From Lachnospiraceae bacterium (lineage in GTDB: Bacteria > Bacillota > Clostridia > Lachnospirales > Lachnospiraceae), in the NCBI GenBank assembly GCA_015057055.1, contig SVFE01000003.1, forward strand, positions 1 to 64,000: 64,000 nt of DNA, written 5' to 3'. The number at the start of each line of letters is the position of its first letter. Positions within the stretch are counted from its first letter, which is position 1. Made by a program: the position numbers and the translations under genes. The notes under the pieces are model-generated. The model was not told the origin of the DNA. It searched no databases and saw only the letters and a program-made list of their open reading frames with translations. Shown piece after piece: positions 1 to 64,000 of the stretch.

Positions 1-36
1 GTTGTGGAACAGAGTGTGATTGAGAAGTATTTATGA
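1..36 (+). CDS. C-terminal tail of an upstream gene (partial)
   Basis: An open frame runs in from the window edge and ends at TGA 34-36, giving only eleven residues (VVEQSVIEKYL). The next start codon follows with a good ribosome-binding site, which fits the end of a co-transcribed gene. Too little is present to name it, and chance openness is possible. Confidence 0.3.
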   Translation, partial: VVEQSVIEKYL

Positions 37-50
37 TAAGGAGAGCGCAA

Positions 51-185
51 ATGGTACTTTTAGTAGTCGATACACAGAAATTAATAACTACGCCGGATTT
101 GTACAATTTCAGTGCGTTTGAGGATGCTGTTAAAACATTAATTGCAGCGGCCAGAGAGAATGATGTTGAAGACCGGATAGTATAA
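51..185 (+). pseudogene. Truncated isochorismatase-like cysteine hydrolase remnant
   Basis: A 44-residue frame starts at ATG 51 behind AAGGAGAG. It begins MVLLVVDTQK, the first beta strand of the isochorismatase/cysteine-hydrolase fold, where the Asp after two or three hydrophobic residues is a catalytic residue. The family is normally about 170-220 residues, but here the frame ends at TAA 185 after 'ARENDVEDRIV', before the catalytic Lys and Cys could occur. An intrinsic terminator follows at once. The start and ribosome-binding site are intact, so a short peptide may still be made, but the enzyme cannot be functional. I read it as a deletion remnant. Confidence 0.6.
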
Positions 186-204
186 GATGGATAGAGATAA
201 TGTT

Positions 205-235
205 AAAAACGGAGTGCAAATCACTCCGTTTTTTA
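205..235 (+). terminator. Intrinsic terminator after the hydrolase remnant
   Basis: Stem ACGGAGTG (209-216) pairs with CACTCCGT (222-229) around a five-base loop, followed by a run of T. Confidence 0.85.
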
Positions 236-278
236 TTGTATGAGATAATAGAATAAGAGGTATCACAACACGGGATAA

Positions 279-307
279 TTGACAAAATATCCTTTCTATG
301 ATATTGT
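279..307 (+). promoter_or_regulatory. Promoter of the TetR/oxidoreductase operon
   Basis: TTGACA (279-284) and TATTGT (302-307) with 17-bp spacing form a good sigma-A-type promoter upstream of the TetR gene. The inverted repeat at 307-337 begins at its -10 element. Confidence 0.75.
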
Positions 308-337
308 TAAACAAATGTTCAATGAACAAAAGTTTAA
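307..337. promoter_or_regulatory. Probable TetR operator (31-bp inverted repeat)
   Basis: Outer arms TTAAAC (307-312) / GTTTAA (332-337) and inner arms TGTTCA (316-321) / TGAACA (323-328) are perfectly symmetric about base 322. Only the AAA triplets between them break the symmetry. It sits from the -10 box into the start of the transcript, where a bound repressor would block initiation. Binding by the adjacent TetR protein is inferred from position. Confidence 0.7.
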
Positions 338-403
338 TAAGAAATGGCAGGATTCGCAAAAAGAAGAGTATCGCCAAAATATCACCAGAACGAGGACAAA
401 CCC

Positions 404-979
404 ATGGAAACCAGAAAAGAGCAAAAAGAGCGCAGACGACAGGAAATTTTATATACGGCGCTGGAGCTATTTGTCAGCAAAGGATATGCGGCGACCAAAA
501 TCACGGACATTGCAAAGCAAGCCGATATGAGCAGGGGCCTTATGTTTCATTATTTTGAATCAAAGGAGAAACTGTATGAGGAGTTAATTCGCATGGGGTT
601 GGAAGGGACGATGTATCCGGGCGAACAAAAATGCGAGCATGCCATTGACTTTTTTACGAATTTCACCAAGGAGCTGTTTGCCTATATGATAGAGCAACCG
701 ATGGTAGCGAAGTTTTTCGTACTGATGGCGGAGGCGCAGCGAAGCGAAGCGACGCCGGAGCACATCCGGGAAATTGCGATGCGGGTCAATGTAATTGAGC
801 AGTTTGTGTCAATCGTGGAATGGGGGCAGCAGGAAGGAACCATTAAAGACGGAGAGCCTTTGGTAATTTCCAATGCTTTTTGGTGCAGTATTCAGGGCAT
901 TGCGGAACGGTATGCAACCAATCAGGATATACCGCTTCCCGAAGCAGATTGGGTTGTTGACATTATAAGAAAACGGTAA
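404..979 (+). CDS. TetR/AcrR family transcriptional regulator
   Basis: A 191-residue repressor of usual TetR length. Residues 1-60 form the TetR_N helix-turn-helix: 'RRRQEILYTALELF', 'ATKITDIAKQADMSRGLMFHYF' region and 'SKEKLYEEL' are diagnostic. The C-terminal half is a helical ligand-binding domain of unknown ligand. I chose ATG 404 over the upstream in-frame ATG 344 because the TetR fold begins here and GAGG lies just upstream; the earlier start would add a basic tail without family support. It lies 75 bp before a flavoprotein gene, probably in the same transcript, and a palindrome overlaps the promoter. Autorepression relieved by a substrate of the downstream enzyme is the likely arrangement, though inferred. 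Confidence 0.85.
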   Translation: METRKEQKERRRQEILYTALELFVSKGYAATKITDIAKQADMSRGLMFHYFESKEKLYEELIRMGLEGTMYPGEQKCEHAIDFFTNFTKELFAYMIEQPMVAKFFVLMAEAQRSEATPEHIREIAMRVNVIEQFVSIVEWGQQEGTIKDGEPLVISNAFWCSIQGIAERYATNQDIPLPEADWVVDIIRKR

Positions 980-1054
980 AAACATTTACAGCAAGGAAAA
1001 AGATAAAGCGTGAGCAGAAAACGTAGAGAAAATATATAGAAAGAAGGACAAAAC

Positions 1055-2530
1055 ATGAAAAAAGTTGTTATCATAGGCGGCGGAATTGCGGGAATGACCG
1101 CAGGAGTATTGCTGCAAAAGGCAGGATTTGCCACAGCGATTTATGAAAAACATACCTTGCCGGGCGGACAGTGTACCGGCTGGAAGAGAGAGGGATATTT
1201 CATCGACAACTGCATCCACTGGTTAACCGGTACCAGACCGGGAAGTGCTTTGCATGAGCTTTGGAAGGAAATCGGTGCGCTGGGCGATGGCGTGGAACTC
1301 CACGAAAAAGAGATGTTTTTTTCTTCCAAGCTGAATGGACAGACGCTGACGTTTTGGCGGGACAAAGAAAGAACGCGGCAGGAGATGCTGGCGTTGTCGC
1401 CGGAGGATGAAGCGGAAATTAACAAAATGATGGAATACGTGACGCTGGCGGAAACGATGACGGTGCCGGTGGAGAAACCCTTTGATGCAATGAATCTCGT
1501 GGATTTTATGAAGCTGGGAATGTCCATGAAATCCATGGGTAAGGTAATGAAAGAGTACGGCAACATGGATATCAATGAATTGGCGATGCGTTTTAAGCAT
1601 CCGCTGATTCGTCGCGCAATCATCGACTATATGCCCGCCGGATATCAAGCGTATGCCTTTTTGGTATCCTACGGAACCGTGACCGGCGGAAACGGCGACA
1701 TACCAAAGGGCGGCTCCCTTGCCATGTCCCTTCGCATTGCCGAAAAGTATAAAGAATATGGCGGCACGCTTCATACCGGCGCCGGCGTAAAATCCATTTT
1801 GCTAAGCGGGAAAAAAGCAGAGGGGATTGTGCTGGAAAGCGGAGAGACGGTCGAAGCAGACTATGTCATTGCCGCCTGCGATACGGATTATACCTTCCGT
1901 CAATTATTGCCGGCAGAGTACATGCCGAAGGCGTTAAAGCAAATGTATGACCGGCGGGACAAGTATCCGGTGAGCAGCGGATTTCAGATTGCTTACGGGG
2001 TAGACGGCGTATTTCCGGAACTGACGGGAACAAGGGTATTTTCTTGTGATGACATAACGGTGGGAAGCCGGATCGTGAATTGCATGAGCGTTCAGTCCTA
2101 TGATTATGAACCGAATTTTGCACCGGAAGGAAAGATGGTTTTGCAGACAAACTTTTCACAGACGGAAGCGGACTACAAGTATTGGCAGGTCCTGTATGAC
2201 GACAGGGAAAATTATGAAAAGAAGAAGGCCGAGATTGCAGGGGAGGCTTTGGCGAGGGTGATAAAAGAGTATCCCTTCCTGGCCGGAAAAATACATGTAA
2301 TCGATGTATGGTCGCCCATGACTTACACGAGATACTGCAATTCCTATAATGGCGCCTACATGAGTTTTGTCACAACAAAGCAGGCGAAGAGTATTACCGT
2401 GCCTGGCGTGGTAAAGGGACTGGGCAATGTGCTTTTGGCAAGCCAATGGCTCATGGGTCCCGGAGGACTTCCCACGGCAGCAGCCATGGGCAAATTTGCG
2501 GCATGGCGGATTATTGAGAAAAAAGTATGA
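1055..2530 (+). CDS. NAD(P)/FAD-dependent oxidoreductase, CrtI/phytoene desaturase-like
   Basis: A 491-residue flavoprotein. The N-terminal dinucleotide-binding motif GGGIAGMTAG (about residues 8-17) is followed by 'YEKHTLPGGQCTGW', the pattern of the CrtI / retinol-saturase-like amine oxidoreductase superfamily. The C-terminal 'WLMGPGGLPTAAAMGKFAA' segment is the second FAD-contacting motif. No transmembrane helix or signal peptide is seen. Homologues in gut Clostridia are mostly annotated only as FAD-dependent oxidoreductases. The absence of carotenoid genes nearby argues against a real carotenoid role, and the substrate is unknown. It is preceded by AGAAGGA at 1041-1047. The gene is probably co-transcribed with the TetR repressor upstream. 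Confidence 0.8.
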   Translation: MKKVVIIGGGIAGMTAGVLLQKAGFATAIYEKHTLPGGQCTGWKREGYFIDNCIHWLTGTRPGSALHELWKEIGALGDGVELHEKEMFFSSKLNGQTLTFWRDKERTRQEMLALSPEDEAEINKMMEYVTLAETMTVPVEKPFDAMNLVDFMKLGMSMKSMGKVMKEYGNMDINELAMRFKHPLIRRAIIDYMPAGYQAYAFLVSYGTVTGGNGDIPKGGSLAMSLRIAEKYKEYGGTLHTGAGVKSILLSGKKAEGIVLESGETVEADYVIAACDTDYTFRQLLPAEYMPKALKQMYDRRDKYPVSSGFQIAYGVDGVFPELTGTRVFSCDDITVGSRIVNCMSVQSYDYEPNFAPEGKMVLQTNFSQTEADYKYWQVLYDDRENYEKKKAEIAGEALARVIKEYPFLAGKIHVIDVWSPMTYTRYCNSYNGAYMSFVTTKQAKSITVPGVVKGLGNVLLASQWLMGPGGLPTAAAMGKFAAWRIIEKKV

Positions 2531-2578
2531 AATGACTTCGGTAAATTTATTGTGCGGGAGGCAGAACAGGAGGCGCGT

Positions 2579-3175
2579 GTGGACAACACATTGGAATATT
2601 ACAATCAAAATGCAAAGCAGTTTGTGGAAGGGACGGCCTTTGTGGATTTTGCCGGGACCCAGGAGCGGTTTCTGGCAAAGGTGGCGGAGGGCGCCTGCAT
2701 TCTGGATTTTGGGTGCGGTTCCGGACGCGATGCCAAGTACTTTTTGGAGAAGGGGTACCGGGTGGAGGCCACCGACGGCTCCCCCGAGATTTGCCGCGCG
2801 GCCACGGAATATACCGGGATACCGGTGAAGGAGCTGCGGTTTGAGGAGCTGGATGCGCAGGATACATACGACGGCATCTGGGCCTGTTCCTCCATTTTGC
2901 ATCTGGATAAAAAGGCGCTTCGGGGCGTGTTAAAAAAGATGGCAGCAGCGTTAAAGGCAAAGGGCGTCATCTACACTTCCTTTAAATACGGGGATTTTGA
3001 AGGGGAGCGCGGCGGCAGGTATTTTACGGATTTTACGAAGGAATCCTTTGAAGAATATATGGGGGACGTCCCGGAATTACAGGTGGAAGAATGTTGGATT
3101 ACCGGGGATGTGAGACCCGGAAGGGGCGAGGAGAAATGGCTGAATCTGATTTTGCGAAAGTCGGATATGAACTGA
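2579..3175 (+). CDS. Class I SAM-dependent methyltransferase
   Basis: A 198-residue Rossmann-fold methyltransferase. Motif I is DFGCGSGRDA (about residues 42-51), with acidic motif II at 'VEATDGSPE', motif IV at 'YDGIWACSSILHL' and a post-IV 'GVIYTSFKYG'. This resembles UbiE/TehB-type small-molecule methyltransferases. It lacks the DPPY/NPPF motif of DNA adenine methyltransferases, so it is not an obvious restriction partner. I chose GTG 2579, five bases after AGGAGG (2568-2573); a GTG at 2552 is in frame but has no ribosome-binding site. The 3' end overlaps the HNH gene by 40 bp, so the two are translationally coupled. The function of the pair is unknown. Confidence 0.75.
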   Translation: MDNTLEYYNQNAKQFVEGTAFVDFAGTQERFLAKVAEGACILDFGCGSGRDAKYFLEKGYRVEATDGSPEICRAATEYTGIPVKELRFEELDAQDTYDGIWACSSILHLDKKALRGVLKKMAAALKAKGVIYTSFKYGDFEGERGGRYFTDFTKESFEEYMGDVPELQVEECWITGDVRPGRGEEKWLNLILRKSDMN

Positions 3176-4314
3176 GGATTGACGGGAAATATTATAATGC
3201 GCTGGACATCGAGAGCTTCTCGCTCATGATGAAGGCCCCGTCCTACTGCTACAAATTTTATTGGCTGGAGGCGATTGTGCGGCTGATTTCGGAGGGCGTT
3301 ACGGAGACGACCTTTGACGCAATCATTGATGAAATGATTTGCAATGCATGGTATTCGGTGCGGGAGTTTCACATTCATCTTAGCGGCGTGCAGGCGGACG
3401 GCGAAGTGCGGGACGGCTTGGAGCGGGCAGTGCTTCTGCTGACGAACTTATCCAAACTGCCGGCCAATGCTTCGAAGGTGGAGATAAAGAATGCCATCCG
3501 GGAGTACAACGGGGAACTAAAGCCCTATAAGGAACAGCTCACCAATATGGTGCCTTACCGGGCGCTGGCAGGATTCTTTCACAAGTGCGAGGAGAGTGCC
3601 GACTGGGGAAGCGTGCGCCGTCTCACGGAGTACATAGCGAAAATCAACCGGGAGGTAGTGCGCCTTCCGTATATTCTGGGCGAGGAGAGCAAGCTAAAGA
3701 AAAAGGTGTACTTTCAGGATGCCTGGGTAGAAATGATGAAAGACCAGACGGTGGCAATCCTTGGCTGGATTCAGTATGAGAAGGTGAAGTGGCTGCAAAA
3801 CAACAATCCGGAGGTGCCGGGGCTCATCTACAAGTTGACACCCATGGATGAAAAAATGCGAAAGCTGGGGCATGTCCGCAAGCTTTGGGAAGGCATCCTT
3901 GCCGTGAGCGAAGTGCGGGACGTGTTTACGGACGAAGCGATTGTGTCCAAGCAGTACGACGTGGACCATTTCATCCCCTGGTCCTTTGTGATGAATGATG
4001 AATTGTGGAATCTGATGCCTATGGATTCCTCCCTGAATTCCTCCAAGAGCAACCGGCTGCCAAAGTGGAATCCGTTCTTCGACCGCTTTGCCAAAAATCA
4101 ATTCGTGATGTACCGGCTCATCCATGAGAAGGAGGGCATCCGGAAACTGTACGAGGCCTGTTACCGGGATAACCTGCATTCGATTTGGGCCGGGCAGGAG
4201 CTGTACCGCAAGGGCAACAGCGAAGAGGAATTTCGAAATATCCTGCAAAAGAACATGCAACCGGTCTATGATTCTGCAAGACGGCAGGGGTATGAAGTTT
4301 GGAGTAGGGGGTAG
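3136..4314 (+). CDS. HNH endonuclease domain protein
   Basis: A 392-residue protein. The N-terminal ~270 residues are mainly helical and not recognised. The HNH (beta-beta-alpha metal finger) nuclease motif lies near residue 275: 'YDVDHFIPW' supplies the DH pair, 'LWNLMPMDSSLNSSKSNRLP' the central Asn and the Ser/Asn-Lys turn typical of HNH_4/5 proteins. The start at ATG 3136 is preceded by GAGGAG and lies inside the methyltransferase gene; an in-frame ATG 3091 has no such site. The tight overlap suggests a two-gene module. Standalone HNH proteins with long helical N-termini are common in defence islands and prophage remnants, but the target is unknown. Confidence 0.75.
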   Translation: MAESDFAKVGYELRIDGKYYNALDIESFSLMMKAPSYCYKFYWLEAIVRLISEGVTETTFDAIIDEMICNAWYSVREFHIHLSGVQADGEVRDGLERAVLLLTNLSKLPANASKVEIKNAIREYNGELKPYKEQLTNMVPYRALAGFFHKCEESADWGSVRRLTEYIAKINREVVRLPYILGEESKLKKKVYFQDAWVEMMKDQTVAILGWIQYEKVKWLQNNNPEVPGLIYKLTPMDEKMRKLGHVRKLWEGILAVSEVRDVFTDEAIVSKQYDVDHFIPWSFVMNDELWNLMPMDSSLNSSKSNRLPKWNPFFDRFAKNQFVMYRLIHEKEGIRKLYEACYRDNLHSIWAGQELYRKGNSEEEFRNILQKNMQPVYDSARRQGYEVWSRG

Positions 4315-4340
4315 ATCGTGCGATTTAGGAGACGTAAAAT

Positions 4341-4735
4341 ATGAAAATTGAGATAGGAGAATCCTTATTTTATTCTTGGCTTAGACATGTTAAAGAAGAT
4401 ATAGCACAATACAATTCACAATGTGAATATTGGAAGAATAAGAATATTGAACATGGTGTGTTGAGGGACATATCCAATTTTCAACTGCTGTGTAGTTGTT
4501 GTAATCAAAAGAAGGGGGCACAAACATATATTGGTATGGAGAGCCGGACAATGATTGGTTCCTTCGCTGAAACATTTCTTCGCTTTAAGTAAGCTGATTG
4601 AACTATCCGTTCAATGACAAAGACTTGACTTTGAGATATCCTTTTATTAGGAACTTTGAATGGGTTCCGGTAAGAGAATATTTTTATTTGGAAGAGGAGG
4701 ATTGTCATGGGGACCAATTATTATTTTATGAGTAA
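4341..4735 (+). pseudogene. Frameshifted remnant of a conserved hypothetical protein
   Basis: The first frame (4341-4592) begins MKIEIGESLFYSWLRHVKE and contains 'LLCSCCNQKKGAQ', a Cys-rich HNH-finger-like stretch. It then stops at 4592. A second frame from about 4601 reads 'NYPFNDKDLTLRYPF' and continues through 'WVPVREYFYLEEEDCHGDQ' to TAA 4733-4735, which looks like the natural C-terminus. Between them, all frames are broken within 30 bases, so at least two indels have occurred. The remnant's 3' end overlaps the first 29 bases of the next gene. It is AT-richer than the HNH gene before it. I infer a decayed gene of a conserved family. The original function is not known. Confidence 0.65.
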
Positions 4736-5183
4736 GAATAAGGAACGGATGCACCTGAATAAATTAAGTTCCGGATGGCGGCCCTTGTTTCAGAAGCATC
4801 AGGCGTTTGATAGTTTTCGGAAGTTGGAGGCGTTTTACCGGGAGCATCAGGCGGATTTGGAGATTTGCGATGAATACGGGAGGCAGTATTCATGGGAGGA
4901 ATATTTTGAGACGGTTTACGCCCATAGCCGGTGTCATCCGGAACCGATGAAGTGGGTGTATGAAGTGGTCCCTATGTTTCCGGATAAGAAACCTTACCTG
5001 CGGACGGTGGGATGCAGTGAAGAAGAGGCGGAGCTTTATAGTCCGTTTAATCATATAGAGTATGAGAAGACGCTACAGAAAGCAAGGCAGAAATTCGGTG
5101 TATATGAGCGGTCGTATGGGGATATAAAGTATTGGAATGATCCGGATTATCTGTTTGATTGGACGGATGGGGAGTTTGCGTAG
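4707..5183 (+). CDS. Conserved hypothetical protein (MGTNYY family)
   Basis: A 158-residue soluble protein starting MGTNYYFMSKNKERMHL behind GGAGGA. Small proteins opening with MGTNYY occur in phages and in scattered bacterial accessory regions. Many carry a Cys-rich or His-rich centre followed by a Trp- and Tyr-rich core such as 'SSGWRPLFQKH' seen here; no function has been established that I know of. Its start lies inside the preceding pseudogene, so its upstream region was formed, or kept, during decay of that gene. It ends 128 bp before a defence-like pair. There is no signal peptide or membrane segment. Confidence 0.6.
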   Translation: MGTNYYFMSKNKERMHLNKLSSGWRPLFQKHQAFDSFRKLEAFYREHQADLEICDEYGRQYSWEEYFETVYAHSRCHPEPMKWVYEVVPMFPDKKPYLRTVGCSEEEAELYSPFNHIEYEKTLQKARQKFGVYERSYGDIKYWNDPDYLFDWTDGEFA

Positions 5184-5193
5184 AAAGATTGGG

Positions 5194-5208
5194 CTGGTCG
5201 AAAGACCC
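5194..5208 (+). repeat. Short GAAA-tetraloop hairpin motif, copy 1
   Basis: The 15-mer CTGGTCGAAAGACCC occurs identically here and at 9448-9462, in both cases followed within two bases by GGTCCA. It folds as GGTC-GAAA-GACC, a stem capped by a GNRA tetraloop, which points to a function in RNA. Both copies lie in intergenic regions upstream of accessory genes. Confidence 0.5.
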
Positions 5209-5222
5209 TGGTCCACCGAACG

Positions 5223-5277
5223 GCGGAAAATATTTCTTGTGCAAAAATGTTGCATAAAAAATATTTTCCGCTATAAT
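5223..5277 (+). promoter_or_regulatory. Promoter with 13-bp inverted repeat for the ATPase/TOPRIM pair
   Basis: Promoter TTGCAT (5250-5255), 16-bp spacer, TATAAT (5272-5277). A perfect 13-bp inverted repeat, GCGGAAAATATTT (5223-5235) and AAATATTTTCCGC (5259-5271), places its right arm exactly in the spacer between -35 and -10. A dimeric regulator bound here would block RNA polymerase. No regulator gene is adjacent, so it may be the ATPase/TOPRIM complex itself or a distant factor. Confidence 0.7.
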
Positions 5278-5311
5278 AATATTACGAAGAATTCTGCAGG
5301 AGGTAACTACA

Positions 5312-6589
5312 ATGATTATAGAGATTAGAGCAAAAAATTGTTTCGCATTTGAAGAGGAAATCAGCTTTTCCATGAAAGCGGATATGAGAAACAAGAAGTT
5401 TGCATCAAATGTTCATAGAGAGAATAATTTCAACGTACTGAAGACTGCCGGTGTTTATGGTCCTAACAATGTAGGAAAAACATGCCTTGTGAAATGTATC
5501 AGAGCAATTAAGAGTGTTTTGTTAGATAAGGAAAGCGGGTTGCTTTGTAATATATTTTCAAACGATGAAGTATGTCAATTGGGAGTGACATTTTTATCTT
5601 TGGGAAGAAAGTTTTCATATGATTTTTGGTACAATGCAAAGACCGGAGAATATGTGTATGAATCTTTTACAGAAATATTAAAAGACCAATATGGTAATGA
5701 AAAAGAAGTTCTTTGGTTAAAGCGAGATACCATAAAAGAAGAATATTACTGTATTGATGAAGATGCGCAGAAGATGATGTCTATTATTTCAAAGAATAAC
5801 TTGTTCTGCTACTTAGTAGATACAACAAAGTTTGAATCTTTGAACGAGATGAAAAATATCTTAGTCGGTTTTGCGGAAAAGATTGATATCATTAACATGA
5901 ATAATATTCCTATGAAGCATACAATCGAATTGCTGAAGAACAGAAATAATATTCAGGAAAAGATTATAGAGTTTATTAAGAATGCAGATTTGTATATGGA
6001 TGATTTTAGGTATGTCGGTGAAGATAATCTTCAAATAGAGGCAATTGATGAAGTCGGAAAACCGGAAGAAAAAGCGTTAGATATTCCTGAAAATATCATG
6101 GACCAAATACGATTGGTTTCAACATATAAGGGAGTTCCTGTTCCCAGTATGATATTTGATTCTACCGGAACCAAGAAGATTGCTGCAATAGCAAGCTATG
6201 TGATTGAAGCATTGGAAGAAGGCCGATACTTGGTTGTGGATGAATTGGACAGCAGTATTCATTTCAAACTGACAAGAGCTATCGTTGCATTATTTAATAA
6301 TGAGCTTAACACCAATGCACAGATGATTTTTACGGTTCATGATATTAATCTGATGGATTGTAAGAGAATGTTTAGAAAAGAGCAGATATGGTTTGTTCAC
6401 AAGGATGAAGAAGGCGTATATGTGTATTCGCTTGCAGATTTTACAGCGCAGGAAGGGGTGCGGGATACCACAGATGTTATGGAGAAATATAGGAAGGGGG
6501 CACTTGGCGCACTTCCTGATCCTGAATTGATAAAATCACTCCTGAGTATCAAAGGAAATGCGAAGGGAGTGGTTGCCGATGCAGAATAA
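5312..6589 (+). CDS. AAA family ATPase, AbiLi/RloA-like (putative defence)
   Basis: A 425-residue ABC/SMC-related AAA ATPase of the AAA_15/AAA_21 type. Walker A is GPNNVGKT (residues 50-57), Walker B 'YLVVDELDSS' lies near 305-313, and the switch histidine is in 'IFTVHDINL'. A helical insertion sits between them. This is the architecture of OLD-family and AbiL/RloA abortive-infection ATPases. The start is fixed by AGGAGG eight bases upstream. The stop overlaps the following TOPRIM-like gene by 11 bp. Base composition is AT-richer than the flanking genes, in keeping with transfer. Assignment to phage defence comes from family and partner, not from direct evidence. Confidence 0.75.
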   Translation: MIIEIRAKNCFAFEEEISFSMKADMRNKKFASNVHRENNFNVLKTAGVYGPNNVGKTCLVKCIRAIKSVLLDKESGLLCNIFSNDEVCQLGVTFLSLGRKFSYDFWYNAKTGEYVYESFTEILKDQYGNEKEVLWLKRDTIKEEYYCIDEDAQKMMSIISKNNLFCYLVDTTKFESLNEMKNILVGFAEKIDIINMNNIPMKHTIELLKNRNNIQEKIIEFIKNADLYMDDFRYVGEDNLQIEAIDEVGKPEEKALDIPENIMDQIRLVSTYKGVPVPSMIFDSTGTKKIAAIASYVIEALEEGRYLVVDELDSSIHFKLTRAIVALFNNELNTNAQMIFTVHDINLMDCKRMFRKEQIWFVHKDEEGVYVYSLADFTAQEGVRDTTDVMEKYRKGALGALPDPELIKSLLSIKGNAKGVVADAE

Positions 6590-7214
6590 ACTTCCTAAGT
6601 TGTTTGATAAGCATAAAATATGTGTTATCTGTGAAGGGAATGAGGAGTATGAATACCTCGAACGTTTAAAGGCATTGAAGGTGTGGGATGCACAGTATGA
6701 AATCATTTCTGATAATGCCGGTGGGAATGGTAATATTCCGGCGAGGTATCAGGACAGCTATCAGAATGGTTCCTATGAATTAGTACTAGTATTTTGCGAT
6801 ACTGAGAAGAAACCGTATGAACAATATGAAGATATTAAACGCAAGATTAATGAGTTTCATGGAGTTGAGAGCGCTGCGGATGAAGTTATTATGTTTGGCA
6901 ATCCATGCACAATGCAGATAATTGCTAAGCATTGGACAGAGGCATTGATTAAGACACCGGCCAAACCGGTAAATGCACCACTAATTGAAGAGTTTACCGG
7001 CGTTCCCAATTACAAAGGAAGAACGGACCAGATTGAAGCAGTTATGGAGCATATTACGGCAGAGAATTATGCACATATGCGTGAGCGAGTGTGCAAGCTT
7101 GAAATGCAGGACACGGTTATAGGAAGTAGTAATTTCGGAAGATTTATGGAATTATTCGAAAGCCGTGATGCGAAGTGGATTGATAGGATTAATGATGAAT
7201 TAGAGGGAGAATAA
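6579..7214 (+). CDS. TOPRIM/RloB-like effector partner of the ATPase
   Basis: A 211-residue protein. 'KICVICEGNEEYEYL' (Glu19) matches the first acidic motif of TOPRIM nucleases and of RloB/AbiLii proteins, and 'VLVFCDTEKKP' (Asp74) supplies the following DxD-like acidic motif after a hydrophobic strand. The rest is helical and not recognised. I chose ATG 6579, which follows AAGGGAGTGG and overlaps the ATPase stop; an in-frame ATG 6558 lies further inside that gene. Overlap and gene order match the AbiLi-AbiLii and RloA-RloB-type pairs, where the ATPase gates a nuclease-like partner. A DUF4276-like or other TOPRIM variant is the main alternative label. Confidence 0.6.
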   Translation: MQNKLPKLFDKHKICVICEGNEEYEYLERLKALKVWDAQYEIISDNAGGNGNIPARYQDSYQNGSYELVLVFCDTEKKPYEQYEDIKRKINEFHGVESAADEVIMFGNPCTMQIIAKHWTEALIKTPAKPVNAPLIEEFTGVPNYKGRTDQIEAVMEHITAENYAHMRERVCKLEMQDTVIGSSNFGRFMELFESRDAKWIDRINDELEGE

Positions 7215-7254
7215 TATTTTTTATTCGGCGCTCCGTTTTATACCACCGGTATAG

Positions 7255-7283
7255 TTTACAACCTAAACTTTTTGTACTATAAT
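7255..7283 (+). promoter_or_regulatory. Strong promoter upstream of the rtcB leader RNA
   Basis: TTTACA (7255-7260), 17-bp spacer, TATAAT (7278-7283). Transcription would begin near 7290, some 300 bases before rtcB. Confidence 0.8.
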
Positions 7284-7289
7284 GACGAT

Positions 7290-7565
7290 GTAATTCAAGA
7301 GAAAAGCGGACCCCGCGGGTCCCGGAAAGGACAAAAGACATGAACACAATGAATCGTATGTTTAAACTCTATAGAGAATACAGTTTTGTTGCGCAGCTCG
7401 ATAAACGCGAGCCGGGCTTTGGCTTTGTATACTCATCTAAGGGTAGGAATAGACGAGAAAATTGTGTGGGAGATATCAGTCGGCAGTGTTAGGCTGCCCG
7501 GAGGATTAGAAACATGTTTTCGGCGTACCGCTTACTCAGGATGGGTAGGCGGTATTTTTATTTTG
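7290..7565 (+). ncRNA. Structured RNA / leader ending in a terminator before rtcB
   Basis: A transcript from the 7255-7283 promoter contains successive hairpins. They are GGACCC/GGGTCC near 7308-7322, GCTCG/CGAGC near 7398-7415, CTCATCTA/TAGACGAG (one mismatch) near 7430-7456, GGCAG/CTGCC near 7482-7498, and a terminator at 7527-7565. A 49-codon frame (MNTMNRMFKLYREYSFVAQLD...) starts at ATG 7340 after AAAGGAC, but its segment 'FVAQLD' resembles spurious frames read through tRNA-like RNA, so I do not call it a gene. No known riboswitch consensus was recognised. It may be an attenuated 5' leader of rtcB, an independent RNA of about 270 nt, or an RNA substrate of the ligase. Confidence 0.5.
7527..7565 (+). 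terminator. Intrinsic terminator 25 bases upstream of rtcB
   Basis: ACCGCTTAC (7527-7535) pairs fully, with one G-U, with GTAGGCGGT (7545-7553), followed by ATTTTTATTTT. Its position between promoter and rtcB start implies either attenuation or a separate upstream RNA. Confidence 0.75.
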
Positions 7566-7589
7566 TAAATGAAAGAAGAGGATAAAGCA

Positions 7590-8795
7590 ATGTTAGAGAT
7601 TAAGGGAAAAGTAAATACAGCTCTTTGCTATGCCTCGGTGATTGAGGACGAGGCCATTGAGCAGATTCGCAGGATGTGCGACTACGAATTTACGGCCGGC
7701 TCCAAGGTGAGAATCATGCCGGACGTGCACGCCGGAAAGGGTTGCACCATCGGCACCACCATGACGGTGACGGACAAGGCAGTGCCCAACGTAGTAGGCG
7801 TGGATATCGGCTGCGGCATGTACACCGTCAACCTTGGCAAGATAGAGATTGATTTTGCGAAACTGGATGAGGCTTGCCACTATGTTCCTTCGGGGATGAA
7901 TGTGTGGCCGGGCAGACAGGAGCATTTTGATTTGCAGCAGCTTCGATGCTTCCGGAATTTGAAGGACAGCAAGCGCTTGGAGCGAAGCCTTGGAACGCTG
8001 GGCGGCGGCAACCACTTCATCGAGGTGGATAAGGCGGCGGATGGCACCAAATATCTGGTCATTCATACCGGCAGCCGCAACCTTGGAAAACAGGTGGCGG
8101 AAATCTACCAGGCATTAGCGGTAGATTTGAACCGCGGCATGGAGGATTATTTCCGGCAGCGGGATGAAATCATCCGCACTTACAAGGAGCAGGGAAGACG
8201 AAGCGAAATTCAGGCGGCGCTGAAGGAAATCGCGTGGAAGAAGGCCAATGGCCCCACCTCCATTCCGGAGGATTTGTGCTACCTGCATGGAACGTATTTG
8301 GAAGACTACCTGGCGGACGTAGAAGTCTGCCAGCAATTTGCGACGAAGAACCGCGAGCTCATTGCGAAGGTCATTATGGACCGCTGCGGTTTCACGGCAT
8401 TGGACGCATTTCACACCATTCATAATTATATTGATACAGATGAAATGATATTACGAAAGGGCGCAATCGCAGCCCACAAAGGAGAAAGAGTGCTGATTCC
8501 AATTAACATGAGGGATGGAAGCGTTCTTGCCGTCGGCAAAGGAAATCCGGAATGGAACTATTCCGCGCCCCATGGCGCAGGCAGGGTGCTCTCCCGAGCG
8601 GGAGCCCGCAAAAACCTGTCGTTAGAGGACTATAAAAAGGCGATGGAGGGAATCTATACAACCTCCGTCAATGAAGACACATTGGACGAGGCGCCCATGG
8701 CATACAAGTCGCTGAGCGACATCATTGACGTCATCGGAGAGTCCGTAGATGTGATAGAAGTATTAAAACCGATTTACAATTTTAAGGCAAACTGA
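7590..8795 (+). CDS. rtcB: RtcB family RNA ligase
   Basis: A 401-residue RtcB, the Mn2+/GTP-dependent ligase that joins RNA 3'-phosphate or 2',3'-cyclic phosphate ends to 5'-OH ends. The metal-binding 'GVDIGCGM' (Asp72, Cys75), 'GGGNHFIE', 'HTGSRNLG' and the guanylylated histidine in 'SAPHGAGRVLSRAGAR' (His328) are all intact, so it should be active. I chose ATG 7590 (MLEIKGKVNT, the usual family start) over ATG 7569, because AGAAGAGG lies between them. No archease gene is visible, as expected for bacterial RtcB. It is flanked upstream by a structured RNA with a terminator and downstream by two hairpins, an XRE regulator and an interrupted tRNA-Glu, all on the same strand. That tRNA is the obvious candidate substrate. 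Confidence 0.92.
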   Translation: MLEIKGKVNTALCYASVIEDEAIEQIRRMCDYEFTAGSKVRIMPDVHAGKGCTIGTTMTVTDKAVPNVVGVDIGCGMYTVNLGKIEIDFAKLDEACHYVPSGMNVWPGRQEHFDLQQLRCFRNLKDSKRLERSLGTLGGGNHFIEVDKAADGTKYLVIHTGSRNLGKQVAEIYQALAVDLNRGMEDYFRQRDEIIRTYKEQGRRSEIQAALKEIAWKKANGPTSIPEDLCYLHGTYLEDYLADVEVCQQFATKNRELIAKVIMDRCGFTALDAFHTIHNYIDTDEMILRKGAIAAHKGERVLIPINMRDGSVLAVGKGNPEWNYSAPHGAGRVLSRAGARKNLSLEDYKKAMEGIYTTSVNEDTLDEAPMAYKSLSDIIDVIGESVDVIEVLKPIYNFKAN

Positions 8796-8808
8796 GCCAT
8801 GCAAAGTA

Positions 8809-8862
8809 CATAAACCATTGGGCTGCGGGGAGTTTACTCATCGGCAGACCGTATGGTTTATG
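8809..8862 (+). ncRNA. Long hairpin between rtcB and the HTH gene
   Basis: CATAAACCAT (8809-8818) pairs perfectly with ATGGTTTATG (8853-8862). Inside, GG-CTGC pairs with GCAG-CC and GAGT with ACTC, giving one long interrupted hairpin that begins 14 bases after the rtcB stop. No T-run follows, so it is not an intrinsic terminator. Confidence 0.55.
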
Positions 8863-8876
8863 CAGACGAATTTGGC

Positions 8877-8927
8877 GAAGCCACATAATCGAGATTATGT
8901 CGCGGCTTCTCCTTGCACGGCCCGTGC
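8877..8927 (+). ncRNA. Two further hairpins before the HTH ribosome-binding site
   Basis: GAAGCC (8877-8882) and ACATAA (8883-8888) pair with TTATGT (8895-8900) and GGCTTC (8904-8909). GCACG (8915-8919) pairs with CGTGC (8923-8927). They end just before AGGAG (8933-8937). They may control translation of the HTH gene, or be RNA processing signals. Confidence 0.45.
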
Positions 8928-8944
8928 CGGAAAGGAGAAAGACA

Positions 8945-9193
8945 ATGGCGATTCCAACAATTGACATGGTAGGAACCGGTCAGAATATTCAACGCCTGCG
9001 GCAGGCCGCCGGTGTGTCCGTAAAGGATTTGCAGGACGTATTCGGCTTCTCAACGCCCCAGGCGATTTACAAGTGGCAGCACGGAACGGCCCTGCCCACC
9101 ATCGACAATCTAGTGGTGCTGGCAGCCGTCCTGGGCGTCAAAATCGATGATATTTTGGTAACCACAGATATGCGGGGTTCGGTATCTGCGTGA
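8945..9193 (+). CDS. Small XRE-type helix-turn-helix protein
   Basis: An 82-residue protein that is essentially one XRE/Cro-type DNA-binding domain: 'GQNIQRLRQAAGVSVKDLQDVFG', a recognition-helix region 'STPQAIYKWQHG', then 'LPTIDNLVVLAAVLGVKIDDIL'. No sensor domain. I chose ATG 8945, seven bases after AGGAG, over the upstream in-frame ATG 8897, which would read through a hairpin. It lies between rtcB and the interrupted tRNA-Glu on the same strand, so it could regulate this locus. Small XRE proteins with an unusually long, conserved helix 3-4 segment may also bind RNA, but nothing here proves that. Confidence 0.8.
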   Translation: MAIPTIDMVGTGQNIQRLRQAAGVSVKDLQDVFGFSTPQAIYKWQHGTALPTIDNLVVLAAVLGVKIDDILVTTDMRGSVSA

Positions 9194-9211
9194 GGGAATA
9201 AAAAATATAAA

Positions 9212-9232
9212 GCGAGTCTTAGGAAGGCTCGC
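9212..9232 (+). ncRNA. Nine-pair hairpin immediately 5' of the tRNA-like gene
   Basis: GCGAGTCTT (9212-9220) pairs with AAGGCTCGC (9224-9232) with one G-U and a three-base loop. It ends four bases before the tRNA acceptor stem and lacks a T-run, so it looks like part of the precursor leader rather than a terminator. Confidence 0.55.
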
Positions 9233-9236
9233 ATAC

Positions 9237-9362
9237 GGCTCCCTAGTCTAAAGGTTAGGACATCGGCCTTTCAAGCCGAAGATGCTGGGTTCAAGGTCTT
9301 CGTTTCACTTCGGTCGGTGCAGAGCTGAGGTCCCCCGGACCTCATGCACCCCGCGGGAGTCA
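9237..9362 (+). tRNA. tRNA-Glu(UUC) gene interrupted in the T-loop by a hairpin insertion
   Basis: Acceptor GGCTCCC (9237-9243), D-arm GTCTAAAGGTTAGGAC (9246-9261), anticodon arm TCGGC-CTTTCAA-GCCGA (9263-9279, anticodon TTC at 9270-9272), variable AGATG and T-stem 5' strand CTGGG with T-loop TTCAAGG (9285-9296) follow the standard tRNA-Glu pattern. Instead of the T-stem 3' strand, about 53 bases follow. They contain GGTGCA/TGCACC (9316-9321/9345-9350) enclosing TGAGGTCC/GGACCTCA (9326-9333/9337-9344). Only then do CCCGC (9350-9354) and GGGAGTC (9355-9361) complete the T and acceptor stems, with discriminator A 9362; CCA is not encoded. The T-stem is imperfect (C-C at its base, one G-U). A disrupted tRNA relic is the alternative, but both flanks pairing across an ordered hairpin favours an intron. 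Confidence 0.7.
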
Positions 9363-9384
9363 TAGAATGCGCATGTATAGTATC

Positions 9385-9412
9385 TTGAAAAAATGTATAA
9401 AGATGATATGAT
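9385..9412 (+). promoter_or_regulatory. Promoter for the RNA/hydrolase region
   Basis: TTGAAA (9385-9390), 16-bp spacer, TATGAT (9407-9412), shortly after the interrupted tRNA gene. Confidence 0.6.
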
Positions 9413-9418
9413 ATATAT

Positions 9419-9524
9419 AAGAAAACTGTAATGAAATACAGTTTGGCCTGGTCGAAAGACCCGGGTCCATCAGCAGATGGGGAGGTTCTCCATCATTGGC
9501 GGGGGTACACCCGCTTATTTTTGT
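9419..9524 (+). ncRNA. Putative small structured RNA with its own terminator
   Basis: From the 9385-9412 promoter, about 105 nt would be transcribed. It holds hairpins AACTGTA/TACAGTT near 9424-9443, the GGTC-GAAA-GACC tetraloop motif (9450-9461, shared with 5196-5207), GATGGGGA/TCTCCATC near 9476-9494, and terminator GCGGG/CCCGC (9499-9514) with TTATTTTT. The alpha/beta hydrolase start lies 64 bases later. It is either an attenuated leader or a free small RNA. I recognise no known riboswitch consensus. Confidence 0.5.
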
Positions 9525-9587
9525 ATAAAAATGAAAAGAGCAAAAAGCAAGCATATTGCTTAATGATTAGAACGAAAGGAACTCCCC

Positions 9588-10406
9588 ATGCTTTGGAATG
9601 CAAAAAACGGAAGTGTAAAGATTGAAAATACGGACATGGAATATGTGTGCTTTGGACGCGGAAAGAAAGCATTTGTGGTTTTTCCCGGTTTGTCCGACGG
9701 CCTCCTTACGGTGAAGGGCAAGGCACTTTTGCTGGCTAAGCCTTTTTCAAAATTTTTTAAGGAGTACACCGTGTATATGTTCAGCAGAAAGAACGAAATG
9801 CCGGAAGGGTATTCCATTCGGGACATGGCAGCAGATCAGGCGAAGGCACTGCAGACGCTCGGAATCCAAAAGGCAAGCGTGATGGGCGTTTCCCAGGGCG
9901 GAATGGTTGCCCAGTATCTGGCAATTGATTTCCCGGAACTGGTGGAAAAACTTGTTATCACTGTGTCGGCGCCTCGGGTGAATGAAACGATTCGGGAGGC
10001 AGTCAGCACCTGGATAGAAATGGCGGAGCGCGGCGACCACAAAAACCTTATGATTAGCACCGCAGAGAAAATGTACTCCGAAAACTACTTAAAGGCGTAC
10101 CGGAAGACGTATCCGTTTTTGGGACTTTTGGGCAAACCCAAAACCTATCAACGGTTTTTCATTAACGCCAAAGCAATTCTGGGCTTTGATGCATACGAGG
10201 AGCTGGGCAAAATCCAGTGCCCCACCTATATCATCAGCGGGTCGGACGACAAGACGGTGGGAAACGACGCCGCCCACGAACTCAAAGCGAACATTCCCGG
10301 CAGCAAGTTGCATATCTACGAGGGGTTAGGACACGCAGCCTACGAAGAAGCAAAGGATTTTTATGATAGAGTGTATGGGTTTTTGATGGGGGATGAGAGC
10401 AAGTGA
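9588..10406 (+). CDS. Alpha/beta hydrolase
   Basis: A 272-residue alpha/beta-hydrolase-fold enzyme. The nucleophile elbow is GVSQGGM (Ser102), the acid is in 'ISGSDDKTVG' (Asp220 or 221), and the catalytic His is in 'YEGLGHAAYEE' (His249), so the triad is complete. No signal peptide, so it is cytosolic. Substrate is unknown; the family covers esterases, lipases and C-C hydrolases. AAAGGA precedes ATG 9588. It ends 21 bp before the macrodomain gene, suggesting a shared transcript, and follows a putative small RNA with a terminator that may attenuate it. Confidence 0.8.
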   Translation: MLWNAKNGSVKIENTDMEYVCFGRGKKAFVVFPGLSDGLLTVKGKALLLAKPFSKFFKEYTVYMFSRKNEMPEGYSIRDMAADQAKALQTLGIQKASVMGVSQGGMVAQYLAIDFPELVEKLVITVSAPRVNETIREAVSTWIEMAERGDHKNLMISTAEKMYSENYLKAYRKTYPFLGLLGKPKTYQRFFINAKAILGFDAYEELGKIQCPTYIISGSDDKTVGNDAAHELKANIPGSKLHIYEGLGHAAYEEAKDFYDRVYGFLMGDESK

Positions 10407-10427
10407 TATTGCTAAGGAGGATAAAGT

Positions 10428-11540
10428 ATGGCATTTAAAATCGTACGAAACGACATTACCAAAATGAAGGTGGATGCGATTGTAAATACGGCAAATGAGG
10501 AGCCGATTTACGCCGAAGGGACGGACACCGCGGTTTACAAAGCAGCGGGAGAAGAACTTCTTTTGGCGGAGCGACGCAAAATCGGTGTCATGAAGGAAGG
10601 CGATGTTGCCATAACGCCAGGCTTTCGTCTTCCTGCAAAATACATCATTCATGCGGTCAGCCCCTATTACATTGACGGGATGCAGGGAGAAGAGGAAAAA
10701 CTTCGCCTGTGTTACCAGCGCAGTCTTAAGCTGGCTTATGAGAATAACTGCAAAAGCATTGCGTTTCCGCTGATTTCCACCGGAAGCTTCGGCTATCCCA
10801 AGGAGGAGGGGATGCGCATTGCCGCTGATGAAATCAATGCTTTTTTGTTGTCCCATGACATGCTGATTTATTTGGTGGTGTTTGACTCGGAATCCACCCG
10901 GTTGGGGCGCAACCTATATCCGGATTTGGAAGCGTATATTGACCAGAATTACGTCGCCGACAAGGGGAGAGAAGAATACGGCATTCCGAACTTTTTGAGA
11001 AGTGCCCAGGCAAGCAGGAGTTGCGCGACTGGGGAAGCTCAGGAGGATTCGACGGACGAATGTTTGTCAGAGTTCGAGGAAACTTCTGAAGAAACGATGC
11101 TTTGTTCGCAGGATGAAGTTACCGGCATTGCGAAGGCTTTGTCGGTCGGGGAACAGCCGATTGAAGAACTGGAAACGGCGCTGGCGGAGCGCATGAAGCA
11201 TTTGTCGGACACATTCCAGCAGTATCTTTTGTATTTGATAGAAGCCAAAGGGCAAACCAACGCGGAGGTATATAATCGGGCAATTATTTCAAAGCAGCTT
11301 TTTTCCAAAATCAAATTAAATCCGGATTACCACCCGGACAAAGCAACGGCCATGCGGCTTTGCGTCGGCGCGCAGTTAAACCTGGACGAGACCAAAGATT
11401 TGCTGGCGCGGGCGGGGTACGCATTGTCCCCCTGTGACAAACGGGATATCATCTTTTCCTTCTTTATCGAGCGGGAAATATTTGACATGATTGAGATTGA
11501 TATCGCCTTGGAAGAGCATGGGCTGACATGCTTTATTTAA
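10428..11540 (+). CDS. Macrodomain protein with C-terminal helical domain
   Basis: A 370-residue protein. Residues 1-165 form a macrodomain: 'KVDAIVNTANEEP' carries the substrate-contacting Asn, 'ADEINAF' and 'SIAFPLISTGSFGYP' the second ligand loop. Macrodomains bind or hydrolyse ADP-ribose on proteins or nucleic acids. An acidic linker (about 195-240) leads to a helical C-terminal domain whose 'ISKQLFSKIKLNPDYHPDK' and 'LNLDETKDLLARAGYALSP' segments resemble an XRE-like fold. Start ATG 10428 follows AAGGAGG. It is followed by a terminator and then VWA and ADP-ribosylglycohydrolase genes, which makes an ADP-ribose signalling or repair role likely. Confidence 0.85.
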   Translation: MAFKIVRNDITKMKVDAIVNTANEEPIYAEGTDTAVYKAAGEELLLAERRKIGVMKEGDVAITPGFRLPAKYIIHAVSPYYIDGMQGEEEKLRLCYQRSLKLAYENNCKSIAFPLISTGSFGYPKEEGMRIAADEINAFLLSHDMLIYLVVFDSESTRLGRNLYPDLEAYIDQNYVADKGREEYGIPNFLRSAQASRSCATGEAQEDSTDECLSEFEETSEETMLCSQDEVTGIAKALSVGEQPIEELETALAERMKHLSDTFQQYLLYLIEAKGQTNAEVYNRAIISKQLFSKIKLNPDYHPDKATAMRLCVGAQLNLDETKDLLARAGYALSPCDKRDIIFSFFIEREIFDMIEIDIALEEHGLTCFI

Positions 11541-11561
11541 TCGAATATCGCAATTTTTCAG

Positions 11562-11591
11562 GGTCGCCTCCAGGGCGACCTTGTTTTTTCC
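11562..11591 (+). terminator. Intrinsic terminator after the macrodomain gene
   Basis: GGTCGCC (11562-11568) pairs with GGCGACC (11574-11580), followed by TTGTTTTTT. Confidence 0.85.
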
Positions 11592-11659
11592 TTCTTGTGC
11601 TATAGTGGGCTCAGAAGCAAAGAAAACCAAACAAACGAAAAGCAAGGAGGAAAATTCAT

Positions 11660-12325
11660 ATGAAGAAAAATTTAACAGAAATCGTATTTATTTTGGACAG
11701 AAGCGGTTCTATGAGAGGGCTGGAGAAAGACACCATCGGCGGATATAACTCCCTGATGGAAAAGCAGAAAAAGGAAGAGGGCGAGGCAATCATTTCCACG
11801 GTGCTTTTTGATGATCGGGCGGAGGTGTTGCACGACCGGGTGAGCCTTGACAAAATCAGTCCAATGACGGAGGAGGAATATTACGTCAGAGGCTGCACAG
11901 CGCTTTTGGATGCAGTGGGCGGCGCCATTCACCATATCGGGAATGTCCATAAATACGCGCGGGAAGAAGACCGCCCGGAGAAAACCTTATTTATCATAAC
12001 CACCGACGGGCAGGAAAATGCCAGCAAGAAATATTCCTACGACAAGGTAAAAAAGATGGTGGAGCGGCAGAAGAAAAAGTTTGGCTGGGAGTTCTTGTTC
12101 CTGGGTGCCAACATTGACGCGGTGGGAGAAGCGGCCCGCTTTGGAATCCAGGCCAACCGCGCCGTAAAATATGAGTGCGACGAGGTCGGCACGGAGTTGA
12201 ATTACCATGTGCTGAGCAAAACCGTAAGCAAAGTGAGAAGTTGCGCCGTTTGTGATATGGATGCGATATTGGACGACGATTGGCAGAAGGAAATCGAAGA
12301 AGATTATAAGAAGAGACATAAGTAA
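11660..12325 (+). CDS. von Willebrand factor A (TerY-like) protein
   Basis: A 221-residue cytosolic VWA domain protein. The metal-ion-dependent adhesion site is intact: DRSGSM (residues 13-18), a Thr in 'RGCTALLDAVG' and an Asp in 'FIITTDGQENAS'. This matches TerY-type soluble VWA proteins, which act as Mg2+-dependent scaffolds in tellurite-resistance/stress and several defence modules. It has no signal peptide. AAGGAGG precedes ATG 11660. It sits 18 bp upstream of an ADP-ribosylglycohydrolase gene and downstream of a macrodomain gene, so it may scaffold an ADP-ribose-handling complex; that is inference. Confidence 0.85.
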   Translation: MKKNLTEIVFILDRSGSMRGLEKDTIGGYNSLMEKQKKEEGEAIISTVLFDDRAEVLHDRVSLDKISPMTEEEYYVRGCTALLDAVGGAIHHIGNVHKYAREEDRPEKTLFIITTDGQENASKKYSYDKVKKMVERQKKKFGWEFLFLGANIDAVGEAARFGIQANRAVKYECDEVGTELNYHVLSKTVSKVRSCAVCDMDAILDDDWQKEIEEDYKKRHK

Positions 12326-12343
12326 TGTGAGAGGAGAGGACGA

Positions 12344-13327
12344 ATGGAAAATACAAACAAATGGCGCAGTGGCATCATGGGTGTGGTGGTCGGTGACGCG
12401 CTGGGATTGCCGGTGCAATTTTTATCCAGGGCGGAGGTCTTGCGGGAACCGGTCACAAAGATGCAAGGATATGGGACATTTCATATGCCGGAGGGCACCT
12501 GGTCCGATGACGGCAGCATGACGATGGCGACGATATGTAGTTTGTCGGAACAAAAGAAACTGGATTTTGCGGACATCATGGAGCGTTTTGTGGCCTGGGA
12601 ATATCAGGGCGAATATACGCCTTTTGGCAAAGCATTTGACCAGGGGCGGACCTGCCTTGCAGCGATTTATAATTACAAGAATGGGATGGGTGTTGCGACT
12701 TGTGGGCTGACGGATGAACGCTCCAACGGAAACGGTTCCCTGATGCGGATTCTACCGGTCTGCCTTTACGCATATGAAAAAATGCAAAAGAAAGAAATGT
12801 CGGAGAAGAAGGCGCTTGCTGCCATTCATCAGGCGTCGGCCCTGACCCATGCACATATGCGTTCCCAAATGGGTTGTGGATTTTACTTCTTCATGACAAA
12901 AGCAATCCTTGATGGGACGGGCACCTTGCAGGAATGTCTGCAAAAAGGCGTCGATGATGCGGTGCGCTTTTATCATAAAGATGTGCGGAATTGGACACAG
13001 CTGGCGCATTACGGGCGGTTGTTTCACTTGTCTGAGTTCGCCGTGGTGCCTTCGGAGGAAATCCGCAGCACCGGCTATATTGTAGATAGTCTGGAAGCGG
13101 CGGTGTGGAGCCTCATTACCACCCAAAGTTTCAAAGAGGCCGCGCTCAAAGCCGTCAATCTCGGCGGCGATACAGACACCATCGGCGCGATTGCCTGCGG
13201 CCTGGCCGGTCTTTACTACGGGTATGAAAGTATCCCGAAAGCGTGGCTGGAGGTGATTAAAAAAAGAGAGTGGATAGAAGCGGTGTGCGAGGGGATGGAC
13301 AGTCGCGATTTGGCAGATGTTTTATAG
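12344..13327 (+). CDS. ADP-ribosylglycohydrolase (DraG/ARH family)
   Basis: A 327-residue member of the ADP-ribosyl-hydrolase fold. Diagnostic motifs are 'GVVVGDALGLP', 'TWSDDGSMTMA' (metal-binding Asp pair), 'RSNGNGSLMRILP', and 'NLGGDTDTIGAIACGLAGLYYG', which supplies the second dinuclear Mg site. All metal ligands appear intact. Such enzymes remove ADP-ribose from proteins, or in some cases from nucleic acids or small metabolites. GAGGAGAGG lies upstream of ATG 12344. No ADP-ribosyltransferase gene is visible in the window, so the modification it reverses, if any, comes from elsewhere, possibly from a phage or competitor. Confidence 0.9.
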   Translation: MENTNKWRSGIMGVVVGDALGLPVQFLSRAEVLREPVTKMQGYGTFHMPEGTWSDDGSMTMATICSLSEQKKLDFADIMERFVAWEYQGEYTPFGKAFDQGRTCLAAIYNYKNGMGVATCGLTDERSNGNGSLMRILPVCLYAYEKMQKKEMSEKKALAAIHQASALTHAHMRSQMGCGFYFFMTKAILDGTGTLQECLQKGVDDAVRFYHKDVRNWTQLAHYGRLFHLSEFAVVPSEEIRSTGYIVDSLEAAVWSLITTQSFKEAALKAVNLGGDTDTIGAIACGLAGLYYGYESIPKAWLEVIKKREWIEAVCEGMDSRDLADVL

Positions 13328-13353
13328 GGAATAGGGGATAAAACGAGTATGTT

Positions 13354-13388
13354 TCGGCTAAAATGTATTCTCATTATGAAATAGCCGA
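13354..13388. promoter_or_regulatory. Inverted repeat upstream of the PD-(D/E)XK-like gene
   Basis: TCGGCTA (13354-13360) and TAGCCGA (13382-13388) are perfect inverted arms 21 bp apart, in the short gap between the glycohydrolase gene and the next gene. It could be an operator or a weak terminator; no T-run follows. Confidence 0.3.
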
Positions 13389-13462
13389 TGAATACTTGGT
13401 TTGTTAGAACGATTCTGCTAAAATTTAATAAAAATAGAAATTATATGAAAGGTGAGGATGTT

Positions 13463-14473
13463 ATGAAAATTCACTATTTTCAAAGATATCATAAAGGAGA
13501 AGATGTTGCTACTGCGAATACGATGCTTTTGTTATCACGGTTGTATTCCTACTCTTCGGGAAAATTTTTTCAATTCTTAAAGGAACAATATTTTGGAGAT
13601 GTTGTATTTGAACCGGAGTTAGCATTTGTATTACAGGATAAAGGTAAAAAAAGTGTGCCGGATGCAACAATTACACAACCCAGTTTCAAACTTGTTGTGG
13701 AAACAAAATTGACGGATTGGTTTTATAAGGAGCAATTAATAAATCATTTGGAAAAATTCAAAAATGAAGAATACAAAGTATTGATTACCCTTTCATCTGA
13801 ACGGATGAATGAGGCAAAAAAGAAAGAGGTTGATGAAAAAATTAGCGCATATAATAGCGAGCATCAGACGCATATCATACATGTGAATACAACATTTGAA
13901 TTGTTGGCTCAAGGAGTGCAGGATGTAATTACGGAACACGACTATGAAATGCAGGAAGTCCTCGATGACTTTGTGGATTATTGTCATAATGATAAACTAA
14001 TTGTTATCTCAGATGCGTGGAAAAAGATGAGAATGCAGTTAGCTGGAAATACCTTTGATTTTAATGTGGCGGAAAATGTATATTATGATAATATGGAAAG
14101 AGGTTTTAGTGCGCACGATTATCTCGGTTTATATAAGCAAAAAAGTATCAGAGCACTGGGGAAAATTGAGGCAATTATTACAGCGGTTCGAGATAACGGG
14201 GAACTGGTATATAACGCGGAACGCGGTGAAATAACGGAAGAGAGAAAGCAGACAATTGCTAAAGCAATCGAAGATGGGAAGAAGTATGAATATTATTTGG
14301 ATGCACATAGATATTTCTTTGTTGAAAAGTTTTATGAAACTGATTTTCCAAAGACAACCCCAAGAGCACCCATGGGCACAAGAATGTTTGAACTGACCAA
14401 AATATTGAAAAAAGATGAGTTGCCGGAAACAGAAAAGATAGCGGAATTATTGCGAAATGAATCGTGGAGTTAA
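13463..14473 (+). CDS. Putative PD-(D/E)XK nuclease-fold protein
   Basis: A 336-residue soluble protein. 'SVPDATITQPSFKLVVETKL' gives Asp67 ... Glu80-x-Lys82, the spacing of a PD-(D/E)XK nuclease core in a beta hairpin. The following 'YKVLITLSSE' and 'THIIHVNTTFELL' strand-helix pattern fits that fold. The remainder is not recognised. I chose ATG 13463, five bases after GGTGAGG, rather than ATG 13388. The gene is clearly AT-richer than the ADP-ribose cassette just before it, suggesting separate acquisition. A stand-alone restriction-like or defence nuclease is plausible. No methyltransferase is paired with it. Confidence 0.55.
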   Translation: MKIHYFQRYHKGEDVATANTMLLLSRLYSYSSGKFFQFLKEQYFGDVVFEPELAFVLQDKGKKSVPDATITQPSFKLVVETKLTDWFYKEQLINHLEKFKNEEYKVLITLSSERMNEAKKKEVDEKISAYNSEHQTHIIHVNTTFELLAQGVQDVITEHDYEMQEVLDDFVDYCHNDKLIVISDAWKKMRMQLAGNTFDFNVAENVYYDNMERGFSAHDYLGLYKQKSIRALGKIEAIITAVRDNGELVYNAERGEITEERKQTIAKAIEDGKKYEYYLDAHRYFFVEKFYETDFPKTTPRAPMGTRMFELTKILKKDELPETEKIAELLRNESWS

Positions 14474-14530
14474 CAATGGCTTCTTTCATTGATGTTTTAT
14501 AATTTGTTTGCGTATAAGAAGGGTTATAAC

Positions 14531-15367
14531 ATGAAGAAACACAAAATAAAGTACGATGCAAAAGATAAAAAATCATATTTCTTCGCGGCGGCGAGTGCAA
14601 CTATTCTCTTTGCGCTGGGCCAGCTTTTGATATGGCTTCTGCCGGAAATTACAAGAGAGTCGGACGCATTTATCGTGTGCCTGTTGCTTCTCATCACCTG
14701 CTTCCTGCCGGTGATTTCGGCCGGGTTGTGGCTGCTGTTCTGGGACAGTGCGCTGTATCTAAAGCGACTGGAACAGTACGGTTTTCCGTTACCGGAAAGC
14801 AAGAAGGATTTTGGCAATGATTTGGAGCAACTTGCCTGCAGCGAAGGAAGCCGATATGGTATGCAAACGCCTGTGGAAGCTACGCGGGACGGCGCAGTGG
14901 ATGTCATTGTGAATGCCACAGAGGATGCTACGGTGGATGGCATTCCTGCGGAATGTAAGGAAAGCAAAATATTGGCGTTCCTCTCCTGGGGAATTTTTCT
15001 TGCTATGGTGGGATTTACCATCTATTATTTCATTCGGTTTTCTCATGTGTGGGAGAACGTTGGATTCTTAGGGTATGTAAGCATTTTCATAGCTCTCGCG
15101 TGGGGATTTTTTGGAGCGGGCTATTATCGGCAAAAGAACCCGGAGAAATACCGGGACGATGTGGATTTTAAGTCGCCTAAAAAAGAAAGAAAACAGCTGG
15201 TGGAAGGTGTAGTTACCATCATCTTTTTGGCGGGCATCACCCTGTTTGCGGCATGCAACATTTATTCCATGTCAAAATACGTGGAGCGTTCTGTGGAGGC
15301 TCGGGAAGCGGAATATTCCGAGGACGACTTGGGAATGGAGAATTCCGATGAAACTCAGGAAATGTAA
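14531..15367 (+). CDS. Multi-pass membrane protein, paralogue A
   Basis: A 278-residue protein with about four hydrophobic segments: two near residues 17-70, two near 145-205, plus one near 222-240. Conserved pieces shared with the gene at 15552 are 'KHKIKYDAKDKKSYF', 'WDSALYLKRLEQYGFPLPE', 'KNPEKYRDDVDFKS' and 'TLFAACNIYSMS'. A Ser/Thr-poor acidic tail ends '...MENSDETQEM'. I chose ATG 14531, the position aligned with the paralogue. Compared with it, an extra ~25-residue loop ('MQTPVEATRDGAVDVIVNA') is inserted before the third membrane segment. Function unknown; it resembles small DUF-type membrane proteins of Lachnospiraceae. Confidence 0.65.
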   Translation: MKKHKIKYDAKDKKSYFFAAASATILFALGQLLIWLLPEITRESDAFIVCLLLLITCFLPVISAGLWLLFWDSALYLKRLEQYGFPLPESKKDFGNDLEQLACSEGSRYGMQTPVEATRDGAVDVIVNATEDATVDGIPAECKESKILAFLSWGIFLAMVGFTIYYFIRFSHVWENVGFLGYVSIFIALAWGFFGAGYYRQKNPEKYRDDVDFKSPKKERKQLVEGVVTIIFLAGITLFAACNIYSMSKYVERSVEAREAEYSEDDLGMENSDETQEM

Positions 15368-15505
15368 AAATTCGGGGAAAGTCAGGAAATGGGAAATTCC
15401 GAGGATGCCCGGGGAATGGAAAACTTTGGCGAAGGTCAGGAAATGAAGAACTTCGGAAAATCGTGGGAATGGACAGGGATTTGGAAGCATAGGTCTGCGA
15501 ATTAG
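15341..15505 (+). repeat. Imperfect coding-type repeats continued past the stop codon
   Basis: After the TAA at 15365-15367, the same frame stays open for 45 codons to TAG 15503. It reads 'KFGESQEM', 'GNSEDARGM', 'ENFGEGQEM', 'KNFGKSWEW', clearly related to the '...GMENSDETQEM' tail before the stop. Either a nonsense mutation has shortened a repeat-bearing C-terminus or the repeats have spread beyond the gene. Confidence 0.55.
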
Positions 15506-15551
15506 ATATATTGTGAACTTTAACATATTGATAAAGGGGATCTGAATTCAA

Positions 15552-16277
15552 ATGTACAAGATTAAATATGACAAGAAAAGTAAGAAAATTTTATATCATG
15601 TGGCTTCGTATTCTACGGCACTATTATCTGCCGGGTTGCTTTGGCAGCAGTGGAGTCTTCCATTATTGTCAGATTCGGAGACGCGTGCTGAACAGATGGT
15701 AATGTTGATTAATTGCCTTTTGCTGGTAGTTTGCGTAAGTATGTGGTTATGGTATTGGGATAGTTGTTGCTATCTGAAACGGCTGAAAAAGTATGGTTTG
15801 CCAATACCGGAGAACAAGAAGGATTACTGCAATAGCTTGAGCAGGCTGGCGGACAGCAATGAAAGTCAATATGGTGTTTCAATGATGGAATTAGTAGAGT
15901 TTCGTGAAAATAGGATTTTGGCATGTATATCATGGATAATGATGCTTATTGTGGCAGGACATACGATTTCCTACTATATCTGTTTTTGGCATGTACGAGA
16001 AAATATAAGAATTTTGGGCTTCATTTGCATTGCAATAACCTTCGTTTGGGGGCTGCTCGGAAGATTTTTTTATAAACAGAGAAATCCGGAAAAATATCGT
16101 GATGATGTGAACTTTAGGTCAGCTAAGAAAAAAAGAGTGCAGTTCGTGGGAGGGTTGGCTATCATTATTATTTTAGTAGGAATTACTTTAGTGTCAGGAA
16201 GTAGTGTGTACATAATATCATGGAATATAGAGAGTCGTTTGCAGATTCCGCTAGAGCAACCAATGGAAGCTATGTAA
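15552..16277 (+). CDS. Multi-pass membrane protein, paralogue B
   Basis: A 241-residue homologue of the preceding gene: 'MYKIKYDKKSKKILYHV' at the start, two membrane segments before 'WDSCCYLKRLKKYGLPIPENK', two more around residues 120-175, 'RNPEKYRDDVNFRSAKKKR', then a last hydrophobic segment and a short tail. It lacks the inserted loop and the acidic repeat tail of paralogue A. The pair looks like a tandem duplication that has diverged strongly. AAGGGGATC lies upstream of ATG 15552. Function unknown. A near-perfect hairpin follows the stop. Confidence 0.65.
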   Translation: MYKIKYDKKSKKILYHVASYSTALLSAGLLWQQWSLPLLSDSETRAEQMVMLINCLLLVVCVSMWLWYWDSCCYLKRLKKYGLPIPENKKDYCNSLSRLADSNESQYGVSMMELVEFRENRILACISWIMMLIVAGHTISYYICFWHVRENIRILGFICIAITFVWGLLGRFFYKQRNPEKYRDDVNFRSAKKKRVQFVGGLAIIIILVGITLVSGSSVYIISWNIESRLQIPLEQPMEAM

Positions 16278-16291
16278 ATACAAAACAAAAA

Positions 16292-16328
16292 ATGGCCAGT
16301 GCATTTTGTAGGGAAATGCATTGGCCAT
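16292..16328. terminator. Large hairpin after paralogue B
   Basis: The arm at 16292-16306 (ATGGCCAGTGCATTT) pairs with 16314-16328 with one G-U pair and a seven-base loop. It is preceded by AAAACAAAAA, so it could act as a terminator mainly for the opposite strand; on the plus strand no T-run follows. Confidence 0.5.
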
Positions 16329-16827
16329 AATATGTTATCGGTCGTGATTCCCCGGTTACCTACTTCGCATGCGTGAATCTATTGCTAGTAGGTAAAAAAT
16401 CGGGGCAGGTAGCAGGACTTACCAACTAGTCGAGAGGAATTCTTTTGCCAGTAGGTAAAAGTCTGGGAGTGGCAGAAGACTTTACCCACTGTGTATGGAG
16501 TAAACTTCCGCCAGTAGGTAAAAAATCGGGGCAGGTAGCAGAGCATACCAACTAGTCGAGAAGAATTCTTTTGCTAGTAGGTAAAAGTCAGGGAGTGGCA
16601 AAAGACTTTACCCATTGTGTATGGAGTAAACTTCCGCCAGTAGGTAAAAGTCTGGGAGTGGCAGAAGACTTTACCCACTGTGTATGGAGTAAATTTCCGC
16701 CAGTGGGTAAAAAATCCAGGAGTGGTAGCAAAACTTACCTACTGAGCACGGAAAGCTTTCTGCCAGTAGGTAAAAGTCTGGGAGTGGTAGCAAAACTTAC
16801 CTACTGAGCAAGAGGAAACTGACCGCT
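16324..16827. repeat. 63-bp tandem repeat array, seven units plus a decayed edge unit
   Basis: The mark AGTAGGTAAA (AGTGGGTAAA in unit 6) recurs at 16387, 16450, 16513, 16576, 16639, 16702 and 16765, an exact 63-bp period. Units fall into three classes in the order A, B, A, B, B, C, C. Class A carries 'CGGGGCAGGTAGC', class B 'GGAGTGGCAGAAGACTTTACCC', class C 'GGAGTGGTAGCAAAACTTACC'. Each unit contains a near-palindrome in which AGTAGGTAAAAGTC faces GACTTTACCCACT, so the array would form a row of hairpins. A degraded unit precedes the first. Because 63 is a multiple of three, open frames run through it on both strands, but none has a ribosome-binding site or start context. I do not call a gene. 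Confidence 0.85.
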
Positions 16828-17034
16828 GACAGGTAAATCTGCTTTTTGTTAGTTGCATAGTAAAACCATATATTTTATAATTAAACCAAGTGGTCATAAC
16901 AAGAAAAAAGGACAAATTTCATAAAAAAAATCGAATTACTAAATGAACAATTTTCCATAAAGTTCTCCGGCTATATTCGTATCTGATTTGAAAACGAAAA
17001 AACAAAAAAACAAGTTATCATGGAGGAGTGGGAA

Positions 17035-18027
17035 ATGAGTCGTTTTACAAGTATTGAAGCAAGATTCCTGATGAAACAAAATTCAAGGGACAAAGCAAAA
17101 GAAATAAAACAAGAAAAAGAAATGAAACAAGCAAAAAAAATAAAACAAGCCAAAGAAATGAAAAAAACAAATAAATCCTCATTCGTAGCTAAGTGGATGC
17201 CTATGGCATTTCGGAGGGCATTCTTGCTGGCATCCTTTATGGTGCTGTTTACCGCCTGCGGCAAAGCGCAGGAGACCTATCAGTATGAGGACCCGCAGGA
17301 AGTATTTGAAATCTCGATTGATTGGACCAAGGTGTATGAGGACCGGGTGGAAGTGCAGCTCTCCGATGATGATTGTCTGGGATATGATTTCTCTGACGCG
17401 GAAAAACTCATTTGCTACAACGCGGATTTCGAAGTCATAGAGGAAGATGCGGATTTTGATATGGAGGATGAGGTGCTGATTATATACAGCGATGCTCCGG
17501 AGGAAATCAGCGGTCTCAGGATAGATTTGTCGACGGATTTGTATTTTTGTGTTCGTTATTTGGATTCCGATAATTATGCCATGCTTGGGTACAGCTGGGC
17601 TGATGACGTAGGTATGCTGTCTTCCGGTGACGAAGAGGCGTATTATACCGAAGAGGAAAAGGAAGCGCAGGCAAGGGAAGAAGAGGAACGCATCGCCGAA
17701 TACAATAGAATATATCAGATGCTGGAAGGTGTATGGGAAGACGAAGAAGGTACGTGCCGCATCGAAGTATGGGAGAGCGGTCCGGAGGAAAATTATAAGC
17801 GCTACATCACGCTTTACCGGATGGAAGACGGAGAGTGGGTGCAGGATATGATTATGTATGCGAAAACACTGTGGGCGTGGGATACAGAGAACGGTGTTTC
17901 GGTAGAGGTTACGGAAGGAAGCTATGGTTATCGGATGGGCTTTGATTTGTATTATGACATGGATGATGATTTGACTGTAATGGAGAGCGATCATTTTATG
18001 GGAGTTATGCTTCAGCGCGTGGAATAA
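17035..18027 (+). CDS. Putative lipoprotein with long basic N-terminus
   Basis: A 330-residue protein. A hydrophobic segment ending in the lipobox LFTAC (Cys75) marks a lipoprotein, but it is preceded by 55-60 residues dominated by Lys/Gln/Glu repeats ('KEIKQEKEMKQ', 'KKIKQAKEMKK'), far longer than a normal signal-peptide n-region. GGAGG near 17022 supports ATG 17035; a start at ATG 17197 would give a standard 20-residue signal but has no ribosome-binding site. The mature part is acidic and Tyr/Asp-rich, with a coiled, Glu-rich stretch ('YYTEEEKEAQAREEEERIAEYNR' region) before a C-terminal beta domain. Function unknown. Confidence 0.65.
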   Translation: MSRFTSIEARFLMKQNSRDKAKEIKQEKEMKQAKKIKQAKEMKKTNKSSFVAKWMPMAFRRAFLLASFMVLFTACGKAQETYQYEDPQEVFEISIDWTKVYEDRVEVQLSDDDCLGYDFSDAEKLICYNADFEVIEEDADFDMEDEVLIIYSDAPEEISGLRIDLSTDLYFCVRYLDSDNYAMLGYSWADDVGMLSSGDEEAYYTEEEKEAQAREEEERIAEYNRIYQMLEGVWEDEEGTCRIEVWESGPEENYKRYITLYRMEDGEWVQDMIMYAKTLWAWDTENGVSVEVTEGSYGYRMGFDLYYDMDDDLTVMESDHFMGVMLQRVE

Positions 18028-18108
18028 AACGTGTTGCAGGAAGGCAAGAAGGTAGCGTCGTCGGGGGAAGGCGGCCGGTGTTTTTTCTTTTTCAATGGAG
18101 GGTAAACT

Positions 18109-21100
18109 ATGGCAAATCGAAAACGCATTGGGGTGTTAATCGGACAGGCAGAAGAGGGGCATCAGACCCTGTTCATGGAAGGTTTTCTGGCGAAGGCATT
18201 TTCCTATGATTATGATGTCTGTGTGTTTGCCATGTACAACAAATATCAGGAAACCACGGCAAGAGAGATTGGGGAATCCACCATTTTCTCGTTGGTTAAT
18301 TACGACGTTTTTGACGGTTTTGTGGTTCTTATGGATACCATTCAGACCAAGGGAATGGCGGATGAAATTGAGGAGCATTTAAAGGCGTATTTCCATGGAC
18401 CGGTGATTTGCGTGGATAAGGAAAGCAAATATTTTACTACGCTGATGATTCCCCATTATGCGCCGGTGAAGAAGCTGGTGTCGCATTTGATTGACGTGCA
18501 CGGCTACGAGGACATTGCGTTTCTGACCGGTAAGAGATGGCATCCCCATTCGGCAGAACGATTGAGTGCCTACATGGATGCCATGGCGGAGCATGATTTG
18601 GAAGTGCCGGAAAATCGCGTATTCTATGGTGACTTCTGGTACAGCAGTGGTGAGACCATGGTGGAAAAACTTCTGCAGGACAAAGAGCACATGCCCCGGG
18701 CCATCGCCTGCGCCAATGACCAGATGGCCATCGGTGTAGCCCAGGCATTGGTTGCGAACGGCTATCGGATTCCGGAGGACATTGCGGTGGTGGGTTACGA
18801 TTCCATCGAGGACGGACGTACCAGCCCAAGTCCCATTACGTCGGCGCCGATTCCGTCAAAGGCCTGCGGCCGTCATGCGGCGATTATGATGCATGCCATG
18901 TTACTTGGAAAGGAGGTTCCGGCATTTGACCCGAATCCGGAACTCTTCATCGGAGGCAGCTGCGGTTGCAGTTACCACATTGTTCCCAAAGATGTCCTTC
19001 GGGAATCCTGGGGAAATGACGATTCCGAGGGAAGTTTCTATGCCCGTTCCAATCATTTGATGGAGGATATGCTGACCAAAACGGAATTCAGCGATGTAAT
19101 GAATGCGGTATATTCCTATGTATTTCAGATTAGGGAATTTGATTCCTTTACCATTTGCTTAAATTCCCAGTGGAAGGATGTGCGGAAATTACACGACCGG
19201 GATGCCCAATGGGGAGGCTATACAAGTCAGATGTTCCCGGTGCTTCAGTGCAAAAAAGACATTACCATCAATCCATTAAATTACGAGACTACCTTTGATA
19301 AAAAACTCATATTACCGGAACTATACGAGGAAAGAGAGAAGCCGGCGGTATTTTTCTTTACGCCCCTGCATTTTGAAGAACGCTGCCTTGGCTATGCGGC
19401 AATTAACTACGGCAATGAAGCCAAATGCTACAATGAGACCTATTGGCTGTGGCTACGGACAGTAATGCACGGTCTGGAAAGTTTCCGTCGCATGTACGAA
19501 TTGCAGCTGAGCAATGCCCTTTTGGAATCCACCCATGTCCGTGATTCCCTCACCGGACTATACAACTACAAGGGTTTGGTGCAACAGGTGGAGGGCTTTA
19601 AAAATCGTCTGACCGGTGTTATCGCCGCGGACATCAAGGGCCTTGCGGAAATCAATGACAAGTACGGCAGAGAAGAAGGAAACCGCGCCATCAATTTAGT
19701 GGCCAACGTGCTGAATCGTGTGATGGAAGAGGGAAGCTGTTGTCGCCTCGGAACCGGCGAATTTGTTGGCGCTGTAGTTTCTGATGAGGAAAAGACGCGG
19801 ATACATAACATCAAAAAAACTCTGCAGGAAGAATTGAAAAACCTACGGGATATTCCCTATGAATTGCAGGTTTATATCGGAACCGAGACGGGAGAAGTGA
19901 AGGAAACCGATGACTTTGAGCGTCTGATTAACACCGCCGTAGCCGTTAAGAACGGAAATAAGATTACGGAGAGAAAGCTTAAAAACAGTGAAGCGCTTAC
20001 GGAAGAAGAACAAAAAGAAGCGGAAGTGGTGCGGGAAATCCTGGACGAGAATAAATTTGCTTATCATTTCCAGCCCATCGTAGATGCAAAGACCGGAGAG
20101 ATTTTTGCTTACGAAGCCTTGATGCGCGCCCAGGTAACGCCCTTTATGTCTCCGCTGAAGATTTTAAAATACGCAGAGCATTTGGACCGTCTTTACGACG
20201 TGGAAAAGGCCACCTTCTTTAACGTGCTGGAGTGCATCAAGAGAAATGAAACGGCCATCGGAAACCGTAAAGTCTTCATTAACAGTATTCCCGGCAACCG
20301 TCTGGAAGGAAATGATGCGGACCTGCTCCGGCTGAAGATGGAGGAGCAAAACGGCTCCGTGGTTGTGGAACTGACCGAACAGGCAGAGATTCCCGACGAT
20401 GCCCTGATGGCGATGAAGACCGATTATGCCGGCATGGGAATTGAAACGGCAGTAGATGATTACGGTACGGGGTATTCCAATGTCACCAATCTTCTCCGTT
20501 ATATGCCTAATTACGTAAAGATTGACCGTATGCTGCTGTCCAAGATTCAGGAAAGTCCCCAGAAGCAGCATTTTGTAAGAGAGATTATTGAATTTGCCCA
20601 CGACAATGATATTAAGGCATTGGCGGAAGGCGTGGAGACCACGGAAGAAATTCAGATGGTGATTCATCTTGGCGTGGATTTGATTCAGGGATATTATACC
20701 GCCAAACCGGTGCCGGAGCTTGTGCCCGGCATTGACCCGAAAATCAAAGAAGAGATTGTAAGGTTCTATCAGCAGGAGACCGTAAATAAGGGCCGAAAGG
20801 TCTATGTGGCAGGTAAGGAAAGCCGTATCTATCAGACCAAGCTTCGGGCGGATAAATATTCCATGATAGAAGTTATGGCGGACAAAACCATCTTTAAAGA
20901 TATTACCATTACCGGTGTTCCCGGCATGAACTGTGAGATGACACTGGATATTCAGGACGGATACCAGGGCCGAATTGTTTTGGAAAACGTCAGCTTATTC
21001 GGAAAGAAACAAAAGGAATGCATCCGAATCGGTAACAACTGTGAAGTGACCTTTGTTTTGAAGGGTGACAATCAGTTGTCGGAAGGCGGCATTTGCGTGC

Positions 21101-21873
21101 CGGAAAGTACCAAAGTGGTTTTTGAAGGGGAAGGCGATTTGACGATTACCATCGGAAAAGATGATTACTACGGAATCGGAAACGAGTTGACTCTTGGTCA
21201 CGGCAGCATTCTCTTTGAGCAGGATGGCTGCATCCGGATATGCGGAAGCGGTAACCGCGGTATTGCCATCGGCTCCGGTAAGGGCGGCGAAACCAAGATT
21301 CACAGGGGCCGCTATGAAGTGGAACTGGTGGGCGAAGAAGGCATCGGTATCGGTGCATTTTACGGCGACGTCAACTTGGTGATTGAATCCACGAACCTGC
21401 ATTTTAATATTGATTCGGCGAAGAATGTGGGGCTTGGCAGCTTTGAGGGAAATGTGGATGTGTCTATGGCCTATGCGCTGTTCCGCTGCGTAAACGGTGG
21501 CACGCTGAGTGCAGGAATCGGAACCATTTCCGGAAAGCGCACCGGTATTCTGATTCAGAACGCCAACGTTAATATGGATATGCGGGCACAGAAACTGTCT
21601 GCCCTCGGTATGGCGGAGGAGGAGTCTGTGATTGAACTTCGCGACATCGGACTAGTGGTAAAGGCGGAAGGAAAAGAAGCCATTGCCTGCGGTAATTTTG
21701 CAAAAACTTCCAAGATGCAATTTTGGAACTGCGATGTGAAGTCCAAGGTGAAAAACAGTCTGGATTTTGACATGGGCGCTTCGGAAGAGAACATCTATAT
21801 CTGCAACGGCAGAAGCCAGTATACCCATAACGGCAGTGAGATTGAACGAAAGATTGTAGAAGGCGAGTTCTAG
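18109..21873 (+). CDS. LacI-type sensor / degenerate GGDEF / EAL protein with C-terminal repeat domain
   Basis: A 1254-residue cytosolic c-di-GMP protein. Residues 1-290 form a periplasmic-binding-protein/LacI-like sensor without DNA-binding helices or signal peptide ('ACANDQMAIGVAQALVANGYRIPEDIAVVGYDS' region), ending in 'GGSCGCSYH'. A GAF-like linker follows. A GGDEF domain starts near 479 ('DSLTGLYNYKG'), but its active-site motif reads GTGEF, so cyclase activity is unlikely. The EAL domain (about 640-890) keeps 'YEALMR', 'ELTEQAEI', 'DDYGTGYS', 'KIDRML' and 'AEGVET', and should be an active phosphodiesterase. Residues ~900-1254 are Gly-rich, strand-rich and beta-helix-like ('GIAIGSGKGGETKIHRG', 'GIGIGAFYGDVNL', 'NVGLGSFEGNVDV'), an unusual attachment. 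AIM24 genes follow closely. Confidence 0.85.
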   Translation: MANRKRIGVLIGQAEEGHQTLFMEGFLAKAFSYDYDVCVFAMYNKYQETTAREIGESTIFSLVNYDVFDGFVVLMDTIQTKGMADEIEEHLKAYFHGPVICVDKESKYFTTLMIPHYAPVKKLVSHLIDVHGYEDIAFLTGKRWHPHSAERLSAYMDAMAEHDLEVPENRVFYGDFWYSSGETMVEKLLQDKEHMPRAIACANDQMAIGVAQALVANGYRIPEDIAVVGYDSIEDGRTSPSPITSAPIPSKACGRHAAIMMHAMLLGKEVPAFDPNPELFIGGSCGCSYHIVPKDVLRESWGNDDSEGSFYARSNHLMEDMLTKTEFSDVMNAVYSYVFQIREFDSFTICLNSQWKDVRKLHDRDAQWGGYTSQMFPVLQCKKDITINPLNYETTFDKKLILPELYEEREKPAVFFFTPLHFEERCLGYAAINYGNEAKCYNETYWLWLRTVMHGLESFRRMYELQLSNALLESTHVRDSLTGLYNYKGLVQQVEGFKNRLTGVIAADIKGLAEINDKYGREEGNRAINLVANVLNRVMEEGSCCRLGTGEFVGAVVSDEEKTRIHNIKKTLQEELKNLRDIPYELQVYIGTETGEVKETDDFERLINTAVAVKNGNKITERKLKNSEALTEEEQKEAEVVREILDENKFAYHFQPIVDAKTGEIFAYEALMRAQVTPFMSPLKILKYAEHLDRLYDVEKATFFNVLECIKRNETAIGNRKVFINSIPGNRLEGNDADLLRLKMEEQNGSVVVELTEQAEIPDDALMAMKTDYAGMGIETAVDDYGTGYSNVTNLLRYMPNYVKIDRMLLSKIQESPQKQHFVREIIEFAHDNDIKALAEGVETTEEIQMVIHLGVDLIQGYYTAKPVPELVPGIDPKIKEEIVRFYQQETVNKGRKVYVAGKESRIYQTKLRADKYSMIEVMADKTIFKDITITGVPGMNCEMTLDIQDGYQGRIVLENVSLFGKKQKECIRIGNNCEVTFVLKGDNQLSEGGICVPESTKVVFEGEGDLTITIGKDDYYGIGNELTLGHGSILFEQDGCIRICGSGNRGIAIGSGKGGETKIHRGRYEVELVGEEGIGIGAFYGDVNLVIESTNLHFNIDSAKNVGLGSFEGNVDVSMAYALFRCVNGGTLSAGIGTISGKRTGILIQNANVNMDMRAQKLSALGMAEEESVIELRDIGLVVKAEGKEAIACGNFAKTSKMQFWNCDVKSKVKNSLDFDMGASEENIYICNGRSQYTHNGSEIERKIVEGEF

Positions 21874-21907
21874 TAAAGAATTCAAAATAAAAGGAGGAGA
21901 AGTCAGA

Positions 21908-22663
21908 ATGTTTCAGCTAGTTAACTTTATGAACAATGCCAACATGAAAGTGGTGGCGCAGAAAGGACCTTTTCGGGTATTTGAACATGAGCGGGATTTA
22001 AGCGTGCATCCCCAGAATGCCATGACATCTTATTTTGCATCTGAGATGAATGTAAGAAAGCGTCAGGTATTTGTGGAAGTGGGCAAAACCGGTTGTGTGA
22101 CCCAGGCAGGGGCGATGCAGTGGACCTTAGGTAATGTGGAGTCCGGTACCGGAGTAAAGGGATTTGGCAACTTTATCGGGAAGATGGCAAGCGCAGCAGT
22201 TACCAAAGAGTCTGCGATTAAACCGGTTTACACAGGAAACGGCGTTATGATGTTAGAGCCGACCTATAAACATATTATTTTGATGGACGTAGCAGAATGG
22301 GGCAGCGTTGTGCTGGATGACGGCTTGTTCCTTGCTTGTGAAGATACCTTGCAGCAAAAGACGGTGGCAAGAAACAACATCTCTTCTGCAGTACTTGGCG
22401 GAGAAGGTCTCTTTAATCTTTCCCTGGCAGGAAACGGGATTGCGGTATTGGAGAGCCCGGTTCCCCAGGAAGAATTGATTGTCTTCCAATTGGAAAATGA
22501 TGTAGTAAAGATTGACGGAAATATGGCAATCGCCTGGTCCGGTTCGTTGGATTTCACCGTGGAAAAATCCGGCAAGAGCTTAATCGGCTCGGCGGTTTCC
22601 GGCGAAGGCCTTGTGAATGTATATCGCGGAACCGGCAAGATTTTAATGGCACCTACAGCATAG
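21908..22663 (+). CDS. AIM24 family protein, copy 1
   Basis: A 251-residue AIM24/TIM-barrel-unrelated beta-sandwich family protein. 'YKHIILMDVAEWGSVVLDDGLFLACE', a 'SSAVLGGEGLFNLSLAGNGIAVLES' strand repeat and 'DGNMAIAWSGSLDFTVEKS' are the family core in pieces. Bacterial AIM24 proteins are soluble; their role is not settled, although the yeast namesake is a mitochondrial inner membrane protein. AAGGAGGAG precedes ATG 21908, 34 bp after the EAL protein gene, and the stop is 10 bp before a second copy. Operon linkage to a c-di-GMP phosphodiesterase is the notable context. The C-terminal strand-rich domain of that protein and AIM24 might interact, which is speculation. Confidence 0.85.
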   Translation: MFQLVNFMNNANMKVVAQKGPFRVFEHERDLSVHPQNAMTSYFASEMNVRKRQVFVEVGKTGCVTQAGAMQWTLGNVESGTGVKGFGNFIGKMASAAVTKESAIKPVYTGNGVMMLEPTYKHIILMDVAEWGSVVLDDGLFLACEDTLQQKTVARNNISSAVLGGEGLFNLSLAGNGIAVLESPVPQEELIVFQLENDVVKIDGNMAIAWSGSLDFTVEKSGKSLIGSAVSGEGLVNVYRGTGKILMAPTA

Positions 22664-22673
22664 GAGGACGGAC

Positions 22674-23555
22674 ATGGTAAACAGTAGTATTTTAAATAAT
22701 TCAAATATCAAAGAAATTGCCGCCCTGGGGAATTTTCACGTGTTGGAGCATCAGAAGGATTTGAGTGTTTCCGCAGGCAATGCGCTGGACTATTATTTTG
22801 CATCCAAGATGAATGTCAGAAAGCGTCAGCTTATGCTGGATTTCAACGACAGCAGTTACATCGTTCAGGCCGGTGCAATGCAGTGGATGAGCGGAATGGT
22901 GGAAACCAAGAGCAACGTAAAAGGCGTAGGCGATTTCTTAGGCAAGATGGCCGGCTCTATGGTAACAAAAGAAAGCGGAGTAAAACCCATGTATTACGGT
23001 ACCGGCAAGATGATGCTGGAGCCCACCTACAAACATATTATTTTGTTAAATGTAGCAGAGTGGGGAAGCATTGTGCTGGACGATGGGTTGTTCCTTGCCT
23101 GTGAAGGCAGTCTGAACCAGCAGGTTGTAGCAAGAACCAATATTTCTTCTGCGGTATTCGGCGGGGAAGGTTTGTTCAATCTGGCCCTTTCCGGCAACGG
23201 AATTGTGGCTTTGGAAAGTTATGTGCCCAGAGAGGAATTGATTGAAGTTATTTTGGAAAATGACGTTATGAAAATCGACGGTAATATGGCAATCGCCTGG
23301 TCCGGTTCTTTAAACTTTACGGTAGAGAAGTCCGGAAAGAGTCTGGTTGGTTCCATGGCTTCCGGTGAAGGTCTTGTGAATGTATATCGCGGAACCGGTA
23401 AGATTTTGATGGCACCCACGGCTGCGAATTTTACGGCTAATCCCGCAGCTTCCGACAGTAACACGGGAGAAAGCCAAAGTAAGGCTACGTCCTCCGTAGA
23501 GGCTGCAGGAAAAGCAATCGGAGCTCTGTCTGACGTGCTGGATATTTTTAGCTGA
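22674..23555 (+). CDS. AIM24 family protein, copy 2
   Basis: A 293-residue paralogue of the upstream gene, highly similar over the first 245 residues ('SYFAS'/'YYFAS', 'MNVRKRQ', 'AGAMQW', 'EPTYKHIIL', 'GGEGLFNL', 'GEGLVNVYRGTGKILMAPTA'). It is extended by about 45 residues of Ala/Ser/Thr-rich low-complexity tail, which ends in a short amphipathic segment 'AAGKAIGALSDVLDIFS'. That tail could mediate localisation. A perfect, bidirectional terminator hairpin follows. The tandem arrangement and close spacing suggest the two copies form a hetero-oligomer. Confidence 0.85.
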   Translation: MVNSSILNNSNIKEIAALGNFHVLEHQKDLSVSAGNALDYYFASKMNVRKRQLMLDFNDSSYIVQAGAMQWMSGMVETKSNVKGVGDFLGKMAGSMVTKESGVKPMYYGTGKMMLEPTYKHIILLNVAEWGSIVLDDGLFLACEGSLNQQVVARTNISSAVFGGEGLFNLALSGNGIVALESYVPREELIEVILENDVMKIDGNMAIAWSGSLNFTVEKSGKSLVGSMASGEGLVNVYRGTGKILMAPTAANFTANPAASDSNTGESQSKATSSVEAAGKAIGALSDVLDIFS

Positions 23556-23581
23556 TAACTGCGCAGAGTAAGAAAAGTAAA

Positions 23582-23626
23582 ATACCATGAACCGGCAGAG
23601 TGGTTGCCTGTTCATGGTATTTTTTA
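23582..23626. terminator. Bidirectional terminator between the AIM24 operon and the ABC permease
   Basis: ATACCATGAAC (23582-23592) pairs with GTTCATGGTAT (23610-23620), followed by TTTTTTA on the plus strand and preceded by AAAGTAAA, which gives a T-rich run on the minus strand. It serves the two convergent transcripts. Confidence 0.85.
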
Positions 23627-23659
23627 TATGCTTCGCGAGAAACGAAACGCTTTGCTGTT

Positions 23660-25660
23660 TTACAGAGATTTTCCGCGTTTTTTCATTGTCCGCGCCGCCC
23701 ATCCCGGGGAGCAAAAATACAAGGTAATTCCATAGATTAAGATGCAACCGGCAACGCCGAGGAACAACGAAGTGTCCTTCGCATCCGGGCTCGTTAAGAG
23801 GGTGAACACGGTAAAGGTTGCATAAATGAAAGTCAATTGCAGGGCAAACATATGCTTGCCGAAGGCGTAATAAAATCCCTGTTTCGAGGTATCCCGCTTG
23901 CAATAAACAAGGCATGCAATAAGGATAAATAGCAGCCCAAGGAAGAAGGAGACAATGCCAAACGGCAGTCCTGAATATAAGAAATCCTCCGCCATCCAAT
24001 AATATTCCCTGGGCAAAAAATCCAGAGGAAGAAGGACAATAAATGAGAGAAATACCACGGTCACAATGCTGTGGATTACTTTTAGTCCGCCGCTTACTAC
24101 AAATGCATCAATCAGATTGCAGATGCCAATTACGAAAAAGGCAGAATACAGCGTGGGCATAACCGCGGGAATGATATCATCAAAACGATACAAAAGAGGA
24201 TTTCCTGCAATGTTATTAAAATAAATGCGGTAGCCGAAATTAACGAGCATGTATGCAAAAAGGGCCATCAATACAACCACTAAATCGAGAAGTATCTTGG
24301 AAAAATACACCTGCCCTCGGGTGGCGGGAAGCGTTTCCAAGAATTCTCTGGTGGACTTCTTTTGCTCCGCAAGGAATTTGATTCCTTTAAAAATAAAGAG
24401 GCCGACCAAAATGATGTTAAAATCCGGATACAGTAAATAAGGTGTTCCCAAAAAGTCTAAAAAGGGATTATCCGCAGCGGTAGAAAATAAGTTCCAAAAG
24501 GAGAAGAAATCTCTCATAGCCGTATTAGTCAGACTAATAGACATATAAATCACAATGGCTGACAGTATTCCTCCCGCTATTAAATGAGAGGCAAGAGCAC
24601 TTTTTAGAAGCGGTAATTTACTACCGATTTTCTTTGGCGTAACAAGCATCCCGGATTCCTTTTTCTTGTGATACAGTAAATAAAATGCAAGTAGTTCAAA
24701 CGTTATAACGGTACCAAGACCAATGAAAACATCGAAGTGGTCTGTTAAAATGACCAGGCAGTATGCACCTGCCCCGAGAAGGAAAATAATCTCAAGCGGG
24801 CGGGAAAACATAAATATTCCATTTGCCATTTCCCGGGTTTGAATCTGGAGCAAAATACCTCCGATTAAGAGGAAAAGCAGCAGTATCATAAAGGCCGAAG
24901 ATTCCCTAAAAAGTGCAAGAATGGTTTCCTTTCGTTCTCTGTTTTCTGCTAAAAACAGATTGCAGAAACTGTACCAAAAAGAAGGCAGACTGATATAGAT
25001 AAGGGTTCCCACCAGTATGCCAAAGTAGCGGTTCTTGAAAAGGCAACTGCAAAGATACAGAAGCGTCATTGCCGTAAAAAGAGAAAGAAATGCAAGAAGC
25101 AGCTGCGAAAGGAACGCAAGGTTTCCCTGAAGAACCAAATTCTCCGGAATGACCGATTCCAAGAGTTCCGGAAATTCCTTTGCCAGTGATGCGATGGCAT
25201 AATTACGCATGGTTAAAGTAAGGAGCCCCGTTGCGCCGCCAACAAAGAAGTTGAGAATCAAAAGTGCTGCGGCCGCGACATAACCATGCAGTTCCAGCGC
25301 AGTCTTTTTTACCGGTAAGGTCTCCAAGAATTCTCGGGTCTGCTTTGGCTGGAAACCGTAAAAAAGCAATACAAGCACGGCAATTACCATAAGAAAGGCC
25401 GTGTTATGGCAAAAAACAGCATGGTTTTCCCTAAAGCATTGCAGGAGCTGTCCGCCGGCTATACCGCGAGTAAAGATTTCCGGCGTCTGTTCCAGCGTTA
25501 GAAGAATCTGCTGCTCTGTCGGCGTCTGCTCCAGCAAAGCATGATTTCCGTAAGAGGATAGAATGTGAAACGTCCCGCACAGGGTAATGGTAACCGTAGT
25601 AAAAAGAAAGACGAGTAAGTAATCTTTTCGCTCTTTTAAAAGTAGTAATAGATCTTTCAT
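23660..25660 (-). CDS. ABC-2 type transporter permease
   Basis: A 666-residue permease with around twelve hydrophobic segments in two similar halves, each opening with a large loop carrying 'REFLETLPV/A' (about residues 95 and 410). That internal symmetry suggests a fused, duplicated permease. I start at ATG 25660 (MKDLLLLLKE), five bases after AGGAGG; an in-frame GTG two codons earlier is less likely. The start lies ten bases after the stop of the ATPase gene. With YtrA-type regulation this resembles the YtrABC-DEF/antibiotic-responsive exporters of Firmicutes. The substrate is not known. Confidence 0.8.
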   Translation of the reverse strand: MKDLLLLLKERKDYLLVFLFTTVTITLCGTFHILSSYGNHALLEQTPTEQQILLTLEQTPEIFTRGIAGGQLLQCFRENHAVFCHNTAFLMVIAVLVLLFYGFQPKQTREFLETLPVKKTALELHGYVAAAALLILNFFVGGATGLLTLTMRNYAIASLAKEFPELLESVIPENLVLQGNLAFLSQLLLAFLSLFTAMTLLYLCSCLFKNRYFGILVGTLIYISLPSFWYSFCNLFLAENRERKETILALFRESSAFMILLLFLLIGGILLQIQTREMANGIFMFSRPLEIIFLLGAGAYCLVILTDHFDVFIGLGTVITFELLAFYLLYHKKKESGMLVTPKKIGSKLPLLKSALASHLIAGGILSAIVIYMSISLTNTAMRDFFSFWNLFSTAADNPFLDFLGTPYLLYPDFNIILVGLFIFKGIKFLAEQKKSTREFLETLPATRGQVYFSKILLDLVVVLMALFAYMLVNFGYRIYFNNIAGNPLLYRFDDIIPAVMPTLYSAFFVIGICNLIDAFVVSGGLKVIHSIVTVVFLSFIVLLPLDFLPREYYWMAEDFLYSGLPFGIVSFFLGLLFILIACLVYCKRDTSKQGFYYAFGKHMFALQLTFIYATFTVFTLLTSPDAKDTSLFLGVAGCILIYGITLYFCSPGWAARTMKKRGKSL

Positions 25661-25669
25661 AGGCACCTC

Positions 25670-26548
25670 CTATTCGCTTCGATTTTCTTCCAAGGTAATA
25701 AACAGTTCTTCCAAACTAAGGCTTACGGGTTCTATAAAGGAAGCGCCTAAATCCTCTAATTCCTTTGCGGTATCTTCGTTGTAATCGCGAAGGATCAGAG
25801 TGTAAATGCTTCCGATATTGCTAAGATGCAGGATGTCTTTTCTTTGGTGAAGTGCCGGATTAGCTCCGCCTTCGAAGACGACATTTACTTTGGTCAGGAT
25901 GTTTTTCAGATTATCCAGGCTCATCTGCCGCTCCACATGTCCTGCATGAATCATGGTGACGGAGTCACACAGTTTTTCCAGACCGGAAAGGTTGTGGGAA
26001 CTAATCAGTACGCCCATATTGTTTTCTTCCGTTTCCTGAATCAGGATTTTGTAAAAGGCTTCCTTGGCAACCGGGTCCAGACCGGAAGTCGGCTCATCAA
26101 GGATGAGATATTTGGGCCGCTTGGAGATTTCCAGCATAATGGCAAGTCTGGTTTTTTGCCCCTTGGATAAAGAAGAAATGGGCTTATCCAGGGGGAGTTC
26201 AAAAACGGTATTTAAGGAATTAAATTTTTCCGTATCAAAGGTAGGATAAAAGCACTGATACATGGAAGCCATGCGCCTTGGGCTGTAAAAGCTGATGTAT
26301 TCGTTGTAGTCGGCTACGTAGCCCAGAACTTTTTTGGCTTCCGGGTTGTTATAGACCGGTGCCCCATCTAACTGTACGCTACCTACTTCAGCGCGGTATA
26401 TGCCGGTAATGCATTTGATTAAGGTGGTTTTTCCGGCACTGTTTTCCCCAATGAGTCCGTGGATTTCCCCGGGATTTATGGTGAGGGAAATGCTGTGCAG
26501 CACCGTGGTCTTATCATAACTTTTTACGATATCTCTGATTTCTAACAT
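25670..26548 (-). CDS. ABC transporter ATP-binding protein
   Basis: A 292-residue ATPase of the CcmA/YtrB type. Walker A is GENSAGKTT (near residue 35), the Q-loop lies in the 'GYVADYNEY' region, the signature reads LSKGQ, Walker B is 'YLILDEPTSGLDP' and the switch His is in 'ISSHNLSGLE'. A C-terminal ~70-residue extension is typical of exporters that pair with an ABC-2 permease. The ATG overlaps the end of the regulator gene by seven bases, so the three genes form one tight operon. Probably an efflux or cell-envelope stress transporter. Confidence 0.9.
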   Translation of the reverse strand: MLEIRDIVKSYDKTTVLHSISLTINPGEIHGLIGENSAGKTTLIKCITGIYRAEVGSVQLDGAPVYNNPEAKKVLGYVADYNEYISFYSPRRMASMYQCFYPTFDTEKFNSLNTVFELPLDKPISSLSKGQKTRLAIMLEISKRPKYLILDEPTSGLDPVAKEAFYKILIQETEENNMGVLISSHNLSGLEKLCDSVTMIHAGHVERQMSLDNLKNILTKVNVVFEGGANPALHQRKDILHLSNIGSIYTLILRDYNEDTAKELEDLGASFIEPVSLSLEELFITLEENRSE

Positions 26549-26922
26549 ACGCTCATCTCCTTATAAATTTTTTTGACAAGAGAAAGAATTTCCTCTTCGG
26601 ATTGCCCCATAACGGTCAAATCCAGAACGACGGAGCGAAGGAGTTTTATATTTTCAGCAAGTCGTCCTTCGTCGGTTTTGCTCTCCTGGGTGGAAGCAAT
26701 AAAGGTTCCCTTTCCCCGGATTGTTTCAATGATTCCCTGACGTTCCAATTCCTGATAGGCTCTTGCCACGGTGCCGGGGGTAATCGACATATCCAGCGCC
26801 AGCTTCCGCACGGAAGGAATGGAATCTCCGGGATTTAAATGTCCCTTTAAAATGTGTAATTTAATCTGCTCAATAATCTGTTCATAAATAGGTTTGTTGC
26901 TTTTTAAATCAATTGAAATCAT
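26542..26922 (-). CDS. GntR family regulator, YtrA subfamily
   Basis: A 126-residue regulator. The winged helix-turn-helix 'PIYEQIIEQIKLHILKG', 'IPSVRKLALDMSI', 'TVARAYQELERQGIIETIRGKGTFIA' is textbook GntR, and the short ~50-residue helical C-terminus defines the YtrA subfamily, which regulates adjacent ABC transporters. I chose ATG 26922, behind AAAGGAGG; the longer frame from 27006 runs through the promoter. A perfect 25-bp palindrome overlaps its promoter, so autorepression of the whole operon is almost certain. YtrA-type regulators usually respond to cell-wall-active antibiotics or peptides. Confidence 0.9.
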   Translation of the reverse strand: MISIDLKSNKPIYEQIIEQIKLHILKGHLNPGDSIPSVRKLALDMSITPGTVARAYQELERQGIIETIRGKGTFIASTQESKTDEGRLAENIKLLRSVVLDLTVMGQSEEEILSLVKKIYKEMSVC

Positions 26923-26951
26923 GATAACCTCCTTTCGCCAACTGTTTCCAT

Positions 26952-26976
26952 ACTGTATCAATCGGATTGATACAGT
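26952..26976. promoter_or_regulatory. YtrA-type operator (25-bp perfect palindrome)
   Basis: ACTGTATCAATC (26952-26963) and GATTGATACAGT (26965-26976) are perfect 12-bp arms around one base. It lies at the start site of the minus-strand promoter and touches its -10 box. Confidence 0.9.
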
Positions 26977-27003
26977 TATAACACTTGCGAAAGCAGATGT
27001 CAA
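26975..27003 (-). promoter_or_regulatory. Promoter of the YtrA/ABC operon
   Basis: On the minus strand, TTGACA (27003-26998), 17-bp spacer, TATAAC (26980-26975). A strong promoter immediately upstream of the palindrome. Confidence 0.85.
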
Positions 27004-27041
27004 CATAAAAATAAAAAACTAAAAAAAAATATAAAAACTGC

Positions 27042-27070
27042 TTGCATTTGTTTGCAAGTTGTTATATACT
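27042..27070 (+). promoter_or_regulatory. Promoter for the TraG-like/ClpP operon
   Basis: TTGCAT (27042-27047), 17-bp spacer, TATACT (27065-27070). CTTGCA/TGCAAG inverted arms (27041-27046 and 27053-27058) overlap the -35 region. Transcription would start near 27077, about 210 bases before the first gene. Confidence 0.7.
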
Positions 27071-27076
27071 TGGCTT

Positions 27077-27286
27077 CACAACAAAATATGAGGTCAAGAG
27101 GACATGTGTTTGAGATTACCGGCGCTACCGGTATGCCCAAATGCAGGTCCTTTTTTGTGCGCCAAAAGGGTGTAGGAAGCCCTCTTTTAGGCCAAAGTGC
27201 AGAAACTTTTGCTGCATCGGACAAAAAAGGAATTGCAAAAAAGGCGTGCCGGATGCCGGTAAAAAATAAAAAGGGAGGTACAGCAT
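27077..27286 (+). ncRNA. Long structured 5' leader
   Basis: Between promoter and first gene, TACCGG/CCGGTA form a small hairpin near 27118-27134. TCCTTTTTTGT (27148-27158) is the perfect complement of ACAAAAAAGGA (27221-27231), enclosing smaller stems such as GCAG/CTGC near 27199-27215. A 75-codon frame from ATG 27088 overlaps it and the first gene, but it has no ribosome-binding site and I do not call it. The structure suggests a regulatory leader. No known riboswitch was recognised. Confidence 0.4.
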
Positions 27287-27640
27287 ATGTACAAATTTAC
27301 AGAAAAAGTGAATAACGTTCAGAAACAAACCGCCTATGTTCTCTACATGATCCTCGGCAGTTATTTCCACCGAAGCGTCTGCGGAAACGAGGCGCTGGAA
27401 ACAACCCTGTTTCTTCATTACCGGGATATGCCGGTAAAACGACAGGAACAGCTGGAAGAAAGAGTAATCCGCGATGCGGATAAAGCGCTGGAAAACGTCA
27501 GAGACGTCCTGTGCGAAATGAACTGCGATGCGGTGCTGGTTCCTCAAAAAGAAGAATTCGCCCTCCGGTTCGAGACCGGATTTGAAACCGTGCAGGCGGT
27601 AGTGGACCGAAAAGGCTGCTACCGGATACAGGTCCGGTAA
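27287..27640 (+). CDS. Hypothetical protein, first gene of the TraG-like/ClpP operon
   Basis: A 117-residue soluble protein starting MYKFTEKVNNVQKQTAYVLY behind GGGAGG. The first half is helical with a hydrophobic stretch ('AYVLYMILGSYFH'), too short and polar for a certain membrane anchor. The second half looks like alternating strands ('AVLVPQKEEFALRFETG', 'AVVDRKGCYRIQV'). I recognise no family. Its fixed place before a TraG-like ATPase suggests an accessory factor of that protein. Confidence 0.6.
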   Translation: MYKFTEKVNNVQKQTAYVLYMILGSYFHRSVCGNEALETTLFLHYRDMPVKRQEQLEERVIRDADKALENVRDVLCEMNCDAVLVPQKEEFALRFETGFETVQAVVDRKGCYRIQVR

Positions 27641-27644
27641 ATAT

Positions 27645-27668
27645 GGGGCTTGCCTCGAAACAAGCCCC
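27645..27668 (+). other. Perfect intergenic hairpin in the TraG-like operon
   Basis: GGGGCTTG (27645-27652) and CAAGCCCC (27661-27668) flank an eight-base loop, between the hypothetical gene and the TraG-like gene. No T-run follows, so it is more likely an RNA processing or stability element than a terminator. Confidence 0.5.
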
Positions 27669-27719
27669 GGGAACAATAAAAGGTAGAAAAATGAAAAACG
27701 GAAAGAGAGGAATTGCATT

Positions 27720-28955
27720 ATGAATAAAAACGGATATGGAGAAAGAACATTTGCAACAGAGGTTAAGGTATCCAATGATACCAGGAAGACCGGACTAAAT
27801 AATAATGACCTCATCATCGGAGGAAGCGGTTCCGGCAAAACAGGAGGGTACATTTACAACCTTCTCTTAAATCCCCACGGTAGCATGATTGTATCCGATA
27901 CCAAGGGATTGCTTCACCGGACTTTTTCGGATTATCTAAAGGAAAAAGGGTACAAGGTTTATGTGCTGGATTTTGTGAATCCGGAAAACAGCATCGCCTA
28001 TAACCCGCTCCGGTACATCCGGAGGAATCGCTTCGGGGAGCCTAACGAAGCAGATATCGTAAAACTTTCCAACATCATTATGCCGAAACTGGACGCCGAT
28101 GATCCGTTCTGGGAGATGGCGGCGGCCCGTTACATCGGCATTTTAATCGGCTATATTCTGGAGGTGGCGCCGAAAGACGAACAGACGATGAAAAATGTTT
28201 GTTTTGTACACCAAAAAATCCGTACGGAAAGCGGACGGGAAATTTTTGAAGAGTGGGCAGAGGAAAATCCGGAAAGCTTTGCGGCACGGAAATATTACCA
28301 GATGCGCTATTCCAGGGGAGCAGAAAAAATGTGGAGTTCCATCATGGAATTTGTAAATCAAGGTCTGGACCATTTCGATTTCAAGGAATTCGATGCTATT
28401 TGGGACAATGCGGATTCGCTGGACATCGGAAGGCTGGGACGGGAAAAATCAGTGTTATTCATTAACAGCTCCGACAATGATACGTCCATGCATGTGTACA
28501 GTGATTTGTTCCATACCCAGGCGATGCAAGTGCTGATTGGGGAAGCGGACAAAACCGAGAACGGACGACTTCCGGTACCCTGTCGTTTGATTTTGGATGA
28601 TTTTGCGGCGGCAGCCAAAATCGACCATTTTGAGAATTTGATTTCCATTATCCGATCCAGGGAAATCAGTGTCAGCATCATCCTTCAAAGCTTGTCCCAG
28701 CTAAATCATATGTACACAAAGGACTGCGCAAATACGATTTTAAATAATTGCGCCCATGTGCTCTATTTGTCCGGCAAGGACAAGGAAACCATGGAATACG
28801 TGGCGGATTATTTGAATCAAACGGTGCACTCGGTTTTAAAGCTTCCCAGAGACAAGGCGGTGTTTATTGAAGAAGGTGCCCAGGCAAGGATTGTGAATAA
28901 ACTAATTCCTTATAAAGAGCAACCTGTATGTCAGGGAGTATCCATCGCGGGCTGA
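27720..28955 (+). CDS. Soluble TraG/VirD4-like coupling ATPase (orphan)
   Basis: A 411-residue TraG/VirD4-type ATPase. Walker A is GGSGSGKTGG (near residue 34), followed by 'SMIVSDTKGLLHRTFSDYLKEKGYKVYVLDF' region typical of T4SS coupling proteins. Walker B is 'RLILDDFAAAAKI' (usually LDEFA, here Asp in place of Glu) and 'ISIIRSREISVSIILQSLSQL' is the sensor region. Conjugative coupling proteins are 550-700 residues with two N-terminal membrane helices; these are missing, so it is cytosolic. No relaxase or T4SS genes are nearby. It is followed 120 bp later by a ClpP paralogue. It may be a domesticated DNA or protein translocase; degradation of an integrative element is the alternative, but the frame is intact. 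Confidence 0.8.
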   Translation: MNKNGYGERTFATEVKVSNDTRKTGLNNNDLIIGGSGSGKTGGYIYNLLLNPHGSMIVSDTKGLLHRTFSDYLKEKGYKVYVLDFVNPENSIAYNPLRYIRRNRFGEPNEADIVKLSNIIMPKLDADDPFWEMAAARYIGILIGYILEVAPKDEQTMKNVCFVHQKIRTESGREIFEEWAEENPESFAARKYYQMRYSRGAEKMWSSIMEFVNQGLDHFDFKEFDAIWDNADSLDIGRLGREKSVLFINSSDNDTSMHVYSDLFHTQAMQVLIGEADKTENGRLPVPCRLILDDFAAAAKIDHFENLISIIRSREISVSIILQSLSQLNHMYTKDCANTILNNCAHVLYLSGKDKETMEYVADYLNQTVHSVLKLPRDKAVFIEEGAQARIVNKLIPYKEQPVCQGVSIAG

Positions 28956-29075
28956 CAAAAGGAGCGCAAACCCGCATATAAGTCCGGAGAAAAGAACGAA
29001 AAATCATGCCGGCAAAAGCAAAAAAAGAAAATCATAATAGGAAAATCAAAATAGTCAAAAAAAGGAGAAAACAAT

Positions 29076-29681
29076 ATGCCGAATTTAATTAAAGAAAGTG
29101 TCAGAGGTCTGGAGTCCTTAACTCCGGAGGATTTACTTTTTACAAACCGGGAAATCTTCCTCACAACGGGAATCGACAGCAGTACATCCAATGAACTCAT
29201 CAAGCAATTGATGATACTGGAAAAAATAAATCCCCAAGAAGAAATCACCATTTACATTAATAGCCCCGGCGGTGAAGTGGTCAGCGGTCTGGCGGTGTAT
29301 GACTACATAGAACTTATGAAGGCCCCGGTGCGAACGGTGTGCATCGGAACTGCGGCCAGCATGGGAGCTATTTTGTTTCTGGCAGGAGACAAGCGGGAGA
29401 TGCTCCCCCACACCAGACTGATGATTCATGACCCCGCATACAGCGGCGGTGACATGGCAGGAAAGAAGCCCCATGAACTTCAGCAGTACGTGGACAAACT
29501 AAAGCAAAGCCAGAAAATCATTGCTGAAATTATCGCCCATAAGACCGGAAAAACTTTGGAGGAAGTTTATGAAAAAACCAAGGAAGACAGCTATTTTAAC
29601 GCCGAAGAAGCGATGGAATACGGTCTAGCCACCGGTGTGGTGAACTCGTTAAATTCAAACCGGGAATTTTTAATTTCATAA
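29076..29681 (+). CDS. clpP: ClpP-like protease subunit
   Basis: A 201-residue ClpP. The catalytic serine lies in 'GTAASMGAILFLAG', the histidine in 'RLMIHDPAYSGG' and the aspartate in 'KTKEDSYFNAEEAMEYGL', so the triad is intact. The N-terminal 'LLFTNREIFLTTGID' segment and the 'YINSPGGEVVSGLAVYDYI' handle region are normal. Not adjacent to tig or clpX, as housekeeping clpP usually is, so this is probably a second paralogue (ClpP2). AAAGGAG precedes ATG 29076. It is arranged with an orphan TraG-like ATPase, which raises the possibility that the ATPase works as an unfoldase-like partner; this is speculative. Confidence 0.85.
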   Translation: MPNLIKESVRGLESLTPEDLLFTNREIFLTTGIDSSTSNELIKQLMILEKINPQEEITIYINSPGGEVVSGLAVYDYIELMKAPVRTVCIGTAASMGAILFLAGDKREMLPHTRLMIHDPAYSGGDMAGKKPHELQQYVDKLKQSQKIIAEIIAHKTGKTLEEVYEKTKEDSYFNAEEAMEYGLATGVVNSLNSNREFLIS

Positions 29682-29796
29682 AATAATTCCATAAATTCCT
29701 TCCTGTACTTCGTATCTATTAATAGATTCCATTAATAGAGTCTACGGATTGTTTTTATTAAAGCAAACGGATTTGTAAGTACAGGGAGGAAATTGT

Positions 29797-31083
29797 ATGA
29801 AAAAAAGTTTTTGGAAAAGAATGTTTTTCTGTGGTGCTCTTGGTATGCTTAGCCTTGCCGCCTGCGGAGTGGGGGAGGAGCAAACAGAAGAGGCGCGAAG
29901 AGAAAGAGCGGCAGAAAGGGAATGGGTTACTCCGGTAGAGAGTGTGCCGTTAAATGAAATTCCCCAGGAAAGTATTGCAGCCTATGAGGATTTTGCCATG
30001 GAACTTTTACGTAACTCTGTAAGGGAAAATGCAAATTCCATGATTTCACCGGCTTCCGTTTATTTTGCTATGGACATGGCGGCATTGGGGGCAGAAGGGG
30101 ATACCCTGCTTCAAATGACAGAGACCTTAAGCCCTGGAGTTTCTTGGGAGGATACGTTACTGTTTAGTCATAGCTTTATGCGAGATATCTATGATTCGGA
30201 AAGCGTTACTTTTTATGTGGCGAATTCCCTTTGGGCGGAGGAAAATGTCATTGGTGATTCTTTAAATGAAGCTTATGAAACCGCAATACAAGACTATTTT
30301 AATGCAGAAATTCATGTTTTGCCTTTTGATGAGTCGGCCGTATCACAGATGAACCGTTGGGTCAATGACAGTACCTACGGGATGATAAATCGTATTATGG
30401 ATGAAATCTCGGAGGAGGAAGTTCTGTATCTTTTAAATGCAGTGGCCTTCGATGCAAAATGGGAGGATGAATATACGGAAAGTAGTGTTGCTCCCAAAGA
30501 TTTTACCAATGATGACGGTACGGTGGTCCAGGCAGAAGCCTTACACAGTACGGAAAATATTTATTTCGAAACAGCGGATGCCATCGGAACCATGATTTAC
30601 TATGAAGGAATGGAGTATGCTTTTTTGGCCATTTTGCCGGCAGAGGGAATGGGAGCAGATGAATATGTGGCAAGTTTAACCGGAGAGCGGTATCGGGAAT
30701 TTTGGAACAGCAGAACAAACGCATACCGGGTACATACCCAGATACCTTGCTTTACGTATGAGTATTCGGTAGACATGACACAGACGATGCAGGATATGGG
30801 AATGGAACTTGCCTTTGACGAGGAAAATGCAGACTTTTCCGGTATGACGGATAGCACCGAATTTTGGTTGTATCTTAACGGAGTTCGACATATGACCTTC
30901 ATTGAAGTGGATGCCACCGGAACTCGTGCGGCAGCGGTAACCTCGGTCAGTGGGGGCGCAGAATGTGTGTCAGAGGAAGTGATTGAGTATCGAAGTGTCA
31001 TTTTGAATCGTCCTTTCGTTTATGCCATTGTGGATGTAGAGACCGGATTACCGGTGTTTATGGGAACGGTAAATCAATTGTAG
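29797..31083 (+). CDS. Serpin family lipoprotein
   Basis: A 428-residue serine/cysteine protease inhibitor. Signal peptide with lipobox LSLAAC (Cys23), then a serpin fold: 'NSMISPASVYFAMDMAALGAEGDT', 'LLNAVAFDAKWEDEY' and 'LNRPFVYAIVD' are family signatures in pieces. The hinge of the reactive-centre loop reads GTRAAAVTSV, with small residues at P12-P9 as in inhibitory serpins, so it should be able to insert. Counting from P15 Gly, P1-P1' falls at Glu-Cys, though the loop is about six residues longer than in antitrypsin, so P1 is uncertain. It is exported and membrane-anchored, which suggests protection against host or microbial proteases. GGGAGG precedes the ATG. Confidence 0.9.
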   Translation: MKKSFWKRMFFCGALGMLSLAACGVGEEQTEEARRERAAEREWVTPVESVPLNEIPQESIAAYEDFAMELLRNSVRENANSMISPASVYFAMDMAALGAEGDTLLQMTETLSPGVSWEDTLLFSHSFMRDIYDSESVTFYVANSLWAEENVIGDSLNEAYETAIQDYFNAEIHVLPFDESAVSQMNRWVNDSTYGMINRIMDEISEEEVLYLLNAVAFDAKWEDEYTESSVAPKDFTNDDGTVVQAEALHSTENIYFETADAIGTMIYYEGMEYAFLAILPAEGMGADEYVASLTGERYREFWNSRTNAYRVHTQIPCFTYEYSVDMTQTMQDMGMELAFDEENADFSGMTDSTEFWLYLNGVRHMTFIEVDATGTRAAAVTSVSGGAECVSEEVIEYRSVILNRPFVYAIVDVETGLPVFMGTVNQL

Positions 31084-31139
31084 GAAATTTCACCATAGTA
31101 AGAAATAAGGTTTTAACATTCTTAAAAAACGAATGCTTG

Positions 31140-31207
31140 TATAATAAAAAAAGAAATGCAGAAAATAGGGATAACAGAAAAGCGGATAAGAAATTATCCG
31201 TTTTTTT
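31140..31207 (+). ncRNA. Possible short transcript or attenuator between serpin and oxidoreductase genes
   Basis: A -10-like TATAAT (31140-31145) preceded by TTCTTA is followed within 60 bases by CGGATAA (31183-31189), GAAA loop, TTATCCG (31194-31200) and TTTTTTT. That is a clean intrinsic terminator. It ends serpin transcription and could also end a very short RNA. The next gene starts 90 bases later. Confidence 0.5.
31183..31207 (+). terminator. Intrinsic terminator downstream of the serpin gene
   Basis: Seven-pair stem CGGATAA/TTATCCG with a GAAA loop followed by seven T. Confidence 0.9.
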
Positions 31208-31297
31208 GTATGGGAGATTGGCAGGGACTTTTTGTGTCCGCTTTGTTCTGTAGGAAAAGATTTTTTCAGTAAAGAACAGTAATGTGAGGGAGGAAGC

Positions 31298-32479
31298 ATG
31301 GAGAAGGTAAATCATTTGCTTGCGAATAGGGATTATTATGAAATCCGTCTGGAAAGTATCGGTGGGCTGGGAGCCAACCTATGCGGAAAAATGTTGGGAG
31401 AGCTGGGGATAAAATATCTTGACTTAAACAGCAGCAGTTTTTCCAGCTATGGCTCCGAAAAAACAGGAACGCCGGTGAAGGGCTTTATAAGGTATTGTGA
31501 AAAAGAAAAAGAGATTCGTCTGCATTCGTCGGTAGTTGCCCCGGATTTGCTGGTGGTATTTCATCAGGCGTTGTTATCGAATCCGGAAACGTTGCATGGG
31601 TGCAGTGAAAAAACAAAGGTCATTCTGGCGGTGGAATCCGGCATTCCGGTTCTTCCGAAGGCGCACGAAGTTTATGGCATTGAAGCGCAGAAAATTGCAA
31701 TGGAAACCCATTCGCGAATCAATATAGTGATGCTGGGAGCGATGCTGAAGGTACTGGGGCTTACAGACCTTTCAGCCGGAGAGAGGATTTGCGAAGATAC
31801 GCTGGGGAAAAAATACCCGGAGGCGTTAGAAGGAAATTTGGAAGGATTAAAGCGGGGATTCGAGGAAATATATAAAATCCGGACGGAGGGTGAGAGCGCG
31901 GACAATTTAACAAAACTTCCGGCGGCAGCAGCTTCCCCTATGGCGATGGAAAGCGTGACAGAAGCTGCCACCGCCACGGCAGAAAGCATGGCAGAGGCTG
32001 GCCCGACAGTGAAAGAAGACTTTACGGGCACCACGCGGCCGGAATGTGGATACGATAATGCACCTCTTGGCGGTGTAAATCCGAGAGCCGGTTCTACGGT
32101 GGTGGCGGATTTGTCCCCCTCCAGACAAGGGTTTATCCCGATTTTTATAAAGGAGAAGTGCATCAACTGCGGGCTTTGTTTTTCCACCTGCCCGGATATG
32201 GTTTTCCAATTTGAAAAGGGAGAATTTAACGGGAAGGAAATGATGATAAATCAGGGACTCGACTATTATCATTGCAAAGGCTGTCTTCGATGCGTGGATG
32301 TCTGCCCGGTGGATGCTTTGGTAAGAGGGGTGGAAAGCGAGCATCAAAAAAAGGATTTTTTCCTGCCGAACAAGGAACTGTTAAGGGCGCCAAAGGATTA
32401 TGAAAAAACCGGCCCGGACGGATACGTTACGTCCGAGTCTTATCTTACGGAGCAGAGAATGGAAGGGGGAGAGGTATGA
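31298..32479 (+). CDS. 2-oxoacid:ferredoxin oxidoreductase, gamma-delta fusion subunit
   Basis: A 393-residue fusion. Residues 1-190 are the gamma (POR catalytic partner) domain: 'IRLESIGGLGANLCGKMLGE' opens it. A ~90-residue Ala/Thr/Glu-rich linker follows. Residues ~285-345 hold two [4Fe-4S] motifs of the delta subunit, 'CINCGLCFSTCPDMV' and 'CKGCLRCVDVCPVDA', each CxxCxxCxxxCP. Normal POR/KOR gamma and delta subunits are separate or directly joined; the long low-complexity linker is unusual. The next gene overlaps by four bases (ATGA) and encodes the fused alpha-beta subunit. Together they form a complete enzyme oxidising a 2-oxoacid to acyl-CoA and CO2 with ferredoxin. Confidence 0.85.
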   Translation: MEKVNHLLANRDYYEIRLESIGGLGANLCGKMLGELGIKYLDLNSSSFSSYGSEKTGTPVKGFIRYCEKEKEIRLHSSVVAPDLLVVFHQALLSNPETLHGCSEKTKVILAVESGIPVLPKAHEVYGIEAQKIAMETHSRINIVMLGAMLKVLGLTDLSAGERICEDTLGKKYPEALEGNLEGLKRGFEEIYKIRTEGESADNLTKLPAAAASPMAMESVTEAATATAESMAEAGPTVKEDFTGTTRPECGYDNAPLGGVNPRAGSTVVADLSPSRQGFIPIFIKEKCINCGLCFSTCPDMVFQFEKGEFNGKEMMINQGLDYYHCKGCLRCVDVCPVDALVRGVESEHQKKDFFLPNKELLRAPKDYEKTGPDGYVTSESYLTEQRMEGGEV

Positions 32480-34665
32480 TGAAAAAACAGGTTATGGAAT
32501 TTGCATCCGGCAATGAAATGGCGTCCATCGCCATTAAACAAATCGGGTATGATTTAATGGGGTATTATCCGATTACTCCTTCCACCCAGATTGCGGAAAA
32601 TCTGGATTTGATGCGGGCAGGCGGTGAGACGGATTTAATCATGGTAGCGGCGGAAGGCGAACACAGCGCAGCCGGAATTTGTTATGGGGCATCCGTGGCC
32701 GGGGGACGGGCGGTGAATGCCACCAGCGCCAACGGACTTTTATACGCCTTAGAGCAGTTCCCGGTGCAATCCGGCACCCGTTATCCCATGGTGATGAACG
32801 TGGCCTGCCGGACGGTTTCCGGGCCGCTCTCCATCAAGGGAGACCACAGCGATATCATGTATATGCTGAATACGGGCTGGCCGATTTTGTTTGCGGCTAC
32901 GGCGCAGCAAGTCTATGACTTTAATATAATCGCGCTGAAACTGGCAGAGACCGTGCGGCTTCCGGTGGTGGTGGCCTACGACGGATTCTTTACCAGTCAT
33001 CAAAAGGGCCGGTGTTATCGCTTTGCAAAGGAGGAAGCGGTAAAGGAATTTGTGGGCAGAAAAAAGGAACCCTATCCCTTTTTGGATTTGGAGCATCCGG
33101 TTACGGTAGGCTCCTATATGAACGAAGCAGACCTGATTAACAACCGGTACCAGCTGCACCTTGCCATGGAAGAAGCAAGAAACCTTCTGCCTTCGTTATT
33201 TGCATCTTACGCGGAAATTTCCGGGAGAGCCTACGACATGGCAAAAGGCTGTTACTGCGAAGATGCTGAGGAGATTTTGGTGGTGCTTGGTTCTTCCTTT
33301 GATACGGCGTCGGAAGCGGTGGAAGAGATGCGCGGTGCCGGGAAAAAGGTGGGCATTGCAACCGTGCATTCGCTGCGTCCCTTTCCCGGAGAGGAGTTGT
33401 TTTCCGTAATCGGACATGCCAAAAACATCCTGGTAGCAGACCGGCAGGACAGCTACGGGGGATGCGGCGGAAATTTATCCTTAGAGGTAAGGGCAATGCT
33501 GCAACGTTTTGGCAGCAGAGCAAAGGTACGAAGCTTGGTATACGGACTTGGCGGGAAAGAGTTTTTTAAGGAAGATGCCAAAGAAATGCTGCGGCTGGCA
33601 AAGGAGTCCGGGGAGGATTTTGCGTACTACGGCGTGACCGCCGGAGAAACGAAAAAAGAGGAAGGCCCGCTGTTTCCTCCCATTACAAGGGAAAGTACCT
33701 GCCTCGGGGCAAGACAAAACCTGAATGCGGTGACTGCCATGCCGGGGCGGATTGCGCCGGGACATGGGGCCTGTCCGGGCTGCGGCATTCCGGTCAATTT
33801 AAACCTTTTGCTCCGGGGAATCGAGGACCCGGTGGTGCTTTTGTTTCAGACCGGCTGCGCCATGATTGTCACAACGGCTTACCCCAGAACAGCGTTTCGC
33901 GTACCCTACCTTCACAATCTTTTTCAAAACGGAGCGGCGACGCTGAGCGGAATTGCGGAGATTTGCTACCGGAAACAGGAGAAGGGAGAAATCCCGAAAG
34001 GAGATATTATTTTTATCATGGTCAGCGGGGACGGCGGAATGGATATCGGTATGGGCTCGGCGCTGGGTACGGCACTTCGGGGCCATCGTCTTCTTATCTT
34101 TGAATACGACAATGGCGGGTATATGAATACCGGCTATCAGCTGTCCTATTCCACGCCGCTGGGGGCGAAAAGTTCCACCTCCCACGTGGGGAAAAACCAG
34201 TACGGAAAAACCTTTTTCCAAAAGGATATGGTGAAAATTATGGCAGCTACAGGCATTCCTTATGCGGCCACCGTGGCGGAGTCTCATCCGGTGGATTTTA
34301 TGAAAAAGGCAGCAAAGGCAGCGCATTATGCCAAAACGACCGGAACGGCCTATGTAAAAGCCATTTCCGCCTGCCCGCTAAATTGGAATGACAAGCCGAT
34401 GACGGAGCGGCGAGTCATTGAAGCTGCGGTGAATTCCTGCTATTTTCCTTTGTATGAAATAGAAAACGGCATTACCAGGCTTTCCTATGACCCGGAGAAG
34501 GCGGGCAAAAAGATTCCGGTGGCGGACTGGCTATCCATGATGGGAAGAACCAAGCATTTACTGAAGGAGGAATACCGGGAGGTCAGGGAGGCTTTGCAAC
34601 AGGAGACGGATCGGCGGTATCAGGAACTGAAAAAGCAACTTTCCGAAACATTTCCGACACGCTAA
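32476..34665 (+). CDS. 2-oxoacid:ferredoxin oxidoreductase, alpha-beta fusion subunit
   Basis: A 729-residue fusion. Residues ~1-380 are the alpha (pyrimidine-binding and transketolase C-terminal) part: 'GNEMASIAIKQIGYDLMGYYPITPSTQIAE' region, 'AAEGEHSAAGICYGASVAGGRA'. Residues ~420-650 are the beta, thiamine-diphosphate-binding part: 'GHGACPGCGIPVN' and the metal-binding 'SGDGGMDIGMGSALGTAL'. Substrate choice between pyruvate, branched-chain 2-oxoacids and 2-oxoglutarate cannot be read directly; clostridial pyruvate enzymes are usually one long chain, so a 2-oxoisovalerate- or aromatic-type enzyme is as likely. ATG 32476 overlaps the gamma-delta stop, so subunits are coupled in translation. 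Confidence 0.85.
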   Translation: MMKKQVMEFASGNEMASIAIKQIGYDLMGYYPITPSTQIAENLDLMRAGGETDLIMVAAEGEHSAAGICYGASVAGGRAVNATSANGLLYALEQFPVQSGTRYPMVMNVACRTVSGPLSIKGDHSDIMYMLNTGWPILFAATAQQVYDFNIIALKLAETVRLPVVVAYDGFFTSHQKGRCYRFAKEEAVKEFVGRKKEPYPFLDLEHPVTVGSYMNEADLINNRYQLHLAMEEARNLLPSLFASYAEISGRAYDMAKGCYCEDAEEILVVLGSSFDTASEAVEEMRGAGKKVGIATVHSLRPFPGEELFSVIGHAKNILVADRQDSYGGCGGNLSLEVRAMLQRFGSRAKVRSLVYGLGGKEFFKEDAKEMLRLAKESGEDFAYYGVTAGETKKEEGPLFPPITRESTCLGARQNLNAVTAMPGRIAPGHGACPGCGIPVNLNLLLRGIEDPVVLLFQTGCAMIVTTAYPRTAFRVPYLHNLFQNGAATLSGIAEICYRKQEKGEIPKGDIIFIMVSGDGGMDIGMGSALGTALRGHRLLIFEYDNGGYMNTGYQLSYSTPLGAKSSTSHVGKNQYGKTFFQKDMVKIMAATGIPYAATVAESHPVDFMKKAAKAAHYAKTTGTAYVKAISACPLNWNDKPMTERRVIEAAVNSCYFPLYEIENGITRLSYDPEKAGKKIPVADWLSMMGRTKHLLKEEYREVREALQQETDRRYQELKKQLSETFPTR

Positions 34666-34729
34666 AAATTCTTTCCTTAAAAGAGGGTTTCATGTTATGA
34701 TGAAACTATCAAAAGAGGGAGGGATTTTT

Positions 34730-35641
34730 ATGGAATTATTTACCAGAAGTTTTGTACATCCGGTTGAGAGAATTGTTCACCTGCATGCGGAAAAATCTGC
34801 GGGAATTCCGAAGCAGATTAATGACGATGGGTTGTATAAAATTTTGCTTGTTGAGGAAGGCTCGGTTAATTTGAAGACCAGGAAAGGACAGAAACTTCTC
34901 ACTGCTCCGGCGCTGCTTTTGCTTACGGAGGAGAAGGCAGAATTTACGGATGAAAGAGACCTTTTAACTACCACGGTGTATTTTAAACCTACGGAAATTC
35001 GTGAGGAATTTACGCTTGCGAGGCTTCACAGCGGAGAGTTTGAGCAAAGCAGGGGGAAAACGATTTATCAGGATTATTTGCTGGTGAGTATGTTTGAAAA
35101 GTCAGAAGACGGGGCATATTTTGCGGCGGCGCTGGACTTACCTGCCTTTGAAAAAATCAAAAAAATCGCGGGACAGATTACGGAACAACTGAAAAAACAG
35201 CCGGACGGATACTGGCCCTGCAGAAGCCGTTCTTTTCTGATGGAACTTCTGTATTTTATCGGCTATATTCCGGTGGATTGTCCCAAGGTGGTTTGTGCTG
35301 AAACCACGGAGACAGGCGCAGATTCCGTGGTGGGTGAAATCATAAGATATATGAGTGAGCATATCAGTGAAACTATTACCCAGGAGGATTTGACTAGGAA
35401 GTTCTTTGTGAATCGAAACCGGTTAAATGAATTGTTTGTAAAAGAAACCTCCATGACGGCGATGAATTATCTGACTAGGATGCGGATTAATTTGGCGCAA
35501 ATCATGCTGGCGGATACGGAAATCAGTATTGCTGAAATTTCCCTGCGGGTTGGTTTTGAGGATGCCAATTACTTTGGAAAAGTGTTTAAGAAGCATACCG
35601 GGGTTACCCCGACAAAATACAGGGACAGCTTTTATACGTAA
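34730..35641 (+). CDS. AraC family transcriptional regulator
   Basis: A 303-residue regulator with an N-terminal cupin-type ligand domain ('LYKILLVEEGSVNLKTRKGQKL', 'APALLLLTEEKAEF') and a C-terminal double helix-turn-helix: 'HISETITQEDLTRKFFVNRNRLNELFV' and 'ISIAEISLRVGFEDANYFGKVFKKHTGVTPTKYR' in pieces. I chose ATG 34730, behind AGAGGGAGGG, over ATG 34697. The N-terminal ligand is unknown. Tandem 21-bp-spaced repeats lie just downstream of the gene, before a lipoprotein gene, and may be its binding site. The regulator is 64 bp after the 2-oxoacid oxidoreductase operon and could also control that. Confidence 0.85.
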   Translation: MELFTRSFVHPVERIVHLHAEKSAGIPKQINDDGLYKILLVEEGSVNLKTRKGQKLLTAPALLLLTEEKAEFTDERDLLTTTVYFKPTEIREEFTLARLHSGEFEQSRGKTIYQDYLLVSMFEKSEDGAYFAAALDLPAFEKIKKIAGQITEQLKKQPDGYWPCRSRSFLMELLYFIGYIPVDCPKVVCAETTETGADSVVGEIIRYMSEHISETITQEDLTRKFFVNRNRLNELFVKETSMTAMNYLTRMRINLAQIMLADTEISIAEISLRVGFEDANYFGKVFKKHTGVTPTKYRDSFYT

Positions 35642-35650
35642 TTAATTATC

Positions 35651-35683
35651 TGTGCAAATATTACTGTTATTTGTGCAAATGTT
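35651..35683. promoter_or_regulatory. Direct repeats, likely AraC-type operator
   Basis: TGTGCAAATATT (35651-35662) and TGTGCAAATGTT (35672-35683) start 21 bp apart, two helical turns, the classic layout of paired AraC half-sites. They lie between the AraC gene and a lipoprotein gene, near a weak promoter (TATGAT at 35711-35716). Confidence 0.55.
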
Positions 35684-35765
35684 TCTTCTTGTTATTGCCG
35701 TCCAAGTGCTATGATGCAGATAGAAAATGAATTTTGAAATTTGATTCAAAGCAGGAGGGACAGGA

Positions 35766-36416
35766 ATGAAAAAGGCAATATTATTGACATTATTGATTTG
35801 TATGGCGGGACTTGCGGCTTGCCAAAGTACTGCAGGTGAGGTTTCCGGGGAAGAAAGCAATCCGGAAGTAAGCCAGGAAGTAACGCAGGAAACTGAGCAG
35901 GAAGATGCGGGTGAGGAAACAGAAAGTACAAGCGGTCGCGCTCACCGAGGCGGCGCTATGGCAGTAGAGCAGACGCCGGAAACAGAATTAAATTACCAGA
36001 GCATTAGTGTTACCAGCGAAAACCTTTTGGACGGCGTGTGGGATATTGCGGTGAAGGAGTGTTCGCCCCAGCTTTCTTGGGAAGCGGTGGAAGGAGCGGA
36101 AGGATACGTTGTATATATGCTGGATGTGTCAGCAGGAAGCTGGATGCATATGCGTTATACGACGACTGAAACTTCTTTGGAACCGGGAGAAGACGAAGGC
36201 TATGTGGGCCCGTATCCGCCGGCCGGTTCCACGCATGAATATGTGATTTATGTGGTTGCGCTGCAGGATATGGAGTTGGAACTTCCGGGAACCATGGATC
36301 AGGGGAATTATCCGGGAATGGCAAATTTTTTGCAAACTCTGAATGTGACGGAGGAGATTCCGGAGGGTAATGTAATCGGCTATGGCGAGTTAAGCGGCAT
36401 GTATACGCCACAGTAA
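35766..36416 (+). CDS. PEBP/YbhB-like lipoprotein
   Basis: A 216-residue exported lipoprotein: signal peptide with lipobox GLAAC (Cys19), then a ~60-residue Glu/Ser-rich linker and a C-terminal domain of the phosphatidylethanolamine-binding-protein / YbhB-YbcL type ('ISVTSENLLDGVWD', 'CSPQLSWEAVEGAEGYVVYMLD', 'WMHM', 'YVGPYPPAGSTHEYVIYVVAL'). The family folds around a small anion-binding site; the bacterial role is unclear. AGGAGGG lies upstream of ATG 35766. A strong terminator follows. Possibly the regulated target of the AraC protein just before it. Confidence 0.7.
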   Translation: MKKAILLTLLICMAGLAACQSTAGEVSGEESNPEVSQEVTQETEQEDAGEETESTSGRAHRGGAMAVEQTPETELNYQSISVTSENLLDGVWDIAVKECSPQLSWEAVEGAEGYVVYMLDVSAGSWMHMRYTTTETSLEPGEDEGYVGPYPPAGSTHEYVIYVVALQDMELELPGTMDQGNYPGMANFLQTLNVTEEIPEGNVIGYGELSGMYTPQ

Positions 36417-36441
36417 ATAGTTAAAAACAGAACAAGGTAAG

Positions 36442-36496
36442 CGGCAAATGCAAGGTGGGATAAGTAAATTTTATCCGGCGAGCATTTGCCGTTTTT
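36442..36496 (+). terminator. Terminator after the PEBP-like lipoprotein gene
   Basis: CGGCAAATGC (36442-36451) pairs with GCATTTGCCG (36482-36491), enclosing an inner GGATAA/TTATCC stem, followed by TTTTT. Confidence 0.85.
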
Positions 36497-36508
36497 GTTG
36501 GGGGAAAG

Positions 36509-36538
36509 TTGACAGAATATGACAAAATACGATAATAT
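36509..36538 (+). promoter_or_regulatory. Promoter of the acidic lipoprotein gene
   Basis: TTGACA (36509-36514) and ATAATA/TAATAT (from 36532) with 17-18 bp spacing, 64 bases before the gene start. Confidence 0.65.
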
Positions 36539-36601
36539 AAACAGTATAAATATACGCTTAAGGAAAACACGGAAGTGTAAAACAAATGAGGGAGGAAAAC
36601 A

Positions 36602-37321
36602 ATGAAGAAAAAAGTAATTCTTGCAGGTTTGCTTTGCTGCATGTGTCTTGGTCTTACCGCTTGCGGTAATCCCCTGAACAAATTGCCGGAAGCTACCGAA
36701 GAAAACATCTATGACACAGAGGAAGAAACGACAGGAAATGAAGCAGCGGATGAAATCATCGATGTACTTACCGACGAAGATGAAGGCGGAATCGACGGAG
36801 ATGTGCTTGAATTTTCCGTATATGACAGAGACGATGATGAGGATGACAAGGACCAGTCCGATGTTTTTGTAGAAATCGTTATCGAAACCGACGAATTTGA
36901 GTATACCGGATACTATATCGTATCCATGGAATACGACAAGGAAGACGGCTGGGAAGTAGATGAGTTTGTTATTGATGATGACGAAGATTGTCTGTTTAAA
37001 CCTCTTGTCGGTGCGGACGAAGATGAAGACCTTTTGTGGGAGACCATCTATTATGATATGGATTTGTTCTACATTGACGGTCGTGAATTCTATATTCTCA
37101 GCGACAACATGGGAGAGTTCTCCGCAAGCAACAGTGAAATCTACGAAGAAGACGGTGAATTCTACAATACCATGAACATTGATTTTGAGTTTATTGATTA
37201 TGACGGAAGCTATTGGGTAGAGTACGAAGTAACCTTTAAGTATTACTATGATGCATATTACGGAGAAGGATACTGGTATTTCTATGATTGTGTATTACCG
37301 ACCAGCTACGAACTCAGATAA
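36602..37321 (+). CDS. Acidic lipoprotein, short paralogue
   Basis: A 239-residue lipoprotein, lipobox LTAC at Cys21, mature part extremely rich in Asp, Glu and Tyr. It is strikingly similar to the N-terminal ~150 residues of the convergent gene at 37388-38707: both have 'CGNPLN.LPEATEENIY', 'TDEDEGGIDGDV', 'VYDRDDDEDDKD' and 'YDKEDGWEVDE'. It carries one copy of the repeat module ('LLWETIYYDMDLFYIDGREFYILSDNMGEF' region) that the longer paralogue holds twice. Function unknown; an extracytoplasmic cation-binding role is conceivable. GAGGGAGG precedes ATG 36602. Confidence 0.7.
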   Translation: MKKKVILAGLLCCMCLGLTACGNPLNKLPEATEENIYDTEEETTGNEAADEIIDVLTDEDEGGIDGDVLEFSVYDRDDDEDDKDQSDVFVEIVIETDEFEYTGYYIVSMEYDKEDGWEVDEFVIDDDEDCLFKPLVGADEDEDLLWETIYYDMDLFYIDGREFYILSDNMGEFSASNSEIYEEDGEFYNTMNIDFEFIDYDGSYWVEYEVTFKYYYDAYYGEGYWYFYDCVLPTSYELR

Positions 37322-37345
37322 TTTGCAGGAGTTGAAAAACAAACA

Positions 37346-37378
37346 GGGCAGAACCAAATCGGTTCTGCCCTTTCTTTT
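37346..37378. terminator. Bidirectional terminator between convergent paralogues
   Basis: GGGCAGAACC (37346-37355) pairs with GGTTCTGCCC (37361-37370), with TTTCTTTT on one side and AAAAACAAAC on the other, serving both convergent lipoprotein genes. Confidence 0.9.
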
Positions 37379-37387
37379 CGTGTTCGA

Positions 37388-38707
37388 TTAGTATTCGATC
37401 AATTCATATTCGGTAGGTAATTCATAATCAATAAGTTCCCAACCGTAGCTCGTGTATGCGAACAACATATAATATTCTACTCGGTATGCACATGTTCCGT
37501 AGTCATCAATGTAATCAAACTGAACCGTCAATTCATTGTAGCTGGTGCCGTTTTCTTCGTATACTTCATTGGTCAAAGGAACGATGTCACCCATGTTATC
37601 GCTGAGAATATAGAAGTAGGTTCCGTCATTGGTAGTGAAACTATCCAATTCCCAGTAAATGGTATCCCAAAGGATATCTTCGTCTACGCCCTGTGCATCA
37701 TCGCCTTCAGCGATATAGCCTTCCACATTAGATTCAAAAACATAGTCGGTAGGTAAGGTGTAGTCAATGAGTTCCCAATAACCGCTGGGCGTGAATTCGT
37801 ACATCAGATAGTATTGTACTGTATAGGTACCGCTTCTGTCAGCATATGAGCCGTAACTGTCAATATAATCAAATTCTACGGTTAATTCATTGTACCACAC
37901 ACCATTCTCTTCGTAGAAATCGTTGGTAAGAGGTGTGATATCACCCATGTAAGAAGAACTTGCAATATAGAAGTAAGTTCCGTCATTGGTAGTGAAACTA
38001 TCCAAATTCCAGTAAATGGTATCATACAATTCAGTGTCAGATACACCGCTGTTAGGAATTGCTGTGCTGTTATCCACATAGTCAGCTACTTCCCAGGATG
38101 CAGTTTTGCTTCCGTTGCTGAAGCAGAACTCAAAAGTGATTTCTGCCGCTGTGATATAAGTACAATATTCATCGGAATATTCGTATTCTGCAGTAGCATC
38201 ACAGAAGTAGATGCCGTCTTCTTCATACGGTTCTCCCACCTCCATGGTCATACCTTCTGCTTCATAACCAATGTAATCTTCGAATTCATCTACGGAAACC
38301 CCTTCCAAGGGTTTGCAAATGTAATCTTCGTCTTCATCTTCTACGTATTCATCCACTTCCCAGCCGTCTTCCTTGTCGTATTTCATGGTTACAACATAGT
38401 AGCCGGTGTACTCATAGTCATCGGTTTCGATAACGATTTCTACCGATACCTCGGACTCATCTTTGTCATCCTCGTCATCGTCGCGGTCGTAAACCGTGAA
38501 AGAAGTAACGTCACCGTCAATGCCGCCTTCATCTTCATCCGTAAGGAAATCGATAATAGCGTCTGCGGCTTCGTTTCCTGTGCTTTCATCTTCTGCAACA
38601 TAAATGTTTTCTTCGGTAGCTTCCGGCAATTGGTTCAGGGGATTACCGCATGCGGTAAGGCCAAGACACATTGTAAGAAGCAAACCTGCAAGTGCAAATC
38701 TCTTCAT
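37388..38707 (-). CDS. Acidic lipoprotein with repeated modules, long paralogue
   Basis: A 439-residue lipoprotein, lipobox LTAC at Cys20. The first ~145 residues match the short paralogue across the terminator. After that come two copies of a ~95-residue module, each starting 'DTIYWNLDSFTTNDGTYFY' or 'DTIYWELDSFTTNDGTYFY' and running through 'MGDI...LTN..YEENG..YNELTV.FDYID' to a 'W.LIDY.LPT.Y' end. A different ~70-residue piece ('EVGEPYEEDGIYFCDATAEYEY') sits between head and modules. This points to module duplication and an inverted gene duplication. Function unknown. GGGAGGAG precedes the ATG on the minus strand. Confidence 0.75.
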   Translation of the reverse strand: MKRFALAGLLLTMCLGLTACGNPLNQLPEATEENIYVAEDESTGNEAADAIIDFLTDEDEGGIDGDVTSFTVYDRDDDEDDKDESEVSVEIVIETDDYEYTGYYVVTMKYDKEDGWEVDEYVEDEDEDYICKPLEGVSVDEFEDYIGYEAEGMTMEVGEPYEEDGIYFCDATAEYEYSDEYCTYITAAEITFEFCFSNGSKTASWEVADYVDNSTAIPNSGVSDTELYDTIYWNLDSFTTNDGTYFYIASSSYMGDITPLTNDFYEENGVWYNELTVEFDYIDSYGSYADRSGTYTVQYYLMYEFTPSGYWELIDYTLPTDYVFESNVEGYIAEGDDAQGVDEDILWDTIYWELDSFTTNDGTYFYILSDNMGDIVPLTNEVYEENGTSYNELTVQFDYIDDYGTCAYRVEYYMLFAYTSYGWELIDYELPTEYELIEY

Positions 38708-38730
38708 TGTTTTGTTCTCCTCCCTTTTAA

Positions 38731-38771
38731 CAAAAAATTAGCGTGTAACGTCGTTTCCTGTCGTTACACGC
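38731..38771 (-). terminator. Terminator after the aquaporin gene
   Basis: On the minus strand GCGTGTAACG (38771-38762) pairs with CGTTACACGC (38750-38741), followed by TAATTTTTTG. Confidence 0.85.
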
Positions 38772-38866
38772 TGTATTATCTCATTTTTTCGGGATTTGGT
38801 CAATGTTTTGCATCCCATATACGGGCAAAATATTGACGGATTATTCCGATAATATGCTGTTTATCG

Positions 38867-39553
38867 TTATTTTTCCAGGTACTTGTATACCAGTGCGGCA
38901 AGGGCTGCGCCCAGCAAAGGACCAACGATGAATACCCAAAGACATGCGATGGGAGCAGTGTTACCCGTGATTGCGGCAACCACGGCGGGACCAAAGCTTC
39001 TGGCGGGATTTACGCTGGTGCCGGTAAGCCCGATACCGAGAATGTGTACCAGTGTCAGGGTAAGACCGATGATTAAGCCGCCAAAGGAACCGTGACCGGC
39101 TTTTTTGCTGGTAACACCCAAAATGGTCATTACAAAGATAAAGGTAAGTACAACTTCTACCAAAAGTCCGGCAACGACGCTGCCGTTAACGCCTGCTAAG
39201 CCGTTGGAACCAAAACCGCCGGTCATATCCGTAACGCCACCAAGACCGAAGATGGCTGCAAGGATACCTGCGCCGGCAAGTGCACCGAGGCACTGGCTGA
39301 TTACATATCCTGCAAAGTCTTTTGCTGTGATTTGACCGCTCATGAGAACGCCCAGTGATACGGCCGGGTTAATGTGACATCCGGAAATGTTTCCTACGCA
39401 ATATGCCATGCCCACAATAACAAGGCCAAATGCCAGTGCGGTCAAAAGATAACCGCTTCCGCTTGCGGCGTCGCATCCTACCAGCATTGCGGTACCGCAT
39501 CCTAAAGTAACAAGAACTGCTGTGCCGATAAATTCGGCGATAAATTTTTTCAT
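38867..39553 (-). CDS. aqpZ: Aquaporin Z-like water channel
   Basis: A 228-residue MIP-family channel with six membrane helices and two half-helices bearing the signature 'HINPAVSLG' and 'TSVNPARSFGPA'. The arginine after the second NPA and a histidine in helix five ('LTLTLVHILGIGLTG') match the narrow, water-selective filter of AqpZ rather than a glycerol facilitator, which would have Gly and a longer loop at these points. AGGAGG lies upstream on the minus strand. It has its own terminator. It would equilibrate water across the cytoplasmic membrane during osmotic shifts. Confidence 0.9.
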   Translation of the reverse strand: MKKFIAEFIGTAVLVTLGCGTAMLVGCDAASGSGYLLTALAFGLVIVGMAYCVGNISGCHINPAVSLGVLMSGQITAKDFAGYVISQCLGALAGAGILAAIFGLGGVTDMTGGFGSNGLAGVNGSVVAGLLVEVVLTFIFVMTILGVTSKKAGHGSFGGLIIGLTLTLVHILGIGLTGTSVNPARSFGPAVVAAITGNTAPIACLWVFIVGPLLGAALAALVYKYLEK

Positions 39554-39626
39554 GGGGATTTCCTCCTTGGTTTGTGTTTTCTTATCTTAGTAAATATCGG
39601 ATGAAAACGCAAAAAACTTAAGGCAG

Positions 39627-40580
39627 TTAAATGTATTTCAGTAGTTCTTCCCGGACACCGTCCATGCGAGCATCGGCAATTCCAAAGTCCATTTCCTTAT
39701 AAGTCCAAATGCTACGGGCAATGTTGTATTTTTCAAAAACACTGTTGATGCAGCGAAGCCATTTGAGTGCATCCTCCGGATTGGCAACATCAATAACGCC
39801 GTATTCGCCGCAGTATAAGCCGGTGTGATTGTCCGCAGCCGCTTTTAATGCCGGAGCGAAAAGTTCTTCAAAGAATTCCGGCGTGATGTTGGCCTCCTCA
39901 AAGGTATAGCGTTCTTCCTGTACAACGTCATTGGTCCAGTAAGCTCCCTGGTGGGTGAAGAACAGCGGGTCGTAGCAGTGGAAATTATAAACCACCTTAT
40001 CGTCGTAAGGTGCAGCAAGGTCAGGAAGGGATTTGGCACTGTTGTTCCAATAACTGCCGACCAAAATAATGATGTCCGGTGCATGCTGACGAATCCGGCG
40101 GATACATTCATAGGAAATCCGGTTCCATGCGTCAATAAAATCTTTGTCGGTAACCTCATTTAAAAGTTCAAAAACTACACGGTCGTGGAGATGACCGTAG
40201 CGCTTGGCCATTTGCTCCCAAAGGGCGTAGAAGCGTTCCTGCAGTTTTTCGTTTTCAAAAAAACCGGACTCGGATTCGCCGTAGTAATCAAAGGAAAAAC
40301 CGGCAGTCTTATGCAAATCCAGAACGGTATGCAAGGAATATTTCTTACAAAGCTCCAATGCATTGTCAATTAAAGCAAATCCCTCCTCTTTGTAAGTGCC
40401 GTCATCATTTTCCAAAATATTGTAGTCGAAGGGGATGCGTACATGGTCTGCGCCCCAGGATGCAACCGTGGCAAAATCCTTTTCTTCAATAAAGTGGCGC
40501 AGCCTGTCGTCGCTGTAATCGCACTGGGAAAGCCAGCCGCCCAAATTGATTCCTTTTAAAAACCCTTTTTCTCTTAACAT
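39627..40580 (-). CDS. Glycoside hydrolase family 5 (cellulase-type) enzyme
   Basis: A 317-residue GH5 (beta/alpha)8-barrel enzyme. 'KGINLGGWL' opens it, 'WGADHVRIPFDYN' carries the conserved Arg, 'VFELLNEV' contains the acid/base Glu and 'GLYCGEYGV' the nucleophile Glu; the catalytic pair is intact. There is no signal peptide, so it acts in the cytosol on imported oligosaccharides, as an exo-beta-glucanase or beta-glucosidase-type enzyme. The size is that of a lone catalytic domain. It is divergent from an AraC regulator, with paired direct repeats between them, so it is probably induced by a sugar sensed through that regulator. Confidence 0.85.
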   Translation of the reverse strand: MLREKGFLKGINLGGWLSQCDYSDDRLRHFIEEKDFATVASWGADHVRIPFDYNILENDDGTYKEEGFALIDNALELCKKYSLHTVLDLHKTAGFSFDYYGESESGFFENEKLQERFYALWEQMAKRYGHLHDRVVFELLNEVTDKDFIDAWNRISYECIRRIRQHAPDIIILVGSYWNNSAKSLPDLAAPYDDKVVYNFHCYDPLFFTHQGAYWTNDVVQEERYTFEEANITPEFFEELFAPALKAAADNHTGLYCGEYGVIDVANPEDALKWLRCINSVFEKYNIARSIWTYKEMDFGIADARMDGVREELLKYI

Positions 40581-40675
40581 AAATAAATACCTTCCTTTTC
40601 TGAAAATTAACCCGCGAAATTGCGGCCCCCGAGTTGATAATTCTAAGATATATTATTTTTGAAAAAAGAAATATC

Positions 40676-40708
40676 AAAATATTGTTGTTTGTGTTAAAAT
40701 ATTGTTGT
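40676..40708. promoter_or_regulatory. Paired direct repeats in the GH5-AraC divergent region
   Basis: AAAATATTGTTGT occurs twice (40676-40688 and 40696-40708), 20 bp apart, about two helical turns. This is the usual form of an AraC-family binding site, and it lies in the divergent intergenic region upstream of the AraC gene at 40731. Confidence 0.65.
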
Positions 40709-40730
40709 ATTTGAAAAAGGTGAGGGAAAT

Positions 40731-41480
40731 ATGAGTATTAAGAAAAAATTGGCATATAAAGAATTCATTAACAGGGAGTATGGCATATCCCACATGCCCT
40801 ACGAAGAGGAACGGAAATTTTTCTCCTGTATCCGGGAAGGGGATGAAGAGGGCGTGCGACGTCAGTTCCGGCCTTTGGGCGGTGAGAAAATGGGGCGCCT
40901 TAGCAGGGACAACGTGCAGAATCTGAAATATCATTTTGCGATTACGGTGGCTTTTATTACAAGAGCCTGCATCCAGGGCGGAATGGAAATGGAGGAAGCG
41001 TACAATCTCAGCGACATTTATATTACGGCAGCGGATGAGTGCAAAACGGAAAAAGCGATTCAAAGGATTCACAAAGAAACGGTAGATGCTTATGTAGCTT
41101 CCATGAAAAAATTGCGCAGAAAGAATCGTTATTCCAGAGTTGTGTCCGGATGTATGGATTATGTGTACGATCATTTGCATACCAAAATATTGCTTTCCGA
41201 TATTGCGGATTATTTGGGGTTGAGCCCCTCTTATGTTTCCAGGCAATTTCAAAAAGAGGCGGGAATTGCTTTGTCGGAGTATATCACGGAAAAACGTATT
41301 GCAGCGGCCAAAAATATGCTGCTTTATTCCGAATATTCCATCAGTGAAATTGCTCAGTATCTTTGCTTCGGAACGGAGAGTTACTTCATTATGGTGTTCC
41401 GTAAAAAGGTGGGAGAGACGCCCGGAAAATACCGAAAAAACAATTATCGGAATGAAGCGGCGGAAGGCACCATAAAATGA
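40731..41480 (+). CDS. AraC family transcriptional regulator
   Basis: A 249-residue regulator. The N-terminal ~140 residues are helical ('YEEERKFFSCIREGDEEGVRRQF', 'NLKYHFAITVAFITRACIQGGM') and match the small sensor domain seen in many Lachnospiraceae AraC proteins beside glycosidase genes. The C-terminal double helix-turn-helix is clear: 'KILLSDIADYLGLSPSYVSRQFQKEAG' and 'YSISEIAQYLCFGTESYFIMVFRKKVGETPGKYR' in pieces. Divergent from the GH5 gene. Expected to act on the paired repeats in between. Confidence 0.85.
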   Translation: MSIKKKLAYKEFINREYGISHMPYEEERKFFSCIREGDEEGVRRQFRPLGGEKMGRLSRDNVQNLKYHFAITVAFITRACIQGGMEMEEAYNLSDIYITAADECKTEKAIQRIHKETVDAYVASMKKLRRKNRYSRVVSGCMDYVYDHLHTKILLSDIADYLGLSPSYVSRQFQKEAGIALSEYITEKRIAAAKNMLLYSEYSISEIAQYLCFGTESYFIMVFRKKVGETPGKYRKNNYRNEAAEGTIK

Positions 41481-41510
41481 TAGGGAAGAACCTTCGGAGT
41501 TTTTATAGAC

Positions 41511-42116
41511 ATGATGAATTATCTTTGGGGAGGCATGATTTTGCTGGGCATCCTTTGGGCTTTTTTTTCGGGGCGCATGGATGCGGTATCGGATGCGGCG
41601 TTGACCGGGGCAGAAGATGCGGTGGGATTATGCATCACGATGCTGGGCGTTATGTGTATGTGGACCGGTCTGATGGAGATTGCCCGGGCAGCCGGAATTG
41701 TAGAGAAATTATCCGGGGGCATTTCCCCGGCTATGCAAAAGTTGTTTCCCGGGGTGCCGCCGGGGAGTAAGGCAGAAGAATACATTTCCCTCAACGTGAT
41801 TGCCAATGTTTTGGGACTTGGCTGGGCGGCTACGCCTGCCGGGCTCAAAGCAATGAAAGAATTGGATGTACTTCGGGAAAAACGGGGGCTTCCGAAGGGG
41901 ATTGCCACGAAGGATATGTGTAATTTTCTGATTTTTAATATCTCTTCCTTGCAACTGATACCGGTGAATCTCATCGCCTACCGGAGCCAGTACGGCTCGG
42001 AAAATCCCACCGGAATCATTGCACCGGCGATTCTGGCAACGCTTTGCTCGACCCTTGTGGCAGTGGTGTTTATTTTGTTGGTGAACCGCTTTTACAAGGA
42101 AGGAGGAGATGCGTGA
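41511..42116 (+). CDS. spmA: Spore maturation protein A
   Basis: A 201-residue membrane protein of the nucleoside-recognition (Gate) fold, as in Bacillus SpmA. Landmarks are 'LWGGMILLGILWAFFSGR', 'GLMEIARAAGIVEKLSG', 'NVIANVLGLGWAATPAGLKAMKEL' and 'NFLIFNISSLQLIPVNLIAYR'. SpmA and SpmB are needed for normal core dehydration of spores, possibly by moving a solute. The ribosome-binding site is weak (GGAG at 41496); ATG 41514 is an equal alternative. The stop overlaps the spmB start by one base. Its presence implies an endospore-forming ancestry. Confidence 0.9.
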   Translation: MMNYLWGGMILLGILWAFFSGRMDAVSDAALTGAEDAVGLCITMLGVMCMWTGLMEIARAAGIVEKLSGGISPAMQKLFPGVPPGSKAEEYISLNVIANVLGLGWAATPAGLKAMKELDVLREKRGLPKGIATKDMCNFLIFNISSLQLIPVNLIAYRSQYGSENPTGIIAPAILATLCSTLVAVVFILLVNRFYKEGGDA

Positions 42117-42643
42117 TGGATTATTTGATTCGTATCTCCGGTATGATCTTGCCCATGGTGATTGTGGGCGTTGTGGCAGCGGGACTTTGGAAAAAACAGG
42201 ATGTATATACGCTGTTTATCAAAGGTGCGGAAGACGGAATGCGTACGGTTGCCGGCATATTACCGACCCTGGTGGGACTTATGGTGGCGGTAGGAATTCT
42301 TCGAGCGTCCGGTTTTTTGGATTTTTTGGCGGCAGTCATCGCGCCTTTCGGGAAAATAATTTGTCTTCCGGGAGAAGTGGTGCCGTTTTTATTGGTAAAG
42401 ATGTTTTCGTCGTCGGCGGCAACGGGGCTTGCTCTTGATTTGTTTGCTTCCTATGGTACGGATTCATATATCGGGACTCTGGTTTCCCTAGCGATGGCAT
42501 CCACGGAAACCATTTTTTATACCATGAGTGTTTACTTTCTTGCGGTAAACGTGAGTAAGTCTCGTTATACGCTTTTGGGGGCTCTGCTGGCAACCTTTGC
42601 GGGAATTGGAGCCAGTGTGTGGATTGCACTTGCGATGCAGTAA
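42116..42643 (+). CDS. spmB: Spore maturation protein B
   Basis: A 175-residue partner of SpmA with the same nucleoside-recognition fold: 'SGMILPMVIVGVVAAGLWKKQDVYTLFIKGAEDGM' region, 'LVGLMVAVGILRASGFLD', 'LLVKMFSSSAATGLALDLF', 'STETIFYTMSVYF'. ATG 42116 follows AGGAGG and reuses the last base of the spmA stop (TGATG). SpmA and SpmB are each half of the related single-chain proteins of other bacteria, so they very likely form one complex in the inner spore membrane. Confidence 0.9.
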   Translation: MDYLIRISGMILPMVIVGVVAAGLWKKQDVYTLFIKGAEDGMRTVAGILPTLVGLMVAVGILRASGFLDFLAAVIAPFGKIICLPGEVVPFLLVKMFSSSAATGLALDLFASYGTDSYIGTLVSLAMASTETIFYTMSVYFLAVNVSKSRYTLLGALLATFAGIGASVWIALAMQ

Positions 42644-42710
42644 AAATACGATTAAAATAGAGGGGACAATCTTTTCAGAATCACAAAGGAAAAGAAAGGA
42701 AGAAAAAGAA

Positions 42711-43910
42711 ATGCAAAAAGCGAAAAATATACGGAGTCGGATTTGCTCGATTATTGAAGTAGGCAGCGATTTGGATTATGCCAGCCGAGCATATGATATT
42801 GTTAATGCTGTTTCAATTGTACTGAATGTAGCGGCGAGTATAATTTTTACCTACGAAAATATGCGCCTCCGATATGGTGCGGCAATTTTGCTGGTAGAAA
42901 ATATTACGGTGGCTTTCTTTTGCATTGACTATATTTTGCGTGTGTTTACAGCAAAATATGCCTATCCGGAAGAGACGGAAGTTTATTCCATCTTAAAATA
43001 TGTGATTTCCTTCTGGGGCATAATCGACCTTCTTTCCTTCCTGCCATATTATTTGCCGATATTTTTCCCGGGAGGTGCTGTGGCATTTCGATTAATCAGA
43101 ATCATACGAATTTTCAGGCTTTTTCGAATCAACGCATATCAGGATTCCCTTAGTGTAATTACGGAAGTCCTCAAGGGAAAACGGCAACAGTTGATTTCCT
43201 CTGTTTTTATTATTGTAGTTTTGATGATTGGATCGAGTTTGTGCATGTACAGTCTGGAACACGAAGCACAACCGGAAGTTTTTTCCAATGCTTTTTCCGG
43301 TATTTGGTGGGCAACTTCAACGCTTTTGACAGTGGGGTATGGTGATATTTATCCGATTACCACATGGGGAAAAATATTTGGAATAATTATTTCCTTTCTG
43401 GGTGTGGGGATGGTGGCAATCCCTACCGGTATTATATCGGCGGGATTTGTCAGTCAGTATTCCTCTATCAAACGTCGAGAGGAATATGGCTACGAAGAAG
43501 ACTTAAATTTTATTAAAATTGTGGTTGGGAAAAACAGTATATGGAAGAACAAACAAGTAAAAGAATTGCTTTTGCCGGAAGGACTGATACTTTCCGTAAT
43601 TATGCGCGATGGTGAATATTTAATTCCCAGAGGGGATGTAGTGCTTTGCGAGGAAGATGTGGTGGTTATAGGGGCAGAACCGCTGGAAGGTGGACTGCCT
43701 ATTCGATTGAAGGAAATTGTGCTTCAGAGCCAGAACCCCTGGGTGGGCTGCAGAATCAAAGAACTCGATATTTCCAAACATTCGCTTATCATTATGATTA
43801 AGCGCGGAAAGAGAACCATGGTGCCGGACGGAAATACGATATTGAAAGTCGGAGATAAAGTTTTTATGCATTCCAAGCTGCATTTGAAAGCAGAAGAAAT
43901 AGAGGTGTAA
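42711..43910 (+). CDS. Voltage-gated-type potassium channel with two RCK-C domains
   Basis: A 399-residue six-helix channel. The S4 segment 'FRLIRIIRIFRLFRI' has Arg every third residue, the selectivity filter is TVGYGD (residues 207-212), and S6 ends in 'GMVAIPTGIISAGFV'. Two cytosolic TrkA-C/RCK-C-type domains follow (about 260-330 and 330-399, each with 'SLIIMIKRG...VPDG' or 'LILSVIMRDG...IPRGD'). RCK-C domains often bind c-di-AMP or other nucleotides in Firmicutes, which may gate this channel; that is inference. I chose ATG 42711 after AGGAAG, over ATG 42597, which would begin inside spmB. Confidence 0.9.
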   Translation: MQKAKNIRSRICSIIEVGSDLDYASRAYDIVNAVSIVLNVAASIIFTYENMRLRYGAAILLVENITVAFFCIDYILRVFTAKYAYPEETEVYSILKYVISFWGIIDLLSFLPYYLPIFFPGGAVAFRLIRIIRIFRLFRINAYQDSLSVITEVLKGKRQQLISSVFIIVVLMIGSSLCMYSLEHEAQPEVFSNAFSGIWWATSTLLTVGYGDIYPITTWGKIFGIIISFLGVGMVAIPTGIISAGFVSQYSSIKRREEYGYEEDLNFIKIVVGKNSIWKNKQVKELLLPEGLILSVIMRDGEYLIPRGDVVLCEEDVVVIGAEPLEGGLPIRLKEIVLQSQNPWVGCRIKELDISKHSLIIMIKRGKRTMVPDGNTILKVGDKVFMHSKLHLKAEEIEV

Positions 43911-43911
43911 G

Positions 43912-44454
43912 ATGCCGGAAAAAAGTAAATATGTTGAGCCGGTATATCCGCTGAACGGGCAGGATACGGAACCGTTTAAAGGGATACCGTTTGGCCGCAG
44001 TAATCTCGGAAAAAGCGGCTGCGGTGTGCTGGCGGTGTGTAATGCCTTATGGATTCTCGGCTATGATGCGGATTTACAAAGTGTAAAAAAATGGTTTGAA
44101 AAAAATGGTCTTGTATTTGGCGCGGTCTGGGGTGTCCGCGCCAAAAGTGTGGCAAAATTTCTTCGCCTGCAGGGACTTACGATTTGGGAAAAGCCTCGAA
44201 ACAGTACGTATGATAAAGAACTGGAAAGGGCGGATTGTGCTATTTTGATGTACTTTTGGCGCCGGGGCAAAAACTGCGGCGGTCATTATGTCACCTTGAA
44301 AAAAACGGAGGAAGGCGTGCTGATTTACAATTTGTACCGCAACAGCAAACAGACCTATCGGTTTGCAAGCGTGGATGAATTTCTGCGCAAAAATTATAAA
44401 AAAGCGGCGCTGCGAGTGTACTTTATCGACGGAAAAAAGGAAACGGGAGAATAA
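43912..44454 (+). CDS. Peptidase C39-like protein
   Basis: A 180-residue protein without signal peptide. 'LGKSGCGVLAVCNALWILG' carries Cys37, with a Gln/Asn preceding, and 'CGGHYVTLKKTEEGVLIYNLY' carries His125 and a downstream Asn, the order of a papain-like C39-type cysteine peptidase. C39 domains usually cleave double-glycine leader peptides of bacteriocins when joined to ABC exporters; here it stands alone, so it may be a general peptidase or hydrolase of the same fold. The start is two bases after the potassium-channel stop, so the two genes may be co-transcribed. Confidence 0.6.
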   Translation: MPEKSKYVEPVYPLNGQDTEPFKGIPFGRSNLGKSGCGVLAVCNALWILGYDADLQSVKKWFEKNGLVFGAVWGVRAKSVAKFLRLQGLTIWEKPRNSTYDKELERADCAILMYFWRRGKNCGGHYVTLKKTEEGVLIYNLYRNSKQTYRFASVDEFLRKNYKKAALRVYFIDGKKETGE

Positions 44455-44461
44455 AAGATTA

Positions 44462-45214
44462 GTGGACAAAAAAGAAAATCAAAAAAGTACAATGCGGCGG
44501 GATGCGTTTAAAGCGGCGTTTCCTTATACGATTCCCATATTTGCAGGATTTTGGTTTTTGGGACTTGCTTATGGGATTTATATGAATGTTTCGGGATTTT
44601 CTTTCGTCTATCCCATGATTATGAGTCTTGTGATTTTTGGAGGTTCCCTGGAATTTGTGGCGGTTTCGCTGATGCTGTCACCCTTTGCCCCGTTGCAAAC
44701 GCTGGTGGTGACCCTGATGATTCAGGCACGGCATTTGTTTTACGGAATTTCCATGCTGGATAAATACAAAGATATGGGGTGGAAGAGGGCATATCTGATT
44801 TTCGGTATGTGTGATGAGAGTTTTTCCATCAATTATACAGCTAAGATTCCGGAAGGCGTGGACAAGGGATGGTTTATGTTCTTTGTTACTCTTTTGAATC
44901 AGTTTTACTGGGTGTCCGGTTCTACCATTGGCGGTATTTTAGGGTCCTTCCTAACATTTGATACGGAAGGACTTGATTTCGTTATGACCGCCATGTTTGT
45001 GGTGATTTTTCTGGAGCAGTTTTGGAAGGAAAAGAAGCCCTATACGGCCTTGCTCGGAATTGTGTGTACGGCGGTGTGTCGGTGGATTTTCGGGGCGGAC
45101 TCCTTTTTGGTACCGGCAATGCTGTGCATATTGCTGCTTTTGACCTTGCTACGCGAGCACTTGGAAAAAACTGCTTATCCGGCAGAAGTTAAGGATGGAG
45201 GTGCATCGTTATGA
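44462..45214 (+). CDS. azlC: AzlC family branched-chain amino acid exporter subunit
   Basis: A 250-residue membrane protein of the AzlC family ('AAFPYTIPIFAGFWFLGLAYGI', 'VIFGGSLEFVAVSLML', 'LVVTLMIQARHLFYGISMLD', 'FGMCDESFSIN'). AzlC and the small AzlD form an exporter for branched-chain amino acids and analogues. I chose GTG 44462 as start, after GGGAGA; an internal ATG 44492 without a ribosome-binding site is the alternative. The stop overlaps azlD by four bases. Confidence 0.85.
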   Translation: MDKKENQKSTMRRDAFKAAFPYTIPIFAGFWFLGLAYGIYMNVSGFSFVYPMIMSLVIFGGSLEFVAVSLMLSPFAPLQTLVVTLMIQARHLFYGISMLDKYKDMGWKRAYLIFGMCDESFSINYTAKIPEGVDKGWFMFFVTLLNQFYWVSGSTIGGILGSFLTFDTEGLDFVMTAMFVVIFLEQFWKEKKPYTALLGIVCTAVCRWIFGADSFLVPAMLCILLLLTLLREHLEKTAYPAEVKDGGASL

Positions 45215-45537
45215 CGCTTGCAGAACAAATCATGACAATCGGAATATGCGCCTTAGGAACCATGCTTACCAGATTTTTGCCGTTTCTTATTTTTCCCGGA
45301 AAACGTGAGACGCCGAAGTATATCGTTTATTTGGGAAAAGCATTGCCGGCGGCAATTTTTGGTATGCTGGTGGTATATTGCCTGAAGAATGTGAACTTTA
45401 CCGCGGCACCTTATGGACTGGCTGAAATTATAGGAATCGGTGTTACGATTTTGCTGCATTTTTGGAAACGGAAAATGCTGTTGTCCATCGCAGGAGGCAC
45501 GGTTTGTTATATGCTCCTTGTGCAGTTTATTTTTTGA
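45211..45537 (+). CDS. azlD: AzlD family branched-chain amino acid exporter subunit
   Basis: A 108-residue, four-helix AzlD protein ('GICALGTMLTRFLPFLIF', 'YLGKALPAAIFGMLVVYCLK', 'LHFWKRKMLLSIAGGTVCYMLL'). It starts at ATG 45211, overlapping the azlC stop as ATGA, behind GGAGG. AzlCD are an obligate pair. No Lrp/AzlB regulator gene is next to them. The end overlaps by eleven bases the convergent membrane protein gene on the other strand. Confidence 0.9.
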   Translation: MTLAEQIMTIGICALGTMLTRFLPFLIFPGKRETPKYIVYLGKALPAAIFGMLVVYCLKNVNFTAAPYGLAEIIGIGVTILLHFWKRKMLLSIAGGTVCYMLLVQFIF

Positions 45538-46822
45538 GTTTAAAAAGAATGGTATTCAATACAGGACGTAGTAGCATGACGGCTAATACATAAACAAAAG
45601 GCAGCATATATATCATAAGGCGTGTCCATTCGCTGTAAGCGCCTGCGATGGTTGAAATCGGAACTAAGATTAAACCGCAAGATGTGCCTAAGAGAATAAA
45701 AGGACATTTTCGTTGTTTTAACCATTGTTTTATTGATAAAAAAATCCCGAAAAGTGAGAGAATGATGCCGTAACCTATACGGACGGGATTAAAGATTAAA
45801 CCAAGTAGATTTATTCCTGCTTTTGAGAAAGAAGAGGTGTAAGTAAATGCAGAATAATCGTGATCGAATTTTCTTACACAAGCAAAAACCATATTCTGTG
45901 CTAAATCGCAAAAATATTGAAATGGTCCTGTCATTAAACATTCTTTGGCAAAAGAGGAAGTGCCTATATTTTGTTCTTTCCAACTTTCTCCAAAGAGTGC
46001 CATAACTGCAGAAGTTGTATTATATCCAAGACTGTAGTCGTTATCGGTATAAATCGTGTCGATGACAGAGACTAATTGCTTGTCCGGATGATTTAAATAT
46101 AATCCGGTACGTAATGCATGTACAAGGGAATGCCGACTGGACAAATATGACATGGAGAATAAACCACAATGAATATAATTGTAGGTGCATTGAATAAGGA
46201 ATGAAAGCAGTAATAGAACTGACAAAGTGAGTAAAAAAATCGTTTGTTTTTTCTTTTCTTTATTGCATAGTAATACCAAGAGGGCAAGACAGATAATAGC
46301 GATTCCGTAAACAAAGAAAGCGGTTTTTGTCATGGTGGCTAAAAAGCAAGTGACAACAATTCCGATGGCACTACGATTTTCAAAATAAGTAAGCCAGCGG
46401 ACCGTAAAATAAATAAAAAAAACTGTTAATGACAACGTAAGCGATTCAGAAAGGATTATCGTGTTCCAAGAAATAATGGCAGGGCTGCACCCGTAAAAAA
46501 GTAATATTACAAGTGCAAGGTTTGTTTCGCCTTTTTCAAGTATACATAAAGTTTTATATAAAAAAATCAATGAGAGGTAGGATATAATAATTTGGGTAAG
46601 GACGATTCCTAAAGAGAAGTATTCTGGAAAAATAATTTGCCAAAAATCAATGATTAAGGGATAAAGGAACATACGAAAGCAAAGTTCCGGTTCCCAATTT
46701 ATATAGCTGTTGCTATCAGAATATGTTTGGCCCAAAATGACGTTTGAATAATAGAAAATTTGTACAAGCAAAATAAGCAGCATACAAATATAAAAATTTC
46801 TTTTTTTGGTTGAAATAGTCAT
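45527..46822 (-). CDS. Polytopic membrane protein, GT-C glycosyltransferase-like
   Basis: A 431-residue protein with roughly ten membrane helices. An extracytoplasmic first loop with 'YSDSNSYINWEPE' and 'FLYPLIIDFW' resembles the acidic first loop of GT-C (PMT-like) enzymes. Other parts are not specific. I chose ATG 46822, four bases after GGAGG on the minus strand, over ATG 46855. The gene is far AT-richer than its neighbours and overlaps azlD convergently, signs of recent insertion or relaxed selection. Function unproven: it may transfer sugars to surface polymers, or be a flippase-like protein. Confidence 0.5.
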   Translation of the reverse strand: MTISTKKRNFYICMLLILLVQIFYYSNVILGQTYSDSNSYINWEPELCFRMFLYPLIIDFWQIIFPEYFSLGIVLTQIIISYLSLIFLYKTLCILEKGETNLALVILLFYGCSPAIISWNTIILSESLTLSLTVFFIYFTVRWLTYFENRSAIGIVVTCFLATMTKTAFFVYGIAIICLALLVLLCNKEKKKQTIFLLTLSVLLLLSFLIQCTYNYIHCGLFSMSYLSSRHSLVHALRTGLYLNHPDKQLVSVIDTIYTDNDYSLGYNTTSAVMALFGESWKEQNIGTSSFAKECLMTGPFQYFCDLAQNMVFACVRKFDHDYSAFTYTSSFSKAGINLLGLIFNPVRIGYGIILSLFGIFLSIKQWLKQRKCPFILLGTSCGLILVPISTIAGAYSEWTRLMIYMLPFVYVLAVMLLRPVLNTILFKLKK

Positions 46823-46903
46823 GATTCCTCCGAGTAAATTTAATTTCGGAATCATTATAGTCTATTTCACTAATTTTCTTCAAGTAAAAAATGAGGTGAT
46901 ACA

Positions 46904-47830
46904 ATGCAGATTTATCTTGCGCCGATGCAAAGCGTTACGGGATATGTTTTTCGGAACGCATACCACAAACATTTTTGTGACGTGGATAAATATTTTACGC
47001 CCTTTCTTGCGGACCGGCGAATCGGTACGAAGGACAAAAATGAGATTTTGCCGGAGCACAATATCGGAATGCAGGTGGTACCGCAGATTCTGACCAATCG
47101 AAGCGATGTGTTTTTGGAAATTGCACAGCAGTTGCAGACATTTGGTTATGACACGGTGAATTTGAATCTGGGGTGTCCCTCCGGTACGGTGGTTGCAAAA
47201 AAGCGTGGGGCTGGCCTTCTTGGATATCCGGAGGAACTTCGACGTTTTTTGGATGAGATATTTGAAAAATGCCGGCTGAAAATTTCAGTAAAAACCCGCA
47301 TTGGTATAGAATCGGAAGAAGAGTGGGAATTGTTGTGGAAATTGTATCGGGAATTTCCCATGGAAGAATTGATTATTCATCCCCGCCTGCAAAAGGACCA
47401 GTACGGAAATGTTCCCCGGGTGGAGCTGTTTAAAGGGGCGCAGGAAGAAGTCGTATTTCCCTTGTGCTACAACGGAGATATTCATTCAAAGGCACAATAC
47501 GAGTCATTTGTTGCCGAAATCGGAAGGGACGTTCCGGTAATGCTGGGGCGCGGGATGATAAAAAATCCGGGGCTGGCGGGAGAAATCCGGGGGAAAGAAC
47601 GAATCAGTTTAAAAGTGTTGCGACGGTTTCATGACGATTTGTTGGCCGGGTACTGTGAAGTTCTGTGCGGAGACACCAATATTTTGTTTAAAATGAAAGA
47701 GGTCTGGGGGTATCTCGGAGCCTTCTTTTTGGAAATGCCGGAATGCGGGGAGGCAGAAAAAGCACTGAAAAAAATCAGGAAGTGTAAAACCTTAGCGGAA
47801 TATAAAGGTATCATAAACGGGCTTTTTTGA
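46904..47830 (+). CDS. dus: tRNA-dihydrouridine synthase
   Basis: A 308-residue FMN-dependent TIM-barrel Dus. 'YLAPMQSVTGYVFR' opens the barrel, 'DTVNLNLGCPSGTVVAKKRGAGLL' contains the catalytic Cys, 'ISVKTRIGI' and 'LIIHPRLQKDQY' the substrate Lys/His positions, and 'CYNGDI' plus 'VMLGRGMIKNPGL' bind the flavin phosphate. It reduces uridines in the tRNA D-loop using NADPH. Length is slightly below the ~320 norm. The start is behind GAGGTG. Nineteen bases later comes a Nudix gene, so both may be expressed together. Confidence 0.9.
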   Translation: MQIYLAPMQSVTGYVFRNAYHKHFCDVDKYFTPFLADRRIGTKDKNEILPEHNIGMQVVPQILTNRSDVFLEIAQQLQTFGYDTVNLNLGCPSGTVVAKKRGAGLLGYPEELRRFLDEIFEKCRLKISVKTRIGIESEEEWELLWKLYREFPMEELIIHPRLQKDQYGNVPRVELFKGAQEEVVFPLCYNGDIHSKAQYESFVAEIGRDVPVMLGRGMIKNPGLAGEIRGKERISLKVLRRFHDDLLAGYCEVLCGDTNILFKMKEVWGYLGAFFLEMPECGEAEKALKKIRKCKTLAEYKGIINGLF

Positions 47831-47851
47831 TTTGCTACGGAAAGGATAAGT

Positions 47852-48325
47852 ATGAAAACGGTATTAACTACACTTTGTTATATTGAGCGGGACGGAAAGT
47901 ATCTGATGCTCCACAGAAATAAGAAAGAAAATGATATCAATGAAGGAAAATGGATTGGTGTCGGCGGCAAGTTTGAATTCGGCGAAACTCCGGAGGAGTG
48001 TATGGTGCGGGAGGTCATGGAAGAGACCGGTCTTACGGTGAATGCGTATACTTACCGGGGGTTAGTGACCTTTGTACAGGAAGGCGTGGAGTGCGAGTAT
48101 ATGCATCTGTTTACCGTAGAAGAATATACGGGAGAACCTACGGAATGTGAGGAAGGAACCCTTGCTTGGGTGGAAAAGGAGAAGGTGCTGGAGCTCCCCT
48201 TGTGGGAGGGGGACCGGATATTTTTGCGGTACCTGTGGGAAGGCAGAACGGATATTGCGCTGAAATTAATATATCGCGGTGAAAAACTTGTGAAAATAAA
48301 GGATTTTTCGACAAAAAAAGTGTAG
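47852..48325 (+). CDS. Nudix hydrolase (8-oxo-dGTP diphosphatase-like)
   Basis: A 157-residue Nudix protein with the complete Nudix box, starting at 'GGKFEFGETPEECMVREVMEE' region (about residues 38-60): G-x5-E-x7-R-E-x-x-E-E-x-G. The preceding 'LTTLCYIERDGKYLMLHRNKKE' resembles MutT/YtkD-type nucleotide-cleaning enzymes. It would hydrolyse oxidised nucleoside triphosphates to monophosphates; exact substrate is not evident. AAAGGA lies upstream of the ATG. Confidence 0.9.
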   Translation: MKTVLTTLCYIERDGKYLMLHRNKKENDINEGKWIGVGGKFEFGETPEECMVREVMEETGLTVNAYTYRGLVTFVQEGVECEYMHLFTVEEYTGEPTECEEGTLAWVEKEKVLELPLWEGDRIFLRYLWEGRTDIALKLIYRGEKLVKIKDFSTKKV

Positions 48326-48411
48326 AAAACAATGGAAATATGATATAATTACTGTGTATGCGAACGATGTGTCGGGAAGGTTATTTGCGGGATACAGAAA
48401 GGTGTTTTCTT

Positions 48412-50334
48412 ATGGCAGAAAAATTCAAAAATATTGCGGTGCTGACAACGGCCCTGGATACGGACGGACAAGCACAAGTAATGGAGGGAATTGAGGAATA
48501 CGGAAAAAAACACGGTTGCAACATTGCGGTGTTTGCGTGGTTTACGGGGACTTACGAAAAGGACAAACATAATTTGGGGGAAATTAACATCGTCAATCTG
48601 CCGGATTTGGATTTGTTTGACGGTGTAATTGTAATGGCCAATACGTTTCATATAGAGAAAAATCGGGCGATTTTGATGGATTTACTCAGTGAACTGGAGT
48701 GCCCGGTGGTGTGCGTCGGAGCGAAACTGGCGGACTATTATTATGTGGGAACGGATACCTATCGTTCCATGCGACGTATCGTGGAGCACTTTGTAAAAGA
48801 ACATAAATGCAAAAAGATTCACTTTGTCAAAGGGGTTGCAGGGAATCCGGACGGGGATGCCAGATATCAGGCATATCTGGATGTGCTTTCGGAAAACAAA
48901 ATTCCTATTGAAGAGGGCCGGATAACCCAGGGGGATTTTTACATTCGCGGAGGAGAACAGGCCGCACGGGAGATTATCAGCTCGAAGCTTCCTTTGCCGG
49001 AAGCGGTTGTTTGCGCCAATGATATTATGGCCCTGACGCTTTGCGGGGTGTTGAAACAAAAAGGATATCGCATTCCGGAGGACATCATGATATCCGGTTA
49101 TGATTATACGGCGGAAGGCCAGCAAAATGAGCCGGCACTGACTACGGTGCGTTGCCGCTTTGAAAAAATGGGATATACCGCTTGTAAAATGATTTTGGAT
49201 GTGCTTGAGGGGAAAAAAGTTTCGAAACAGATTTTACTGGAGGACGAAATGGTTCCGGGCAGAAGCTGCGGTTGTCGTGAGCCGGGCATGGCCAAAAGCG
49301 GTATTGAACTGCGGGGGGTGCAAAGGAAGGATGTTTTTCAAAGGAAACTGGTTTATCGCCTGATTGAAGTGGAAAAAAACATCATGGAAGGTGATGTTTA
49401 TGAAGATTGGCTGGAGGCACTGCGTAAGTTCATTCTAAATATTGAACCCACGGAGTTCTATTGTTGTGTGAATGATGATTTTATGGAAAAAGTTTTTGCG
49501 GAGGGCCTGGTAAAACAGGAAGCGATGTCACTTCGGGAGAGACTTTCTTATTCTAAAAAAATAGATGTAATGGTGGCTTATCGGGACGGTGCTTTTTTTA
49601 AAAAGGCATCCTTCCGGTCAAAATATGCGTTTGACGAAATGTTTAAAAAGAGTAAAAAACCCAAAATGTATATTTTTTCACCTATCCACTATTTGGAGAG
49701 AAACTTTGGTTATTTTGTTTTTGTGGACAGTGCGTTTCCGTTGTGTAATCCGTTGTATGTCAACTGGCTGATTAATATGGGAGATGCCATCGAAAACATT
49801 AGAAAACAGAATCTCCTGCAGATGGCAGTGCGGGAACTGGATGAGATGTATGTCCGTGATTCTCTTACGGGTGCGTATAATCGTTTCGGAATGGAGCGGT
49901 ATTTTAAAGAATTAAAACAAGAGTGTCTCCGGAAGAAGAAAAAACTTCTGGTTGCATTTTCGGACCTTGACGGGCTGAAGGGAATCAATGATAAATTCGG
50001 TCATGAAACCGGGGATGTGATTATTAAGGCTGCGGCGGAGATTTTGCAGGCGGAAGAAAAAGAATTCTTTGTAATCCGTTACGGCGGTGATGAGTATGTG
50101 GTTTTGGGAGCCACAGAAAATGATGCGGAAGCGGTAGCTTATTTTGAGCGGGTTAAAAATTCTATCCAAAGGTACAATAAAGCAAATGACGAAGAGAAAA
50201 AAGCGGGGGTGCTATCCCTCAGTATCGGATATCAGGTATTTGAGGTCTCCGGAGGATTGGAACTATCCGAGTGTATTCACCTGGTAGATCAGAAGATGTA
50301 TGCTGATAAAAAATCCAAAAAGAGAAAGAAATAA
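48412..50334 (+). CDS. Cytosolic LacI-type sensor diguanylate cyclase
   Basis: A 640-residue protein. Residues 1-270 are a periplasmic-binding-protein/LacI-like sensor ('VVCANDIMALTLCGVLKQKGYRIPEDIMISGYDYT' region), ending 'VPGRSCGCREPG' like the 18109 protein. A GAF-like middle region (about 300-470) leads to a GGDEF domain with 'DSLTGAYNRFGMERYF' and intact active site GGDEY (residues 558-562), so it should make c-di-GMP. No signal peptide, membrane helix or DNA-binding domain: it senses a cytosolic ligand. I chose ATG 48412 (MAEKFKNI), following AAGGTG. It opens a three-gene signalling cluster with a hybrid histidine kinase. Confidence 0.85.
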   Translation: MAEKFKNIAVLTTALDTDGQAQVMEGIEEYGKKHGCNIAVFAWFTGTYEKDKHNLGEINIVNLPDLDLFDGVIVMANTFHIEKNRAILMDLLSELECPVVCVGAKLADYYYVGTDTYRSMRRIVEHFVKEHKCKKIHFVKGVAGNPDGDARYQAYLDVLSENKIPIEEGRITQGDFYIRGGEQAAREIISSKLPLPEAVVCANDIMALTLCGVLKQKGYRIPEDIMISGYDYTAEGQQNEPALTTVRCRFEKMGYTACKMILDVLEGKKVSKQILLEDEMVPGRSCGCREPGMAKSGIELRGVQRKDVFQRKLVYRLIEVEKNIMEGDVYEDWLEALRKFILNIEPTEFYCCVNDDFMEKVFAEGLVKQEAMSLRERLSYSKKIDVMVAYRDGAFFKKASFRSKYAFDEMFKKSKKPKMYIFSPIHYLERNFGYFVFVDSAFPLCNPLYVNWLINMGDAIENIRKQNLLQMAVRELDEMYVRDSLTGAYNRFGMERYFKELKQECLRKKKKLLVAFSDLDGLKGINDKFGHETGDVIIKAAAEILQAEEKEFFVIRYGGDEYVVLGATENDAEAVAYFERVKNSIQRYNKANDEEKKAGVLSLSIGYQVFEVSGGLELSECIHLVDQKMYADKKSKKRKK

Positions 50335-50367
50335 AAATGACTGAAATACGAAGGGAAGAAAGTTCGT

Positions 50368-53300
50368 ATGAGTATGGTGGAGATTAAGAAAAAGAATAGC
50401 GAAGGCTTGGTGTGGTATCGACTCTTTTTTACGGTAATTATGTTGCTAATGGCGGGAGTATTTCTTTTCGGACAATTTTTTTGTCCGGAAGAAAGGGCTT
50501 TTTCCGCTTTTCGCGGCAATGCAGAAAATCTGAACTGTTATGCTTTTGAGACCGGATGGAATTGTACCTATGCCGACGGTACTTCGGAATATGTTGAGAA
50601 CGCGGAGGATTGTAAATCCACACCGGGAGAACTCGTGGTGATGACGGCGACGCTTCCGGAGGGGATTGAAGATAATCAGTGTATTTATATTCACTTTATC
50701 TGGCAGCAGGTAAAAATATATGTGGGTGGAGAGTTGCGCCAGGAATACAATACGGATGAAACCCGTCCCGTAGGAACGGAAACTGCTTCGGCTTTTGTTT
50801 ATGTTCCCTTAGAAGAGGGGGATTCCGGAAAAGAATTGCGTATTGAAACGATTACCGGTACTTCCTATTCCGGAACGATTAAAGAGATGTACATTGGCGA
50901 ACAATATGGTATTTTATGTCAATTGATTCTGGAGAATGGCGGTTCCGGTGTTTATGATGTTGTACTGATTCTTCTTACCGGAATCTGTATTGTTGTTTGT
51001 GTTGTTACGCAAGCGTTGCTCAAACGGAAGATTCCGTTGATATACCTGGCCTGGGTGCTTTTAATCTGCGGCCTCTGGCTTTTATCGGAAAGCGTATTCC
51101 GGCAGTTTATCGTATCCAATTTGAGCGTATTTTCATTCCTGACATTTTGGAGTCTGATGACGATTCCCTTTCCTTTCCTGATATACGTAAATTCGATTCA
51201 AGAAGGAAGATATCAGAAGTATTATCTGCCGGCAAGTATTCTTACGACTGTTAATTTTGTATACCAGAATGTGATGCTTTTTGTCTTCGGTCAGGATATG
51301 TGGTTTAACCTTTCGAAAACTCACATCGCCATCGGAGTGACGATTCTGATACTGGTAGTGACGATTACGGTGGATTTGCTTAAAAAGCGTGCAAAAAAAT
51401 ATATGTTGGTTGTTGTGGGTATTTTGGGACTTTTGCTTTGCGCAGTTTTTGAAATGGTCCTTTATTATCTGAACCCCAACTGGAGTATCGGTTCGATTCT
51501 GGCCTGCGGTCTGTTGTTTCTTTTGACAATGGCTGTGGCAAAAACCGTTAAGGACCTTGTTTTCATGGAACGGGAGAAACAAAGAGCCATTGCGTCGGGA
51601 GAATCCAAGGCTCGGTTTCTTGCCAATATGAGCCACGAAATTCGTACCCCTATTAATTCTATTGTTGGCGTAAATGAGATGATTTTGCGGGAATGTAAAG
51701 AACCGGCAATCCGTGATTATGCAAAGGATATCAGTGTAGCTGCCCAGACGCTTCACGGCATGATTAATGATATTTTGGATATTTCCAAAATTGAGTCCGG
51801 AAAGATGGAAGTGAATAACGGGGAATACGATTTTGCCGATTTGATTTACGGTTTATACCGAATGATGAACGGCAAGGCAAAAGACAAAGGTCTGGTTATG
51901 AATTTGGATGTGGAAGAGGATTTGCCGGTTAAACTGTTCGGTGATGACGTGAAATTACGTCAGATTCTGGTAAATCTCATTTCCAATGCGGTAAAATATA
52001 CCAAGGAAGGTTCGGTTACCATTACAGTTTCCGGAAAAAAGAAGAAAGACAATATCGTATTATATTTTGAAGTTAAGGATACGGGAATCGGAATTAAAGA
52101 GGAAGATTTGTCTAAAATTGCAGTGGCCTTTGAGCGTTTGGAGGAAGATAAAAATCGCCATATCGAAGGAACCGGCCTGGGAATGAATATTACTCTCAAT
52201 CTAATCAACATTCTGGGCAGTACCCTGGATATGCAAAGCGAATACGGCAAGGGAAGTACATTTTCGTTTGTGCTGGAACAAACGGTTGTAGATGCTTCGC
52301 CTATCGGAAATATTGATGAGTGGGCAAAATTAAATGAAGACGTTAATGATTATTATAAGAGCGGTTTCCACGCTTCCAATGCGGAAATTCTGGTGGTGGA
52401 TGATAATGCCATGAACCGCATGGTGTTCCAAGGCCTGTTAAAGGAAACCGGAGTTCATGTGACACAGGCGGACAGCGGAAGGGAGTGTCTGGAACTGATT
52501 AAAACCAAGCATTTTGATTTGGTATTTATGGACCACATGATGCCGGAGATGGACGGAATCGAGACGTTTCATAACATGCGAAAACAAAAAGAAAATCTTT
52601 GTAAAGATACGCCGGTCATTGTGCTTACTGCCAATGCTATTTCCGGCGCGCGAGAAAAATATATGGCAGAAGGCTTTGATGAGTATCTGACCAAACCGAT
52701 TATGCCGGCAGAACTGGAAAAAACAATTAAACGTTTCCTTCCCGCCGGATTGATTCAGCAGGATGCGGAAACGGAGAATAAAAAAGAAGAAAAAGCGTTG
52801 TCTGTGGATTTACTTCCGGTGGAGGGAATTTCCTGGGATGTAGCGGCAAAGTATTTTCCGGATAAAGAAAATCTTTGCCAGGCAGTACAGGATTTTTATC
52901 GTAAGATTCCGGAAGAGGCAAAAGCTCTTCGCGAAATGGCAGGAGAATTGGACAATGCGGACGGAGTAAAGCAGTATCGGATTCGTGTGCATTCCATGAA
53001 GTCTTCCGCAATGCTGATTGGGGCGACTTATCTTGCCGGTGCAGCCAAATTTTTGGAGGATGCTGCAAGAAAGGAAAAGGTAGATTTGCTGAAGGCGGCT
53101 ACGGATTCTTTTTTGGAAGAATGGCTGTCCTATCGTGAAAAATTAGAAGAAAACGTGGAATCCCATTTGCGCGGGGATAAAGAAACAGTAGAAGATGTTT
53201 CCGTTATTCTCGGGTTGTTGTCCGGTGTCAGCAGTGCTGCGAAAAGTATGGACTTGGATTTTATGGACGAAAATATGGAGCACCTTAGAAAATATCGATA

Positions 53301-53424
53301 TGCACCTGCGGTGCAGGAAGATATGGATCGATTGGCAGATGCAGTGACGGAATTGGAACAGGAAGAAATTTTGAAAATCTGTGACCGGCTGGTACGTTTC
53401 CTTTTGGAGGAAGGTTGCAGATAA
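50368..53424 (+). CDS. Hybrid sensor histidine kinase with HPt domain
   Basis: A 1018-residue kinase. One membrane helix (residues 16-38), an extracytoplasmic beta domain (40-190), then about seven helices (195-395), i.e. a 7TMR-DISM-type input. HisKA has 'ANMSHEIRTP' (His423), HATPase the N-box 'LVNLISNAVKYT' and G-boxes 'DTGIGI' and 'GTGLGM'. A receiver domain carries 'DLVFMDHMMPE' (Asp722) and an HPt domain has 'VHSMKSSA' (His875). All phosphorelay residues are present. No separate response regulator lies beside it; with GGDEF proteins flanking, it may link a surface signal to c-di-GMP output. Confidence 0.9.
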   Translation: MSMVEIKKKNSEGLVWYRLFFTVIMLLMAGVFLFGQFFCPEERAFSAFRGNAENLNCYAFETGWNCTYADGTSEYVENAEDCKSTPGELVVMTATLPEGIEDNQCIYIHFIWQQVKIYVGGELRQEYNTDETRPVGTETASAFVYVPLEEGDSGKELRIETITGTSYSGTIKEMYIGEQYGILCQLILENGGSGVYDVVLILLTGICIVVCVVTQALLKRKIPLIYLAWVLLICGLWLLSESVFRQFIVSNLSVFSFLTFWSLMTIPFPFLIYVNSIQEGRYQKYYLPASILTTVNFVYQNVMLFVFGQDMWFNLSKTHIAIGVTILILVVTITVDLLKKRAKKYMLVVVGILGLLLCAVFEMVLYYLNPNWSIGSILACGLLFLLTMAVAKTVKDLVFMEREKQRAIASGESKARFLANMSHEIRTPINSIVGVNEMILRECKEPAIRDYAKDISVAAQTLHGMINDILDISKIESGKMEVNNGEYDFADLIYGLYRMMNGKAKDKGLVMNLDVEEDLPVKLFGDDVKLRQILVNLISNAVKYTKEGSVTITVSGKKKKDNIVLYFEVKDTGIGIKEEDLSKIAVAFERLEEDKNRHIEGTGLGMNITLNLINILGSTLDMQSEYGKGSTFSFVLEQTVVDASPIGNIDEWAKLNEDVNDYYKSGFHASNAEILVVDDNAMNRMVFQGLLKETGVHVTQADSGRECLELIKTKHFDLVFMDHMMPEMDGIETFHNMRKQKENLCKDTPVIVLTANAISGAREKYMAEGFDEYLTKPIMPAELEKTIKRFLPAGLIQQDAETENKKEEKALSVDLLPVEGISWDVAAKYFPDKENLCQAVQDFYRKIPEEAKALREMAGELDNADGVKQYRIRVHSMKSSAMLIGATYLAGAAKFLEDAARKEKVDLLKAATDSFLEEWLSYREKLEENVESHLRGDKETVEDVSVILGLLSGVSSAAKSMDLDFMDENMEHLRKYRYAPAVQEDMDRLADAVTELEQEEILKICDRLVRFLLEEGCR

Positions 53425-53475
53425 AATCGGATATTAAACTAATTATACGCGGTTCAAGAAGCGGGGGATAAAACT

Positions 53476-55812
53476 ATGAAGAGTAAGCGATTAACCATTG
53501 GATTATTGCAGGGTTACATTGAAGATGATTATAACAATTCTTTTGCCAAGGGGGCCATGGAGGCGGCTGAGGAATTGGATTGTAATCTCGTGATTATTCC
53601 GGGAAAATATTTCGGCTTAATCAGCGAAGGGTCTTCCCGGCAATACGAGTACGAATACCAGCATAATACCATGTTTTCTTATGTGAATAAAAACAATATT
53701 GATGCGATTATCGTATGCCTCGGAATTATCGGTCCTTTTACGGATAAAAAGCGTGGTTCTAAAGAGGAGTTTTTGTCTATTTTCGAGGGGATTCCCATGA
53801 TTACCGTTTCGGAAAAAGTAGATGGTGTGCCCTGCATTAGCTATGACAACAAGGAAGGTATCAAAGAGGGAATCCGTTATCTGATTGAACGGCAGAAATG
53901 TGAGCGGATTGCCATGGTTACCGGGGATAAGGGAAGCGATGATGGTGAGGAACGTTTGCTTGCATACAAAGATGCGCTTTTGGAAGCGGACATGGAGATT
54001 GAGGAAGAACTGATACGTTATTCCAATTTCAGCGTGGATGCTAAAAGTGATGTTTTGGATTTGCTCAGCAAGGATTCGGAAATTGATGCCATTGTATTTG
54101 CCAACGACTGGATGGCGATGGGCGGCTATGAAGCGGCGGAAGAGCTGGGACTTGTGGTAGGGCGTGATATTGCGTTTATGGGATTTGATGATATTCCCAC
54201 GGCAATTGGCCTGAACCCTCCGCTGGCAACTGTGCGGGCCGGAATTGAAACGCTGGGATTTGAATCCATGCAGATGGTAAAACGGTTTTTGCAGGAAGGT
54301 GCGGCTGCGGATGTTTCTTTGCCCACAAAGTTTATTGTACGGGAATCGGTGGGAAGTTCCAACGATCAGGGAAATACGGTGGAAGAACTCCTGGGCAGGG
54401 CGCTTCGCAAAGAAATTACCATTATGGAAGTTGGAGAAATCCTGTTTGAAGGGATTGTGGATGGTGCAATTTCCAAAAAGAATGCCAAGGATGCGGCGGA
54501 ACAATATGAAAAACTTTGGCAGAGCGTGGCTGCCGTATACGAAAAAGAAAATTGTACACTGGATGATTGCCAATTGTTTTTTGAACTGTTTGAGGATTAT
54601 ATTTCTCAGGAGTTTATGGACGATATTGATATTAATAAATTGGCCAGAATCTATGATTGTACGGGAAAAATATTTTTCCACGGATTGAAAGAGGAAGCAA
54701 GCCGTGTGCAATTGGCTTCCAAAATTGCATTTCTTTATCGGAAAATGCTGGAAAGTATGTCAAGGCGTATTAATCGGATTAAACTTTCGACCCGGGAAAC
54801 CATGCATATTACAAATTATATCACGAAATCCATGTTTGCCTTTGACAACGGTTCGGATCAGAGTTATCAGGCGGTATTGGAAAAATTACATCTGATTGGT
54901 ATTCGTCGCAGCTTTTTATTTTTGTATGAAAGCCCCATGATTAACCTGCAGGGGGATCATTTTGAAATGCCGAAAACCTTTAAACTGGTGGCGATGCAAA
55001 ACGGAAGTTCAACCACGGTTTTGCCACAGAAAAAGCAAACGGTAAAACTGGATGAATTATTCAGTCGGTGCTTCACGGCGAAAGAAAGAGGAACACTGAT
55101 TTCGGCAGCTTTATTCGTAAATGAAAACATGTACGGATTTCTTCTTTGCGACATTCCGCATGAGCGTTTTCATTGTTATGAGTGGTTGGATTATCTTGCC
55201 AGCAATGCGGCAAAGATGATTCATCTTTTGGAGAGTGAAAATGAAACGCAAAAGCAGTTGGAAGAAAGCATGGCGCTGTTGAAAGAAAATAATATTCATC
55301 TGGATACGATTTCCAAGCGGGACGAACTCACCGGTGTGTATAACCGGCGCGGTTTTATGACAGCGGCGAATGAACTTTTGAAAGATAAAACAAATGTAGG
55401 CAAATATGTTCTGGCCGCCTATGCGGATACGGACAACCTAAAGATTATTAACGACCGATACGGACATGACGAGGGTGATTTTGCGCTGGTATCCAGCAGT
55501 GATATTTTACGAAATGCCTTTGAGGAAAAAGGAATTATCGGAAGAATCGGCGGGGATGAATTTGCTGCGCTGGTAATTACGGATAATTTGGAAGATGAAA
55601 AACTTATCCGTGAACAAATTGTGAAGGATTTGGAATATTTGAATCGGGAGTCCGGAAAACCTTATGTGGTGGGTGTTTCCGTGGGAATGTCTTTTGCAAA
55701 GATTAAGGCAGAAATGGAAATCAGTGATTTACTTGAACGGGCAGATGCACTTCTTTATAAGGAAAAGAGACTCCGTAAAAAGGATGTATCAAAGGAAGCA
55801 CTTTACGACTGA
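53476..55812 (+). CDS. Cytosolic LacI-type sensor diguanylate cyclase, second copy
   Basis: A 778-residue protein with the same plan: LacI-like sensor (1-290; 'VFANDWMAMGGYEAAEELG', 'DIAFMGFDDIPTAIG'), a long helical region (300-440), a GAF-like domain (470-600) and a GGDEF domain with 'DELTGVYNRRGFM' and intact GGDEF (692-696). It lacks the SCGC motif seen at the sensor's end in the two other family members; 'VRESVGSSND' takes its place. No signal peptide. It is probably an active diguanylate cyclase responding to a different ligand. It follows the hybrid kinase gene by 51 bp. Confidence 0.85.
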   Translation: MKSKRLTIGLLQGYIEDDYNNSFAKGAMEAAEELDCNLVIIPGKYFGLISEGSSRQYEYEYQHNTMFSYVNKNNIDAIIVCLGIIGPFTDKKRGSKEEFLSIFEGIPMITVSEKVDGVPCISYDNKEGIKEGIRYLIERQKCERIAMVTGDKGSDDGEERLLAYKDALLEADMEIEEELIRYSNFSVDAKSDVLDLLSKDSEIDAIVFANDWMAMGGYEAAEELGLVVGRDIAFMGFDDIPTAIGLNPPLATVRAGIETLGFESMQMVKRFLQEGAAADVSLPTKFIVRESVGSSNDQGNTVEELLGRALRKEITIMEVGEILFEGIVDGAISKKNAKDAAEQYEKLWQSVAAVYEKENCTLDDCQLFFELFEDYISQEFMDDIDINKLARIYDCTGKIFFHGLKEEASRVQLASKIAFLYRKMLESMSRRINRIKLSTRETMHITNYITKSMFAFDNGSDQSYQAVLEKLHLIGIRRSFLFLYESPMINLQGDHFEMPKTFKLVAMQNGSSTTVLPQKKQTVKLDELFSRCFTAKERGTLISAALFVNENMYGFLLCDIPHERFHCYEWLDYLASNAAKMIHLLESENETQKQLEESMALLKENNIHLDTISKRDELTGVYNRRGFMTAANELLKDKTNVGKYVLAAYADTDNLKIINDRYGHDEGDFALVSSSDILRNAFEEKGIIGRIGGDEFAALVITDNLEDEKLIREQIVKDLEYLNRESGKPYVVGVSVGMSFAKIKAEMEISDLLERADALLYKEKRLRKKDVSKEALYD

Positions 55813-55813
55813 G

Positions 55814-56386
55814 TTACTGCATAAACAGGCCGGGAGCCAGTTTGCGGATACGGTTCCCCAGAGAAACCGCAAGGAAAAGCTTACAAAGGTCCGGAATCAG
55901 GAAGGGAATTACACTGATTTGCAGTACCGATGCGTAGGATAGAGGTGTGCCGGCAGACAAATACAACCGGTAAAACCAAAAACTTCCGAATAAATAGCAG
56001 GTCATAAGGCCTAAAATTGACGCCAGATAGCGGAACACCTTTTTTTCGGGAAGAAAGGCTGTCAAAGCTGTGTGGGTCAGACCAAGAATGATAAAACCAA
56101 GTAAATATCCGCCGGTTGCTTCGAAGAAAACAGAAAAACCGCCGCGGAATCCATGAAAAACAGGGAGCCCGATGCCGCCTAAAAAGAGATATAACAGGAT
56201 GGCAAGGGTTCCTTTTTTGCTGCCCAGCAAATCCAAGGCAAGAAAGACAGCGAAAATCTGCAGGGTAAAAGGTATTATGCCGGGGATGGTTATCCAGGCG
56301 CAAACAGCCATAAAAGCCACAAACAGCGCGATTTGTGTCATGGAGGTTATTTTGCTTTTCTTGGGGGCAGAAGCCGGAAAATGCAT
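55814..56386 (-). CDS. bioY: BioY-type biotin transporter S component
   Basis: A 190-residue membrane protein of the BioY family: 'ALFVAFMAVCAWITIPGIIPFTLQIFAVFLAL', 'LYLFLGGIGLPVFHGFRGGFSVFFEATGGYLLGF' regions are characteristic, six helices. In energy-coupling-factor systems BioY captures biotin; the ATPases and EcfT are shared and encoded elsewhere. No BirA-type operator palindrome was seen upstream. It ends one base after the convergent cyclase gene ends. Confidence 0.9.
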   Translation of the reverse strand: MHFPASAPKKSKITSMTQIALFVAFMAVCAWITIPGIIPFTLQIFAVFLALDLLGSKKGTLAILLYLFLGGIGLPVFHGFRGGFSVFFEATGGYLLGFIILGLTHTALTAFLPEKKVFRYLASILGLMTCYLFGSFWFYRLYLSAGTPLSYASVLQISVIPFLIPDLCKLFLAVSLGNRIRKLAPGLFMQ

Positions 56387-56588
56387 GGCAGGGTCCTTTC
56401 TGAAGTGTGTTCAATGCTCTACGAACAAGTATAGTGGAAAAAGCAGCACCGGTCAAAAACTTTTTCTCTTGTATTTTGGGAATGAACGGATATAATAAAG
56501 GGCAGAGAGTGAAAAAGCAGATATTTTGCATAAAATAATGAAATATGCCGATGGCGATTGCTGAAAATTGCGGATAATGGAGGAACAA

Positions 56589-58337
56589 ATGGATATTTTT
56601 TCAGTATTAATGTTGGTAGGTGGTTTGGCGTTCTTTCTGTACGGAATGAATGTTTTGTCGGAAAGTTTGGAAAAGATGGCAGGCGGAAAATTGCAGGGCA
56701 TTTTGGAGAAAATGACCTCAAACCGTTTTAAGAGCCTGATGCTGGGAGCACTGATTACAGCGGCAATACAGTCTTCATCAGCGGTTACGGTTATGTTGGT
56801 AGGTCTTGTAAACTCCGGCATTATGCAACTGGGACAGACCATTGGTGTACTTATGGGTTCCAATATCGGAACTACGGCGACGGCTTGGATTCTGTCCCTT
56901 GGCGGAATTGATTCGGACAACATGTGGGTAAAACTCATTAAGCCGGAAAACTTCACGCTGGTTTTTGCAATGGTGGGTATCCTACTTTTGATGACTGCCA
57001 AAAATCAGAAGAAGAAAGATATCGGAAACATTCTGGTGGGGTTTGCAATCCTGATTTATGGTATGAAAATGATGGGGGATGCAGTGAATCCGCTTTCAGA
57101 ATCGGAAAAATTTCAGCAGGTTCTGCTTGCCTTCGAAAATCCGTTTTTCGGTGTTCTAATGGGTACTGTGGTGACGGCAATTATTCAGAGTTCGTCCGCT
57201 TCTGTCGGTATTTTGCAGACGCTGACGGATACCGGTGTGATTCGCTACAGCGTGGCACTTCCCATTATTATGGGTCAGAATATCGGTACCTGTATAACTG
57301 CGGTAATTTCCAGTATCGGTGTAAATAAAAACGCAAAGCGTGTAGCTGTTGTGCACATGGCTTTTAACTTAATCGGTACGGCGGTTTGCCTGGTGCTATA
57401 TTGTATTTTTGATTATGTTTTAACGTTGCCGTTGCTCGATGCGTTTATTGATCGGCCGGGTGTAGCGATTTGCCATACACTGTTTAACGTATTTACGACT
57501 ATTCTGCTGTTTCCTTTTATTAAACAGCTGGAAAAACTGGCTAAGTTTGTTGTCAAGGATACAGAAGAAAAAGAAAGATATGCATTTATTGACGAACGTT
57601 TGCTCAATACCCCTTCCGTAGCAATTTATGAATGTAATGTGATTACACAGGAAATGGCCGGAATGGCTAAGGAAACCATAGAAAGAGCGATAGCATTGGT
57701 GGATGTGTATTCGGAAGAAGAAGCAGAACGTGTAAAGAAAATGGAAAACAAGCTGGATTACTACGAAGATGAATTGGGAACCTTTTTGGTTAAACTTTCT
57801 GCAAAAGAGTTATCCGAAGCGGATAGTCGTCAGATTTCCAAGTTACTTCATACCATCGGGGATTTGGAGCGGATTAGTGACCATGCGGTAAGCATTGTGT
57901 TGGCAGCAAAGGAAATGCAGGATAAGGCAGCAAAGTTCTCCGAACATGCTATGCAGGAAATCGATACTTTAAAGAGTGCGATTTTGGAAATCTTGGAAAT
58001 TACAATGAAATCTTATAAGGATAATGATACGGAATTGGCGCGGAAGGTGGAACCGTTAGAGCAGGTTATTGACCGACTGATTGAAAAAATCAGACATCGC
58101 CATATTGCGCGTCTCAAAGACGGCAGATGTACAATCGAGCACGGCATCATTTTGTCCGATTTGCTTAGTGATTTATCCAGAGTATCAGACCACTGTTCCA
58201 ATATTGCGGTGGCAACCATCGAGGTGGACCGGAATCAGTTTGAAACACACCAGTACCTGAAGAAGGTAAAATATATCGGTGATGAAGAATTCAATAATTC
58301 ATTTGTAGAATATGGTTTGAAGTATGAATTAAAGTAG
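56589..58337 (+). CDS. Na/Pi cotransporter with PhoU-like domain
   Basis: A 582-residue transporter of the Na/Pi-cotransporter II family. Two inverted repeats each carry QSSSA ('TAAIQSSSAVTVMLVG' near residue 65, 'TAIIQSSSASVGILQ' near 200). Eight or nine membrane helices are followed by a cytosolic PhoU-like four-helix domain (about 340-560; 'HTIGDLERISDHAVSIVL', 'SDLSRVSDHCSNIAVATIE'). It imports phosphate with sodium; the PhoU part may sense phosphate or nucleotides. I chose ATG 56589, five bases after GGAGG. Confidence 0.9.
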   Translation: MDIFSVLMLVGGLAFFLYGMNVLSESLEKMAGGKLQGILEKMTSNRFKSLMLGALITAAIQSSSAVTVMLVGLVNSGIMQLGQTIGVLMGSNIGTTATAWILSLGGIDSDNMWVKLIKPENFTLVFAMVGILLLMTAKNQKKKDIGNILVGFAILIYGMKMMGDAVNPLSESEKFQQVLLAFENPFFGVLMGTVVTAIIQSSSASVGILQTLTDTGVIRYSVALPIIMGQNIGTCITAVISSIGVNKNAKRVAVVHMAFNLIGTAVCLVLYCIFDYVLTLPLLDAFIDRPGVAICHTLFNVFTTILLFPFIKQLEKLAKFVVKDTEEKERYAFIDERLLNTPSVAIYECNVITQEMAGMAKETIERAIALVDVYSEEEAERVKKMENKLDYYEDELGTFLVKLSAKELSEADSRQISKLLHTIGDLERISDHAVSIVLAAKEMQDKAAKFSEHAMQEIDTLKSAILEILEITMKSYKDNDTELARKVEPLEQVIDRLIEKIRHRHIARLKDGRCTIEHGIILSDLLSDLSRVSDHCSNIAVATIEVDRNQFETHQYLKKVKYIGDEEFNNSFVEYGLKYELK

Positions 58338-58378
58338 GGTATAATGATATCTGAATTTTGAGAGAATTGGTGAAAACA

Positions 58379-59077
58379 ATGGATTGGAATACGGGTATCA
58401 TTATCGGAATATATCTTTTGCTGCTGGCCGGCGGCATTGCACTATGTTTTCGAGGATTGAAATTATATAAAGTGTTACAGTTTTTCCTTTGCGGAGGTGT
58501 GGGGTATTATCTTGGTACCCTGCTTCTGCGTAAATGGGGTGCGGAACAGTTTTATATAATTCCAATCCTTTTTGCGGTTTTTCTGGGATGCCTCGGATAC
58601 CGATATTATAAATTAGGGCTTTACGTGGGCGGAGCGGCCGGCGGATTTGTGGTTGTTTTCTCTTATTTTTGGAGTCAGGCTGTGGAATTGATAAAGGATG
58701 GAATCGGAGGCTTATCCCAAACGAAGATTCTGCTGATGAATTGCATTTCTGATATTTTAAGCGGAATGGCGCCGGAGGCGTCTGTGGCATCCTTGACGGA
58801 AGGACAGACTACGCTTTTGATGCAGGATATCAATGTGGCCTTAGATATTTTGCAAAAGGGAATTTTATATGCCGGTCTGGCCGGGGTGCTGGCTGGGGTG
58901 CTGGTTTTAATTTTTGGCGATTTCGTGATTATGCTGGTGACTGCGGCGCTGGGCGCGACAATTTTGATTATGTTTGTGGAAATATTTGTCTTTTTGGCAC
59001 CAACGATGCATCTTTGCGGACTCATTGGCGTGACGGTTGCAGGATTGATTGCCCAGGGAACAGGAGGCAGGCGATGA
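58379..59077 (+). CDS. DUF4203-like membrane protein
   Basis: A 232-residue protein with about seven hydrophobic segments, glycine-rich ('GGGVGYYLGTLLL', 'GLYVGGAAGGFVVVFSYFW', 'GLAGVLAGVLVLIFGDFVIMLVTAALG'), similar to the DUF4203/TMEM198-like fold. Start is ATG 58379 (a TTG at 58358 is possible but less likely). The stop overlaps the DUF2752 gene (ATGA). Function unknown. Confidence 0.6.
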   Translation: MDWNTGIIIGIYLLLLAGGIALCFRGLKLYKVLQFFLCGGVGYYLGTLLLRKWGAEQFYIIPILFAVFLGCLGYRYYKLGLYVGGAAGGFVVVFSYFWSQAVELIKDGIGGLSQTKILLMNCISDILSGMAPEASVASLTEGQTTLLMQDINVALDILQKGILYAGLAGVLAGVLVLIFGDFVIMLVTAALGATILIMFVEIFVFLAPTMHLCGLIGVTVAGLIAQGTGGRR

Positions 59078-59532
59078 AAAAAATATGGGGGCGGATATGG
59101 GAAGATTTGAAAGATATCCGCTGGGTAATTTTGTCGCTGTGTCTTTATTGGCTGGCGGCAAGAATCTGGTTTCACAACTTTTGCCCCATGGTTATCTTGA
59201 CCGGGCTGCCCTGCCCCGGTTGCGGCATGACCCGGGCTGCCCTAAAGTTGGCAACGTTTCAATTTGCGGCGGCATGGAACTATAATCCGGCGATTTATTT
59301 GTGGGCGTTATGGGGGATTCACGCAGTTCGTTACCGCTATATAAAAGGAGAACGTATTGCCCATAAAAATTTAACTCTTGGCGTGGTATTGGTGGTGACG
59401 CTGGCAGTCTATTGCTACCGGATGGCGGTGGTATTTCCGGCAGAGGTTCCCATGGCATATCGCTATGATAATTTTTTGGCAAATCTTTTTCCGGGGTATA
59501 AGATATTATTGAAAAAGATATGGCCGTTGTGA
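59074..59532 (+). CDS. DUF2752 family membrane protein
   Basis: A 152-residue protein with three hydrophobic segments and the family signature 'LPCPGCGMTRA' between the first two, a CPxCGxTR motif that gives DUF2752 its name-defining core. ATG 59074 lies behind GGAGGCAGG and overlaps the previous stop. Function unknown. DUF2752 genes are often near small membrane genes like the next one. Confidence 0.8.
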   Translation: MKKIWGRIWEDLKDIRWVILSLCLYWLAARIWFHNFCPMVILTGLPCPGCGMTRAALKLATFQFAAAWNYNPAIYLWALWGIHAVRYRYIKGERIAHKNLTLGVVLVVTLAVYCYRMAVVFPAEVPMAYRYDNFLANLFPGYKILLKKIWPL

Positions 59533-59632
59533 TAAAATGAGAGGGTAAGGACGAAGGATAATTCGGAAAATACAAAGATAAGAAAGGGATGCGTTCGTCT
59601 GCTTTTTAGCAGCGGCGCAGAGGGAGAACAGT

Positions 59633-59986
59633 ATGGATAACAATAACATGAATACGGAACAGCAGTATCAGTATCAGCAGCCGGCATACCAGCAGCAGTA
59701 TCAGTATCAGCAACCGGCATATCAGCAGTACCAGCAGGAAGAATTGGAAAGACCTATGTCGGTTGGCGATTGGATGATTACAACCTTGATTTTGTGCATT
59801 CCCTGCGTGAACTTTATTATGATGTTTGTATGGGCATTCAGCAGATCCACACAGAAATCAAAATCCAATTTCTTTAAGGCATATTTGATCTGGATGGCAA
59901 TCGGTATCGGTATTTCTTTGATTATGATGATTGTAGCAGGTGTGCTGGGTATCGGTATGGTAGAAATGTTGGAAGATATGATGTAA
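59633..59986 (+). CDS. Small Gln/Tyr-rich membrane protein
   Basis: A 117-residue protein. The first ~35 residues are Gln/Tyr repeats, two copies of QQYQYQQPAYQ encoded by a 33-bp tandem DNA repeat (59660-59725). They are followed by two membrane helices ('DWMITTLILCIPCVNFIMMFVWAF' region and 'FKAYLIWMAIGIGISLIMMIVAGVLGI' region) with a short basic loop between them. The layout resembles CD225/DUF4870-like small membrane proteins. The Q/Y-rich cytosolic tail could self-associate. A strong terminator follows. Confidence 0.7.
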   Translation: MDNNNMNTEQQYQYQQPAYQQQYQYQQPAYQQYQQEELERPMSVGDWMITTLILCIPCVNFIMMFVWAFSRSTQKSKSNFFKAYLIWMAIGIGISLIMMIVAGVLGIGMVEMLEDMM

Positions 59987-60040
59987 TGTCATAAATTTCT
60001 GCGAATAAGGCTCAGGATGCCTTGAACAAAAACAAAAATA

Positions 60041-60076
60041 AGCGTAGCAGTTTGCGGGCTGCTACGCTGTTTTTTT
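60041..60076 (+). terminator. Terminator after the Gln/Tyr-rich protein gene
   Basis: AGCGTAGCAG (60041-60050) pairs perfectly with CTGCTACGCT (60059-60068), followed by GTTTTTTT. It faces the convergent methyltransferase gene. Confidence 0.9.
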
Positions 60077-60139
60077 GTATCGCGTTTTGTTAGTTTTGTT
60101 AGATCACGTTTATTGGTACCTCTTTTGTATGGGCCATTT

Positions 60140-61024
60140 TTACTTGTACCATCGTCCGCTGGCACCGCAGGGAAGGACAAGTCCGTTGGATGAAACCGGA
60201 AGACCGATTTCGGAAGCTTCCACAAAGCCGCCATGGTTTTTCTTTACCACGGTTTCCAGCATGTAGGTCAAAACGGCTGGCTGCAATCCGGTGGTGTAAG
60301 AATTGATTAAGAAAAATAACGGATCCTCCGAGAGTAATTGTTCACAAAGCTGTACGAAGGGGAAAATAGATTCTTCAATTTTCCAGATTTCGCCTTTGGG
60401 TCCCCGGCCGTAGGAAGGGGGGTCCATAATAATACCGTCATAGTGGTTGCCTCTGCGGATTTCACGTTCCACAAATTTGACGCAGTCATCCACAAGCCAG
60501 CGTACGGAAGTGGAAGGGATGCCGGAGGAGGCTGCATTTTCTTTGGCCCAGGCTACCATGCCTTTGGAGGCATCTACGTGGGTGACGCTGGCTCCGCCGG
60601 CTGCCGCCGAGATGGTTGCACCGCCGGTGTAAGCGAAAAGATTCAGTACTTTAACCGGACGATTGGCATTTGCAATCAGTGAGGAAAACCAATCCCAGTT
60701 CACGGCCTGCTCCGGAAAGAGTCCGGTATGTTTAAAGGAAAATGGTTTTAAGTGAAATTGTAAATTGGGGTAAGGAACGCCATTCGGCAGGGAATAACGA
60801 ATGGTCCATTCATCCGGAAGGTTGAAAAATTCCCATTCACCACCGCCCTTGTTGCTACGGTGGTAGTGACCGTTTTTCTTTTTCCAGCCGGAATGTTTTT
60901 TGGGGGTGTTCCAAATGACCTGAGGGTCAGGACGCACCAAAAGATAGTCGCCCCAGCGCTCCAATTTTTCGCCGCCGGAGGTATCGATTACTTCGTAGTC
61001 GTTCCAATGATTTGCAAGCCACAT
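60140..61024 (-). CDS. SAM-dependent methyltransferase, RlmI/RlmL-like
   Basis: A 294-residue protein. The SAM-binding motif 'VLNLFAYTGGATISAAAGGASVTHVDASKGMVAWAKENA' in pieces and the catalytic 'DGIIMDPPSYGRGPKGEIWK' place it with the RlmI/YccW and RlmK-type rRNA methyltransferases. It lacks the N-terminal PUA domain of RlmI. It is usually annotated only as class I methyltransferase; the target is probably rRNA but not proven. AAGGA precedes ATG on the minus strand. Confidence 0.8.
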   Translation of the reverse strand: MWLANHWNDYEVIDTSGGEKLERWGDYLLVRPDPQVIWNTPKKHSGWKKKNGHYHRSNKGGGEWEFFNLPDEWTIRYSLPNGVPYPNLQFHLKPFSFKHTGLFPEQAVNWDWFSSLIANANRPVKVLNLFAYTGGATISAAAGGASVTHVDASKGMVAWAKENAASSGIPSTSVRWLVDDCVKFVEREIRRGNHYDGIIMDPPSYGRGPKGEIWKIEESIFPFVQLCEQLLSEDPLFFLINSYTTGLQPAVLTYMLETVVKKNHGGFVEASEIGLPVSSNGLVLPCGASGRWYK

Positions 61025-61183
61025 AGTTTTATCCTTTCAAGCAATTAGTCTGCGTTGTTTTCTTGACGCAGGAATAACTATATATTATAATAACTCAAAG
61101 TGATTGGCAAGGGTGCCTTGTTGGGCTGTACTTGCCATTTCTTAATTTCTACATATTAATAAGATAAGAAAGGAAATACTAAA

Positions 61184-62728
61184 ATGACAGAAGTAATAGG
61201 ATGGATTTTAGCGGCCTTTGCAATTTATCTTCTGATGATGATTGCGATTGGTGCTATGTATTCCAAAAAGAATTCCAGTACGGCGGATTACTTTTTGGGA
61301 GGACGTAAACTGGGCGGTTTTGTAGCGGCGCTTTCTGCGCAGGCTTCCGATATGAGCGGCTGGCTCCTTATGGGGCTTCCTGGTGCGATTATGGTAACCG
61401 GTCTTTGCGGTGACGGCTGGGTTGCGCTTGGTCTCTTAATCGGAACAATTTTAAACTGGCTTATCGTAGCGTCCAGACTTCGGAAATATACCATCAAAGC
61501 GAATAATTCGTTGACGCTTCCTATGTTCTTTGAGAATCGGTTTCGTGATAAAAAGAAAATTCTGATGGGGATTTCTTCTATTATAATAGTGATTTTCTTT
61601 GCGGTATATTGTGCATCCGCTTTGGCGGCAGGTGGACAGCTGTTTGAATCCATTTTCGGAATTGATTATATCTGGGCGCTTACCATTGGCGCATTTGTTA
61701 TTCTGGTATATACATTCCTTGGCGGATTCATGGCAGTATGTGTAACGGACTTTATCCAGGGGTCTCTTATGCTGATTGCCCTTCTTGCAGTGCCCATTCT
61801 TGCAGTTTCTTTTATGAATGCTGACGGAGTGAGCCTTATGGCCGGTTTGGAAGCCAACGGTATTACACAGGAAAGTACCCCCGGCTTTTTAAATATGCTG
61901 GCAGGAAACAATGCGGTTAGTATTATCTCCGGACTTGCCTGGGGGCTCGGATATTTTGGTATGCCCCACATTTTGGTTCGTTTCATGGCAGTGAAGGATG
62001 AGAAGGAAATGACCAAATCAAAGACCGTTGCCATTACCTGGGTTACCTTGTCCTTGGTGTTTGCTTGCGTTATCGGTGTTGTTGGTCGTGCTTTTATGAA
62101 TTACGATTCCATGATGGAAATCGGAAAAGAAAAAGTATTTATTGAAATGATTAAAAAAGTATTTATTGATGAGATGAATGCTCCTTTTGTAGCCGGTATC
62201 TTCCTTTGCGGTGTGTTGGCAGCGATTATGTCCACTGCAGATTCCCAGCTTCTCGTGAGTGCGTCTTCCATGTCGGAGGATTTGTATAAGGGAATTTTCA
62301 GAAAAGATGCAGATGAAAAAACGGTTATGGCAGTGAGCCGTGTTACCATCGTAGTGATTGCGGTAATTGCTTATGTGATTGCTTGGGATCCGGATTCTTC
62401 CATTATGGATTTGGTATCCAATGCATGGGCCGGACTTGGCGCAGCATTTGGTCCGCTGGTGCTCACATCCCTGTTTTGGAAGAGAACGAATTTGCAGGGG
62501 GCGATTGCAGGCCTGGTTTCCGGTGCGCTTACCGTTATCCTTTGGGATTACATTCCGATGATTTCGGCAGAAGCGGGATTGGTTACACTGGGTAGCGCAA
62601 CCGGTTTATATTCCTTGGCAGTAGGGTTCCCGGTGAGCCTTCTCTTCATTATTATTGTCAGCCTTGCAACCAAAGCGCCCAGCGAGGATATGATTGCTGA
62701 GTTTGAAGCGGTAAAAGATGTGGAATAA
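61184..62728 (+). CDS. putP: Sodium/proline symporter
   Basis: A 514-residue, 12-13-helix SSS-family transporter. 'STADYFLGGRKLGGFVAALSAQASDMSGWLLMGLPGA' region and 'FGMPHILVRFMAVKDEKE' are typical PutP segments, the SSS signature lies in 'GFFL..A..STADSQLLVSASS', here 'CGVLAAIMSTADSQLLVSASS'. It would import proline with sodium for osmoprotection or nutrition. Start ATG 61184 follows AAGGAAA. A perfect 12-pair hairpin follows its stop. Confidence 0.9.
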   Translation: MTEVIGWILAAFAIYLLMMIAIGAMYSKKNSSTADYFLGGRKLGGFVAALSAQASDMSGWLLMGLPGAIMVTGLCGDGWVALGLLIGTILNWLIVASRLRKYTIKANNSLTLPMFFENRFRDKKKILMGISSIIIVIFFAVYCASALAAGGQLFESIFGIDYIWALTIGAFVILVYTFLGGFMAVCVTDFIQGSLMLIALLAVPILAVSFMNADGVSLMAGLEANGITQESTPGFLNMLAGNNAVSIISGLAWGLGYFGMPHILVRFMAVKDEKEMTKSKTVAITWVTLSLVFACVIGVVGRAFMNYDSMMEIGKEKVFIEMIKKVFIDEMNAPFVAGIFLCGVLAAIMSTADSQLLVSASSMSEDLYKGIFRKDADEKTVMAVSRVTIVVIAVIAYVIAWDPDSSIMDLVSNAWAGLGAAFGPLVLTSLFWKRTNLQGAIAGLVSGALTVILWDYIPMISAEAGLVTLGSATGLYSLAVGFPVSLLFIIIVSLATKAPSEDMIAEFEAVKDVE

Positions 62729-62750
62729 CAGGATAATATAGTACAAAATG

Positions 62751-62777
62751 TAGTGCCCGGATGCGTTCCGGGCACTA
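62751..62777 (+). terminator. Perfect hairpin after putP
   Basis: TAGTGCCCGGA (62751-62761) pairs with TCCGGGCACTA (62767-62777). The T-run is weak (ATTGTCAT), so termination may be partial. Confidence 0.6.
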
Positions 62778-62834
62778 ATTGTCATAGTGCACAAAAAGAA
62801 ATTGAAATCTTATATATTTTTTTCAAAAAAACAC

Positions 62835-62863
62835 TTGCAAAGAAAAACTTATTCAGTTATACT
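62835..62863 (+). promoter_or_regulatory. Strong promoter of the S10 ribosomal protein operon
   Basis: TTGCAA (62835-62840), 17-bp spacer, TATACT (62858-62863), about 270 bases upstream of rpsJ. Confidence 0.85.
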
Positions 62864-62869
62864 AGTCAT

Positions 62870-63138
62870 TGCTGTGGCATGATAGCTATGAAGCGTGAGG
62901 TTGCTGTTACGGCGAGAGCTTTAACAGGTTTTCCGTGGAGCGAATGTCAATGACGGATTATTCCGTGATAATATGACGACAAGTCACTGTACAAATACGA
63001 AACAGTCTACGATGCAGTAGAAACGACGTGTGTGAAAGCATACGGGATGTCATCCCTTAGGACACACACGGGAAAGTGTACAGTCACCAGCTTGTCGTGC
63101 TTTAAAAATCAAAGTACGAAAAGGAGGCGACTTTTTTT
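62870..63138 (+). promoter_or_regulatory. Structured leader of the S10 operon
   Basis: ACGACAAG and ACTGTACA (62976-62983, 62986-62993) pair with TGTACAGT and CTTGTCGT (63077-63084, 63091-63098). CGTGTGTG (63027-63034) pairs with CACACACG (63063-63070), enclosing GGGATG/CATCCC. This makes a large nested structure ending just before the rpsJ ribosome-binding site. Feedback by a ribosomal protein of the operon, L4 in the classical case, is the likely purpose; the binding protein is not shown here. Confidence 0.65.
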
Positions 63139-63450
63139 ATGGCAAGTCAGAAAATGAGAGTCACATTAAAAGCCTATGATCATCAGTTGGTTGATGCATC
63201 AGCAAAGAAAATCATTGAAACAGTGAAGAAGAATGGTGGAGAAGTTAGCGGACCGGTACCTCTTCCTACAAAAAAGGAAGTTGTTACTATTCTGAGAGCG
63301 GTACACAAGTACAAAGACTCCAGAGAACAGTTCGAACAGAGAACTCATAAGAGACTCATCGACATCTACAATCCTTCTCAGAAGCTGACAGAGATTTTGC
63401 AGAAGATGGATATCCCGGCAGGTGTCAACATAGACGTAAAAATGAAATAA
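63139..63450 (+). CDS. rpsJ: 30S ribosomal protein S10
   Basis: A 103-residue S10, the normal bacterial length: '[19 protein letters not shown]', '[16 protein letters not shown]', '[16 protein letters not shown]' and 'LDIPAGV'-like '[13 protein letters not shown]' are diagnostic. First gene of the S10-spc operon; S10 also serves as NusE in antitermination. AAAGGAGG lies ten bases upstream. Confidence 0.98.
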
Positions 63451-63557
63451 TTTAACCTCTACTAACTTTATGTATGGTGAAGGAGAAGGCAGGTCACAGC
63501 AAACAGCCTTACACCCGATGAACTATACCGCTTTAGTAGAAAAGAAGGAGGAAAAGA

Positions 63558-64000
63558 ATGAAGAAAGCAATTTTAGCAACAAAAGTCGGAATGACTCAAA
63601 TCTTCGCTGAAGACGGTTCTTTGGTTCCTGTAACCGTACTTCAGGCAGGACCTTGCGTTGTTACTCAGATCAAGACCGTTGAAAACGACGGCTACAGCGC
63701 AGTACAGGTTGGTTTTGAAGATAAGAAAGAAAAAATCAACAACAGAGACAAAGCAGGCAAGAAAGAAGTTGTTCACCGTCACGGTGTAAACAAGGCTCAG
63801 CAGGGTCACTTCAAAAAAGCCGGCGTTTCTGCTAAGAGATATTTGAGAGAGTTCAAATTTGAAAATGCAGATGAATATGCATTGGCTCAGGAAATCAAAG
63901 CAGATATCTTCGCTACCGGCGACAAGGTTGATGCAACCGCAATTTCCAAAGGTAAAGGATTCCAGGGTGCCATCAAGAGACACAATCAGTCCAGAGGACC
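63558..64000 (+). CDS. rplC: 50S ribosomal protein L3 (partial, runs off the window)
   Basis: The first 147 residues of L3: '[20 protein letters not shown]', '[22 protein letters not shown]' region and '[19 protein letters not shown]', the last being the loop that reaches the peptidyl-transferase centre. The family is ~210 residues; the rest lies beyond base 64000. AAGGAGGAA precedes ATG 63558, 107 bp after rpsJ. Confidence 0.97.

Follow-up and report, generated by a model that had tools for sequence, protein, structure and literature searches.

A dispersed palindromic repeat in the T-loop of a tRNA-Glu gene of an rtcB-HTH-tRNA array module in Lachnospiraceae

An interrupted tRNA-Glu gene next to rtcB

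The window, a stretch of 64,000 nucleotides from a Lachnospiraceae bacterium, carries on its forward strand a leader hairpin, rtcB, a gene for a small HTH protein and a tRNA gene, in that order (Table 1). The initial annotation had described the last of these as a tRNA-Glu(UUC) gene with a hairpin insertion in the T-loop, and this description held base by base: the insert, about 55 nt in length, contains a nested hairpin, and beyond it CCCGC and GGGAGTC pair to close the T-stem and the acceptor. With the insert left out, 20 of 21 cloverleaf pairs were standard; the single mismatch, at 49-65, was also seen in uninterrupted array homologues at loci L162, L092 and L269, in a comparison from which rows offset by a base or of wrong length had been left out.

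Table 1. Features of the interrupted tRNA gene and its surroundings, by position in the window
Feature	Coordinates	Strand	Basis or remark
Two DUF3800-XI RNAs (RF02975)	5190-5237 and 9444-9491		flank the AbiL-rtcB-HTH-tRNA stretch, cassette-like
AbiLi/AbiLii-like pair	5312-6589 and 6558-7214		PADLOC; directly upstream of rtcB; the first frame also matches AriA, more weakly
Leader hairpin, then T-run (TACCGC..GCGGTATTTTTAT)	7526-7561	+	upstream of rtcB
rtcB, 408-aa protein of the RtcB RNA ligase family	7569-8795	+	Pfam (PF01139, 189 bits); orthologues in relatives
Spacer between rtcB and HTH gene	8796-8900		looks structured (CATAAACCAT..ATGGTTTATG)
82-aa HTH_3 (Cro/C1-type) protein, conserved module marker	8945-9193	+	Pfam; related loci
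5' part of tRNA-Glu(UUC)-like gene	9237-9295	+	cloverleaf reading, Rfam tRNA model, ARAGORN after excision
Acceptor 5' strand GGCTCCC	9237-9243	+	followed by D-arm and anticodon arm
Anticodon arm, loop CTTTCAA, anticodon UUC	within 9237-9295	+
T-stem 5' strand	9285-9289	+
T-loop TTCAAG	9290-9295	+
Insert in T-loop, a dispersed palindromic repeat	9296-9350	+	model R1, 21 copies; boundaries uncertain by about 1 base, placed by empty/filled comparison in relatives
Insert 5' foot, conserved (GTCTTCGTTTCACTTCGGTC)	5' end of 9296-9350	+	precedes nested hairpin
Insert basal helix GGTGCA/TGCACC	9316-9321/9345-9350	+
Insert inner helix TGAGGTCC/GGACCTCA	9326-9333/9337-9344	+
3' part of tRNA	9351-9362	+	rest of T-stem 3' strand, acceptor, discriminator
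T-stem 3' strand CCCGC	9350-9354	+	closes T-stem
Acceptor 3' strand GGGAGTC	9355-9361	+	discriminator A at 9362
Macro-domain protein (Pfam), then von Willebrand-like and ADP-ribosylglycohydrolase-like frames (by eye)	10428-13327
S10-Clostridia ribosomal protein leader (RF03136)	62880-62971

In a 201-base search, the Rfam tRNA model aligned 9237-9362 at 38.0 bits (gathering threshold 29), skipping 55 nt in the T-loop. The gene was not listed by the Rfam gathering scan of the full 64-kb window, and a whole-genome scan with the tRNA model returned only 9237-9293, at 28 bits and under the cut-off. ARAGORN missed the interrupted tRNA in the window as it stands and called tRNA-Glu(ttc) once the insert was removed. 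Fold z-scores against shuffles were modest: two cuts of the gene scored -2.11 and -2.58, and the insert -2.45. Elsewhere in the same genome, 31 ordinary tRNA matches exceeded the cut-off, Glu-UUC and Glu-CUC among them. Group I introns have a conserved catalytic core and are typically longer than 200 nt; the insert, at 55 nt and unmatched by any Rfam group I model in the scan of the window and in the 201-base search, is not one, as had been stated from the outset. No Rfam family at all matched the insert in the window or at 19 relative loci at the thresholds used.

The rtcB-HTH-tRNA array module

The adjoining rtcB, correctly noted at first sight, proved to be a conserved neighbour of such tRNA genes in relatives. 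With a cut-off of E <= 1e-16, 64 of 299 genomes of the family encoded the small HTH protein, and 30 loci out of these 64 matching genomes were surveyed with about 1.5 kb per side where the contig allowed. rtcB was present in 18 of the 30 and tRNA genes in 17, the latter including Lys, Glu-UUC, Glu-CUC, His, Tyr, Ser and Arg. The repeat that forms the insert occurred in six (five by pattern, plus L299 on inspection), while 11 of the 17 loci with tRNAs had no insert in the stretch covered. Both rtcB and tRNAs were found at nine loci, with an interrupted tRNA in two, the window and L299, and in none of the remaining seven. Among 13 other rtcB loci of the genus, the HTH protein was encoded at six and, in the stretch covered, tRNAs at three, one of which had seven. 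RtcB was absent from 20 of 20 insert loci taken from other genomes (7.5-19 kb, some cut by contig ends), and a scan of 274 loci, excluding the own genome and loci fetched with rtcB, recovered RtcB only at L008, where no insert was seen, and at L225, where RtcB lies at the margin of a locus with an insert. The association with rtcB that had been proposed is thus real for the tRNA array and does not extend to the insert; it is a property of an older rtcB-HTH-tRNA-array module.

A leader resembling that of the window by eye precedes rtcB in L299 and tRNA-Lys in L138, L155 and L162, and may act in an attenuator-like manner. RtcB is otherwise described from RNA-repair operons with their own regulation, in which damaged tRNA is a theme (PMC7790460); as far as that account describes them, the neighbours differ here, where rtcB sits beside the gene for a small HTH protein and an array of accessory tRNAs.

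Several further features of these loci were recorded. Tracts of 21, 18 and 10 tRNAs (ARAGORN) with a related HTH gene occur at L093, L094 and L306, and are apparently big versions of the module. At L248, L249 and L250, loci of three relatives, an open frame of at least 476 codons (MKT.FFARDIRGG..) enters from the locus edge upstream of rtcB; it may resemble Ro60/DUF2828-type proteins. In the window itself, the spacer between rtcB and the HTH gene could, at a guess, be a small RNA, perhaps Y-RNA-like, and the macro-domain region downstream of the tRNA may possibly form part of a wider RNA-repair or ADP-ribose neighbourhood. The AbiLi/AbiLii-like pair was considered as a conserved unit with rtcB, and this was rejected, the pair being found in no other locus examined.

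A family-wide repeat and its insertion sites

When the gene was compared by BLAST with 98 relatives, many matches covered the insert alone, mostly at 75-85% identity. In the aligned copies, the repeat is about 54-55 nt long and consists of a conserved foot of 20 nt, roughly GTCTNCGCTYCGCTYCGGTC, and a bulged hairpin; compensatory changes were seen at 8 of 14 insert pairs in some copies. An outer stem common to all copies was rejected, with a mean of 3.69 pairs against 3.58 in shuffles. A covariance model (R1) was built from an alignment (A1) of 21 of 27 copies, six near-duplicate or odd copies having been omitted by hand, and matched 178 of 397 Lachnospiraceae genomes, with at least 13 matches in several. 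Within the order, 23 of 246 genomes had matches, 20 in the own family and 3 in two other families. Judged by their flanks, 183 copies were distinct. Copy number by model R1 ranged from 26 in G655, 15 in G335 and 12 in G658 to four in G359, three in G657, two in G046 and one in G656; the own genome has a single copy, that in the window. A pattern scan of named genomes gave at least 120 matches and, among the 80 matches listed, most were from Lachnospiraceae, the others including other Clostridia. The pattern was also present on six viral contigs, and a stricter version on none.

For larger counts, a set of 196 copies was assembled with at most two mismatches to the foot pattern and at least 5/6 basal pairs, duplicates being merged by flank and 13 copies near locus ends omitted. 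Of these copies, 50 lay in long open stretches in place and 15 more only after excision, against controls of 116 of at most 196 nearby positions.

The T-loop motif is strongly over-represented before the repeat, although most copies lie elsewhere. In a flank-blind scan, GGTTCR occurred in the last 10 nt before the foot in 16 of 119 distinct copies, compared with 0-2 in 29 control windows, and in 12 of 111 copies compared with 0-1 when four array loci were left out; the other 103 of the 119 copies were not beside the motif. The larger set gave 49 of 196, a value inflated by how loci were fetched: some came from BLAST with the tRNA itself, and others from a search for GGTTCRA, which contributed 15 copies, the motif preceding 11 of them.

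Homologous loci with tRNA flanks around a variable insert, on which the initial annotation had made its reading depend, were found in relatives, and empty and filled orthologous sites were available for Lys, Glu-UUC, Glu-CUC, His, Ser and Tyr. At the Lys site, the empty CGAG-T-CCCAT becomes CGAG-[GTCT..GCAC]-CCCAT when filled, and the same kind of replacement was seen for Glu-UUC (L162 versus L155) and Glu-CUC (L269 versus L003). An antisense copy in His is accompanied by the loss of TT, and an anticodon-stem copy in Ser by the loss of ACT. Judging from these alignments, insertion in these tRNAs replaces 1-3 nt (give or take one base for alignment) without target duplication. In the Tyr gene of L269, a sense copy occupies the T-loop and an antisense one lies near the anticodon arm. 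At L322, Glu is interrupted in antisense orientation and Ser in its anticodon stem. For the window's own tRNA no empty orthologue was found, so that the empty/filled evidence comes from relatives alone.

Sense copies in T-loops recur in different tRNAs of related arrays: in Glu-UUC (the window, L138, L155 and L365), Glu-CUC (L092, L155 and L162), Lys (L155 and L299), Tyr (L269, and a truncated tRNA at L339), Cys (L094) and, as the weakest case, Leu (L093), which was restored with one of nine trial junctions. Excision restored a tRNA for 12 of the 196 copies, none of which is an ordinary tRNA gene outside an array of the HTH-linked type; the Tyr copies were left unrestored in this trial since that tRNA holds two inserts. 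All restorable insertions lie in loci with the HTH gene except L215, where the contig ends inside the array, and the gene is distant in L093 (51% identity) and L094 (41%). The window insert is of a 54-nt type and the Glu-CUC insert of L092, L155 and L162 of a 52-nt type, and since the types differ, this T-loop position probably received an insert on more than one occasion. The near relative of the window's insert at L299 sits in tRNA-Lys, and the rtcB of L299 is among the two closest to that of the window (89%). Genomes with few copies also have them in T-loops: the single copy of G656 lies in a Glu T-loop, and G046, G657 and G359 each have at least one at this position.

The 3' part of the array and the downstream flank are almost identical in G657 and G335, including Tyr with its antisense insert, which suggests that arrays or parts of them recently moved between genomes. 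Similarity between L339 (G657) and L330 (G335) ends at the antisense repeat in Tyr, which may be a recombination point. Other copies, at L101, L107, L108, L109, L100, L103 and L104, lie near tRNA-Gly or tRNA-Pro genes, by eye in apparent antisense remnants of tRNA 3' ends that are perhaps old integration sites.

In the journal literature searched, with bioRxiv preprints outside its scope, we found no description of the repeat, of bacterial tRNAs interrupted in the T-loop or of a module combining rtcB, the HTH gene and tRNAs; the reports of T-loop-interrupted bacterial tRNAs near rtcB to which the initial annotation had alluded were likewise not encountered. Rickettsia palindromic elements, also mentioned in the REP literature, are palindromes that insert inside genes. 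The present repeat enters genes too, in a different lineage; we know of no T-loop insertion in array tRNAs for the Rickettsia elements. REP elements comprise GTAG- and CGTC-tagged palindromic repeats, and the CGTC type has no known dedicated transposase according to the account in PMC3733652. As far as they are described there, these are likewise short dispersed hairpins that carry a conserved, unpaired tag at one of their ends and are in some cases located within genes, whereas the present repeat is larger (54-55 nt), has a different foot and is over-represented at T-loop motifs. A word search of the main text of PMC3733652 found no Firmicutes, Clostridi-, Eubacterium, Roseburia or Butyrivibrio. 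REP elements with a RAYT transposase flank a Y1 transposase gene, but no link to Y1 proteins was found for our repeat: of the 23 Y1_Tnp loci in 13 genomes searched for a partner transposase, just one lies within about 1.5 kb of a copy, and Y1/RAYT mobilisation was rejected on this count.

Probable disruption, possible splicing or possible retention of the T-arm

A dispersed repeat, over-represented at T-loop motifs, is inserted here in a tRNA of an accessory array. We consider it probable that the repeat is mobile and that the accessory tRNA of the rtcB-HTH-tRNA module which it interrupts is dispensable, and the window's tRNA-Glu is most likely not matured into a working tRNA. The tRNA-Glu would be one member of the accessory array in the conserved module, which a family-wide miniature palindromic repeat would have entered as DNA, as it appears to do with over-representation just 3' of GGTTCR. 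Copies in housekeeping tRNAs would be harmful, and none were found among the copies examined; those in dispensable array tRNAs and tRNA-like remnants would survive. At a guess, the repeat could be moved as a single-stranded hairpin, in the manner of REP/IS200-type elements. Similar copies were numerous at unrelated positions, and both empty and filled orthologous sites were found, in keeping with mobility. Against it, a lone surviving copy in a T-loop, as in the own genome and G656, is odd for an active element, and against disruption, interrupted exons keep 20 of 21 pairs, like their empty homologues. The failure to find a partner transposase and the majority of copies away from the T-loop motif also count against this reading. 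Comparison of L155 with L162 shows 2 differing bases among the 72 of the interrupted Glu-CUC exons, and 19 differing fourfold sites out of 33 in the adjacent HTH genes. This low divergence could mean selection, with recent array recombination as an alternative, and is not decisive; selection was set aside in view of the recent array transfer between G657 and G335.

The initial annotation had instead read the insert as an intron ligated by RtcB, which we now think unlikely. On that reading, cleavage by an endonuclease at the base of the hairpin would yield a 2',3'-cyclic phosphate end and a 5'-OH end, and TTCAAGG would then be joined to CCCGC by the RtcB encoded alongside, which restores a T-loop of 7 nt. 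RtcB-joined tRNA introns occur in archaea and animals, and the window resembles these in having an RtcB family protein adjacent to a tRNA split by a short insert. Removal of some 53-55 nt does restore a good tRNA, rtcB is a conserved neighbour of this type of array, sense T-loop copies recur in different tRNAs with well conserved exons, and genomes with one to three copies keep one in a T-loop. Unlike the archaeal and animal introns, the insert is a dispersed repeat that lies mostly outside tRNAs, with few copies restoring one on excision, and rather than being confined to the sense strand of RNA genes, it is found antisense in His, Tyr and Glu and in the anticodon stem of Ser in such arrays. 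Splicing of a sense intron cannot explain the antisense and anticodon-stem copies, and disruption is more likely than splicing. Moreover, tRNA bases are lost on insertion, seven of the nine loci that combine rtcB with tRNAs lack an interrupted tRNA, and L138, L155 and L162 have interrupted tRNAs without RtcB within 8 kb (about 1-6 kb upstream of the array covered); RtcB is also absent from the 20 insert loci of other genomes described above. The tRNA splicing endonuclease domain (PF01974) was not found over the cut-off in any of seven genomes, the own included, while four archaeal controls were positive; G000 gave a match of 18.5 bits, with stops and below the 27-bit cut-off. Any cutting could still be due to a nuclease unrelated to PF01974. 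Copies are also rarer in long open stretches than nearby control positions are, and an ordinary tRNA-Glu(UUC) is present in the own genome. The alternative stem CGAAGA/TCTTCG, put forward as a means of exposing the splice sites, does exist in the window, but its full six-base match is present in only 2 of 10 T-loop-interrupted tRNAs compared. We would give a similarly small chance to the idea that a mobile hairpin favouring T-loops has come, by tolerance or by co-option, to serve as a small intron joined by RtcB in accessory arrays co-encoded with rtcB.

Very unlikely, to our minds, is a purposeful retention of the extended T-arm, in which an array tRNA that is neither spliced nor active in translation would work as a decoy, as a sensor or as a signal for processing, perhaps on behalf of the RtcB/HTH module. 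Such a role would fit the covarying helices of the insert, the otherwise conserved module and the T-loop copies that remain in genomes with one to four copies in all, and is opposed by the variable position and orientation of the insert and by its absence from 11 of 17 HTH loci with tRNAs in the stretch covered.

Returning to the repeat itself, the locus brings out a very common Lachnospiraceae repeat family with no Rfam match and not found in the literature searched, which is over-represented at T-loops and whose empty and filled sites are clean enough for working out its mobility. It also brings out as conserved an rtcB-HTH-tRNA-array module, with Lys, Glu, His, Tyr, Ser and other tRNAs, that looks like an RNA-damage response with spare tRNAs. 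Finally, the question whether RtcB is used for tRNA splicing in any bacterium can be put to a sharp test here. Were a mobile hairpin indeed to act as an intron joined by RtcB, bacteria would have a tRNA intron that derives from a mobile element and is spliced by protein, not by itself.
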